Assembly (NCBI GenBank): GCA_030643485.1
Contig: DAOWLG010000041.1
Span: 1 to 35,009 of the forward strand
Length of the DNA: 35,009 nucleotides
Source of the DNA: Candidatus Nealsoniibacteriota bacterium
GTDB lineage: Bacteria > Patescibacteriota > Minisyncoccia > Minisyncoccales > JAGMDC01
Direction of reading: 5' to 3'
The position numbers and the translations under genes are program-made. This document shows, piece by piece, positions 1-35,009 of this stretch (position 1 is the first letter of the stretch; each line of letters begins with the position of its first letter). The notes below the pieces were generated by a model. The model saw only the letters and a program-made list of their open reading frames with translations, ran no database searches and was not told the DNA's origin.

Positions 1-22
1 GAAAAAATTTATTCCTTTTTTC

Positions 23-78
23 ACCCCGTTAAATAAAATCTTTGATTTTAATTTGCGAAGCAAATTATTTAACGGGGT
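23..78. repeat. Nested palindrome
   Basis: The arms ACCCCGTTAAATAA (23-36) and TTATTTAACGGGGT (65-78) are perfect 14-base reverse complements. Inside lies a second small hairpin, AATTTGC-gaa-GCAAATT (50-66), that partly overlaps the right arm. It has the same design (long arms enclosing small hairpins) as the repeats at 2221 and 33432. Function is unknown; a miniature palindromic repeat is my best guess. Confidence 0.7.
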
Positions 79-187
79 AAATTAAAAAAATTTAATCGCT
101 CGCTCCAATAAAATGTAAAATTTTTTCTGGGTTTGGCTCGGCTGGCGGTTAGCCAGCCGTCTTTTCGGAAACGGGCCGGAGTGTTTT

Positions 188-226
188 CCTCCTATTGCGG
201 GCGGCGGAGCCGCCCGCAATAGGAGG
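188..226. repeat. Perfect 18-bp GC-rich hairpin
   Basis: CCTCCTATTGCGGGCGGC (188-205) is followed by the three-base loop gga and then its exact reverse complement (209-226). No T-run follows on either strand, so it does not look like a classical intrinsic terminator. Its base composition differs sharply from the neighbouring AT-rich DNA, which suits a dispersed palindromic repeat. Confidence 0.75.
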
Positions 227-306
227 CTCAACTCAAATTCTTTTTCTTGCTTTGGTGGATTAAATTCGGTAAAATAATAATGAAAGTTCGCGAGGGTTTA
301 ATTCCC

Positions 307-365
307 GCAGCCAAAAACAAAAATTATCCGAGAACGGTTCTCGGACAATTTTTGTTTTTGGCTGC
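307..365 (-). terminator. Long inverted repeat and likely terminator of tRNA-Gln
   Basis: The two arms of about 29 bases match with one mismatch. The centre is the hairpin TCCGAGA-acggt-TCTCGGA (327-345), followed on the minus strand by an A/T tract rich in T, as expected of an intrinsic terminator. The outer arms extend through AAAACAAAAATT-type sequence into the encoded CCA end of tRNA-Gln, so the tRNA 3' end itself forms part of the stem. A similar core, CCGAGA..TCTCGG, terminates hicBA at 11349. Confidence 0.65.
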
Positions 366-432
366 CGGGCCTGGACTCGAACCAGGATTTAATGCTCCAG
401 GGGCATTTGGCCTACCATTAGCCGACCCGGCA
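359..432 (-). tRNA. tRNA-Gln (anticodon CTG)
   Basis: On the minus strand a full cloverleaf can be drawn: acceptor TGCCGGG/CCCGGCA, D stem GGCT/GGCC, anticodon stem AATGC/GCATT, T stem CCTGG/CCAGG with loop TTCGAGT, and an encoded CCA. The anticodon loop reads CCCTGGA, giving anticodon CTG for codon CAG. The weak U1-A72 pair and discriminator G73 are known glutamine identity elements and support the call. The oddity is C at position 33, where U is nearly universal, and G at 37. Confidence 0.8.
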
Positions 433-471
433 ATTTTTAAAAATTTGTATCTAAACTCCTGAAATAATCCT

Positions 472-568
472 CAAACAAGTTGAGAGACCCTTCGGCTAAC
501 GCCTCAGGGTGACAACCTTTGGTTGCCAATTCACCAGAGATTCTTCGCCTAACGGCTCAGAATGACAA
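472..568. repeat. Two copies of a dispersed repeat (GAGAYYCTTCG..TGACAA family)
   Basis: The block near 472-516 (start AAACAAGTTGAGAGACCCTT, end GGGTGACAAC) is followed by a related copy near 537-569 ending in CAGAATGACAAC. A close relative lies at 30289-30330, in front of prfA. The ends resemble the widespread bacterial repeat that terminates in AATGAC. The stretch 433-588 between tRNA-Gln and ftsX has nothing else I can identify. Confidence 0.6.
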
Positions 569-588
569 CTTCTAAGTCGCCTTTATTA

Positions 589-1497
589 TCAAACTTTCAA
601 ATATTTTCTTATTGCAAGCGCACTGGAAATTGCTCCCAAACCAACGCCGACAATAAGTTGAATAAGGAAAATAATAAAGAAATTGTTCACAAACTGTTCA
701 AAGATATTAAAATCAGCAAACAACATTTCTAATGTTGGAGATAAAAAGAAACTGGCTAAACCGAAAATCAGAGCAGCGATTAAAGCGGCAAATATCCCGG
801 CAATTATTCCCTGAACTATAAATGGACCCCTGATAAACCAATTTGTGGCTCCAACGAGCCGCATTATACTAATCTCTTCTTTGGAATTTACAATCGCCAA
901 GCGGATATGATTAAAAACCACTAAAATTGCTATGGCTGACAAAATAATTATTAAGGCAATTCCGAATTTGTTAATATAGGAAGTAAGGGAAAATATTTTC
1001 TCAATAACGCGCTTGCTTTTAGAATAACTTGTATGGTCAATAAGTTCGCCAAGGGAACTACTTTCCAAAAAACTTTGAATGGCAGTATATTGAGATGCTT
1101 CAAACGCTTTAATATCCAGAGAAGCAAAAAGAGGGTTGCCGCCATATTCTTCTAATCCCTCTATTATTTCCTGGTCCTGCTTGTGCCTTTGGGTGAATTC
1201 ATCTAACGCTTCCTCTTGAGAAGTATATTCAACGCTTTTTACTTCTGGAAGCGCTTTTAATTTTTTTTGAATTTCCAAAATCTTTTCTGGTAAAGAATCA
1301 GGTACAAAATAAACGCTCACATCCGCTTTTTCCTGAACACTGGAAATTAAAAATTGTGTAAGTTGATGAAAAAGGAAAAATGAGGGAACCAAAATCAAAG
1401 TAAAGACCAAAATAAAAATTGTGGCGATAGAAAACCCGTTATTCTTAAAAAAACTTTTCCAACTTGAATGAATTATGCGTTTAATGGAAGAAAACAT
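589..1497 (-). CDS. ftsX: Cell division ABC transporter permease FtsX
   Basis: FtsX is the membrane half of the FtsEX complex, which transmits ATP hydrolysis across the membrane to activate peptidoglycan hydrolases at the septum. The protein shows the family layout: one hydrophobic segment near residues 20-45, a soluble extracellular domain of about 130 residues, then three hydrophobic segments in the C-terminal half. At about 302 residues the length is normal. The track starts at a TTG (1509); the ATG at 1497 (MFSSIKRI) is the better start. It lies just downstream of ftsE in the prfB-ftsE-ftsX order known from many bacteria. The stop is TGA. A possible hydrolase partner is encoded at 31081-32514. 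Confidence 0.92.
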   Translation of the reverse strand: MFSSIKRIIHSSWKSFFKNNGFSIATIFILVFTLILVPSFFLFHQLTQFLISSVQEKADVSVYFVPDSLPEKILEIQKKLKALPEVKSVEYTSQEEALDEFTQRHKQDQEIIEGLEEYGGNPLFASLDIKAFEASQYTAIQSFLESSSLGELIDHTSYSKSKRVIEKIFSLTSYINKFGIALIIILSAIAILVVFNHIRLAIVNSKEEISIMRLVGATNWFIRGPFIVQGIIAGIFAALIAALIFGLASFFLSPTLEMLFADFNIFEQFVNNFFIIFLIQLIVGVGLGAISSALAIRKYLKV

Positions 1498-1518
1498 ATT
1501 TTGTATCAAGTTTCAAAA

Positions 1519-2199
1519 TTACAGTATGAATCTGCCTTTTAGTTCATCCCTTACTAATTTCCCATCCTCAAGAGTAATTACTCTTCTGTTAAGGTTATTG
1601 ATTATCTCTTTGTCATGAGTAGCCAAAATAACAGTGGTTCCAAATTCATTAATTTTTTCCAAAAGATGAATTATATCCCGAGTGTGATAAGGGTCAAGGT
1701 TGCCGGTTGGCTCGTCTGCTATTATCACCTGCGGCCGATGAATCAAAGCCCGGGCAATGGCTGTTCTCTGTTTTTCGCCTCCGGAAAGCTGAATCGGAAA
1801 ATTGCCTGCCTTGTCGGTTAAACCGACTATTTCCAAAACATGGGAAACATCTTGTTTAATTTCTTCGTCGCTTACCCCAATTACTTCCATTACATAAGCA
1901 ATATTTTCATACACGGTTTTTGTGGAAAGCAATTTATAATCCTGAAAAACTGCTCCAATTTTTCGCCTAAACCAAGGAAGATGCCCTGTTTTGATTTCGT
2001 GAATATCCTCTTCTTTGAAAAAAACTTTGCCAGAACTTGGCTTTTCTTCCGCTAAAAACAATTTCAATAAAGTTGTCTTACCAGCGCCTGACCTGCCCAC
2101 AACAGAAACAAACTCTTTTTCTTTTACTTCAAAAGAGACATTATCTAAAGCAGTTATATTTGGAGGATAATTTTTGGTAATACCTTGAAATAAAATCAT
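1519..2199 (-). CDS. ftsE: Cell division ATP-binding protein FtsE
   Basis: FtsE is the cytoplasmic ATPase of FtsEX. In its 226 residues I see Walker A GRSGAGKTT near residue 36, the Q-loop region VFQDYKLL, the ABC signature LSGGEKQR near 138, Walker B VIIADEPTG and the switch histidine in ATHDKE. Length is typical of FtsE. It is preceded by prfB with only about 50 bases between, occupied by part of a palindromic repeat, and followed by ftsX, so the three genes are probably co-transcribed from the promoter upstream of prfB. Confidence 0.95.
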   Translation of the reverse strand: MILFQGITKNYPPNITALDNVSFEVKEKEFVSVVGRSGAGKTTLLKLFLAEEKPSSGKVFFKEEDIHEIKTGHLPWFRRKIGAVFQDYKLLSTKTVYENIAYVMEVIGVSDEEIKQDVSHVLEIVGLTDKAGNFPIQLSGGEKQRTAIARALIHRPQVIIADEPTGNLDPYHTRDIIHLLEKINEFGTTVILATHDKEIINNLNRRVITLEDGKLVRDELKGRFIL

Positions 2200-2220
2200 A
2201 ATTTTTAATATTGTAATAAT

Positions 2221-2308
2221 GTCATTGCGAGCGATAGCACTTCGCTATCGCTCAGCACAGGCTCCGCAATCTCTGAGATTGCTTCGTCGCTTCGCTCCTC
2301 GCAATGAC
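2221..2308. repeat. Palindromic dispersed repeat inside the prfB 3' end
   Basis: The 88-bp element has perfect 11-base terminal inverted repeats, GTCATTGCGAG and CTCGCAATGAC, with two internal hairpins (GCGATAGC..GCTATCGC and GCAATCTC..GAGATTGC). Read on the minus strand it encodes the peptide VIARSEATKQS, which I recognise as the translation of a repeat widespread in bacterial genomes. It supplies the last codons and the stop of prfB. Confidence 0.85.
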
Positions 2309-3416
2309 AACATTAGCTATTTTTACTTCGGCGTCTATGAATTCGTGTAACTCTCCGTCCAGCACGCTTTCCACATTAGAGGTTTCAACGCCTGTGCGCA
2401 AGTCCTTTACCATCTTATATGGATGCAGGACATAAGACCTGATTTGATTTCCCCATTCAACAGAAACCCTTTCGCCTTTAATTTCTTTAACTTGTTTTTG
2501 TTTTTGTTTTTGTTTTAATTGAAAAAGTTTGGAATAAAGTAATTTCATTGCTTTTTCCTTGTTCAACCCCTGTAGCCGTTCGTTCTGACAGCTCACTGTT
2601 ATTCCAGTAAGAAGATGAGTTATCCGCACCGCTGATTCTCTCTTATTCACATATTGGCCGCCGGGGCCGGAAGCCCGAAAAACATCAACTCTTAAATCCT
2701 CTGGATTGATTTTTATTTCGCTTTCAGCACCGGAAATTTCCGGAAGAATCTCCACTAAAGCAAAAGAGGTGTGCCGCAGTTTTTGAGGCGAAAAAGGGGA
2801 AATGCGAACCAAACGATGAACCCCTGTTTCTTTTTTCAAAAAACCATAAGCAAATTTTCCTTTGATTTCCATTGTGACTGTTTTTATCCCAATCCTGCCT
2901 TCAGGACCTCCTGCTTCCCCAAATGACTGGTGTAAAATTTTCGCCTTGAATCCCCTCTTTTCGCAATATCTTTGATACATCCTCAAAAGCATTGTTGCCC
3001 AATCCTGCGCGTCCTGTCCCCCAGCTCCCGCGTATATGGAAAGTATAACATCACCTTTGTCGTATTTTCCGGAAAGAAAAACATTGGTTTCCTGCTTGAT
3101 AATTCTTAAAACCAAATCCGAAATTTTTTCCTGAATTTCCTGCTCCAAGTCCTTATCTTCTAATTTAACAATTTCTTTTATTTCTTCCAAGTCCTTTTTT
3201 ATTTGTATAATTTGTTCTGTTTCTTCTTTTAGCCCAGCCAATTCCTGAGAAATCTTCATGGCTCTTTCCTTATCTTGCCAAAAATTTGGCTTTTGAATTT
3301 CTTTTTCTAACTCTTTTATTCTACTTTGTTTTTTGTCTAAATCAAAGGCAGTCCATCAAATGATGGAGTTGTAATTGTAAATCTTCAATTTTCTCTTCAA
3401 TTTCTCTATAAGGCAT
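2252..3416 (-). CDS. prfB: Peptide chain release factor 2 (programmed +1 frameshift)
   Basis: RF2 recognises UGA and UAA stop codons. The track ORF (2252-3259) lacks the start. Upstream on the minus strand an ATG at 3416 opens 24 codons (MPYREIEE...) that end in CTT TGA (stop at 3342-3344). Slipping +1 on CTT gives LDLDKKQ... and joins the long frame through NFWQDKERA, matching the RF2 N-terminus. The codon-recognition motif SPF (RISPFSP) and the catalytic GPGGQ are present. The product is 387 residues, of which about 18 at the C-terminus (VIARSEATKQS...) come from a palindromic repeat. The promoter TTGATT-N16-TATACT puts transcription start at or next to the ATG. Confidence 0.95.
3342..3347 (-). 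promoter_or_regulatory. RF2 programmed +1 frameshift site CTT TGA
   Basis: On the minus strand the zero frame reads GAC TGC CTT TGA TTT. The +1 frame continues GAT TTA GAC into conserved RF2 sequence. This is the established autoregulatory design in which low RF2 leaves UGA unread and favours the shift. The strong upstream Shine-Dalgarno-like stimulator of E. coli is not obvious here. Confidence 0.92.
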
Positions 3417-3424
3417 ACTAATTC

Positions 3425-3452
3425 AGTATATCCTATTAAAAAATAAAATCAA
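3425..3452 (-). promoter_or_regulatory. Promoter of prfB-ftsE-ftsX (leaderless)
   Basis: On the minus strand TTGATT (complement of 3447-3452), a 16-base spacer and TATACT (3425-3430) precede the prfB ATG by only 8 bases. The transcript would begin at or within a base or two of the start codon. Confidence 0.7.
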
Positions 3453-3460
3453 CAATCAAA

Positions 3461-3487
3461 ACTGTCGGAAGTTGGACTTCCGACAGT
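3461..3487. terminator. Bidirectional terminator-like hairpin
   Basis: ACTGTCGGAAG-ttgga-CTTCCGACAGT is a perfect 11-bp stem. It is followed by TTTTT on the plus strand and TTTTG on the minus strand. A second partial copy of the right arm (CTTCCGACAGTTTTT) follows immediately. It lies between the end of the Mod-Res-Abi operon and the prfB promoter. The remainder of the gap to 3685 shows nothing I recognise. Confidence 0.6.
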
Positions 3488-3685
3488 TTTTACTTCCGAC
3501 AGTTTTTACAAAAACCAAACTTTTTTCAAGAAAAATCCTGACGTTAATTTATAAAAAAATTTGCTGGGGCGGGAAAGGAGTGTGGAAAAAATGAACTCCC
3601 GCCTCACTCTCACTTTTCGCAGCTACCGAATTTCGTACCAGCGAAGCTGACGCGCTGCCCAAACTTTTAAAAAAAATTCCACTTT

Positions 3686-4933
3686 CTATTTATTAATCTT
3701 CAAAAAATCTTTATGCACCTTACTTAAATAATCAGGTTTTCTTTGCAATACATCGTTCATAAAATATTTTAAGCCGCCATACGGCGGTAATGTTTGGCTA
3801 TTATTTTTACATTTATTGTAAATTTTTTCAAAGTCTCTTTTTGAAAATTTATCAAAAAATATTCGCGTTGTCGCAAAAAATATGTCGTTTTCTTTGAACG
3901 ATTCTATTTCATAGTCATAAATAAACTTATTTTTTAAAAGAGAGAACACATATTCATCACATTTTTCAAGAATGGCGGTTATTGCCGGATCAGATCGTAA
4001 TTCGTCTCCCGATAAAGCCCTTTTATTATCTGAATCCAATATAGCGATTAAACCATCAAATAAATTTTCTTTACCTTGATATTCTCGTTGTAATCGCCCA
4101 TAAAGAAAATCGGCCATAATTTTTGTGGAATTGATACAGAACTCGACCTCATATAACTCAGGTTTAGCCGATGCCACATGTCTATCACCAATAGAATTAC
4201 TTAAATTATCAATTGCATGAACAATTTTTGAAAAACCATAGCATATCGATTTGAAACTCTTATCTGGGGATTGCTCTTGCGAAAGCTTGAGTAAATTTTT
4301 GATCAATTTATATTTATCTGGCAAGCCACCACTTTGAGACATTTCTTCTCCAATGACTCTCTTATAAATGTCAGAGAAAACACCCTCAATAAATGCCCTT
4401 GCACTACTTACTGCCCCATCATAATCATTGCGAACTATTTTATCTGCACATTTTTTCAATTGATCGCCCGCATATTTTTCGCTCACCTCGTCTTCATTTC
4501 TAAACTCAAAATCACTTTTAAACTCAACTGCCACATAAATTGGCTTATTAGATATTCTTGTTTTCTCAACCAACTTCCATCTGTCAGTGGCAAGATGGCC
4601 ATTAAAAACATTTAACAACTCTGAAACTTCTTTTGCGTCATTTCTAACAACGGGATGTATTATTTCGGCTATAAACCGCAAAAAAGTATAGTCATCGCTC
4701 ATTAAATTAAGACGAGTATCAGAAATAATCCACCAGTCATCCCAATCGTTATTATTTATTCTGTGTTGCCAAATATCGCCTCGCATATTTTGGAATCGAT
4801 TATCAGTTGTAGGTAAAATTTCAATGTCAAAAAGGCGATTAAGAAACTCTACCTCGTCAAGCCGTCCCGACCAATTCATATTGCGAATTTTCAATTCATC
4901 AAAAATATTTCTTTTGGTGATTTCTGAAATCAT
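3686..4933 (-). CDS. Abortive-infection family protein (AbiJ N-terminal plus Abi_C-like)
   Basis: The N-terminal 130 residues (WSGRLDEVEFLNRLFDIE, GDIWQHRINNNDWDDWW, IHPVVR) resemble the AbiJ_NTD3-type domain. Residues about 170-285 (FIEGVFSDIYKRV, then GDRH, then a hydrophobic helix) resemble the Abi_C region, a HEPN-like helical domain of phage abortive-infection proteins. A further stretch of about 125 residues is unrecognised. In relatives as I recall them the Abi_C motif is RN..GD.HG; here it reads SNSIGDRHV, so the arginine seems replaced by serine. The gene follows the Res nuclease fragment by 5 bases, so it is the last gene of the type III RM operon. Family call is from memory of motifs. 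Confidence 0.65.
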   Translation of the reverse strand: MISEITKRNIFDELKIRNMNWSGRLDEVEFLNRLFDIEILPTTDNRFQNMRGDIWQHRINNNDWDDWWIISDTRLNLMSDDYTFLRFIAEIIHPVVRNDAKEVSELLNVFNGHLATDRWKLVEKTRISNKPIYVAVEFKSDFEFRNEDEVSEKYAGDQLKKCADKIVRNDYDGAVSSARAFIEGVFSDIYKRVIGEEMSQSGGLPDKYKLIKNLLKLSQEQSPDKSFKSICYGFSKIVHAIDNLSNSIGDRHVASAKPELYEVEFCINSTKIMADFLYGRLQREYQGKENLFDGLIAILDSDNKRALSGDELRSDPAITAILEKCDEYVFSLLKNKFIYDYEIESFKENDIFFATTRIFFDKFSKRDFEKIYNKCKNNSQTLPPYGGLKYFMNDVLQRKPDYLSKVHKDFLKINK

Positions 4934-4938
4934 ATCAA

Positions 4939-5706
4939 TTATTGACTAAACAAATCCTCAAACTTTTTCCAATTTTTATCTAACTTCCCTGGAACATATT
5001 TATAATTTTTGGAGCAGTTAAAATGCCAAACTTCACTTTCTTTGATAGTAATCCCACCGACAAACTTTTTGCCAAATTCTTTTAACTTTTTAGCCAAGGC
5101 CGACGCTCGCCCCTCGGTATCTGTGGCAGTCCGTCCGCTTTTTGTGTTAAAAATACCAATTCGTCCATCTTTAAATTTTAAAATCCAATCTGGATAAAAA
5201 AGAGAAAATTTTTGATCAGCAGTATTAAAATATTTTATTGCAAAATATTCCTGACCAATCCCTTGTTTTAACCACCATTCAATATATTTTTCCTTGCTAT
5301 CAATATAATTTATAAAACTTACCTCGTTTAGCTTCCCGTCATAATTATCTTTTCTAATATAAAAATCTTCTAACACGCAAAGTTCGGCAGGCATAATTTC
5401 ATAATCATCAGTAAAACTATAACTTTCCTGAATAGTAAAAATCGGGGTTTCCTTTTCCTCATTTTTTTTCACTCGCTCGCTTAAAATTTTTTCTAAAATT
5501 GGCCTATAATCTTTCAATGCCCGCGTGATTGCAGGACGAAAAACACTACTTGCTCCTTTTCGAATATCTTTTATGAAAATGCGGTAATAATAATCGCTAT
5601 TTTCACCTAAAACGCTTTTCATCCAAACTCTAACTGCCGATTTCAATGGACTCCAAGATCGGGCGATGTTTGTTATCTTTGCTTTGTCTTCTGTCTGTTC
5701 TTTCAA
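4939..5706 (-). CDS. Type III restriction Res subunit, C-terminal nuclease part (separated by an in-frame stop)
   Basis: This part carries the PD-(D/E)XK nuclease region of a type III Res: FYPDWILKF followed by IGIFNTKSG, where relatives usually have DTK or ETK. The acidic residue is Asn here (codon AAC, one transition from GAC), which may cripple cleavage. The reading frame is the same as that of the helicase ORF upstream: helicase, then TAA, then TTA, then TTG, the start used by the track. It is therefore more likely the tail of a Res gene broken by one nonsense codon than an independent gene, although a separately translated subunit or stop readthrough is possible. Joined length would be about 787 residues, reasonable for Res. 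Confidence 0.75.
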   Translation of the reverse strand: MKEQTEDKAKITNIARSWSPLKSAVRVWMKSVLGENSDYYYRIFIKDIRKGASSVFRPAITRALKDYRPILEKILSERVKKNEEKETPIFTIQESYSFTDDYEIMPAELCVLEDFYIRKDNYDGKLNEVSFINYIDSKEKYIEWWLKQGIGQEYFAIKYFNTADQKFSLFYPDWILKFKDGRIGIFNTKSGRTATDTEGRASALAKKLKEFGKKFVGGITIKESEVWHFNCSKNYKYVPGKLDKNWKKFEDLFSQ

Positions 5707-5709
5707 TAA

Positions 5710-7302
5710 TTACCAACAAAGATAATTAAAAGTTTTTTCAACATCGTTTTGGGATATTTCCATAAAAATGTCATGTCCTTTTTTCTGAAATTCAAAGTTA
5801 ATTCTATCGTAATCCTCAAATTGTGCATCAACAATTATTTGATTGGTTGTTAATGGATCTAAATCAATTCCTTTCTTTGTTAATTTCTTTTTCGCTTTTC
5901 CTAAAATATCGCCTTTATTAAGTCCAAAATAATGATTCATTGACTCAATAAAACTTGCCTGAAATTTTGCTGAATTACTTAAATCCCCATAATTAACACG
6001 AGAAACATAGGCGGATTGAATCTGAATATTATTTATGTCTTCTTTCTGTTTTGAAATATGAACAAATGGTTTATTTTGTGATTTATCAATCCAGTTATCA
6101 GTGATGTCTTTCCTGTTGTAGTTAGTGTACAAATAACCAACTCTTAAATTCGGACTATTTCTATAATTATCTTTTTGGTCTGGCTCGGGCATTCTCAATA
6201 TCCGCCCAACTGTTTGAATAAATCTTTGCTCAACTCTAATGTCTCTAAACATTACCAATACATGGGCTCGCGGGCAATCCCAACCAGTACCAGCCGCTAA
6301 TTTGAAAAGTAAAATATCGTAATCATCTTCGTTATCCTCAATCCCATCAGGTTTGGGATATTTATCAAACCAACGCCCGATTTTATTTTCTTTAATCCCT
6401 CGCTTTTTTAAAAAATCGCTTGCTATTCGCTCTTTGGTTTTTTCACCCATCTGTACTCTTTCGCTGTCATCATTCGGTAATTGTATTAAAAGGAGAGGAT
6501 TTACTTTTTTGCCCAATGCCTCGAATTCTGCTTTCAACTGCTCTCTTTTTTCTAAACCAAAATCAAGTAAGGCCTCGTCTAAATCCTTGCCTTTTATCTT
6601 TTTCAAATCTTCTTCTGTCTGCGTTATAATTTTTTCTTTAATTAATCCTTCGGAAACAACTCGCTCTCTATTAACTACAATATAACTACCTAAATCAGCA
6701 GATTTTGCCACAATCTCTGGTTTTGGCGTAGCGCTAACATGAATAACGACTTTGGGGTCAATATAATCAATAATCTGCTGTGCTAAATCTGGCGTCACAT
6801 TGGTATGAGCCTCATCAATAATTAAAATAATTGATCTGCTGTCTTTTTTTGTTCCATCAATAAAATCTTCAAAATATTTTCCGCTTTCTTTTCTCATTCT
6901 TTCATCGTCTGGCCTTCGCAATTTTCTACTTTCGGCCGATCTGGCAGAAACCTTTTGCCAATTCAAAAACAAAATATCATTTTCAAGCATTTTACCTCGA
7001 TTGATGTCGTTAACAGTAAGTAAATTATTTTCGAGTGTATTTTCAAAATACTCTTCAAATTTTTTCTTACTTTGCATCGCCAAATCATCACTGAAAGTAA
7101 TCCAAATGAACGCTTTATCTATGTTCCAATTCGGCAATTTATTTAGTCCACGAATAAAATGAGCCAACATAAAAGTTTTTCCGCTCCCGGTTGGTGATTT
7201 AAAAACAAGCGGCAATTGCTGTCCCTCTTTTTTCCAAATTGCAGTGAGGGCAAAAAGCAATTTTTCTATTGTGTCTTGTTGAAATGGTAAAGGATTAAAC
7301 AT
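5710..7302 (-). CDS. res: Type III restriction Res subunit, helicase part
   Basis: This is the DNA translocase part of a type III restriction enzyme, a superfamily 2 helicase. Visible motifs are I (SPTGSGKTF, near residue 40), II (IIDEAH), III (HVSATPKP) and VI (QTVGRILRMPE), with LAAGTGWDCPRA before motif VI. The 530 residues end in a single TAA, after which the same frame continues into the nuclease part. The gene starts 2 bases after the mod stop, so mod, res and abi are one operon. Without the nuclease the product could still translocate but not cut. Confidence 0.88.
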   Translation of the reverse strand: MFNPLPFQQDTIEKLLFALTAIWKKEGQQLPLVFKSPTGSGKTFMLAHFIRGLNKLPNWNIDKAFIWITFSDDLAMQSKKKFEEYFENTLENNLLTVNDINRGKMLENDILFLNWQKVSARSAESRKLRRPDDERMRKESGKYFEDFIDGTKKDSRSIILIIDEAHTNVTPDLAQQIIDYIDPKVVIHVSATPKPEIVAKSADLGSYIVVNRERVVSEGLIKEKIITQTEEDLKKIKGKDLDEALLDFGLEKREQLKAEFEALGKKVNPLLLIQLPNDDSERVQMGEKTKERIASDFLKKRGIKENKIGRWFDKYPKPDGIEDNEDDYDILLFKLAAGTGWDCPRAHVLVMFRDIRVEQRFIQTVGRILRMPEPDQKDNYRNSPNLRVGYLYTNYNRKDITDNWIDKSQNKPFVHISKQKEDINNIQIQSAYVSRVNYGDLSNSAKFQASFIESMNHYFGLNKGDILGKAKKKLTKKGIDLDPLTTNQIIVDAQFEDYDRINFEFQKKGHDIFMEISQNDVEKTFNYLCW

Positions 7303-7304
7303 AA

Positions 7305-8936
7305 TTATTCTGTGCTTAGATTATAAATCTGCTTATATATTTCTAAAATTGGCAAAGGAATTGTTTTTACTTTTATTTGATCTATATCTGCAAGGTCGTC
7401 AAAAAATTCTTCATCGCCCCAACTAAAAATATAAATTGTCGTTTGCTTTTTTAATTTTTTGATCATTTCTGTAAATTCATCAAATTTATCTAATTCCTCT
7501 CGAAAATATACTGCAGTGTATTTTTCTTTATTCCCGTCTTCAAATAATTGATAAAACTTATTTTGTTTTACCAGATCTAAAGTATTTTCAGTAATGGCTA
7601 ATAATTCGCCTGCATTATGGGCAAGTTCAATTTTATCATGGTCGGTCGCGTTCAAAATATTGTGTTTGCCAATGAAAGCCGTTTTATAAAATTTTACTCC
7701 GCTTTTGTTTAACTTCACTACTTTTTTAATTCTTGGATAACAAACATCTCTCATTATTTTGTGCTTTTTTCCATTTATAACCTCATCATTGTTGGTGACT
7801 AAAATAAACTGCCTTCGCCCGTCATCTTCTTTATTCAAAATCATAACTGCCTCACCTATTGTTCCTGATCCAGCAAAAAAATCTAAAACTATCGCATTTT
7901 TATTTAATGATAATTTTAATGTTCTCTTAATGAGTGAAAGCGGCTTTTGTGTAGTAAATCCAATGTATTCTTTAGACCCTCCTTGTAAGGCCTTAATCTC
8001 ATCATCTATCCAAATATCAGATAACATTCTCCCATTAGTTTCATTAAGATATTTTTTAAATCTATATTGTCCATTTTTTGTTTTATAAATTCTATTTTTC
8101 TTCCACCACATTTCAAGGGTTTCTTTTTTATACAGCCACTGTTCGATAACTCCATGAAATTCAAAAGATTTTCTTGTCTCGCTTCTTTGTGTTCCTCCAG
8201 CTATAATTGCAACTGTTTGATAAAAACCTTTCCCGTTATTGTCATTATGGACAAAAGATTTTTTGTATTTTTCGTCTATTTCTCCAACAAATTTATTAAG
8301 AAATAATTTTTCTATATTTTTAGCATAGACCAAAATAAATTCGTACTGATTTCCTAATTGATTTGCTTGTGCTTTGGGGCTATTTGTTTTTTTCCAGACG
8401 ATAATATTTACAAAATTAAAAGGATTAAATATCTCATCACATAAAAGTTTTAATTGTGCAAATTCATTATCGTCAATACTAATAAAAATAGCTCCAGATT
8501 CTTTCAATATGTCTTTTGCTAATTCTAATCTCTTCCCCATAAAAGAAAGCCAATAGCTATGTCGGAATGGGTGATCTTTCGGCACTTCTGTGCCATCGGG
8601 ATATTTGTCTAAAATTCTTCTATCTTTGTAACGAAAACCGTCAGAGCCGGTGTTATAGGGCGGATCAATATAGATAACATCAATCTTGCCCTTGTGAGTA
8701 TAATTAAGACAAGTTAAGGCATGATAATTGTCGCCCTCAATTAAAATATGAGTCGGCTTGTCGTCTTTGTTATTTATGGCAAATTTTGGCACTTCTTTAA
8801 GAACAGGTAATTTATTTTCAACATCATCTTCAAAAGCTTCCGGAACATCCATCCAAACTAAACCATAACGCTGTTTTTTGACGGCTTTTTTTAATCTTTC
8901 TATCTCTTTTTTTAATTTCAAAATTTCTTCGGCCAT
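7305..8936 (-). CDS. mod: Type III DNA methyltransferase Mod subunit
   Basis: Mod gives the type III system its sequence specificity and methylates adenine. The order is that of the beta group: DPPYNTGSDGF (motif IV) near residue 92, a central region of about 200 residues that is likely the target recognition domain, then LDFFAGSGTIGEA (AdoMet motif I) near residue 355. The N-terminus contains a short basic coiled-coil-like helix (LKLKKEIERLKKAVKK). The length of 543 residues is typical. A promoter, TTTACA-N17-TATACT, lies just upstream. The recognition sequence cannot be read from the protein. Confidence 0.92.
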   Translation of the reverse strand: MAEEILKLKKEIERLKKAVKKQRYGLVWMDVPEAFEDDVENKLPVLKEVPKFAINNKDDKPTHILIEGDNYHALTCLNYTHKGKIDVIYIDPPYNTGSDGFRYKDRRILDKYPDGTEVPKDHPFRHSYWLSFMGKRLELAKDILKESGAIFISIDDNEFAQLKLLCDEIFNPFNFVNIIVWKKTNSPKAQANQLGNQYEFILVYAKNIEKLFLNKFVGEIDEKYKKSFVHNDNNGKGFYQTVAIIAGGTQRSETRKSFEFHGVIEQWLYKKETLEMWWKKNRIYKTKNGQYRFKKYLNETNGRMLSDIWIDDEIKALQGGSKEYIGFTTQKPLSLIKRTLKLSLNKNAIVLDFFAGSGTIGEAVMILNKEDDGRRQFILVTNNDEVINGKKHKIMRDVCYPRIKKVVKLNKSGVKFYKTAFIGKHNILNATDHDKIELAHNAGELLAITENTLDLVKQNKFYQLFEDGNKEKYTAVYFREELDKFDEFTEMIKKLKKQTTIYIFSWGDEEFFDDLADIDQIKVKTIPLPILEIYKQIYNLSTE

Positions 8937-8969
8937 ATTTATTTCATTAAATCGTCAACTACTATGTAT

Positions 8970-8998
8970 AGTATATCAAAACTTAATAAAAGTGTAAA
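8970..8998 (-). promoter_or_regulatory. Promoter of the mod-res-abi operon
   Basis: On the minus strand TTTACA (complement of 8993-8998), a 17-base spacer and TATACT (8970-8975) lie about 33 bases before the mod ATG. No terminator separates mod, res and abi, so one transcript is likely. Confidence 0.6.
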
Positions 8999-9005
8999 TC
9001 AGAAA

Positions 9006-10604
9006 TCAGCGGTTTGAACAAAGATAATCTTTGTAATTTCCTAAATATTCCTTTAGGTTTTTGTTTTTAATCTCCCAAATCTTGTTGCACACTTTATTAA
9101 GGATATAGCGGTCATGAGAAACCAAAAGAATCGCGCCTTTGTATTCTTTCAGCATATTAGTCACAATTTCTTTGCTCGGAAGGTCTAAATGATTTGTCGG
9201 CTCGTCTAACACAAGGAAATCTGACTTTTGCAATATCAATTCAGCTAAAGCTACTCTTGCGCGTTCTCCCCCGCTCAACTGGTCAATTCTCTTGTTAGTT
9301 TCGTTTTGCGTGAACAAAAGACAGCCCAAAACATTTCTAATTTTTTCTTCATCTGGTATTGTTTTAGACGCTACTTCCTCTAATATAGTTTTTTCCGGGT
9401 CCAATTCCTCGTGCGCTTGCGCGTAATAACCGATTTTTAGTCCCTGCCCCAACACTAATTGAAAATTTTCAATTAGTGTGGGGGCTTGCCCTATTTTTAC
9501 CATTCCAGAAACTTTATTGTTCTTGTCTATAATGGTTTTTAACAAAGTTGACTTCCCCGCGCCATTATCACCTATAATTCCGATTTTATCTCCCCAGTTC
9601 ACCTCTATTCTGCCTTGCGCCTCAAACAAGCGCGATTGTCCGTTGTTGATAATCAAATCATTTATCTCTAATACCTTTGTACGGGTCTTTTCTATGTTGT
9701 CAAAAGTAATTTTGATATCCTTGCTTGTTTTCGGGTTTTCTAACTGTTCTATTTTCGCTAATTGTTTAATCCTGCCTTGAACCTGGCCCGCTATTGCCGC
9801 CTTATATCTGAAACGGTCAATAAATACCTGTTGTTTCTTAAAATACTTTTGCTGATTTTTGTAATTTTTTTCTTGTATTTCAACGCGTTTTTCTTTTTCT
9901 TTTATGTATTCAGAATAAGGGCAGTAATACTTCTGCAGCCCTTGTTTTGTCAGTTCAAATGTCTTGCCGCACATCTTATCTAAAAATAATCTATCGTGAG
10001 ACACGCATATTATTGTCTTATTCCAATTCAACAAAAATTGTTCCAGCCATTCTATTGTTCTTAAATCAAGATGGTTTGTCGGTTCGTCTAAAATCAATAA
10101 ATTTGGTTTAGAAACCAAAATCTTAGCAATCGCTAATTTTGTCCGTTCTCCGCCGCTTAATGTTTTAATTTCTCTTTGCCAAAATTGCTCTGAAAAACCA
10201 AAACTTTCTAAAAGATTTTGCACTAATCCTTTGTAGCGATGGCTATCCAATTTTATTGCTTCCGTATTAACTAAACGCATTTCTTGTAAAAGCGTGTTTT
10301 GAAGAGATTTCCAATGCGTCTCTTGCGGCAGATATCCTATTTTTAGATTTTTGTTTTTAATGATATTCCCTTGGTCTGCTTCCTCTATTCCTATAATTAT
10401 TTTCAAAAGCGCGCTTTTGCCTATTCCATTTGCTCCAACAATAGCGATTCTATCATTGGAATTTAATGTTAAATCAACACCTGAAAACAGCTCCTTTGCT
10501 TCATAGGATTTTGAAATATCGCGAAGAACCAATAAAGGATTTTTAATTTTCCCTAATGAATTCTCGCAAAAAAATCTTGGAATTTCTATTTTATTTTTGT
10601 TCAT
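9006..10604 (-). CDS. ABC-F family ribosome-associated ATPase
   Basis: ABC-F proteins have two ATPase domains and no membrane part; they act in the ribosomal E site as translation factors or as antibiotic-resistance proteins. The first domain shows GANGIGKSA, LSGGERTKLA and LLILDEPTNHLD; the second shows GDNGAGKST, LSGGERARVA and FLVLDEPTNHLD. A basic, lysine-rich linker lies between them near residues 220-290, the position of the P-site tRNA interaction motif. There are 532 residues. The leader upstream contains a consensus promoter, a 16-codon uORF and a terminator hairpin, the arrangement known for drug-inducible ABC-F genes. Subfamily (EttA, Uup or resistance type) cannot be settled by eye. 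Confidence 0.9.
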   Translation of the reverse strand: MNKNKIEIPRFFCENSLGKIKNPLLVLRDISKSYEAKELFSGVDLTLNSNDRIAIVGANGIGKSALLKIIIGIEEADQGNIIKNKNLKIGYLPQETHWKSLQNTLLQEMRLVNTEAIKLDSHRYKGLVQNLLESFGFSEQFWQREIKTLSGGERTKLAIAKILVSKPNLLILDEPTNHLDLRTIEWLEQFLLNWNKTIICVSHDRLFLDKMCGKTFELTKQGLQKYYCPYSEYIKEKEKRVEIQEKNYKNQQKYFKKQQVFIDRFRYKAAIAGQVQGRIKQLAKIEQLENPKTSKDIKITFDNIEKTRTKVLEINDLIINNGQSRLFEAQGRIEVNWGDKIGIIGDNGAGKSTLLKTIIDKNNKVSGMVKIGQAPTLIENFQLVLGQGLKIGYYAQAHEELDPEKTILEEVASKTIPDEEKIRNVLGCLLFTQNETNKRIDQLSGGERARVALAELILQKSDFLVLDEPTNHLDLPSKEIVTNMLKEYKGAILLVSHDRYILNKVCNKIWEIKNKNLKEYLGNYKDYLCSNR

Positions 10605-10614
10605 ATTTATTCAT

Positions 10615-10700
10615 AAAAAAAACAGGGATTAAGTAATTAATACTATACAAAAGCCAAAAATATAGTCGTTTTCGGCTATTTGTAGACAATTATTTCCCTG
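10615..10700 (-). terminator. Leader terminator (attenuator) of the ABC-F gene
   Basis: On the minus strand the leader folds with CAGGGA (10695-10700) against TCCCTG (10623-10628). Further in, CTACAAATAGCC opposes GGCTTTTGTATAG. A run of eight T (10615-10622) follows directly, ten bases before the ABC-F ATG. A transcript stopping here would not include the gene. The 5' arm begins immediately after the uORF stop codon, so a ribosome held at the end of the uORF would block the hairpin. Confidence 0.75.
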
Positions 10701-10751
10701 CTAAATCGTCCTTGTATATTCTATTTCTATTGTTTGAACAAAACTTTTCAT
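10701..10751 (-). CDS. Putative 16-residue leader peptide (uORF) of the ABC-F gene
   Basis: The ATG at 10751 opens the reading frame MKSFVQTIEIEYTRTI and stops with TAG at 10701-10703, directly against the 5' arm of the terminator stem. The -10 hexamer TAATAT ends 8 bases before this ATG, so the uORF would be translated from a leaderless or nearly leaderless mRNA. It is too short for the ORF track. The likely role is ribosome-mediated attenuation. Confidence 0.65.
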   Translation of the reverse strand: MKSFVQTIEIEYTRTI

Positions 10752-10759
10752 TATTATTC

Positions 10760-10787
10760 ATATTACGCAAATTAAAAATTATGTCAA
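10760..10787 (-). promoter_or_regulatory. Promoter of the ABC-F leader
   Basis: On the minus strand TTGACA (complement of 10782-10787), a 16-base spacer and TAATAT (10760-10765) are nearly perfect sigma70-type elements. The -35 hexamer is one half of the mirrored ATGTCAA/TTGACAT repeat shared with the hicBA promoter. Confidence 0.8.
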
Positions 10788-10798
10788 TCTCAACAGGG

Positions 10799-10827
10799 TT
10801 GACATAAATTTTGAAAAAGAATATGAT
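10799..10827 (+). promoter_or_regulatory. Promoter of hicBA
   Basis: TTGACA (10799-10804), a 17-base spacer and TATGAT (10822-10827) precede the hicB ATG by 27 bases. It diverges from the ABC-F promoter. The two -35 hexamers lie in a perfect inverted repeat, ATGTCAA-N11-TTGACAT (10781-10805), a plausible shared operator. Confidence 0.8.
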
Positions 10828-10854
10828 TAAAAAAGATGATAACTAAATAAAAAT

Positions 10855-11112
10855 ATGCTTACTAATTACATTTCTCAAAAATTAGCGATAGCTCGCTATA
10901 AAATTTTAGAAGATGGAACTTATTTTGGTGAAATTCCCGGACTTCAGGGCGTTTGGGCTTCGGAAAAAACTCTGGAAAAGTGCAGAATAACTCTTTGCGA
11001 GGTTTTAGAAGAATGGCTCATTCTAAAATTACAAGACGGAGATAAAATTCCGGAATTTTCAATTAAAATTAACCATAAAGTTAAACAAATATCTATACCT
11101 GTATATGCCTAA
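10855..11112 (+). CDS. hicB: HicB-like antitoxin
   Basis: HicB neutralises the RNase HicA. The sequence DGTYFGEIPGLQGVWA, then TLEKCR, EVLEEW and GDKIP follows the HicB partial RNase H-like fold. At 85 residues it stops before the C-terminal DNA-binding domain (HTH or ribbon-helix-helix) present in longer HicBs, so autorepression by HicB alone is doubtful. It overlaps hicA by 8 bases and the pair reads from a consensus promoter. The order antitoxin then toxin is the reverse of the E. coli hicAB order but common elsewhere. Confidence 0.9.
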   Translation: MLTNYISQKLAIARYKILEDGTYFGEIPGLQGVWASEKTLEKCRITLCEVLEEWLILKLQDGDKIPEFSIKINHKVKQISIPVYA

Positions 11113-11317
11113 AAATATCTCATGGAGAAAATTAGTCCAAAATTTCAGAAAATTAGGCTTTGAAGGACCTTATAGTGGCGGTAGACATCAATTTATGAAA
11201 AAAGGTTCTCTTAAAATTCACATACCGTCTAAACATAAAAATAATATTAGCGTTGGATTAGTTAATGAAATTTTAAAACAAGCAGAAATAAGCAAGGAAG
11301 AATGGGACAACCTTTAA
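11105..11317 (+). CDS. hicA: HicA-like mRNA interferase toxin
   Basis: HicA is a small double-stranded-RNA-binding-like RNase that cleaves mRNA and tmRNA. The 70-residue product has the expected order: LVQNFRKLGF, GGRHQFM with the catalytic histidine position, IHIPSKHKN, and a final EILKQAEISKEEW helix. Length is typical. It is co-transcribed with hicB and followed within 35 bases by an intrinsic terminator. Confidence 0.92.
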   Translation: MPKNISWRKLVQNFRKLGFEGPYSGGRHQFMKKGSLKIHIPSKHKNNISVGLVNEILKQAEISKEEWDNL

Positions 11318-11348
11318 CTCATAAAAAAAATTTGAGAAAATTCCTTTA

Positions 11349-11372
11349 CCGAGAACTACTCTCGGATTTTTT
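11349..11372 (+). terminator. Intrinsic terminator of hicBA
   Basis: CCGAGA (11349-11354), loop actac and TCTCGG (11360-11365) are followed by ATTTTTTT. The same core stem appears in the terminator next to tRNA-Gln. Confidence 0.85.
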
Positions 11373-11378
11373 TAAATT

Positions 11379-12326
11379 TTAATCTAATTGTTTTATGTAG
11401 TTTCTAAATGCTTTTTCTAATTTAACCATAATTTCAATCATTTTTTCTTGTATTTCATCCCATTTTTCTTTATTTTTTAATCCTATCTCTTCAAAATCTA
11501 CAGAAATTCTTGAAGCCCTCCTGTTGTCAAGTCGTTCCCACTTTATCTTACTGCTAAACTCTTTTTCAATTTTATCTTTATGTTTAAATAATTTGTCGAA
11601 ACGAATTTTATTGATATTTGGCTCTTCAAATTCTTTTCCTCTATCAAAGTATATCTCACAACTCGCATATTTGTTGGTAATAACATAACTATAACTAATA
11701 CCTGATACGCCTGCACCTGTACTAATCCAATAACGTGCACTTGGCGAAGTATTTGCATGTAATTTTGTTTTTCCTTTAGCTTTATCTAAAAGTTGCGTCC
11801 AAAACTCTTTCATTAAAATATGTCGTTCAGCATATTCTTTTTTTTCCGCGCCTATTTGTTTTGATTCTCTACTTGGTCTCTTGATTATCGTAAATAAAGG
11901 CGCGGCTAAAGTTTGTGATTCTATTTTAATCGCCTCTATTTTTATCAAATAAAAAGAAATATCATCTGGGGTTGTTTCGTTCAGCCATTCAATCGCCTTG
12001 GTATGTTCTTCTGTTGGTTTGCTTGTTATCCATATGGCAGTATTGGCTTCAAGATTAGTCAAATAAGTAATAACTTTGCCGAGATGGTCGTGGTCTGTTT
12101 TTTCTAATTGATTTTCTATTATTACTTTTTTACCAAAATTATCCTCACCAAATAAGTCAACCTTAAATGGACCAACTTTTTCTTCTCTAGACTCTATAGA
12201 TATGTCAATATCTAATACTTCGTTAAGGTATTCTATATTTTTTTCTAACCATCTTGTAAAATCTTTATCCTCTTTTTTCCAAAGTTCTCTTAAAGAAACT
12301 TTTTTTATTTTTCCAATTGATGTCAT
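11379..12326 (-). CDS. DUF4268-type PD-(D/E)XK-like protein
   Basis: The N-terminal half (FTRWLEKNIEYLNEVL, then VDLFGEDNFGKKVIIENQLEKTDHDHLGKVITYL) fits the nuclease-like fold that precedes DUF4268: the motif is D-x(n)-IENQ rather than E-x-K. The C-terminal half (LLDKAKGKTKLHANTSP.. RYWISTGAG.. YSYVI) fits DUF4268. The track starts at a TTG (12428); the ATG at 12326 (MTSIGKIKKVSL) gives 315 residues and a proper family start. Function is not established; such proteins often sit among defence genes, as here. A minus-strand -10 TATAAT sits within the palindromic site shared with the small RNA promoter. Confidence 0.7.
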   Translation of the reverse strand: MTSIGKIKKVSLRELWKKEDKDFTRWLEKNIEYLNEVLDIDISIESREEKVGPFKVDLFGEDNFGKKVIIENQLEKTDHDHLGKVITYLTNLEANTAIWITSKPTEEHTKAIEWLNETTPDDISFYLIKIEAIKIESQTLAAPLFTIIKRPSRESKQIGAEKKEYAERHILMKEFWTQLLDKAKGKTKLHANTSPSARYWISTGAGVSGISYSYVITNKYASCEIYFDRGKEFEEPNINKIRFDKLFKHKDKIEKEFSSKIKWERLDNRRASRISVDFEEIGLKNKEKWDEIQEKMIEIMVKLEKAFRNYIKQLD

Positions 12327-12372
12327 AATTATGTTATTTAGCGCGGCGTTCGCGCCATCTAATTCAAACCTA

Positions 12373-12400
12373 TTGACAAAAATTTTGAGGTTGCTATAAT
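12373..12400 (+). promoter_or_regulatory. Promoter of the small RNA, with palindromic bidirectional -10
   Basis: TTGACA (12373-12378), a 16-base spacer and TATAAT (12395-12400) form a perfect promoter on the plus strand. The -10 is half of the palindrome CTATAAT-g-ATTATAG (12394-12408), so the minus strand also reads TATAAT, with TTGTCC 15 bases upstream of it. That could serve the DUF4268 gene. Confidence 0.8.
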
Positions 12401-12406
12401 GATTAT

Positions 12407-12506
12407 AGAAACAAGGCATCGGGGACAAATCTCCGTGTGAGAAAGTTCTGATTTTTCAGGACTACCCGGTAACCTGACCACCCACAAGCTGGGTGGTTAT
12501 TTTTTT
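12407..12506 (+). ncRNA. Putative small RNA convergent with the DUF3800 gene
   Basis: An unannotated transcript of about 100 nt is predicted by a perfect promoter (12373-12400) and a strong terminator, ACCACCCA-caagc-TGGGTGGT then TATTTTTTT (12477-12506). Between them I can fold CGGGGA-caaa-TCTCCG (12420-12435) and AGTTCTGA-tttt-TCAGGACT, plus an alternative pairing of ATCGGG with CCCGGT. No convincing ORF lies within. It matches none of the RNA families I know (6S, SRP, tmRNA, common riboswitches). Its 3' end is antisense to the last codons of the DUF3800 gene. Confidence 0.65.
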
Positions 12507-13019
12507 ACTGGCTAATTTATATAATTCTTTTGCTTTAGTATTGCTTGTGTCATTCCAATAAGCCCTAATCAAACCTGCATAAGCATCGGCTAACCTCAAA
12601 CAAGGAAATGCTTTATCGTCACCGGTTCTTATTTTTTTAACTGAAATTCCGCGATTTCGTAAAATCTTTTTCAGTCGCAACGCATACCATTTTGGCTTTT
12701 TGCCATCTATAACTATTTTTCTAATTTTCCTCTCTATTAACAAGGATTTGAGCGCTTCTTCAAAACTATCTTCGCTAAAAGGATTTTTGATTATTGCTGC
12801 TTTAACTGAAAAATTTTCTTTGATTAGAGCCTTGATAAAATTAAATCTAATTTTCCAAATATGCCGTGGCCAATGAAAGCTCGTTATTTTCAACATTTTT
12901 TCTGTATTTAATATCGCCTTTTCAATATTTTCTATATCTTCAATCATAACATAAACCAATGCCACTGAAGACTGGCCGTCTTTTTTATGAACCCCTGATT
13001 CATCAATAAAAATTAACAT
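12462..13019 (-). CDS. DUF3800 protein (RNase H-like fold)
   Basis: The protein starts with MLIFIDESGVHK, the hallmark D-E-S-G strand of DUF3800. It has a second acidic strand (IRKIVIDGKKP) and a final RLADAYAGL, giving the spaced acidic residues of an RNase H/transposase-like fold. The last residues (ITTQLVGGQVTG) are encoded within the small-RNA terminator hairpin on the other strand. The gene begins 8 bases after the secF stop, so it is the last gene of the htrA-secD-secF unit. The family's biochemical role is unknown; nuclease activity is an inference from the fold. Confidence 0.8.
   Translation of the reverse strand: MLIFIDESGVHKKDGQSSVALVYVMIEDIENIEKAILNTEKMLKITSFHWPRHIWKIRFNFIKALIKENFSVKAAIIKNPFSEDSFEEALKSLLIERKIRKIVIDGKKPKWYALRLKKILRNRGISVKKIRTGDDKAFPCLRLADAYAGLIRAYWNDTSNTKAKELYKLASKKITTQLVGGQVTG
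12477..12506 (+). terminator. Terminator of the small RNA
   Basis: The eight-base-pair stem ACCACCCA/TGGGTGGT with a five-base loop is followed by TATTTTTTT. On the opposite strand the hairpin lies inside the final codons of the DUF3800 gene (reading TTQLVGG). Confidence 0.85.
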
Positions 13020-13027
13020 AATTTTTA

Positions 13028-13927
13028 TTATTTGCTACGGCGTTCGCGGCGTCTGATCCAGGCGACTAAAATTGGGCTTGCCAAGAACATTGAAGAATAG
13101 GTTCCGGCGGTAATACCGATAATGAGCGCTAGAGCAAAATATCTCAGGGTTTCACCGCCGAAAAAGAAAATAGCCATTAGAACAAATAAAGTGGTTAAAG
13201 AAGTATTAACGGAACGGGTAAGCGTCTGACGCAATGATATGTTCACGATTTGTTCTAATGAAGCGCTTTTTGTTTTTATTAAATTCTCCCTTACCCTATC
13301 AAACACAACAACAGTATTATTAACTGAATAGCCCAAAACAGTTAACAACGCTACAATAACCGGAATAGAAATTTCTACTCCTTGATATTTTCCTAAAATA
13401 GAGAAAACTCCCAAAGGAATTATCACATCATGCCCCAACGCAACTAATGTCGCAAGGCCGTACTGCCAACTTTTTATAGGTATATAGACCTTCCTAAAAG
13501 CAAAAGTAACATATAAGACAATAGCCAAAAGAGACAAAATAATAATAAATTTGGTTTTTTGTTTTAACTCCTCGCCAATAACCGGCCCGATCGATTCAAA
13601 CCGCTGCTCTTCCAATTTATAATCCTCACCAAGTTTTTGAAGAACCTCCTGATGTTTGTCTTCGCTAAGCTCCTTCATTCTCAAAATTATTGTTCTTTCT
13701 TTGCTCGGCTGAATTACTATGTTTCCTAAATCAATTTCAGATAAAATTTCTTTTATTTCTTCAGTAGATGACCTTGTGTCTTGATATTCTATTTCCAAAA
13801 TACTTCCACCAGTGAACTCAATACTCGGCTTCAAACCGAAAATCGCAAGACAAACCAAACTGCCTATTATCATAATAGATGAGAATATAAAATATACTTT
13901 ACGGTATTTGAGAAAAGAAATGTTCAT
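13028..13927 (-). CDS. secF: Protein translocase subunit SecF
   Basis: SecF with SecD uses the proton-motive force to complete protein export through SecYEG. The sequence has one N-terminal membrane helix, the periplasmic signature EFTGGSILEIEY, and five further hydrophobic segments including YSVNNTVVVFDRVREN and SVNTSLTTL. The track start at 13960 is a TTG inside repeat sequence; the ATG at 13927 (MNISFLKYRK) is the natural start, giving 299 residues. secD lies upstream across a 205-base gap filled with simple repeats. Confidence 0.93.
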   Translation of the reverse strand: MNISFLKYRKVYFIFSSIMIIGSLVCLAIFGLKPSIEFTGGSILEIEYQDTRSSTEEIKEILSEIDLGNIVIQPSKERTIILRMKELSEDKHQEVLQKLGEDYKLEEQRFESIGPVIGEELKQKTKFIIILSLLAIVLYVTFAFRKVYIPIKSWQYGLATLVALGHDVIIPLGVFSILGKYQGVEISIPVIVALLTVLGYSVNNTVVVFDRVRENLIKTKSASLEQIVNISLRQTLTRSVNTSLTTLFVLMAIFFFGGETLRYFALALIIGITAGTYSSMFLASPILVAWIRRRERRSK

Positions 13928-13939
13928 AAAAATTTCAAG

Positions 13940-14085
13940 GTTATAATTTTCAATTATCAATTTTCAATTATCAATCAATTATCAAATTCCAATTTTCAAA
14001 CAAATTAATTAATTTTATTCATTGAAAATTGAAGAATTGAAAATTCATTGAAAATTGGTCATTGAAAATTGAAAATTTTAAGCCA
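13940..14085. repeat. Degenerate ATTGAAAATTG-type repeat array between secD and secF
   Basis: The gap contains repeated variants of TTTTCAATTATCAA on one side and ATTGAAAATTG on the other, so the whole can fold back as a long AT-rich hairpin. The same word family (ATTGATAATTGATAATT) appears in frame inside comEC at 21810-21855. I see no promoter or gene here. Confidence 0.65.
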
Positions 14086-14132
14086 TGATTCGGGCATTGT
14101 CATATAACAATCTATGACCTTATTTCGGCAAC

Positions 14133-15560
14133 TTATCTCCACAGCCATTGCCATTTTTCCCATCGCGTTCCTTCAAAGGTTTTCAAAAGATTTCGGGTAA
14201 TAAAAATCGCGGAAAACATACTCACTAAAATTCCCAAACCCAAAGTTAAAGCAAACCCTTTAACAAAACTTGTCCCAAAAGCAAACAAAATTACTGCAAC
14301 AATTAGAGTGGTTAAATTTCCATCTCTAATAGATGGCCAGGCGCGATTGAAACCATCTTTCACACTTTGGGAAAAACTTTTTCCATCTTTTAACTCCTCT
14401 CTAAGCCGAGAAAAAATTAAGATATTCGCGTCAATAGCCATACCTATGGATAAAATAAAACCGCCAATACCGGCTAAAGTCAAAGTCACCGGGATAAACT
14501 TAAAAAGAGACAAAATAATAATAATATAGATAAGCAAGGCAATGGAAGCCAAGACCCCGGGCAAGCGATAAAAAAGAATTATAAATAAAAGAACTGCTAA
14601 AAATCCAAACATCCCGGCTCTTAAAGATTCATCTAAAGAAACTTTTCCCAAGGTTGGGCCAATGGTTTGCTGGGAAATCAATTCTATGGGAACAGGCAAA
14701 GCGCCCGCGCTAAGGCCTCTTGCCAATTCCTTTGCTTCTTCTATTGTAAATTTGCCAGTGATTTGCGCTTTTCCTCCGGAAATTCTTTCGTTAACATTAG
14801 GAGCGGAAATAAGCATTCCGTCAATATAGATAGCCAAAGGTTTTCCAATGTTTTTCTCAGTTAATTTCTCAAAAATTTTGGAACCCTCATTATCAAATCT
14901 AAGTAAAATCAACGGCTCATAAGTTGTCTGGTCAAAATCCATTTCAGATTTTTTTAAAAATCTTCCTGTTAAATTAGTGGATTGGAAAGGATCTTCAAAA
15001 GCCAATTGCCAATTTTCAATAGTATTTTGTATTTCTTCTAAACTTTTCCCCTCTGCCATTTCTTTGTTCACTTTTTCTCTTTTAATAATGATTTCATTAA
15101 AGTTATCTTTCTGCTCCTTAAATTCTAAAAACGGGGTCTCGCCAATCATTTTAATTGCTTCTCCCGGGTCTTTTATCCCTGCTAATTCCACGATTAAACG
15201 GTGATGTCCCGGTATTTCCTGTGTCTGAACAAGCGGCTCCTGAACCCCGAATAAATTTACCCTCCGTTCAATCAAATCTCTTAACCCCTGTAAAGACGAA
15301 TCATAATCCTCTTTCTCTATGTCAGACATATCTGCTTCGTATATCAGATGGGTGCCTCCTTGCAGGTCCAAGCCCAACTTAAATTCTCTCACTGGAAATT
15401 GAGGGATATTAGTTAATCGCTCTATATGTTCAATCGCATTTTTTTTAGCATTTACAATATCAGCCGCGTTGTTCCAATATCTCGGTTCAATAAAATTCCC
15501 GGCAAAAAACGCTAAAATAAAAATACTTAGAATAATTAGATATAATTTTCTCTTTCGCAT
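14133..15560 (-). CDS. secD: Protein translocase subunit SecD
   Basis: SecD is the larger partner of SecF. After an N-terminal membrane helix come the D2 signature LGLDLQGGTHLIYEAD, the first periplasmic domain, ISAPNVNERISGGKAQITG, and the motif GALPVPIELISQQTIGPTLG before five closely spaced membrane helices. The last part has SIGMAIDANILIFSRLREEL, the conserved D-x-N motif. At 475 residues it is shorter than the E. coli protein, as in many Gram-positive and CPR bacteria. htrA ends 53 bases upstream. Confidence 0.95.
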   Translation of the reverse strand: MRKRKLYLIILSIFILAFFAGNFIEPRYWNNAADIVNAKKNAIEHIERLTNIPQFPVREFKLGLDLQGGTHLIYEADMSDIEKEDYDSSLQGLRDLIERRVNLFGVQEPLVQTQEIPGHHRLIVELAGIKDPGEAIKMIGETPFLEFKEQKDNFNEIIIKREKVNKEMAEGKSLEEIQNTIENWQLAFEDPFQSTNLTGRFLKKSEMDFDQTTYEPLILLRFDNEGSKIFEKLTEKNIGKPLAIYIDGMLISAPNVNERISGGKAQITGKFTIEEAKELARGLSAGALPVPIELISQQTIGPTLGKVSLDESLRAGMFGFLAVLLFIILFYRLPGVLASIALLIYIIIILSLFKFIPVTLTLAGIGGFILSIGMAIDANILIFSRLREELKDGKSFSQSVKDGFNRAWPSIRDGNLTTLIVAVILFAFGTSFVKGFALTLGLGILVSMFSAIFITRNLLKTFEGTRWEKWQWLWR

Positions 15561-15613
15561 GTTCTTATTAGTATTGTTCTTATTCTATGTTTTATACTAA
15601 AATTGTCAAATAT

Positions 15614-16996
15614 TCATTTGCTGTATTCGTCAAGTGTTGCCCAGAGGATTTTTTGTTTATATCCGCTGGCAGGACTATCCTGCGAAGCCAAAATGGAAGG
15701 CCTTAAAATTTTCAGTTTTACTTTATCGTTCGGGGAATAATTCAAAATAATTTTTCTCAAAGAATTATCGTAAGTGATTTTTTGGTTATCAAATTCCAAA
15801 ATTATATCTTGGTCTTCCAGTCCTGCTTTTTCCGCGGCTGAACCAATCACAACAGATGGTCCTCCTTGTTTTCCTGAAACAACCCAGACGCCATAATTAA
15901 CAGGCAAATCATTTTCTTTTTGAACGCCCTCTCTAATTAAAATATAATGAATGCCTAAAAACGCTCTTTTTATCTTCCCATATTCTTTAACATTTTCTAT
16001 ATCTTTCTTGGCGTAATTTATCGGAATTGCAAATCCAATATTCTCCGCGCCTCCCTGGACCATTGCGGTATTTACTCCAATTACCTCGCCTCTTAAATTC
16101 AAAAGCGGCCCTCCTGAATTTCCTTTATTAATAGCAGCATCTGTTTGGATAACATCCTCAAGGGTTTCTGTGAGTCCCCCGCCAGACGCGGTAATAGTCC
16201 TGCCTAAACCAGAAATCACGCCAACTGAAACAGTGTTTCTAAACTCGCCCAAAGCGTTACCAATGGCTATCACGCTTTGTCCAATCTGTAAAGAAGAAGA
16301 ATTCCCTAATTTCACAAATGGAAAATTTACTGTTTTTACCTTGCCATTTTCGTCCACGGTTTTTTTGGCTTCAATTTTCAAAAGCGCAATATCCTGAAAA
16401 GGATCCTTGTCCAGAACCTTAGCTGGAAATTTCTCGCCTTCATTAGTGAACACAGTATAATCCGCATCCTCATCCAAGACCACATGTTTATTTGTTAAAA
16501 TCATTCCGTCCTCGGAAACAATAAAACCGCTACCGCCCCCGATTTCCTGCTTTTCCACGCCTTTCTGGCGATACTCTGGTATCTGAAACCCAAATGGCGA
16601 ACCATTACCAAAAGGATCAATAAAATACTGTTCTATTATCGGCACATCTTTGGTAATAATAATGCTCACTACCGCGGGAGAAACCTCTTTCACTGCTTTA
16701 ATAATTTTCTCTTCCTGGGTGGTCTGGGGAATGTATTCTTTTTCTGTTATTCTCTCTATAATTCTTTCGTTTTCAACAATCTGCGGCTCGGGCAACTCAA
16801 TGTTTAATTCAGAAAAATATTCTTTTATCTCTAAATAAAAATAAGCGCCGGAAACAGCACCAGCAAAAAAACCAAAAAAAGAGGAAATTAACACAACTAA
16901 AATCAGGGCGCGAAATGTTTTACTCAAAGGTTTTTTAATCTTAGTCCTGCGAAGTTTTAATTTATTTAATTTTGGCAATTCGTACATAGATAGCAT
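15614..16996 (-). CDS. HtrA/DegP-like membrane-anchored serine protease with PDZ domain
   Basis: This is an envelope quality-control protease. A membrane helix near residues 28-55 anchors it, with a basic stretch before it on the cytoplasmic side. The trypsin-like triad is visible: His in LTNKHVV, Asp in FQDIALLKI and Ser in NKGNSGGPLL. A PDZ domain follows (GSAAEKAGLEDQDIILEF). Length is 460 residues. Near the C-terminus the peptide SILASQDSPASG is coded by a small palindrome (GCAGGA-cta-TCCTGC) and may be another repeat insertion. It precedes secD, pairing export with surveillance of exported proteins. Confidence 0.92.
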   Translation of the reverse strand: MLSMYELPKLNKLKLRRTKIKKPLSKTFRALILVVLISSFFGFFAGAVSGAYFYLEIKEYFSELNIELPEPQIVENERIIERITEKEYIPQTTQEEKIIKAVKEVSPAVVSIIITKDVPIIEQYFIDPFGNGSPFGFQIPEYRQKGVEKQEIGGGSGFIVSEDGMILTNKHVVLDEDADYTVFTNEGEKFPAKVLDKDPFQDIALLKIEAKKTVDENGKVKTVNFPFVKLGNSSSLQIGQSVIAIGNALGEFRNTVSVGVISGLGRTITASGGGLTETLEDVIQTDAAINKGNSGGPLLNLRGEVIGVNTAMVQGGAENIGFAIPINYAKKDIENVKEYGKIKRAFLGIHYILIREGVQKENDLPVNYGVWVVSGKQGGPSVVIGSAAEKAGLEDQDIILEFDNQKITYDNSLRKIILNYSPNDKVKLKILRPSILASQDSPASGYKQKILWATLDEYSK

Positions 16997-17024
16997 AATT
17001 TAATTTCTAATAGGATTTGGTTTT

Positions 17025-17858
17025 TTATTTAACAAATAATTCTATTGGATTTATCTTAAATTGAAGCATCTTTGAACTTTCTCTACCAGCATCACCACCT
17101 TTTTGATAGGAGTTTCTTTTGATTTCTGATATTTGTCCGCTAATCCTTTTTTTAATTAAGTCACAATAATTTTTTGAAATATCCATTGTAATATAATCTC
17201 TCTCTATTTTTTTTGCTACGGATGCTGTTGTTCCTGTTCCACCAAAAGGATCTAACACAATATCATTTTCATTAGAACTTGTTTTAATGATCCGCTCTAA
17301 TAAACTCTCGGGCATTTGACAAGGATGATTACCTAGTCTTTCTTTAAAATTTCCGCAAATTCGTGAAAACTCCCATACATCGTCAGGTATCTTTCCAATC
17401 GGATTTGCTCTTTTGTCATTATAGATTAATTGTCTCGCCGACGGTATCCGTATAGATTTACTATTGAAAACGAATTTTTCTTTATTTTTTGTAAAATAAA
17501 GTATATGCGTATGAACACGATTAAACTTTTTGCGTTGATTTTGTCCAAAACTATAATACCAAATAATCCAATTTCTATAATAAAATCCTGTTTGTTTCAA
17601 AATTATATTTATTTCTGCTGCAAACTCATCACCAATAGCAATATAAATTGATCCTTCTTTTTTTAATATTCTAAATGCTTCTATTATCCATTTTTTAGAC
17701 CAATCAAAATATTCTTTGTAATTACGTTTATCATTATAATTGTCGTATTTTAAGCCTATATTAAAAGGTGGATCAGCAAAAACTAAATCAATTGAATTGC
17801 TTGGCAATTCTTTCATTATCTCAATGCAATCGCCTAAATAAACTTTATTTAATTCCAT
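17025..17858 (-). CDS. DNA amino-methyltransferase (beta group) of a HaeII-like RM system
   Basis: The protein is an N4-cytosine or N6-adenine methyltransferase: FADPPFNIGL (motif IV) near residue 28 comes before DPFGGTGTTA (AdoMet motif I) near residue 205, the beta-group order. In 277 residues there is room for only a short target recognition part. It overlaps the restriction gene by 10 bases and lies after it. It lacks the PCQ and ENV motifs of 5-methylcytosine enzymes, which is worth noting because the HaeII methylase itself is, as far as I recall, a C5 enzyme. Confidence 0.88.
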   Translation of the reverse strand: MELNKVYLGDCIEIMKELPSNSIDLVFADPPFNIGLKYDNYNDKRNYKEYFDWSKKWIIEAFRILKKEGSIYIAIGDEFAAEINIILKQTGFYYRNWIIWYYSFGQNQRKKFNRVHTHILYFTKNKEKFVFNSKSIRIPSARQLIYNDKRANPIGKIPDDVWEFSRICGNFKERLGNHPCQMPESLLERIIKTSSNENDIVLDPFGGTGTTASVAKKIERDYITMDISKNYCDLIKKRISGQISEIKRNSYQKGGDAGRESSKMLQFKINPIELFVK

Positions 17859-18904
17859 ATTTTGTCTTTAAGTTTATGGTAGCCTCTATTTTTATAAAAA
17901 CGGATAAATTTTATATTTTTGGAAACAGGAAATTCATTTCTAATTTCCTCTATTAATATTTTGAGTAATTTATCGCCCAATATGTTACTATAAACTCCTC
18001 GTAATGCCCTCTCATACCAATCAATCAAATTTTTTTCTGTGATGATACTTTGTATTTTGGATTTCCAACCAATTTGATTTAATATAGAAACAATAACTTT
18101 TTCTTCTACTTCTTTACAAACAATGACTATTCTATCTGCCGAAATTGAATTCACGACATCTTCAGCTAATTTCTCATCTAACGATAAATGTTTTATTTGA
18201 ATTACTAATCCAAAATTAGCCCACATATCCAGACCCCTATCTGCTGCATTTGTTACTCCCACTCTGTATATTTTTGCTGGTATTCTAAATTGTGGATTAT
18301 CAACAGAAAGATTGATAATTTGTTTTGTAAAATCTTCAAATTCTTTAAGTATATTCAATTTTGTTTTATTCAAACTTACTTCTACTGTAATTTCTATTGT
18401 ATCCACTAAAACCGAAAAAAGCGCATAAACAATAATTTCGTAAATTTTATCAATACTTCTTCTTAGTCCGGGTTCGTTCCAAAAAAAAGATAAAAAGGAT
18501 GATAAATTAAATTTATTTTTATCATTTTTAACACAATACCCAAGCCCGATAGACATTTGAGAATATTTATCTAAAAATTTGCGGTATATATAGGATTCTA
18601 CTATTCCATTCTTCTTTCTATTTTCTTTTCCCAAAATTGATAATATTTTAGTGGCTATATTTTTATTAAAAATATCATCTTGATATCTGGCAGAGGAGGC
18701 ACTTATTCTCCCTAAAAATTGAATACATATTACATCTCGCCAACTTTTTGAAGCCGTTCTATAAGTTTCAATCTTGGAAAGATTTATATCTTTGGAAATT
18801 CTATCTCTATATAATATTTCTGCAATCTGAACGGGTTTATACATATGGACTCTAGATTTATTTATTACTTTATCTAAAGCGTTTTTTGCTTCTTGAATAT
18901 TCAT
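17849..18904 (-). CDS. HaeII-family type II restriction endonuclease
   Basis: Motifs match HaeII-type enzymes as I remember them: KSRVHMYKPVQIAEILYR near the N-terminus, YRTASKSWRD, SSARYQDDIFN, and the catalytic region RGLDMWANFGLVIQIKHLSL, a PD-(D/E)XK variant with D then QIK. It is followed by ADRIVIVCKEVEE. HaeII itself cuts RGCGCY; the specificity here is not proven. The track begins at a GTG (18916); the ATG at 18904 has a purine-rich GAAGG just ahead, giving 351 residues. The endonuclease precedes and overlaps its methylase, so expression control must come from elsewhere. Confidence 0.72.
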   Translation of the reverse strand: MNIQEAKNALDKVINKSRVHMYKPVQIAEILYRDRISKDINLSKIETYRTASKSWRDVICIQFLGRISASSARYQDDIFNKNIATKILSILGKENRKKNGIVESYIYRKFLDKYSQMSIGLGYCVKNDKNKFNLSSFLSFFWNEPGLRRSIDKIYEIIVYALFSVLVDTIEITVEVSLNKTKLNILKEFEDFTKQIINLSVDNPQFRIPAKIYRVGVTNAADRGLDMWANFGLVIQIKHLSLDEKLAEDVVNSISADRIVIVCKEVEEKVIVSILNQIGWKSKIQSIITEKNLIDWYERALRGVYSNILGDKLLKILIEEIRNEFPVSKNIKFIRFYKNRGYHKLKDKIWN

Positions 18905-18972
18905 AATTTCCTTCACCTTAATACTACGCCAAAAATCAAAAATAGTAAAGAATATGTAATAAATAATTACAT

Positions 18973-20511
18973 TTAATTCTTTTTTCTTGCCTTCTCGGTA
19001 ACGTGGAAGCCCATATATTTTCCAAGCATTAATCGGGTTTGAGCGTCAATCGCGGGTATTGCGCCAAAAATTATTAAACTAATCGGCAAAAACAACCATT
19101 GAGTAAGCATAAACAAATTTTTCTTTTTGGGCCAGCAAAAAGGCCGTGAACGGATTAACAAACTGTTAATAATAACAAAGACAATTACTCCCAATAAAGC
19201 CACTTTCATTATATTTCCGGTAAGAGTAGATAAGCTATAAGAAAGCATAGTGCTTCTAAATTCCTCGCCCCCTAAAATTATAGGCAACCACCCTAAAAAC
19301 AATATAAGTAAAGCATTGGTTGCCCATGCCCAACACCCTTCTATTAATAAAAACTCATAGTGAAATTTTTTCATAAAAGGCATCTTCTTGTTTTTCAAAA
19401 AACCAAATAAAAGATATGGAATTGCTTCGCTTCCCCAAGCCCAGCGCCTCTGCTGTTTATACTGGTTAATAACGGTTTGTTTCAGAGTGCTTGCGACACA
19501 GCTATCCTGCGAAATGGGATAATGTAAAGGAATTATTTCGTAATCCCCATCGTAAAATAAAAACGCTTTCCAAAAAACCCCTGCGTCCTCAGAAACCACA
19601 TTGGTCTGCCAGAAATCCATTTCTACGAGCGCGTTAAAACTCATAGAATGAGAAGAATAGGTTACTATTTTTTCAGGCCGCTGCTGCTGTATCATCTGCC
19701 AAAAAACATTACAAGAAGAAACAACCCGTGAAAAAAACGGCGCTTCGTCCACATTATTCAAATACAAAGGAATGGGCTGAAAACTTGTACGCAAGGGGTT
19801 GGCAGAATTAAAATAATGGTGCGTAAGACAGAAAAAATATTTAGGATAAACTTGAGTATCAATGTCAAAACAGGAAACAATAACATTCTCATAAGGGATT
19901 TTCAAAGGGTCTATAATTTTCTCTTTCGCGCGACGCCCGGCCCAGGTTTCATTTGAACCTTTGCCCGCAAGCTCTCCCGATATATCTTTTGGATGGGATG
20001 TAATTAAAAATTTAGAAAATTTATTTCCAAACTCCTGCTCTATTTTTTTTGCCACTTGCCGCGCTTCCTCACCCGCTCTTTCTTCTATTGCCAAAACAAC
20101 AAACATTTTTTCTTTTGGATATTCAGAATTTATTGTTGCCTGAAAACTCTCTCTCACCAAACCCAAACCTTCTTTATACATAACAAAAATAACTAAATGA
20201 TAAACATCTTCCCAACCATATATTCGTTTCGTTTTCTTTTGCCAATCTATACTTAAATTTTTATTCATCTTTCTAAAAGCCGCAGTAAGGCAACTGGAAA
20301 AATAAATGGTTCTCAAAAGCCAATACACGCAAAAACCAATCATAAAAAGAGCAACCCAAACAGGACGAAACCAAGAAAGAAACACCATTGCCAGTAAAGT
20401 GGACCAAGCCAAAAAACCAGGCAAAATCTCAAAACCCCGATAAATCATTTTTTCTTTGCGATTTTTTATATCCGTTGCTTTCCCAACATCAATATAATAT
20501 TTTTCATTCAT
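18973..20511 (-). CDS. Membrane family 2 glycosyltransferase
   Basis: The enzyme is a processive-type GT2 transferase: two N-terminal membrane helices (residues about 28-70), a cytoplasmic catalytic domain with a D-x-D in CFDIDTQVY, the acidic pair VSEDAGVFW, and QQRRWAWG corresponding to QxxRW, then at least four C-terminal membrane helices. There are 512 residues. GT2 enzymes of this layout make or extend polysaccharides of the cell surface; the donor and product cannot be told. It lies 45 bases downstream of comEC on the same strand. Confidence 0.85.
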   Translation of the reverse strand: MNEKYYIDVGKATDIKNRKEKMIYRGFEILPGFLAWSTLLAMVFLSWFRPVWVALFMIGFCVYWLLRTIYFSSCLTAAFRKMNKNLSIDWQKKTKRIYGWEDVYHLVIFVMYKEGLGLVRESFQATINSEYPKEKMFVVLAIEERAGEEARQVAKKIEQEFGNKFSKFLITSHPKDISGELAGKGSNETWAGRRAKEKIIDPLKIPYENVIVSCFDIDTQVYPKYFFCLTHHYFNSANPLRTSFQPIPLYLNNVDEAPFFSRVVSSCNVFWQMIQQQRPEKIVTYSSHSMSFNALVEMDFWQTNVVSEDAGVFWKAFLFYDGDYEIIPLHYPISQDSCVASTLKQTVINQYKQQRRWAWGSEAIPYLLFGFLKNKKMPFMKKFHYEFLLIEGCWAWATNALLILFLGWLPIILGGEEFRSTMLSYSLSTLTGNIMKVALLGVIVFVIINSLLIRSRPFCWPKKKNLFMLTQWLFLPISLIIFGAIPAIDAQTRLMLGKYMGFHVTEKARKKN

Positions 20512-20556
20512 TTATCCTATCCTATCATTTTTTACGCAAAAATGAAAATCCTAAAC

Positions 20557-22125
20557 CTAATATTCTAAAAATTTTAATTTTTGTTTTTGATGAAAATGCC
20601 AGGTAATATAACCCAAAATCAGATAAGAAATTAAAAGTCCTATCCAGGAAATTTCTAAACCCACAGATGCCCATGAAAATGACGCAAACCAACTTACCGT
20701 TTCTATTATATAACTTAATAATAGCCAACAAGGCAAAGAAAAAAACCATGCCAAAAATGGCGAAATTATTCCAACTAAAGCAAATAAAAACCCAAAACCA
20801 AGCACAAAAGGCAGAACAGGCACAATTAAGATATTAGCAAAAACAGCCACTAAAGACACATAACCAAAATTGTAAATTAAAATTGGCAGAGTAAAAACCT
20901 GCGCGGCCAAAGTCATTGCGAGAATATCTCTTAAAAAATTTGCGCCGCTATTGCGCGCAAAAACAGGGTTTAGCCAATTTTGAAAAACAGGCATCAGATA
21001 AATTATGCCCATCATTGCTAAAAATGAAAGTTGAAAACCCACATCAAATTTCAAAAGCAAAGGATTAAAAGCTAACATTATTGCAGCGGCAAAAACAATC
21101 GCGCGGGAAGAAGTATTCATTCTACCTAAATACTGGGCAAAAATTAAAAGACTGCCCATAATTCCTGCGCGGATTGCTGATGGCTGTAAACCAGTCATAA
21201 CAATAAAAAAAATAATAATACCTAATGTTAAACAAAGTGCGTGCTGCCTCCATAAACCCAGACCAATCAATAAGGTCATTAAAATAATGGTTAAGATAGC
21301 CACATGCATTCCGGAAACAGCAGTTATATGTCTTACTCCTGCGCGGCTCCATTGATCTTTCAATTCCTGAGAAATTCTGCTTTTATCCCCTAAAATCATT
21401 GCTCCTAAAATTGAAGACTGAGGCGGGGAAAGATTCTGCCCGATTGTGTGCCTTAACTTATCTTTGAATCCCAAAATCTTAACATAACTCAAAGAGAGCC
21501 GAGACCCGTTCTCGTCCGCGCGCGGACGAGAACGGGTCTCGGCAAAACTCACTATCGCTGGATAATACATTACTGAATAAATTCCATCTTTTGCCAAATA
21601 ATCTTTATAGTTAAAATCTTCAAATTCAATCGGCGTTTTTAGTTCACCTGTAATTTTTAATTCATCTCCATATTGATATTCAGGATATTTCCCAGTGGTT
21701 ACTAAAATTTTTCCTAAATTTTCTTTTACATCTACGGTTAATTTTGTGTTTGTTTTTCTGATGTCTGGTTCAGAAATCACTCTTCCAATTAAAGTAATTT
21801 CCTGTTCTGTGTCATTGATTATTGATAACTGATTATTGATAATTGATAATTCCGCGCGCTGATGGCAAAAAATTCCAGATGCAAATAAAATCAAACAAAA
21901 TCCCACAATAACTAATTTTTTGCTTGCCCCATAGGAAGCCGAAGGCTTTCCTTCGGGGTTTTTCCAAAACACTGAAATTAGCAAAATTCCTGAAATTATT
22001 AATATTAAAACTGGGCTAAAATTTACCCCGCCCTTACATGTAAGGGCGGGGTTAAAAAAGGAACTAATAAAAATTCCTATAATAAAAGACAAACAAAGAT
22101 ATAAAAAAATTTTAGATGGCGTCAT
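20557..22125 (-). CDS. comEC: ComEC/Rec2 DNA-uptake channel protein
   Basis: ComEC is the inner-membrane channel for single-stranded DNA during natural transformation. The competence domain is clear (LKDQWSRAGVRHITAVSGMHVAIL, then TGLQPSAIRAGIMG), with about ten hydrophobic segments. The 522-residue protein ends after the membrane domain and has no metallo-beta-lactamase region. Four peptide insertions in the N-terminal third coincide with dispersed repeats: NPALTCKGGV (H), NPEGKPSASYGASK (G), SIINNQLSIIN, and RSRPRADENGSRLS (F). All keep frame. The start ATG touches the nrdG stop (TAAATG), suggesting translational coupling. Confidence 0.93.
   Translation of the reverse strand: MTPSKIFLYLCLSFIIGIFISSFFNPALTCKGGVNFSPVLILIISGILLISVFWKNPEGKPSASYGASKKLVIVGFCLILFASGIFCHQRAELSIINNQLSIINDTEQEITLIGRVISEPDIRKTNTKLTVDVKENLGKILVTTGKYPEYQYGDELKITGELKTPIEFEDFNYKDYLAKDGIYSVMYYPAIVSFAETRSRPRADENGSRLSLSYVKILGFKDKLRHTIGQNLSPPQSSILGAMILGDKSRISQELKDQWSRAGVRHITAVSGMHVAILTIILMTLLIGLGLWRQHALCLTLGIIIFFIVMTGLQPSAIRAGIMGSLLIFAQYLGRMNTSSRAIVFAAAIMLAFNPLLLKFDVGFQLSFLAMMGIIYLMPVFQNWLNPVFARNSGANFLRDILAMTLAAQVFTLPILIYNFGYVSLVAVFANILIVPVLPFVLGFGFLFALVGIISPFLAWFFSLPCWLLLSYIIETVSWFASFSWASVGLEISWIGLLISYLILGYITWHFHQKQKLKFLEY
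21498..21543. repeat. Perfect 46-bp palindrome within comEC
   Basis: GCCGAGACCCGTTCTCGTCC starts a sequence equal to its own reverse complement over 46 bases, centred between 21520 and 21521. It is GC-rich and codes in frame for RSRPRADENGSRLS-like residues about 195-210 of ComEC. Confidence 0.9.
21810..21855. repeat. ATTGATAATTGATAATT repeat within comEC
   Basis: Tandem variants of TTGATAA/TTATTGA on this stretch translate to SIINNQLSIIN (residues about 91-103), a peptide I have met as the translation of a dispersed intergenic repeat. It is related to the array between secD and secF. Confidence 0.75.
21927..21958. repeat. Imperfect palindrome within comEC
   Basis: CCCCATAGGAAGCC opposes GGCTTTCCTTCGGGG, with small mismatches and the loop gaa. 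On the coding strand it yields NPEGKPSASYGAS (residues about 56-67). Confidence 0.75.
22025..22052. repeat. Perfect 28-bp palindrome within comEC
   Basis: ACCCCGCCCTTACA is followed directly by TGTAAGGGCGGGGT, its reverse complement. It codes for PALTCKGGV-like residues 25-34, between the first two membrane segments of ComEC. Confidence 0.9.
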
Positions 22126-22824
22126 TTATCTTAATGCGCAGGTTTTGAATTTTGGTCTAATTTCTTTAACAATTTTTTCAATCTTTTCTCTTCCTAAAAC
22201 CGGTAAATCAAGAATTTTAGAATCTAAAACCTGTTTTTGAGTATTAAATTCCTGAAGGAAATAATTTGTCTCTTTATCCCCTATCCAGCCGGCAATTTCC
22301 AATATGTTTTGTCTTGTTAAACCCGGAGCCACGGTTGTCCTGAATTCAAAATCAACCTTTCCTTGCCGTAAAATTTCAATACTTTTTTCAATCTTTTTCA
22401 AATCAGATTTCTTTCCTGAATAAAATCCATATTTCTTTCTTGTGGCTTTTATATCCATTGCCGTATAATCAATCAATTGAGCATCAATCAATTTTTGAAG
22501 CATCTTCGGGTTTGACCCATTGGTGTCTAATTTCACTAAAAAACCAAAATTTTTTATTTTTTTACAAAATTCCGGCAAATCCTGATGAATACTTGGTTCT
22601 CCGCCACAAATACAAACGCCTTCCAAAAGTCCTTTTCTTTCTTCCAAAAAATCAAAAAAATCTTTTTCTAAAATCAGTTCTTGTTCTTTTATTTTTTCCG
22701 GCAAAACCAATTCCGAGGAATAACAAAAAGGACAACGAAAATTGCACCCAATAGTAAAAACCGTGCAAGCAAGCTTGCCCGGATAATCAATTAAAGTTGT
22801 TTTTTGAAGCCCACCCAACAACAT
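22126..22824 (-). CDS. nrdG: Anaerobic ribonucleotide reductase activating radical SAM protein
   Basis: This 4Fe-4S radical SAM enzyme most likely installs the glycyl radical on NrdD, encoded about 1.5 kb upstream on the same strand. The N-terminus MLLGGLQKTTLIDYPGK and the CNFRCPFC (C-x3-C-x2-C) cluster motif are typical, as are ICGGEPSIH and FLVKLDTNGS. With 232 residues it is of the longer NrdG-like type. The stop abuts the comEC start. Other radical SAM activases of similar length cannot be excluded, but the linked NrdD makes this reading strong. Confidence 0.88.
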   Translation of the reverse strand: MLLGGLQKTTLIDYPGKLACTVFTIGCNFRCPFCYSSELVLPEKIKEQELILEKDFFDFLEERKGLLEGVCICGGEPSIHQDLPEFCKKIKNFGFLVKLDTNGSNPKMLQKLIDAQLIDYTAMDIKATRKKYGFYSGKKSDLKKIEKSIEILRQGKVDFEFRTTVAPGLTRQNILEIAGWIGDKETNYFLQEFNTQKQVLDSKILDLPVLGREKIEKIVKEIRPKFKTCALR

Positions 22825-22909
22825 AAAATAAAAAAGTTTTAGGTTTTACTTAATCGTGAATCCGTTGGAGAATCTAATTTTCAAAAATTGGCTTACGATT
22901 ATTTTCCTA

Positions 22910-23317
22910 TTATCTTTTTTCACTAATTTCTGTACAAATATTATTCTTGCATTCACAGCCATAAAAAGGAGCGGGACTAATTAATATATTTGGCAAAGAT
23001 GCCTTATATTTTTTATAGTATAAATCCTGTAAACAACGAATTTCCTTAATAACCTCTCCTTTGTTCACGCAAAACGGATAAGCCCCATTTGTCTGTATTA
23101 ATCGTAGCAATTCTACTGTCTTGCAATCTCCGTCAAATAAACAACTCTTATCCAATTTTTTTATTTTGTCGCTGATTTTTTTATTTAATTCTTCGCGAGA
23201 TATTTCATCTTTCTTCCTCTCCTCTATCGGCTGATATTCATTCCAAATCCAAAATCCACCAACTAAAATAATTCCAACCATTAAAATTCCAATTAAAATT
23301 TTTATTTTTGTGGTCAT
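22910..23317 (-). CDS. Small single-pass membrane protein, cysteine-containing
   Basis: I do not recognise this gene. From the ATG at 23317 (MTTKIKIL) it has 135 residues: one membrane helix or uncleaved signal (ILIGILMVGIILVGGFWIW), then a lysine/glutamate-rich linker and a soluble domain with six cysteines (KSCLFDGDCKT, YPFCVN, IRCLQ, YGCECKNNIC), which suggests disulfides outside the cytoplasm. The track start at 23350 is a TTG and less likely. It lies 25 bases after the LAGLIDADG gene and may be in the same transcript. Confidence 0.65.
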   Translation of the reverse strand: MTTKIKILIGILMVGIILVGGFWIWNEYQPIEERKKDEISREELNKKISDKIKKLDKSCLFDGDCKTVELLRLIQTNGAYPFCVNKGEVIKEIRCLQDLYYKKYKASLPNILISPAPFYGCECKNNICTEISEKR

Positions 23318-23342
23318 AAAAATTTTTAAATTAAAATGACTT

Positions 23343-24302
23343 TTAATCAACTTGTGGTTTTACAATTTCACAACGGTAGTTCTTAAAAATATCTTCAAAT
23401 AATTTCTTTTTTCGCTCTAAGAAAATATTAGTATTTTTATACAAATAGTTGTAAATTATCTTAAGCTGATTAATCCCTCCATATCTTACTCTATTTATAC
23501 TTTTCCCTGGATAGTTAATAGAAGTAATCGGAAGTCCTAACACTGCCAACCGAGATTGAACAGCAGAAACAAATTCTTTATTTCCTTCAATATTAAATTC
23601 TCCTCCATAAAAAATATATTTTCGCCCAGATTTTTTACGAGTGACTCGTCTGGCTCTATTTATACATCCATCAGCGTCAAACGCTCCTCTAATAAAATGT
23701 CTTTCAAGCGATTTTGGGATGTCGGGAAATCTTACAGTAAAAGTTTTACGCGGAGTTATGTGATATTGAGCTAAATCGGTTACCATCTTCAATGAACGAA
23801 AATATACCTCTAAACTATTAGTATTTTTATGATAGTAATCTTTCCCAGTCCATTTTACTGCTTTTTTAAATTTTTTAAGATATTTTTTATCTTTTATGGC
23901 AAGAGGAAGTCGTACTTTATTTTCGGTTATTGAGCCATCTCCACTTAAAAATCCAAGCCAATATGCTTTTTCCTCATTATTTATTTTTTCAAAAAATAAT
24001 TCATCTAAGTTATATTTTCTGTGAAGCAAACTACTTCTTAGTTTATATTCTAATGTTCTTTTCTTCCCTTTATTACAGCAATTTCTACACTTGTAAAGAA
24101 TAACTCTTTTTGTAAACCAACCTTTTCTTACGAGGTTTATTTTGCCACACATCGTACATTTAACAGGAATTTTTCTCATCATTCCTCCTTTCCAAAAATT
24201 AGACTTCTCGCCAGCATTCCAAGGTTGCGGTTTTCCTTTTAATGTCTCGCTTATTTTCCTTTTATGCTCTTCTGTTGGCTTATATTTACCTAATAATGGC
24301 AT
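23343..24302 (-). CDS. LAGLIDADG homing endonuclease, free-standing
   Basis: Two LAGLIDADG-type helices are visible, AYWLGFLSGDGSI near residue 120 and RHFIRGAFDADGCI near residue 205, so the protein can act as a monomer with two active-site acids. The N-terminus has a NUMOD3-like DNA-binding motif (EEHKRKISETLKGK) and cysteine pairs typical of a zinc finger (CTMCG, CRNCC). No intein or intron context is visible. It starts 2 bases after nrdD ends. Genes for ribonucleotide reductase are favourite homing targets, so nrdD is the obvious candidate locus. Confidence 0.88.
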   Translation of the reverse strand: MPLLGKYKPTEEHKRKISETLKGKPQPWNAGEKSNFWKGGMMRKIPVKCTMCGKINLVRKGWFTKRVILYKCRNCCNKGKKRTLEYKLRSSLLHRKYNLDELFFEKINNEEKAYWLGFLSGDGSITENKVRLPLAIKDKKYLKKFKKAVKWTGKDYYHKNTNSLEVYFRSLKMVTDLAQYHITPRKTFTVRFPDIPKSLERHFIRGAFDADGCINRARRVTRKKSGRKYIFYGGEFNIEGNKEFVSAVQSRLAVLGLPITSINYPGKSINRVRYGGINQLKIIYNYLYKNTNIFLERKKKLFEDIFKNYRCEIVKPQVD

Positions 24303-24304
24303 AT

Positions 24305-26410
24305 TTATTGTTTAATCTTAAATTCCTTTCTTTCTTGGAACTCGCGAATTTTCCCGGAATTCCATTGTTGCACGGGTCTTATGTAGCCGACCACTCTGGA
24401 ATAAACTTCGCAGGGTTGTTTAATAACGCATTTTGGGCAATAAAAATGTTCGCCAGATATATAACCATGATGAGGGCAAATGGAAAAAGTAGGCGTGATG
24501 GTAATATAGGGAATATGAAACTTTTCAAAAATTTTTCTAACCAAATTTTTAACAGTTTGAACATCAGAAACTTTTTCTCCTAAAAGTGTATGAAAAACGC
24601 TGCCTCCGGTATACTTGCAAGTTATTTCATCTTGAAGCTTTAGAGCCTCAAAAACATCATCAGTAAAATTAACAGGTAATTGGCTTGAATTTGTATAATA
24701 TGGCGTTTTTTTTGTTCCAGCAGTAATTATATCCGGATATTTCTGTTTATCTTTTTGAGCTAATCTGAAAGCCGTAGATTCAGCCGGGGTTTGTTCTAAA
24801 TTATAGATATTTCCAGTATCTTTTTGATATCTAACTAATTTTTCTCTCATAAAATCCATAATTTCTAAAGAAAATTTTCTGCCTTGCCGGGAACCAATAT
24901 CTTCACCGATAAAATTCAAAAGCGCTTCATTCATTCCCACTAAACCAATGGTTGAAAAGTGATTAGAATAATAAGCGTTCCTTGCTTTTTTAATCCCTGA
25001 TAAATAATATCTCGAGTATGGATATAAACCTTTTTCAATTAAGTTTTCTATGGCTTTTCTTTTTATTTCCAAACTTTCTTTTGCCAAATCCATTAATTTC
25101 GCTAACTGTTCAAAGAACTCTTTTTTGGTCTTGGATAAATAACCAATTTTAGGAAGATTAATTGTAACTACTCCCAATGAACCGGTTAAACTTCCTGAAC
25201 CAAAAAGCCCTCCACCGCCTCTATTGGCAAGCTCTTTCAGATCTAACCTGAGCCGACAACACATACTGCGCACATCAGAGGGTTTCATCTCCGAGTTAAT
25301 ATAATTGGCAAAATAATTAATGCCATATTTTGCTGATGCCTCAAAAATTCCTTCAAAAGCCGGCTCATCCCAGGGAAAATCTTTAGTAATATTTATAGTT
25401 GGAATAGGAAAAGAAAAAGGCCTATCACTTTTATCTCCTTCCATATAAACTTCATAAAGAGCTTTATTGAAAATCTTCATCTCTTCTTCAAATTCGCCAT
25501 ATGTTTCTTTTTGCGGCTTGCCGCCGATAATCACCGGCTGATTGGCAAAAACAGATGAAGGTTTGAGGTCTAAAGTGATATTGGAAAAAGGATTTTGAAA
25601 TCCTACCCTGGTAGGCACAGACATATCGAATAAAAATTCCTGAAGCCCTTGCTTTACCTGCTGATAGTTTAAGTTGTCATAGCGAATAAAGGGCGCGAGC
25701 AAAGTATCAAAATTAGAAAAAGCAACTGCGCCAGCGACTTCTCCTTGGATAGTAAATAGAAAATTCACTATCTGGCCTAATGCTACTCTAAAATGTTTTG
25801 CCGGCTTTGATTCTACTTTCCCTGAAACTCCGCCAAAACCCTTTAACAATAAATCATAAAGATCCCAGCCCGCGCAATAAGGGCCTAAAGTGCCTAAATC
25901 ATGAATATGAAAATCTCCATTCTCGTTGACTTCTCTGATTTCTTTAGGATAAATTTTATTTAACCAGTATTTTTTAACAATATAGGAAATACCATATTGA
26001 TTTAATCCCTGCAAAGAGAAAGCCATATTAGCGTTTTCCTGGACTTCCCAATCCAATTTTCCTAAATACTGGTCAATTCGGTCCACTGCCTCTTCGCTCA
26101 CTTTCACCGCCTCCCTGATTTTTCTTCTCTGTTCACGATATAAAATATATGACTTGGCTGTTTCAACTAAATTTTCCAGAATTAAAACCTCTTCAATAAT
26201 GTCCTGAATTTGCTCTACATTGGGAATATCTCCATTCTTAAATCTTCTATTCAACAACTCAACTACTTTTTCCGTAATCTTCTTGGAATGGATGCCGTCG
26301 CCTTCATTAGCAGAAGTGATCGCCTTAAAAACAGCGTTCTTAATTCTGCTTTGGTCAAATTCAATAGTAATCCCATCCCGATTTTTTATCTTGGTAATTT
26401 TGCTCTCCAT
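24305..26410 (-). CDS. nrdD: Anaerobic ribonucleoside-triphosphate reductase
   Basis: NrdD makes deoxyribonucleotides without oxygen using a glycyl radical. An N-terminal ATP cone (residues about 1-95, ITKIKNRDGITIEFDQSRI) gives allosteric control. The substrate-site cysteines are seen in RSMCCRLRL. The C-terminus has a metal site, SICPHHGYISGEHFYCPKC, in which one cysteine of the classical CxxC pair is histidine, and the radical loop SRVVGYIRPV. Length of 701 is full. A promoter 180 bases upstream and a terminator-like palindrome in the leader suggest regulated transcription. Confidence 0.95.
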   Translation of the reverse strand: MESKITKIKNRDGITIEFDQSRIKNAVFKAITSANEGDGIHSKKITEKVVELLNRRFKNGDIPNVEQIQDIIEEVLILENLVETAKSYILYREQRRKIREAVKVSEEAVDRIDQYLGKLDWEVQENANMAFSLQGLNQYGISYIVKKYWLNKIYPKEIREVNENGDFHIHDLGTLGPYCAGWDLYDLLLKGFGGVSGKVESKPAKHFRVALGQIVNFLFTIQGEVAGAVAFSNFDTLLAPFIRYDNLNYQQVKQGLQEFLFDMSVPTRVGFQNPFSNITLDLKPSSVFANQPVIIGGKPQKETYGEFEEEMKIFNKALYEVYMEGDKSDRPFSFPIPTINITKDFPWDEPAFEGIFEASAKYGINYFANYINSEMKPSDVRSMCCRLRLDLKELANRGGGGLFGSGSLTGSLGVVTINLPKIGYLSKTKKEFFEQLAKLMDLAKESLEIKRKAIENLIEKGLYPYSRYYLSGIKKARNAYYSNHFSTIGLVGMNEALLNFIGEDIGSRQGRKFSLEIMDFMREKLVRYQKDTGNIYNLEQTPAESTAFRLAQKDKQKYPDIITAGTKKTPYYTNSSQLPVNFTDDVFEALKLQDEITCKYTGGSVFHTLLGEKVSDVQTVKNLVRKIFEKFHIPYITITPTFSICPHHGYISGEHFYCPKCVIKQPCEVYSRVVGYIRPVQQWNSGKIREFQERKEFKIKQ

Positions 26411-26492
26411 AAAAAAATATAATCCGAATGCTGCGAACTGGTATCCGAATTACATTACTTTATTTTACTCCAATAAAAAAGCGGCGTCAAAT

Positions 26493-26530
26493 AAAAAAGC
26501 AGAAAACCTTGCATATGTAAGGTTTTCTGC
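26493..26530 (-). terminator. Terminator-like palindrome in the nrdD leader
   Basis: GCAGAAAACCTT (26499-26510) and AAGGTTTTCTGC (26519-26530) are perfect arms, and the centre continues the symmetry with one mismatch. On the minus strand six T follow at once. Because it lies downstream of the nrdD promoter it would act as an attenuator or end a short leader RNA rather than as the terminator of the upstream gene. Confidence 0.7.
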
Positions 26531-26590
26531 CGACTATGAACAGAGCCAAGCACTTTCAAAAGAAAATACTCAGTCACACTCACTATCAAC

Positions 26591-26619
26591 ATATTAACAA
26601 ATTAAAAACAAATTGTCAA
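26591..26619 (-). promoter_or_regulatory. Promoter of nrdD
   Basis: On the minus strand TTGACA (complement of 26614-26619), a 17-base spacer and TAATAT (26591-26596) are near consensus. The leader to the nrdD ATG would be about 170 nt, long for this genome where several genes are leaderless. Confidence 0.75.
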
Positions 26620-26641
26620 CCCTCTGTACTATAAATGATTT

Positions 26642-26707
26642 TTAGTGACCTTTTTCCCTAATCTTACCATGTTTTGGCATCTTAGGGGTGTCACAAATGT
26701 ATCTCAT
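26642..26707 (-). other. Short ORF and hairpin downstream of the Trbp111-like gene
   Basis: A 21-codon ORF (MRYICDTPKMPKHGKIREK..) coincides with a stem-loop formed by GTGAC/GTCAC, CCCTAA/TTAGGG and CCA/TGG (26645-26694). I see no ribosome-binding site. It may be a structured repeat or a real micro-ORF; I cannot decide. Confidence 0.3.
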
Positions 26708-26726
26708 CTTACTCAGCCAAAATTTT

Positions 26727-27047
26727 TTATTTCACAATACTTCCTGCCGGCACTTCTTTCTCTGGTAACAATAAAATCGGTTTTCCATCCACATCTGCTG
26801 CCAAAACCATACCCTGGCTTTTTACTCCTTGAAATTCTTTTGGCTCCAAATTAACCAAAATCGGAAGACTCTTTCCAATAAAATAATTTGGCTCAAAAAA
26901 TTCTGCCATTCCTACGATAATTTGTCTTTTTTCTTTTCCTAAATCAACCTCTAATTTTATCAATTTATCACTTCCCTTAACTTTTTCTGCCATTAAAATT
27001 TTTCCAATTCTTATTTCTAATTTTTTGAAATCTTCAAAAGTAATCAT
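26727..27047 (-). CDS. Stand-alone tRNA-binding domain protein (Trbp111 / MetG C-terminal type)
   Basis: The 106 residues match the OB-fold tRNA-binding domain found at the C-terminus of methionyl-tRNA synthetase and as free Trbp111: FKKLEIRIGKILMAEKVKGSDKL, then RQIIVGMAEFF and FQGVKSQGMVLAADVDG. Known family members dimerise and bind the outer corner of tRNA. No synthetase core is next to it in this window; it may assist a MetRS encoded elsewhere. It lies 4 bases after the homing-type endonuclease gene. Confidence 0.9.
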   Translation of the reverse strand: MITFEDFKKLEIRIGKILMAEKVKGSDKLIKLEVDLGKEKRQIIVGMAEFFEPNYFIGKSLPILVNLEPKEFQGVKSQGMVLAADVDGKPILLLPEKEVPAGSIVK

Positions 27048-27051
27048 TGAT

Positions 27052-27858
27052 TTAATTATTATTTGGAAATGGGCTATTTCTGAATTCCCAATTTTTTATG
27101 AAATGTGAATATTTTTTCTCAAATTCTAAATAATCTTTCTTCAAAAGTAAAATTAAAATTATCTCTGGATAAAATTTTCTAAATTTTCTATCTCTTATTT
27201 TAGAATATCTCCAAAGGAAATTTTTAACCTCAATATAAATATTATATTCTGGTAGATAAAAATCTGGAGTATATGTCTGCGAAACTAAATCAAAAATTTT
27301 TGCTTGATGTATCCATTTAACTCCCAGAAGGTTAAACAATCTAGCAATATTTGCTTCCCAACGACTATAAAAATAAATATTTTTATCAATATCTTTTCGT
27401 ACCCCTGCTTTTCCTCTGGCTGCTTTTGGTGATGTTGGTCTTCCTCCTATTACTTCCATTGTACATTTATTGCTACAAAATTTTCTATTACGCATCCACT
27501 TTTCTTTCAAAAATACTTTTCCACAACGAGGATTAGCACATATAATTTTTATTCTTGGTACTTTTATAGTTCCTTTATAAGGATTTTTTCTTCCTTTTAA
27601 TGCTTCGGCTATTTTTAATTTTATCTCATTGGGCCAATAACCTCTTTTTATATTATTAACTTTTGCGGCGCAGCTTCGGCTGCAATAAATCTTTGAATTA
27701 CTTGGAATAACTTCAAAAATTTTACTACATCCTTTTCTACCGCATATTCTTTTTTCTCTTTTGCGACGAAAATCAAAAACTCCTTTTTTCCAATTTTCCC
27801 TTGTCAATGCGCTTTGTTTCTCTTTATATTCTTTAGAATTATAAAAATTGTATCTCAT
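27052..27858 (-). CDS. Zinc-finger PD-(D/E)XK homing-type endonuclease
   Basis: The C-terminal domain has FYSRWEANIARLFNLLGV, then YTPDFYLPEYNIYIEVKNF and a lysine-rich helix. This is the E..PD..ExK pattern of free-standing PD-(D/E)XK homing endonucleases found in phages and CPR genomes. The N-terminal part has two zinc-finger-like cysteine sets (CGRKGC..CSRSC and CANPRC..CSNKC) and a NUMOD3-like stretch (NEIKLKIAEALKGRK). It begins 7 bases after the 3' end of tRNA-Thr, an unusual insertion point. The target site is unknown. Confidence 0.78.
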   Translation of the reverse strand: MRYNFYNSKEYKEKQSALTRENWKKGVFDFRRKREKRICGRKGCSKIFEVIPSNSKIYCSRSCAAKVNNIKRGYWPNEIKLKIAEALKGRKNPYKGTIKVPRIKIICANPRCGKVFLKEKWMRNRKFCSNKCTMEVIGGRPTSPKAARGKAGVRKDIDKNIYFYSRWEANIARLFNLLGVKWIHQAKIFDLVSQTYTPDFYLPEYNIYIEVKNFLWRYSKIRDRKFRKFYPEIILILLLKKDYLEFEKKYSHFIKNWEFRNSPFPNNN

Positions 27859-27865
27859 TTGATTG

Positions 27866-27936
27866 AGCTGGAGGCGAGAATCGGACTCACGTCGATGGTT
27901 TACAAAACCACTGCTTTGCCACTAAGCTACTCCAGC
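27866..27936 (-). tRNA. tRNA-Thr (anticodon TGT)
   Basis: On the minus strand the cloverleaf is complete: acceptor GCTGGAG/CTCCAGC, D stem GCTT/AAGC, anticodon stem GTGGT/ACCAT with loop TTTGTAA, and T stem GTGAG/CTCGC. The anticodon TGT reads ACA. No CCA is encoded. The T loop reads TCCGATT, so position 55 is C rather than the nearly universal U. The first bases overlap the end of the upstream reading frame by 10 bases. Confidence 0.85.
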
Positions 27937-28328
27937 GCTTTTTTGTGTTTTCGCTTGCGAGTTTTGAATTTTGAATTTTTGATTTTTTTAATCTCCTGCC
28001 AATAATTATCTCTGTCCCTGTGAATAAAAGGCGAGTCATTTTTGACTCTTTCTTTTTGGCGCAATTTCTCTAAGGAATTACTAACTTTATTCTCAATTTT
28101 TAGCGCTAAAATACGAACTCGCAAAAGCATTTTCTGTAAAAAATTCTTGAAAGTAAATTCCTGAAATGGATTTATTGTAGCGAATTTTTCTTTTGCTTTC
28201 AAAAATAAACTCTCCTGCTTTTCTTCCAAAGCCGGCAAAGTAACTAAAACCGGAATCTTGCGAAATATAATAACCGCTATACCAGAAACACTGCCAATGA
28301 AAATTATTAAAGCAATTAGTTCTACCAT
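27927..28328 (-). CDS. Small membrane protein downstream of tsf
   Basis: I do not recognise this gene. From the ATG at 28328 (MVELIALIIF) it has 133 residues: an N-terminal membrane helix (residues about 3-23) followed by a basic, helical cytoplasmic part rich in K, R and E (ALKIENKVSNSLEKLRQKERVK) that ends in KTRKRKHKKALE. The track start at 28349 is a TTG inside tsf; the ATG lies just after the tsf stop. Its last codons and stop run into the first 10 bases of tRNA-Thr, so processing of the tRNA would trim the mRNA end. Confidence 0.65.
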   Translation of the reverse strand: MVELIALIIFIGSVSGIAVIIFRKIPVLVTLPALEEKQESLFLKAKEKFATINPFQEFTFKNFLQKMLLRVRILALKIENKVSNSLEKLRQKERVKNDSPFIHRDRDNYWQEIKKIKNSKFKTRKRKHKKALE

Positions 28329-28329
28329 A

Positions 28330-28914
28330 TTATATCTCGTGTCTCGCAAATCTCTTTACTATTATATTCTCGCCTAACTTGGCGATATTCTCGTCAATCA
28401 AATCCTTTATAGTCTTTGTATCGTCTTTTACCCAGGGCTGCGACATTAGTAAAATTTCCTGCTTGTATTTCTTTAATTTTCCTTCAATAATCTGGTTAAT
28501 AATTTCCTTGGGTTTGCCTGAATCCTTAAATTGTTCCTGATAAATTTTTTTCTCTCCATCTAAAAAATTTTCCGGAACATTTTCCTCTTTTACAAATAAT
28601 GGCTTTGAAGCAGCAATTTGCAGACAAATCTCATGAGCCAATTTTTGAAACTGCTCTGATTTTGCCACAAAATCGGTTTCGCATCTAATTTCCAAAAGCA
28701 CCCCAAGTTTTTTATTAGGATGAATATATGTTTCAATAATCCCCTGCGCCACATCTCTGTCTGTTTTCTTCCCAGCCAAATCCTTTCCCCATTTTCTTAA
28801 AATCTCTTTTGCTTTTTCAATATCGCCTTGCGTTTCTTCTAACGCCTTTTTACACTCTGTAATTGAAACATCAGTCTCCCCTCTAAGTTGTTTGACTAAT
28901 TTTATATCAACCAT
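28330..28914 (-). CDS. tsf: Translation elongation factor Ts
   Basis: EF-Ts recharges EF-Tu with GTP. The N-terminal UBA-like module (VKQLRGETDVSITECKKALEETQGDIEKA) and the core signature IETYIHPNKKLGVLLEIRCETDFVAKSEQF are clear, with the C-terminal MSQPWVKD also present. At 194 residues it is a short form compared with the 283 of E. coli, similar to other reduced genomes. It follows rpsB as in most bacteria, but the two are separated by a 192-bp inverted-repeat element. Confidence 0.95.
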   Translation of the reverse strand: MVDIKLVKQLRGETDVSITECKKALEETQGDIEKAKEILRKWGKDLAGKKTDRDVAQGIIETYIHPNKKLGVLLEIRCETDFVAKSEQFQKLAHEICLQIAASKPLFVKEENVPENFLDGEKKIYQEQFKDSGKPKEIINQIIEGKLKKYKQEILLMSQPWVKDDTKTIKDLIDENIAKLGENIIVKRFARHEI

Positions 28915-28938
28915 AATATGAAAAAATAATGAACAAGA

Positions 28939-29130
28939 AAAGTAATTTTAATTGACAATGAAGCGAGGCAATAAGTCCCTCAAAGTAGTCTTCGGAGGCG
29001 GCTGGGCATGGTCTCCGAGCGAAGCGAGGAGCCAGCCGCCGAGAACACAGACCCCAAAATCCCGCTGGGGATTTTGAGGGTCGGTACCTTGAGGACTTCG
29101 TTGCCGAGCGAAATTCCTAAAAATTACTTT
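28939..29130. repeat. MITE-like inverted-repeat element between rpsB and tsf
   Basis: The outer arms are AAAGTAATTTT (28939) and AAAATTACTTT (ending 29130), continued inward by imperfectly matching GCGAGGCAATAAGTCCCTCAA and its counterpart near 29090. Inside lie two strong hairpins, GGCGGCTGG..CCAGCCGCC (28997-29040) and CAAAATCCC..GGGATTTTG (29055-29076). No ORF is credible. It could be a non-autonomous mobile element or a structured mRNA segment in the rpsB-tsf transcript. Confidence 0.65.
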
Positions 29131-29139
29131 CCGAGCGCA

Positions 29140-29910
29140 TTACTTTGCTTTCGCTTTTTGAATCACATCTTTAACCTTTTCCAAAATGTATTTTACCGAC
29201 GAAATAGCGTCATCATTTGCTGGTATAGGATAATCAACTAAGGTTGGGTCCACATTAGTATCGGAAATCGCAATTATTTTTATGCCTTTCATTTTTGCCT
29301 CTTTCACCGCCAAATCGTCCTTTCTAATATCTAAAATCAAAAGCGCGTCCGGCAACTGCTTCAAATCTTTAAGCCCCTCAAATTTTATTTTCAGTTTTCC
29401 AAATTCTTTATTTATTTTTATCCGCTCTTTTTTGGTATATTTTTCCAAACCGCCTTCTTCTTTTTTCTTTTCCATATCTTTGAAATATTCTATTCTTTTT
29501 GAAATAACCCCAAAATTAGTGAGAGTTCCGCCCAGCCAACGTTCGCAGATATAAGGCAAACCGCAGTCCTCGGCTATATCCTTTGCCAATTCTTTTACTT
29601 GAATTTTTGTTCCCACTAAAAGCAATGTTTTATCTTGAGAAACAATCTCCTGAATAAATTTTAACGCGTCCTGCAATTTTTCCGCTGTCTTTTCTAAATC
29701 AATAATATGAACCGTGTTTCTGGTGCCTGCCAAATATGGCTCCATTTTAGGATGCAGCCGAGTAGTCCGATGACCAAAATTAACTCCTGCTTTTTCCATC
29801 GCCTCTATACTAACCCCAAAATCAGTTTCTTTTACAGAAACTTTTTCTTTTTCCTTTTTTTCTTCTTTTACTTCTTTTTCCTTTACTTTTTCTTCCTTTA
29901 ATTCTTTCAT
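29140..29910 (-). CDS. rpsB: 30S ribosomal protein S2
   Basis: S2 sits on the back of the small subunit. After an unusual lysine/glutamate-rich N-terminal extension of about 30 residues (KELKEEKVKEKEVKEEKK) the family sequence starts at MEKAGVNFGHRTTRLHPKM and continues with YLAGTRNTVHIIDLEKT, ERWLGGTLTNF, DALLILD and GIPVDYPIPANDDA-like VDYPIPANDDAISS. Length is 256 residues. The promoter TTGATT-N17-TATAGT ends 9 bases before the ATG, so the mRNA is probably leaderless. Confidence 0.96.
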   Translation of the reverse strand: MKELKEEKVKEKEVKEEKKEKEKVSVKETDFGVSIEAMEKAGVNFGHRTTRLHPKMEPYLAGTRNTVHIIDLEKTAEKLQDALKFIQEIVSQDKTLLLVGTKIQVKELAKDIAEDCGLPYICERWLGGTLTNFGVISKRIEYFKDMEKKKEEGGLEKYTKKERIKINKEFGKLKIKFEGLKDLKQLPDALLILDIRKDDLAVKEAKMKGIKIIAISDTNVDPTLVDYPIPANDDAISSVKYILEKVKDVIQKAKAK

Positions 29911-29919
29911 AACAACTCC

Positions 29920-29948
29920 ACTATATCACAACCCAAAAAAACAATCAA
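29920..29948 (-). promoter_or_regulatory. Leaderless promoter of rpsB
   Basis: On the minus strand TTGATT (complement of 29943-29948), a 17-base spacer and TATAGT (29920-29925) are followed after 9 bases by the rpsB ATG. Confidence 0.7.
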
Positions 29949-29964
29949 TAGTTCTTCTATGGGG

Positions 29965-29993
29965 TTGATTTTTTGAAAAGTTTTTGCTAATAT
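29965..29993 (+). promoter_or_regulatory. Leaderless promoter of rpmE
   Basis: TTGATT (29965-29970), a 17-base spacer and TAATAT (29988-29993) are followed after 9 bases by the rpmE ATG. It diverges from the rpsB promoter with 16 bases between the -35 hexamers. Confidence 0.72.
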
Positions 29994-30002
29994 GAATTTG
30001 AA

Positions 30003-30224
30003 ATGAAAAAAGATATTCATCCAAAATATTATCCAGAAGCAACGGTGCGCTGCGCGTGCGGCAATGCTTTTAAGGTTGGGTCCACAATGGAACTCATTGA
30101 GGTTGAAATTTGTTCAAAATGCCATCCTTTTTATACAGGAAAAGAAAAAATAGTTGATACTATGGGGAGGGTTGATAAATTCAGAAAACGGCTGGCAAAG
30201 AAAAAAAAACGACCAAACACGTAA
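30003..30224 (+). CDS. rpmE: 50S ribosomal protein L31 (zinc-binding type)
   Basis: L31 is a small zinc-binding protein bridging the subunits. The sequence [35 protein letters not shown] and [13 protein letters not shown] is typical, with the metal-binding C-x-C and C-x-x-C pairs of the C+ form. The last residues (RPNT) and the TAA stop lie in a 34-bp palindrome, so the end of the gene has been shaped by a repeat. prfA follows, as in the common rpmE-prfA order. Confidence 0.96.
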
Positions 30225-30243
30225 CTTGTTACGTGTTTGGTCG
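30210..30243. repeat. Perfect palindrome containing the rpmE stop codon
   Basis: CGACCAAACACGTAAC, loop tt and GTTACGTGTTTGGTCG are perfect 16-base arms. The rpmE TAA sits at 30222-30224. There is no T-run, so it is not a typical terminator; it may protect or end the leaderless rpmE mRNA. Confidence 0.85.
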
Positions 30244-30255
30244 CCCTGAGCGGTA

Positions 30256-30350
30256 GCGAAGGGTCTCTCGCGAATGCGAGGAATATCTTAAACAAGTTAA
30301 GAGATTCCTCGCTAACGCTCGGAATGACAATATATACTTCAGAATGACAA
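30256..30350. repeat. Dispersed repeats between rpmE and prfA
   Basis: GCGAGGAATATCTTAA and TTAAGAGATTCCTCGC form a hairpin with loop acaag (about 30276-30312), followed by GGAATGACAA and a second CAGAATGAC. It belongs to the family at 472-568. The ATG of the prfA reading frame lies in the final AATGAC of this repeat. Confidence 0.7.
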
Positions 30351-31084
30351 ACACTATGGAACAGCAATCTGTTATTATGGAAATTCGGGCAGGAACCGGC
30401 GGCGAAGAAGCCGCTCTTTTTGCTTCTGATTTATTCAGAATGTATTCAAGGTACGCAGAACAACAGGGCTGGCGACAAAAAATTTTAGACCTACATTCTT
30501 CGGAATTGGGCGGCGTCAAACAAATAATTTTTACATTAAGCAATGGCGATGTTTTTTCACAAATGAAATACGAAGGGGGCGTCCATCGTGTCCAAAGAAT
30601 TCCCAAAACAGAAAAAATGGGAAGGGTTCATACTTCCACTGCCACAGTTGCGGTTTTATTAAAACCAAAAAAAACAGAATCCAAAATAAATCCCGGTGAA
30701 TTAAGAATTGATTTCTATCGCGCTTCAGGACCAGGTGGCCAGTATGTCAACAAAAGAGAAACCGCTGTCCGCGTCACTCACCTACCAAGCGGCATTGTCG
30801 TTACTTCTCAAACCGAAAGAAACCAATTAGAAAATAAAGAAAGCGCCATAGCAATTTTGGAGGCGCGACTCTTAGAAAAAAGACAAAGAGAGGATGAAGA
30901 AAAAACCGGAGGAGATAGAAAAACCCAAATTCGCGGCGCGCTCAGGGCGGAAAAAATCCGAACATATAATTTTCCTCAAGATCGGCTTACTGACCACCGC
31001 ATCAACAAAAAATGGCACAAGCTTGAAGAAATAATGGACGGAAAACTTGATAAAGTTCTCTTTGCGCTTGAGAAAACAAATTAG
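30344..31084 (+). CDS. prfA: Peptide chain release factor 1 lacking domain I
   Basis: RF1 recognises UAA and UAG. The codon-recognition tripeptide is PKT (QRIPKTEKMGRVHTS), corresponding to PxT of RF1, and the catalytic loop GPGGQYVN is intact. The 246-residue product begins at the equivalent of about residue 110 of E. coli RF1 (MEIRAGTGGEEAALFA), so the whole N-terminal domain I is absent. Only 119 bases separate it from rpmE, so the missing part is not present upstream in another frame. The start may be ATG 30344 (within a repeat) or the ATG four codons later. It could be a naturally short CPR form or the remnant of a repeat-mediated deletion. Confidence 0.88.
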   Translation: MTNTMEQQSVIMEIRAGTGGEEAALFASDLFRMYSRYAEQQGWRQKILDLHSSELGGVKQIIFTLSNGDVFSQMKYEGGVHRVQRIPKTEKMGRVHTSTATVAVLLKPKKTESKINPGELRIDFYRASGPGGQYVNKRETAVRVTHLPSGIVVTSQTERNQLENKESAIAILEARLLEKRQREDEEKTGGDRKTQIRGALRAEKIRTYNFPQDRLTDHRINKKWHKLEEIMDGKLDKVLFALEKTN

Positions 31085-32514
31085 TCAAAAACGCCTTCAT
31101 CAATGTAACCCTGATATTTGGAGGCGTTTTTCATTACTTTTGACCGATACCCTTTACCTCCTGCCTTTTTACAACGAGATGTCATACACGGACTTCCGCA
31201 TAAATATGCTGTCACGGCGCCTATCTCTGTCTTAAGTTTTTTATTGCCAGCGCCAAAATCCTGCAAATAAAGTCCCATTGCCAAGAAAGCGTCCTTAATA
31301 CGCCAAGGATTAGCTGGAATTTCTCCAGTAATTATCTCTACTTTCTGTTTGTATCCATAACTCAATCCTTTGCCAAGCCATGTATTTGGCATAAACTGCG
31401 CTGGACCCATTGCTCCTCCCCATTGAACTTTTCCTCCATTTATATAACAGGAGATAGGGGTAGTGTTTATATCAAGCCCTAATTCTTTAGTAATTTTTTC
31501 AAAAGAACCCCATTGCGACTCTCTCATCACTTTTTTATAAGTTAATTTAGGATGTCGGCAGCCAGAGCGCGAATCGCAGTTACACTGGCCAACATTTTGG
31601 CCAATAGCCGACTCTTGTTTTAATAATCCAAGTAGAAGAGCCGGCCTGATTCCAGTTATGGTTTCTATATAAACGGCAAGTTCATACGCCTCTTCTAAAC
31701 TCGGAGCGTCTGTTTCCGGAATCTGCGCTAATTTAAAAATTCTCTGTCTAATTTCTTTCGCCTTTTCCTGCGTTTCTTTCAAATGCTTCTGATATAATGC
31801 CTCCTCTCCCTTGGTTTTTTTCAAAAGCCAATCTTTTCCCTCTTTTGTTTTCTGGCTCTCTTTCTTCTGAAGGGTCTGGGCAAAAACCACATTTTCTAAA
31901 TCCCCTTTTTCCTTGTCCAAAGAGCCCTCTTGAACTTCCAAATAGGATTTTAAGTCTTTAATATTTTTAACCTCTTCTTTAATTTCATTATTCAAAATTT
32001 CTAATGCCGCTAAATTATCAAAAAAATCAGAAAGTTTTTCTTCAACAAGCAATATCTCAATAACCCCTTTTTGGTCCTCTTCGTAAATTTCCCTTAAAAT
32101 ATTACCTAATCCTGCTTTGGAATCTTCTATTTCAAACGATGTATCCTTAATAGAGGACTGGGTGTCTTTAATCTGAACGCCAATATCTTTTATTACTATA
32201 TTGTTTTGAGAAATCTGTTTATCTAAACTTTTAATTTTCTTCTTTAACCCCTGTATTTTATTTTGAAGGGTCTTCTTCTCCTTGCTTGTCTCCTTAATAT
32301 CCCCTTCTATATTTGAAATTTCTTTTTCATAATATTTCTCGCATTTTTCCAACAAAAGTTTATAATTTTCTTCTGTCAGGTTTTTTTCCGCTTCTTCAAT
32401 CTTTTCACAAATTTCTTCCAAGTTTTCCTTGGCAAAAAGAAAAAAGCTCGGCAATACTAAAACCGAGAAAAAAACAAACAATAAAATTAGTCTTTGGATT
32501 TTAGATTTTGTCAT
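31081..32514 (-). CDS. Secreted coiled-coil lytic transglycosylase
   Basis: A signal peptide (LILLFVFFSVLVLPSFFLFA) precedes a long coiled coil (residues about 30-260, with repeats such as IQGLKKKIKSLDKQISQNN) like those of EnvC and PcsB. The C-terminal domain is an SLT/MltB-like transglycosylase: LLLGLLKQESAIG with the likely catalytic Glu, and QWGGAMGPAQFMPNTW. Six cysteines in the domain suggest disulfides. Such coiled coils are the part by which FtsEX controls hydrolases, so this may be the FtsEX effector. It overlaps rplY by 4 bases upstream and prfA by 4 bases at its end. Confidence 0.85.
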   Translation of the reverse strand: MTKSKIQRLILLFVFFSVLVLPSFFLFAKENLEEICEKIEEAEKNLTEENYKLLLEKCEKYYEKEISNIEGDIKETSKEKKTLQNKIQGLKKKIKSLDKQISQNNIVIKDIGVQIKDTQSSIKDTSFEIEDSKAGLGNILREIYEEDQKGVIEILLVEEKLSDFFDNLAALEILNNEIKEEVKNIKDLKSYLEVQEGSLDKEKGDLENVVFAQTLQKKESQKTKEGKDWLLKKTKGEEALYQKHLKETQEKAKEIRQRIFKLAQIPETDAPSLEEAYELAVYIETITGIRPALLLGLLKQESAIGQNVGQCNCDSRSGCRHPKLTYKKVMRESQWGSFEKITKELGLDINTTPISCYINGGKVQWGGAMGPAQFMPNTWLGKGLSYGYKQKVEIITGEIPANPWRIKDAFLAMGLYLQDFGAGNKKLKTEIGAVTAYLCGSPCMTSRCKKAGGKGYRSKVMKNASKYQGYIDEGVFD

Positions 32515-33176
32515 TTGGATTTTTTTTCATCCTCTGCCTTTTCTTCTTTTTTCTCTTCTTTTTCCTTTTCTCCTGCTTTTTCTACTTCTTCCACTTTTTC
32601 CTCAACTGGCTTTTCTAATTCTTCTTCTACTTTCTGTGGAGCAAAAACTGAAACTACAACTTCGTCCATATCCTTCAAAATTTTTACACCTTCCAGGACT
32701 TTTAAGTCCTTAACTAAAATACTATCCTCAAAGGTCTTTAAGTTTTCAATGTCCACTTTTATACTGTGAGGAAGATTTTGTGGAAGAGCCTTTACTTCTA
32801 TTTCTTTAATATTTTTAACTAAAGTGCCTCTTAATTCTTTTTCTGCTGGCGCGCTGCCTATAAATTCCAAAGGAATTTCCGCCTCGGTTTCTTTTTCCAA
32901 ATCCGGCTGATAAAAATCAATATGAATAAAATCACCGCTAATGGGATGTTTCTGCGTACTATGGACTAAAGCAGTAAATTTCTTGCCGTGTTCAACCTCT
33001 AAAGAAATTAAGGAACTTGCTCCGGCTTCTTTGTAAATTTTCTCAAATTCTTTTATGTTTATTTGTAAAGATAAATTTTTAATTTTTGGCCCATATAAAA
33101 CCACAGGTAAAAAACTCTCTTGCCGAAGAATTCTTGGTTTTTTATTTTCCCTAATTTTTACTGCGAGTGAAAGCAT
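32511..33176 (-). CDS. rplY: 50S ribosomal protein L25/CTC family
   Basis: The N-terminal 95 residues are the 5S rRNA-binding L25 domain (LPVVLYGPKIKN, HPISGDFIHIDFYQ) and residues about 95-180 the TL5/CTC C-terminal beta domain (EIPLEFIGSAPAEKELRGTLVKNIKEIEV). A highly charged tail of about 35 residues, mostly E and K, completes the 221 residues. It lies 3 bases after the ferredoxin gene and overlaps the next gene by 4 bases, so the three genes form one transcript. Confidence 0.94.
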   Translation of the reverse strand: MLSLAVKIRENKKPRILRQESFLPVVLYGPKIKNLSLQINIKEFEKIYKEAGASSLISLEVEHGKKFTALVHSTQKHPISGDFIHIDFYQPDLEKETEAEIPLEFIGSAPAEKELRGTLVKNIKEIEVKALPQNLPHSIKVDIENLKTFEDSILVKDLKVLEGVKILKDMDEVVVSVFAPQKVEEELEKPVEEKVEEVEKAGEKEKEEKKEEKAEDEKKSK

Positions 33177-33179
33177 ATT

Positions 33180-33395
33180 TCAATTTTCAATTCGGATGCA
33201 CTCCATTGGGCAGGCGCTCGCGGCTTCTTTCACGCAATCATCTATTTCCGCGGTTTCCATTTCTTCATTATCGCTTTTTGTTTGCGAACCTTTTAGGTGG
33301 GCTTTGCTATCTTTTATTTCAAAAAATTTGGGACACAATACCTGACAGGAGCCACACCCAATACATTTTGATTTTTCTAAAATTATTTTCGCCAT
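33180..33395 (-). CDS. Small 4Fe-4S ferredoxin
   Basis: The 71-residue protein carries an electron-transfer cluster: CIGCGSCQVLCP near the N-terminus and CVKEAASACPMECI near the end. The spacing fits a single-cluster ferredoxin of the 3Fe/4Fe type; the extra cysteines leave some doubt about cluster number. It is the first gene of a unit with rplY and the transglycosylase. A possible redox partner such as the NrdG activase is encoded in the window, but nothing links them directly. The promoter lies 7 bases upstream, so the mRNA is probably leaderless. Confidence 0.9.
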   Translation of the reverse strand: MAKIILEKSKCIGCGSCQVLCPKFFEIKDSKAHLKGSQTKSDNEEMETAEIDDCVKEAASACPMECIRIEN

Positions 33396-33402
33396 ATATT
33401 TA

Positions 33403-33431
33403 ATTCTATCTCAACACTTTAATTTAGTCAA
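33403..33431 (-). promoter_or_regulatory. Leaderless promoter of the ferredoxin-rplY-transglycosylase operon
   Basis: On the minus strand TTGACT (complement of 33426-33431), a 17-base spacer and TAGAAT (33403-33408) are followed after 7 bases by the ferredoxin ATG. The -35 abuts the palindrome at 33432. Confidence 0.68.
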
Positions 33432-33503
33432 ACCCCACACCTAATAAGGACAAGGTGCTGAAGGCACCTAATTGACGAAGTCAGTCCTTATTAGGTGTGG
33501 GGT
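33432..33503. repeat. Cruciform-type palindromic repeat
   Basis: Perfect 20-base arms (ACCCCACACCTAATAAGGAC and its reverse complement) enclose two small hairpins, AGGTGC..GCACCT and TGAC-gaa-GTCA. The design matches the elements at 23-78 and 2221-2308. It separates the Cas4-like gene from the ferredoxin operon. Confidence 0.85.
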
Positions 33504-33511
33504 CAAACCCC

Positions 33512-34144
33512 CTATTTTTTTTCAATCTTTTGGCATTCTTCTTTGTAATCGCAATAGTCGCAACGCCAGGGTTCAATATCAATAGGGATTGGAGGAACAA
33601 TATTTTTATCAATTTGTTCTTTTAATTCCTTAAATTTTTTAAGCGCTTCCTGGATTAAAAAAGGGTCGTATTTTATTGCGAATTCTTTCAAATTTTGCTT
33701 GTCTTTGTCTTCGTATAATAAAATTCCGTCTGGAATTTTGAAAAAATGCATATAAAGCTGAACCTGTTTCATATGGTCCGGCTCTGGTTCTTGTAGTTTC
33801 GCAAATTTGTAACTGCCAATGCTTTTTATTTCAAGCACGCAAGGTTTTCCTTCAATATCAATTATAGCGTCTGCCCTGCCTGAAATAATTTCTTGAGCAG
33901 GAATTTTTAATTCTGTTGCCCTTACAATTCCTAAACCAAATAAAACACTCATAATGCGCATATGAGTGTAGTCGCCATTATCAAAAATCCGCAAAACCCT
34001 TGGCTCCGGCTTTTTTTTGGGAATTTTTTTAAACTTAAAATAAACCGCACGGGGACATTTGCCCGCGTCAGTAATATAAAAATGTTCCTGGTCCCGTTCC
34101 TTAAAACTATCAATATAAAATTGGTCAATACGTTCTGAAAGCAT
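33512..34144 (-). CDS. Cas4-like PD-(D/E)XK iron-sulfur nuclease
   Basis: The 210-residue protein has the RecB/Cas4 nuclease pattern: a histidine in GDYTHMRI, Asp in GRADAIID, the E-x-K in VLEIKSIG, and QVQLYMHF. Four cysteines, one in GKCPRAVYF and three in CDYCDYKEEC, are placed as in the iron-sulfur cluster of Cas4/AddB. No cas gene or CRISPR array is in the window, so this is a stand-alone family member, perhaps for DNA repair or for mobile DNA. It has its own promoter and a hairpin-bearing leader of about 100 nt. Confidence 0.82.
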   Translation of the reverse strand: MLSERIDQFYIDSFKERDQEHFYITDAGKCPRAVYFKFKKIPKKKPEPRVLRIFDNGDYTHMRIMSVLFGLGIVRATELKIPAQEIISGRADAIIDIEGKPCVLEIKSIGSYKFAKLQEPEPDHMKQVQLYMHFFKIPDGILLYEDKDKQNLKEFAIKYDPFLIQEALKKFKELKEQIDKNIVPPIPIDIEPWRCDYCDYKEECQKIEKK

Positions 34145-34160
34145 ATTATCTTTTTGCCCA

Positions 34161-34187
34161 CTGAAGTGATAAATGATACCACTTCAG
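34161..34187 (-). promoter_or_regulatory. Leader hairpin before the Cas4-like gene
   Basis: CTGAAGTG (34161-34168) and CACTTCAG (34180-34187) form a perfect 8-bp stem with an 11-base loop, ending 16 bases before the ATG. There is no T-run, so control of translation or mRNA stability is more likely than termination. Confidence 0.5.
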
Positions 34188-34246
34188 ACAAATTATCTCT
34201 CTACGGCTAAATAAATACGAATTAGAATAAATCGGTTTCTAAGTGA

Positions 34247-34275
34247 ATCATATTTTATTTCTGTTCAATTGTCAA
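34247..34275 (-). promoter_or_regulatory. Promoter of the Cas4-like gene
   Basis: On the minus strand TTGACA (complement of 34270-34275), a 17-base spacer and TATGAT (34247-34252) are near consensus, about 100 bases before the gene start. Confidence 0.72.
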
Positions 34276-34286
34276 AGAGCGTCATT

Positions 34287-34430
34287 TTATCTCCAATTTT
34301 TAACTTTATCAAACAACATTAAAACCAATGCCTTAATTTCTGTTTTGGCTTTTTTATCTCTTCGCATTAGAAGATAATCATCTCGGGTAATTCTATAAGT
34401 TTTTGTTTTTGATTTATCTGCAATTTTCAT
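34287..34430 (-). CDS. Unlisted 47-residue basic protein
   Basis: The ORF is too short for the track. It reads MKIADKSKTKTYRITRDDYL followed by LMRRDKKAKTEIKALVLMLF and ends in KNWR. It is basic, with a predicted strand then a helix, and somewhat resembles small DNA-binding proteins, though I cannot name a family. A perfect promoter (TTGACA-N16-TATAAT) ends 9 bases before the ATG, so it would be leaderless like rpsB and rpmE. It lies between a recombinase and the Cas4-like gene, so it may belong to an integrated element. Confidence 0.6.
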   Translation of the reverse strand: MKIADKSKTKTYRITRDDYLLMRRDKKAKTEIKALVLMLFDKVKNWR

Positions 34431-34439
34431 ATCACTTTC

Positions 34440-34467
34440 ATTATATCAAACCAAAAGACCTTGTCAA
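34440..34467 (-). promoter_or_regulatory. Leaderless consensus promoter of the 47-residue ORF
   Basis: On the minus strand TTGACA (complement of 34462-34467), a 16-base spacer and TATAAT (34440-34445) match both hexamers exactly. The ATG follows after 9 bases. Confidence 0.75.
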
Positions 34468-34511
34468 GAGAGGTAGAATTACCCTTAAAAACGAGCAGTA
34501 ATCCACACCCC

Positions 34512-35009
34512 CTAAACCTCATTCATAATCTTTTGGTGCGTCTCTTTCACCTTTCTTATTTCCACTTTTGTATAAAATTTCAAAGTAGTGCGCGGCGATT
34601 TATGCCGGGCAAGATATTGGACTTCTTTTATCGTCGCCCCTTTATCTAATAATAAAGAACAAAAACTTCTTCTAAAACAATGATGAGTGATTTGTTTCGT
34701 AAATCCAAAGTCCTTTCTATATTTTAGCAAACGCTTTCTGGCTACACAAGACGATAACCTTGTAATGTTTTGCGGATTATAAGTAATAAATAATGCCTGA
34801 TAGCTGTCTCCTCGTGTAGCCAAATATTTCTTAAGCCAAAATAAACTTCTTTCCGAGAAATAAAGCCATCTTTCATTTTCTCCTTTTGCCCCTTTAATTT
34901 TTACTTCTTTACTTTCTAAATCAATGTCGTTTTTATTAAGAAATAAAATCTCTGAAATTCTTGCTCCGGTAGAAAAAAGTAATTCGTATAATGTGCGATC
35001 CCGTAATCC
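34512..35009 (-). CDS. Tyrosine recombinase/integrase, partial (5' end outside the window)
   Basis: The track begins at an internal ATG (34823), but the frame is open to the window edge and reads LRDRTLYELLFSTGARISEI, LNKNDIDLESKEVKIKGAKG and so on. Catalytic residues of the XerC/D-like family are visible: Arg in TGARISE, Lys in KGAKGENER, HHCFRRSF with His and Arg, ARHKSPRTT with His, and Tyr in LKFYTKV. About 165 residues of the C-terminal catalytic domain are present; the N-terminal DNA-binding part lies beyond the window. It could be chromosomal XerC/D or the integrase of an element. Confidence 0.9.
   Translation of the reverse strand, partial: GLRDRTLYELLFSTGARISEILFLNKNDIDLESKEVKIKGAKGENERWLYFSERSLFWLKKYLATRGDSYQALFITYNPQNITRLSSCVARKRLLKYRKDFGFTKQITHHCFRRSFCSLLLDKGATIKEVQYLARHKSPRTTLKFYTKVEIRKVKETHQKIMNEV

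Follow-up and report, generated by a model that had tools for sequence, protein, structure and literature searches.

The ABC-F locus

The window, a stretch of 35,009 nucleotides on contig DAOWLG010000041.1 of a Candidatus Nealsoniibacteriota bacterium, carries on its minus strand a gene for an ABC-F ATPase, preceded by a promoter, a short uORF, and a hairpin that ends in a run of U (Table 1). Divergent from this leader, a HicB-like (UPF0150)/HicA gene pair lies on the plus strand at 10855-11317. The ABC-F protein scores 537.8 bits (cutoff 380) against NF000355, the ribosomal protection-like ABC-F model and the sole ABC-F model that it passes. Specifically, it remains below every cutoff for the named resistance subfamilies (Vga, Msr, Lsa, Sal, OptrA, CplR and others), with scores of 320.9 against 725 for Vga, 309.8 against 780 for CplR, and 306.1 against 680 for Msr. 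The best PDB matches are YheS, EttA, and YbiT, followed by VmlR. A role of this ABC-F in antibiotic resistance is thus conjectural.

Table 1. Features of the ABC-F gene and its leader, in window positions
Feature	Position	Strand	Basis or detail
Promoter TTGACA-N16-TAATAT (-35, 10787-10782; -10, 10765-10760)	10760..10787	-	14-mer TTGACATAATTTTT identical in 5 loci
uORF MKSFVQTIEIEYTRTI, 16 codons, predicted leaderless (ATG at 10751; stop TAG 10703-10701); expected RNA start 0-2 nt 5' of ATG	10701..10751	-	Five leaders compared: indels in frame, pN/pS about 0.46
Terminator 5' arm AGCAGGGA, which shares bases with the uORF stop	10695..10702	-	CAGGG in 10/12 order orthologues
Inner hairpin inside the closing helix	10646..10684	-	Folding
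Terminator 3' arm UCCCUGUU	10621..10628	-	Folding
U8 tract	10615..10622	-	Read from sequence; at least 6 T in all type A orthologues
Out-of-frame ATG with 7-codon mini-ORF (MNKYEQK, then stop), directly 3' of the U tract	10591..10614	-	Read from sequence
ABC-F ATPase gene, 532 aa, proposed target of the leader	9006..10604	-	Pfam ABC_tran x2 and ABC_tran_Xtn; NF000355

An earlier, sequence-only reading of this DNA described the promoter as near-perfect. The two boxes and their 16-nucleotide spacing are present, but the description is too generous: 10 of 12 bases match consensus, and the -10 box matches at only four of six. Promoter-like matches in the region show no excess over shuffled sequence (47 versus 42.9). 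The same reading placed the uORF correctly, with its ATG 8 nucleotides 3' of the -10 box at the head of a 16-codon frame and its stop codon touching the 5' arm of the hairpin. Indeed, the TAG abuts CAGGGA (10700-10695) with no gap, and the closing helix AGCAGGGA/UCCCUGUU, of 8 bp, takes in two bases of the stop codon. CAGGGA and UCCCUG are spaced by 66 nucleotides, and UCCCUG together with the U tract spans 10628-10615.

Folding, which had been proposed as a check, bears the hairpin out. The 149-nucleotide leader folds at -29.1 kcal/mol, three standard deviations better than the shuffle mean of -19.0, and one of 200 shuffles folds equally well; the segment from the stop codon to the U tract has a fold z of -3.6. 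Eight T do stand where the reading saw them, but the ATG that adjoins them is out of frame, and the ABC-F gene starts 10 nucleotides further 3'. In two orthologues, L004 and L005, the U-run touches the ABC-F ATG itself. An Rfam scan of the leader returned nothing at the gathering threshold, and the matches below it were at chance level. A uORF of at least 13 codons that ends no more than 7 nucleotides from the arm arises in shuffles of the window leader alone with a frequency of 0.056. Because the match to a promoter and the placement of the uORF are, by themselves, near chance level, the case beyond chance rests on comparison with relatives.

Type A leaders in close relatives

Twelve of the 247 genomes sampled from the order carry a close ABC-F orthologue. 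In four of them (G001, G002, and G003, from the window's family, and G015, from another), the orthologue is 82-83% identical, and all four share the window's leader. The five aligned uORF peptides, that of the window (MKSFVQTIEIEYTRTI) and those of these relatives (MMKTFVQIEYTRAI, MMKVFIQTIEYTRAI, MMEIFVRTIEYSRAC, and VTKMFVQTIEYMRSC), differ by whole-codon indels, with a pooled pS of 0.39 and pN of 0.18. The C terminus of the window peptide is conserved as IEY-x-R-x-(I/C) followed by the stop. All five loci agree in the first 14 bases counted from the -35 box, and DNA homology extends from that box, or at most 6 nucleotides before it, to near the ABC-F stop codon. Thus, the loci have in common a single block of promoter, leader, and gene, and the DNA around it differs.

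The terminator recurs beyond these closest relatives. The pattern CAGGG-N46..76-CCCTGT6 occurs at 23 places in the 247 genomes; 10 of these precede close ABC-F genes, which gives 10 of the 12 orthologues in the order. A uORF of at least 13 codons stops 0-5 nucleotides before CAGGG at 10 of 10 ABC-F sites and at none of the 13 other matches. Five divergent type A members, whose proteins are 52-58% identical, encode the peptides MSKRKDSSSQLEYIVAM, MSKRKDQSSQIEYIVAM, MKIFFDYQETKLTM, MKVFFDEQEYKLLA, and MKYQIDNKPETKLCM. In one type A leader, L033, the arms read CAGGGG/CCCCTG in place of CAGGGA/TCCCTG, a compensated pair; the core CAGGG/CCCTG pairs are invariant, and covariation within type A consists of this one pair. 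Alignment with orthologous leaders had been suggested as a check, with loci lacking both uORF and terminator counting against attenuation. Only two such loci appear: L006, which has a short terminator only and no evident uORF, and L031, which has neither a CAGGG terminator nor a uORF and whose leader is of unclear type.

Other leader types in the class

Another 13 genomes from this class supplied 14 more ABC-F copies (48-56% identical), three of them cut by contig ends. Nine class orthologues (48-55% identical) possess leader peptides unrelated in sequence, and in these the last codons or the stop form the 5' arm of a terminator. Type B, with seven loci, has peptides such as MNKFIPKSNNIYASRIMGCVIMYIRTKPVK and, in L142, MKIYNLQLTKNMEVDEMTGTVVVLSAETC; the last codons, in some loci together with the stop, pair with AGCAGGTTTTTT, and the arms covary (CCTGT/GCAGG, CCTAC/GTAGG, and CCTGC/GCAGG). 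Type C, with two loci, has the peptide MQTEITNNSIFQSQIMDKLVSYEKEAGF, whose KEA codons pair with GCCTC before the U-run. Type D (L143 and L144) has a conserved uORF, MTFRQY(Y/H)KILTDCLE(G/S) and stop, ahead of the ABC-F gene; it shows no clear terminator and is not counted as an attenuator. In three leader types, pN/pS is 0.46, 0.53, and 0.30, and uORF indels are in frame. No stalling motif is common to the peptides across types.

Among 23 readable copies, 19 have both uORF and terminator, two have a uORF only, and two have neither; the 19 leaders are not phylogenetically independent and represent perhaps six or seven independent cases. In the tree, type A falls inside one group of 12 rows that includes both exceptions (support 97), and types C and D each occupy a single branch. 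A phylum-wide draw of 380 genomes yielded no additional close orthologue at E 1e-90 or better, and viral contigs contained neither a relative of the ABC-F nor the leader pattern. Separately, we note that otherwise unrelated type B and C leaders (L151, L152; L140, L145-L150) have in common GTGNATTGT, then a T-rich stretch, after the uORF stop.

The position of the arm relative to the uORF end ranges, in these leaders, from 18 nucleotides before to about 11 nucleotides after the stop. Forcing the stretch that a stop-codon ribosome would cover to stay unpaired has a computed cost of 10-27 kcal/mol in 19 of 19 leaders; unmasked, each of the 19 folds 2.5-7.7 standard deviations better than shuffles (z -2.5 to -7.7). 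We also applied a mechanical test, namely a helix plus T-run with the uORF stop inside the footprint window. Over its settings, this test selects 10-13 of the 23 orthologues and 3-6 of 282 genes from a stretch of a same-family genome in which the copy of this ABC-F gene also lies. Of 48 generic ABC-F genes kept as controls, it selects 1-2; these come from a contig scan with an ABC-F alignment, are recognized by LDEPTNHL only, and are 30-40% identical.

Predicted leaderless starts

The -10 box lies 8 nucleotides from the uORF start codon in the window and 5-8 nucleotides from it in three close relatives. L004 and L005 have two ATGs side by side, with the -10 box 5 nucleotides ahead of the first; in L003, the start codon is a GTG, 7-8 nucleotides from the box. 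From these distances, a leaderless uORF start is predicted in the window and the three relatives. The feature is not universal in the family: in L002, L034, and L035, the gap is longer or bears a Shine-Dalgarno sequence, with AAGGA or AGGAG ahead of the uORF in L034 and L035. Given this Shine-Dalgarno-like sequence, a leaderless start is not required by the switch.

The leaderless leader peptide proposed by the sequence-only reading fits these distances, but it would not be unusual. We surveyed 155 intergenic gene starts in 320 kb of the same-family genome G003 (L153-L168). Hexamers resembling a -10 box peak 6 nucleotides before the start, where 20 of 155 genes have one; most other positions have about 2-3. 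A Shine-Dalgarno-like sequence precedes only 20 of the 155 starts. Thus, leaderless starts appear ordinary in this lineage. There is also precedent for a leaderless short ORF as an attenuator, in mycobacteria (Canestrari 2020, as cited in PMC9094748).

Proposed mechanism and alternatives

In the sequences compared, the uORF and the terminator are conserved, as is the distance between them. Because this geometry persists in relatives whose leader peptides differ, the window leader is very probably a ribosome-mediated transcription attenuator of the ABC-F gene, of the vmlR/msrD/vgaA kind, and the proposal of the sequence-only reading gains strong support from the 19 of 23 orthologues. Judging from the promoter, RNA polymerase would start at the uORF ATG or no more than about 2 nucleotides from it, and ribosomes would translate a leader peptide of 14-17 codons. 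If the leader were untranslated, or if ribosomes finished and left quickly, CAGGGA would pair with UCCCUG, as folding predicts, and transcription would stop before the ABC-F gene. A ribosome pausing on the last codons or the stop would instead lay its footprint over CAGGGA; the closing helix would not form, polymerase would read through, and ABC-F would be made. Since a ribosome at the end of the uORF would always cover the arm, a pause there should permit read-through. The inducer would then likely be stalled translation, brought about by a ribosome-targeting compound or by an intrinsically stalling nascent chain. A drug is a plausible signal and, by analogy, so is intrinsic stalling that the ABC-F itself would relieve.

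The latter notion leads to the most serious alternative, in which the attenuator is the same and the signal is ABC-F activity: the leader would stall intrinsically, ABC-F would rescue the ribosome, and falling activity would raise transcription of its own gene in a negative feedback. When MsrD is expressed, induction through the MsrD leader, a peptide that stalls at its stop codon, is suppressed (PMC10314930), and EttA acts on ribosomes translating MgtL (PMC11282234). In every leader, a ribosome at the stop codon would cover the arm, which suits such a loop, whereas the lack of a common stalling motif among the leader types does not. We regard this feedback as possible, though not as the reading to be preferred.

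Polarity could also be reversed, such that uORF translation would be needed for termination. This has been suggested for lmrC, in which loss of the uORF2 start codon leads to constitutive expression (PMC8546547). Here, the 5' arm itself would be hidden under a ribosome at the end of the uORF, which predicts the reverse, and no competing upstream antiterminator helix is evident; reversed polarity is thus unlikely. Slimmer still are the prospects of a terminator that simply stops transcription arriving from upstream or shields the ABC-F gene, with a uORF present by chance and the ABC-F promoter elsewhere. The shuffle frequency of the single window leader permits such a coincidence at one locus. 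However, the promoter, flanked by the terminator on one side and by hicBA, on the opposite strand, on the other, is conserved along with the terminator; all 10 type A leaders preserve both the uORF peptide and its position; and other class members place different uORFs at the same site. Equally improbable is a classical amino-acid-starvation attenuator, in which stalling at hungry codons frees the terminator, for although the uORF-terminator architecture is common to the trp/his/ilv type, none of the leaders is enriched in a single amino acid, the gene that follows encodes a translation factor and not a biosynthetic enzyme, and neither stop-distant regulatory codons nor an alternative antiterminator hairpin is evident.

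Building on ribosome-mediated attenuation, we speculate, with considerable reserve, about a larger history. In our sample, this ABC-F clade is confined to one class of small-genome bacteria. There, leader-peptide attenuators may be near-universal, with peptide and terminator repeatedly replaced while the rule that the uORF end falls on the arm is kept. The promoter, leader, and gene of the window's group would travel as a portable cassette, and the ABC-F would clear ribosomes from its own leader, closing the loop. This composite picture strikes us as rather doubtful.

Relation to known attenuators

The nearest counterpart is msrD of Streptococcus, in which a ribosome stalled at the stop codon of MsrDL (MYLIFM, then stop) blocks terminator formation (PMC10314930). 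Both systems place a short uORF and a terminator before an ABC-F gene and employ stop-codon ribosome logic that ends in read-through, which here is predicted. In msrD, by contrast, the macrolide inducer and the stall are experimental; the window has another peptide, a predicted leaderless start, and an uncharacterized ABC-F clade. The vmlR gene of Bacillus subtilis likewise combines a uORF, an intrinsic terminator, and an ABC-F gene, and uORF translation is needed for its induction (PMC9226507). Its uORF has three codons, its Shine-Dalgarno sequence lies inside an anti-antiterminator helix, and its antiterminator is separate (PMC9226507), whereas the uORF end at our locus directly overlaps or abuts the terminator arm, a simpler design. 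Ribosome-mediated attenuation of ABC-F genes extends to vga(A), as cited in PMC10314930, and to lmrC (PMC8546547), in other hosts and other ABC-F subfamilies. The unusual polarity of lmrC warns that polarity needs measuring (PMC8546547). The mycobacterial polycysteine uORFs also use a leaderless short ORF as an attenuator, but, according to PMC9094748, they sense cysteine supply and control operonic genes, not ABC-F genes.

The ABC-F attenuators named in the cited papers belong to Firmicutes and Streptomyces; the same logic appears here in an apparently uncultured lineage with reduced genomes. Our literature search, which covered few subscription journals, found no paper linking ABC-F or leader-peptide attenuation with candidate phyla. 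In this lineage, leader peptides have been exchanged while the geometric rule stayed the same, and some members have predicted leaderless starts. The attenuator suggests that such cells meet ribosome stalling or ribosome-targeting compounds in nature, and it offers a natural set of leader peptides for finding stalls, or drugs, that an ABC-F relieves.

Neighboring elements

An inverted repeat, TATGTCAA (10780-10787) and TTGACATA (10799-10806), spans the -35 boxes of both the ABC-F leader and hicBA. Given this repeat, the two promoters may compete or may have a common operator. We rejected the idea that ABC-F is controlled chiefly from the divergent promoter of hicBA, because hicBA lies outside the conserved unit.

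Two genomes from different families have in common a second stretch, of 87% identity (L004:3594-4545 and L005:1-952), close to the ABC-F unit; it lies downstream of the unit in one and upstream in the other, which suggests shared mobile surroundings. Finally, the window encodes a DUF3800-II RNA (RF02961, 66.9 bits) at 12373-12499 on the plus strand, with its own terminator and a 12/12 promoter, TTGACA-16-TATAAT. This RNA adjoins, in opposite orientation, a DUF3800 gene on the minus strand (12462-13019).

What the first reader, a model, noticed from the sequence alone, without database searches (positions are those of the whole stretch)
12373..12506. Promoter-terminator small RNA opposite the end of a DUF3800 gene
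Seen: perfect TTGACA-N16-TATAAT, then about 100 nt with two stable hairpins and a possible alternative pairing, then a strong terminator. The terminator lies inside the last codons of the convergent DUF3800 gene, so the ORF end and the RNA end are bound together in sequence. DUF3800 has an RNase H-like fold. Inference: the RNA could be a partner or regulator of the DUF3800 protein, a guide or an antitoxin-like RNA, or an independent sRNA. I know of no described RNA with this sequence.
Basis: partly seen in the sequence, partly recalled or inferred. Interest (0 to 1): 0.78.

Follow-up and report, generated by a model that had tools for sequence, protein, structure and literature searches.

The report
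DUF3800-II RNA beside its nuclease gene
The small RNA is real but already catalogued (Rfam DUF3800-II); in every intact related locus I could read it faces the end of a gene for a nuclease-like protein, which suggests an RNA-protein pair, most likely an RNA that keeps a toxic enzyme in check, although nobody has tested this.

Summary
In detail: a perfect promoter, a ~95-nt structured RNA and a strong terminator lie antisense to the end of a DUF3800 gene. The RNA is not new. It is Rfam RF02961, DUF3800-II (66.9 bits, cut-off 43.2). Its lowest-energy fold is the Rfam three-way junction plus the terminator.

The link to the protein is very strong. A protein-only search found 38 relatives, all named ones Candidate-Phyla-Radiation-type MAGs. 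All 36 whose contig passes the gene end carry this RNA convergently: 33 above Rfam's cut-off, 3 below it. The RNA's closing helix P1 covaries. The protein folds like RNase HII.

Beyond the finding, DUF3800 genes of this phylum in general carry convergent structured RNAs. Many match no Rfam family. Several classes share one junction core (35/107 against 8/181 control gene ends).

RNA copies persist where the protein is lost or broken, never the reverse. I therefore favour an RNA antitoxin of a DUF3800 nuclease, in an arrangement unlike classical type III systems. This is inference; no transcript, binding or toxicity was tested.

The parts
12373..12400 (+). Promoter of the RNA: TTGACA (12373-12378), 16 nt, TATAAT (12395-12400), with TG before the -10
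12408..12479 (+). DUF3800-II RNA core (RF02961), three-way junction
   Evidence: 66.9 bits, gathering 43.2, E 6e-12; exact fold
12414..12475 (+). P1, the helix closing the junction: 12414-12416/12473-12475 and 12418-12423/12465-12470
   Evidence: fold; pairing and two-sided changes across the collected loci
12424..12429 (+). J12, conserved unpaired GACAAA
12430..12442 (+). P2 hairpin
12444..12463 (+). P3 hairpin, variable length among relatives
12462..12464 (+). Conserved CUA at the P3/P1 junction; its complement is the TAG stop codon of the DUF3800 gene
   Evidence: CUA or UUA in all loci examined
12475..12506 (+). Intrinsic terminator: stem 12476-12484/12490-12498, then U-run
12462..13019 (-). 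DUF3800 gene, 185 aa, small subfamily A; RNase HII-like fold; invariant D6 E7 S8 G9, D105, D145
   Evidence: PF12686 36.2 bits; alignment A3; model mean pLDDT 86.5; Foldseek RNase HII E 2e-5
13028..13960 (-). secF, upstream of DUF3800 on the same strand (about 20 nt gap); in relatives of the same family and order that were read it is followed by other genes

Best explanation
The locus is a two-gene RNA-protein module: a DUF3800-II RNA, made from its own strong promoter, and a convergent gene for a small RNase HII-like DUF3800 protein. Most likely the RNA folds into a three-way junction that binds the DUF3800 protein and holds its nuclease activity in check, i.e. it works like an RNA antitoxin, with the protein as a growth-arresting (addiction or anti-phage) toxin. 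Shown here: promoter, structure, covariation of P1, invariant convergent pairing with this protein subfamily, protein fold (predicted), and survival of RNA copies without protein. Inferred: binding, nuclease activity, toxicity and inhibition.
For: Protein-only search: 36 of 36 readable relatives carry the RNA convergently, 33 above Rfam's cut-off and 3 below it; four of the 36 were seed loci, so 32 are independent. P1 pairs in 91-92% of cells against 63-69% when partners are reshuffled, with two-sided changes at 5 of 5 and 3 of 4 positions. Among 12 strong RNA hits in 380 genomes, 9 face a DUF3800 gene (one frameshifted) and 3 do not: G063:C9 beside rpoB, G050:C24, and a second copy behind the gene in G158. 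In at least 5 loci the protein is broken (frameshift in L007, early stops in L074, L080 and L089, deletion in L095) while the RNA stays intact. No intact protein of this subfamily lacks the RNA. Loss of the toxin but not of the antitoxin is what such a module predicts. RNA promoters are near consensus in many loci. The fold is nearest RNase HII and acidic residues are invariant. Precedent: another structured RNA described near abortive-infection genes, the abiF motif (RF03085) in RCd22, neutralises its toxin by direct binding (PMC12373285). The window also holds an AbiJ-like gene and restriction systems.
Against: No transcript, binding or toxicity data exist. The geometry is unlike known type III toxin-antitoxin loci (opposite strand, downstream, own promoter). 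In a Legionella transposon screen a strain-specific DUF3800 gene itself scored essential (PMC7811196), the opposite of a simple toxin unless insertions there also hit the RNA. Broken genes could partly be MAG errors, and the numbers of solo RNAs are small. Linked genes are co-inherited anyway, so association alone does not prove binding.
Confidence: 0.45

Rival explanations
1. The RNA is a non-guide cofactor: it scaffolds or activates the DUF3800 nuclease to form a defence ribonucleoprotein, and protein alone is inactive.
For: Universal pairing and conserved junction; DUF3800 proteins accompany some class 2 CRISPR systems (PMC10910872; PMC12669027).
Against: RNA copies survive without protein and beside broken proteins, which a dedicated cofactor would not be expected to do; the other partner could however be elsewhere in the genome (G063 and G158 hold further DUF3800-II pairs).
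Confidence: 0.27
2. The RNA is a cis-antisense regulator of the DUF3800 mRNA (overlapping 3' ends, transcription collision, or a shared terminator region).
For: In the window the last codons and the stop of the gene lie opposite the RNA.
Against: The ORF reaches the RNA in only 18 of 36 relatives; in the others it ends before it, up to 96 nt away. The conserved letters are structural and P1 covaries. Solo RNAs exist.
Confidence: 0.12
3. The RNA guides DUF3800 to a nucleic-acid target, as TnpB/omegaRNA or Cas systems do.
For: RNase H-superfamily nuclease fold next to an RNA that overlaps the gene end.
Against: No unpaired variable stretch: unpaired letters are conserved (AAC, GACAAA, CUA, CUGACC) and variable segments are helices or hairpin loops. 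The RNA is antisense, and transcription ends at the terminator.
Confidence: 0.05
4. The RNA is an independent small RNA that merely lies near the gene.
For: Three solo copies.
Against: 36 of 36 association found through the protein alone.
Confidence: 0.03

Closest known systems
Rfam RF02961 DUF3800-II RNA
   Same: Sequence, three-way-junction structure and neighbouring DUF3800 gene: this RNA is a member.
   Different: Nothing in the core. The terminator and the stop codon lying on the junction CUA are outside what the Rfam model itself (69 positions) shows.
DUF3800-V and DUF3800-IX RNAs (RF02964, RF02968)
   Same: Also convergent at the end of DUF3800 genes; IX shares the junction with UA before the closing helix.
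   Different: Different sequence families with different DUF3800 subfamilies.
AbiF/RCd22 (abiF RNA motif RF03085, HEPN-type toxin)
   Same: Structured ~100-nt RNA with its own promoter and terminator beside a toxic protein gene; direct neutralisation shown there (PMC12373285).
   Different: RCd22 lies upstream on the same strand and is partly co-transcribed; the protein fold differs; function here is untested.
Type III toxin-antitoxin (ToxIN, CptIN, TenpIN)
   Same: Would work alike: RNA inhibits an RNase.
   Different: There the RNA is upstream, co-transcribed and usually tandem repeats processed by the toxin, and the toxin has another fold (general knowledge). Here it is convergent, single and has its own promoter.
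RNase HII
   Same: Best solved-structure match (E 2e-5, probability 1.0), with a shared DExG-like start of the fold (motif comparison from general knowledge).
   Different: About 15% identity; the position of the last acidic residue (D145 in LADAxAG) differs (general knowledge of RNase HII).
TnpB/omegaRNA
   Same: RNase H-superfamily nuclease with an RNA at the 3' end of its gene.
   Different: Sense strand and a guide in TnpB; antisense and no guide here.

Membership tests
Rfam DUF3800-II (RF02961) | Covariance-model score above the gathering cut-off | tested here: met
   66.9 against 43.2 bits, full length 1-69
Rfam DUF3800-II (RF02961) | Three-way junction P1/P2/P3 with covarying P1 | tested here: met
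Rfam DUF3800-II (RF02961) | Lies near a DUF3800 gene | tested here: met
Type III toxin-antitoxin | RNA upstream of and co-transcribed with the toxin gene | tested here: not met
   RNA is convergent, downstream, with its own promoter
Type III toxin-antitoxin | Tandem RNA repeats | tested here: not met
   single copy in the window genome; tandem or flanking copies only in some other DUF3800 loci
Type III toxin-antitoxin | Toxin of the ToxN/CptN/TenpN fold | tested here: not met
   best solved match RNase HII
Type III toxin-antitoxin | RNA binds and inhibits a toxic RNase | not testable with these tools
   needs expression and binding assays
RNA-guided nuclease (TnpB/omegaRNA-like) | Variable guide segment in the RNA | tested here: not met
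RNase HII family | Sequence membership | tested here: not met
   Pfam reports only DUF3800 for it; the similarity is structural only

The most novel reading that the evidence does not exclude
DUF3800-II, DUF3800-IX and a set of RNAs absent from Rfam are one superfamily: a three-way junction with a GA-starting J12 and UA before the closing helix, transcribed convergently at the end of DUF3800 genes. It would be the specific inhibitor (or partner) of an RNase HII-like protein family, forming a widespread RNA-antitoxin-type system with a new geometry and a new toxin fold.
Probability: 0.35. Interest if true: 0.78.

Novelty: new member of a known kind. Interest (0 to 1): 0.52.

Why it matters
DUF3800 proteins are widespread (also in some CRISPR loci) and a set of described RNA motifs has been tied to them without a known function. 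The universal, one-directional pairing, the common junction core and the survival of RNA without protein turn 'RNAs near DUF3800 genes' into a directly testable RNA-protein pair in tiny-genome bacteria.

Tried and rejected
Viral contigs, phage and plasmid collections: no relative of this protein. Solved structures by sequence: none convincing. Weinberg et al. 2017, which I recall as the source of the DUF3800 motifs, is not held. No paper I read in the library gives a function for DUF3800. Repeats around the G063 loci showed no convincing element ends. Comparison with relatives at secF shows only that the DUF3800 insertion is absent in those read, not its exact borders. The DUF3800-II model was not found beside other DUF3800 subfamilies. 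Rfam at E up to 10 did not recognise the RNAs of the GQD-type subfamily. A mixed MAFFT alignment of those RNAs put two sub-classes one base out of register and was not used for counting. P3 and terminator pairing statistics were crude and are not relied on.

Full report
What is there. On the + strand a perfect sigma-70 promoter (12373-12400) precedes an RNA that starts at about 12408 and ends in a strong terminator (12475-12506). Exact chance expectation for the promoter pattern in this window is 0.01. Rfam identifies the core 12408-12479 as DUF3800-II, RF02961, at 66.9 bits against a cut-off of 43.2. The minimum-energy fold of the transcript is the Rfam three-way junction followed by the terminator (z = -3.75 for 12400-12510). 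I believe the motif comes from Weinberg et al. 2017 (own knowledge; that paper is not held). PMC10910872 notes that DUF3800 domains had been associated with putative ncRNAs.

The gene opposite. The convergent ORF 12462-13019 is DUF3800 (PF12686, 36.2 bits). An AlphaFold model from 32 relatives (mean pLDDT 86.5) matches RNase HII best among solved structures (E 2e-5, probability 1.0). It matches a viral DUF3800 protein best among predicted viral structures. D6, E7, S8, G9, D105 and D145 are invariant. Its TAG stop codon is the complement of the conserved CUA of the RNA junction. The same fixed position is seen in 8 of 36 relatives and a near one in 2 more. In all, 18 of 36 ORFs reach the terminator, while the others stop up to 96 nt before it. 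The ORF-RNA overlap is thus a clade trait, not a rule.

Association test. Using only the protein (alignment A1, from 7 loci first found through the RNA), I scanned a collection of 84,980 genomes and obtained 38 loci. All named ones are CPR-type (Patescibacteria) MAGs. Two contigs end inside the gene. Of the other 36, 33 carry RF02961 above the cut-off and three carry it below the cut-off, always convergent just downstream. Four of the 36 (L062, L063, L069, L070) are seed loci, judged by matching contig lengths and places, leaving 32 independent cases. The two parts of the closing helix P1 pair in 92% and 91% of cells, against 69% and 63% with reshuffled partners, with two-sided changes at 3 of 4 and 5 of 5 positions (the 3' arm of the inner part was chosen by best fit, a mild bias; the outer part was fixed).

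RNA without protein. A model built from 39 loci gave 12 strong hits in 380 genomes of the phylum. Nine face a DUF3800 gene; the one in G295 is frameshifted. Three lack a DUF3800 gene on that side: G063:C9 next to rpoB, G050:C24 and a second copy behind the gene in G158. Premature stops (L074 TGA165, L080 TAA23, L089 TGA15) and an internal deletion (L095) leave the RNA intact. I found no intact protein of this subfamily without the RNA. This asymmetry is what an antitoxin predicts, but the numbers are small and MAG errors are possible.

Beyond the finding. I took a census of the PF12686 genes found in those 380 genomes. For 107 with enough downstream sequence, the antisense strand at the gene end folds more stably than at 184 control gene ends (median z -2.23 against -0.50, p 6e-17). 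It also has more good promoters (10 or more of 12 letters: 48% against 10%, p 2e-16). Rfam recognises DUF3800-IX and DUF3800-V at some loci. Many others match nothing, including a GQD-type subfamily in which all 20 readable loci show a promoter, a structured RNA and a terminator by inspection. A simple descriptor (a three-way junction with UA directly before the closing helix) is met by 35 of 107 DUF3800 ends against 8 of 181 control ends (p 1.5e-10). With J12 also starting GA it is 20 against 0. Replacing UA by other dinucleotides drops the count to 3-8, apart from AG, which overlaps UAG. The descriptor was written after looking at these loci, and hits within a class are related, so the p-value is optimistic. 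Even so, the hits cover DUF3800-II, DUF3800-IX and several unclassified groups.

Mechanism. The RNA has no free variable stretch that could act as a guide, it does not always overlap the mRNA, and it is never absent from the intact pair. I therefore favour direct recognition of the junction by the protein, with the RNA restraining an RNase HII-like nuclease. The nearest tested precedent is AbiF/RCd22, where a structured RNA neutralises its toxin by binding (PMC12373285). A cofactor role is the main rival. A strain-specific essential DUF3800 gene in Legionella (PMC7811196) fits an addiction-like locus but not a simple toxin. Binding, activity and toxicity are all inferred.

Verdict. The RNA is a known family, correctly spotted; the partnership with DUF3800 is strongly supported; the function is unproven. 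The common junction across DUF3800 RNAs and the unlisted classes are the parts most worth following.

Noticed in passing
L043, L044, L046-L056, L100-L122 (downstream of the DUF3800 stop, antisense): The GQD-type small DUF3800 subfamily carries convergent three-way-junction RNAs (e.g. CAGCCGAAUACUUCC...AUAGGCUG) not matched by any Rfam 15 family even at E=10 in the loci searched.
   Followed up: partly
L028, L031, L033, L037, L039, L049: Another recurring convergent RNA beside DUF3800 genes, GAGUAAUUCCUCGUGCGUGGGGCUCCGUAUGGUUCCUC-like; L028 and L031 gave no Rfam hit above cut-off and L049 none at E 0.01.
   Followed up: no
L057-L059: DUF3800 genes of about 163 aa are followed by an RNA of a further type, in two tandem copies each with its own promoter-like and terminator-like sequence in L058 and L059.
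   Followed up: no
L009 1311-1398 and 1994-2081; L123 830-901 and 1606-1677: DUF3800 genes with copies of the same RNA on both sides in the same orientation.
   Followed up: no
window 34440-34467 (-): Second perfect TTGACA-16-TATAAT promoter in the window.
   Followed up: no
window 3686-8936 and 17025-18916: Defence genes: an AbiJ-like gene beside a type III-like restriction-modification pair, and a HaeII-type restriction-modification pair.
   Followed up: no
window 11379-12428 (-): DUF4268 gene matching candidate defence family PDC-S11 next to the RNA promoter; the listed TTG start overlaps the RNA and is probably too far upstream.
   Followed up: no
window 23343-24302 and 27052-27858 (-): ORFs that look like homing endonucleases, the first beside an anaerobic ribonucleotide reductase-like gene (judged by eye).
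   Followed up: no
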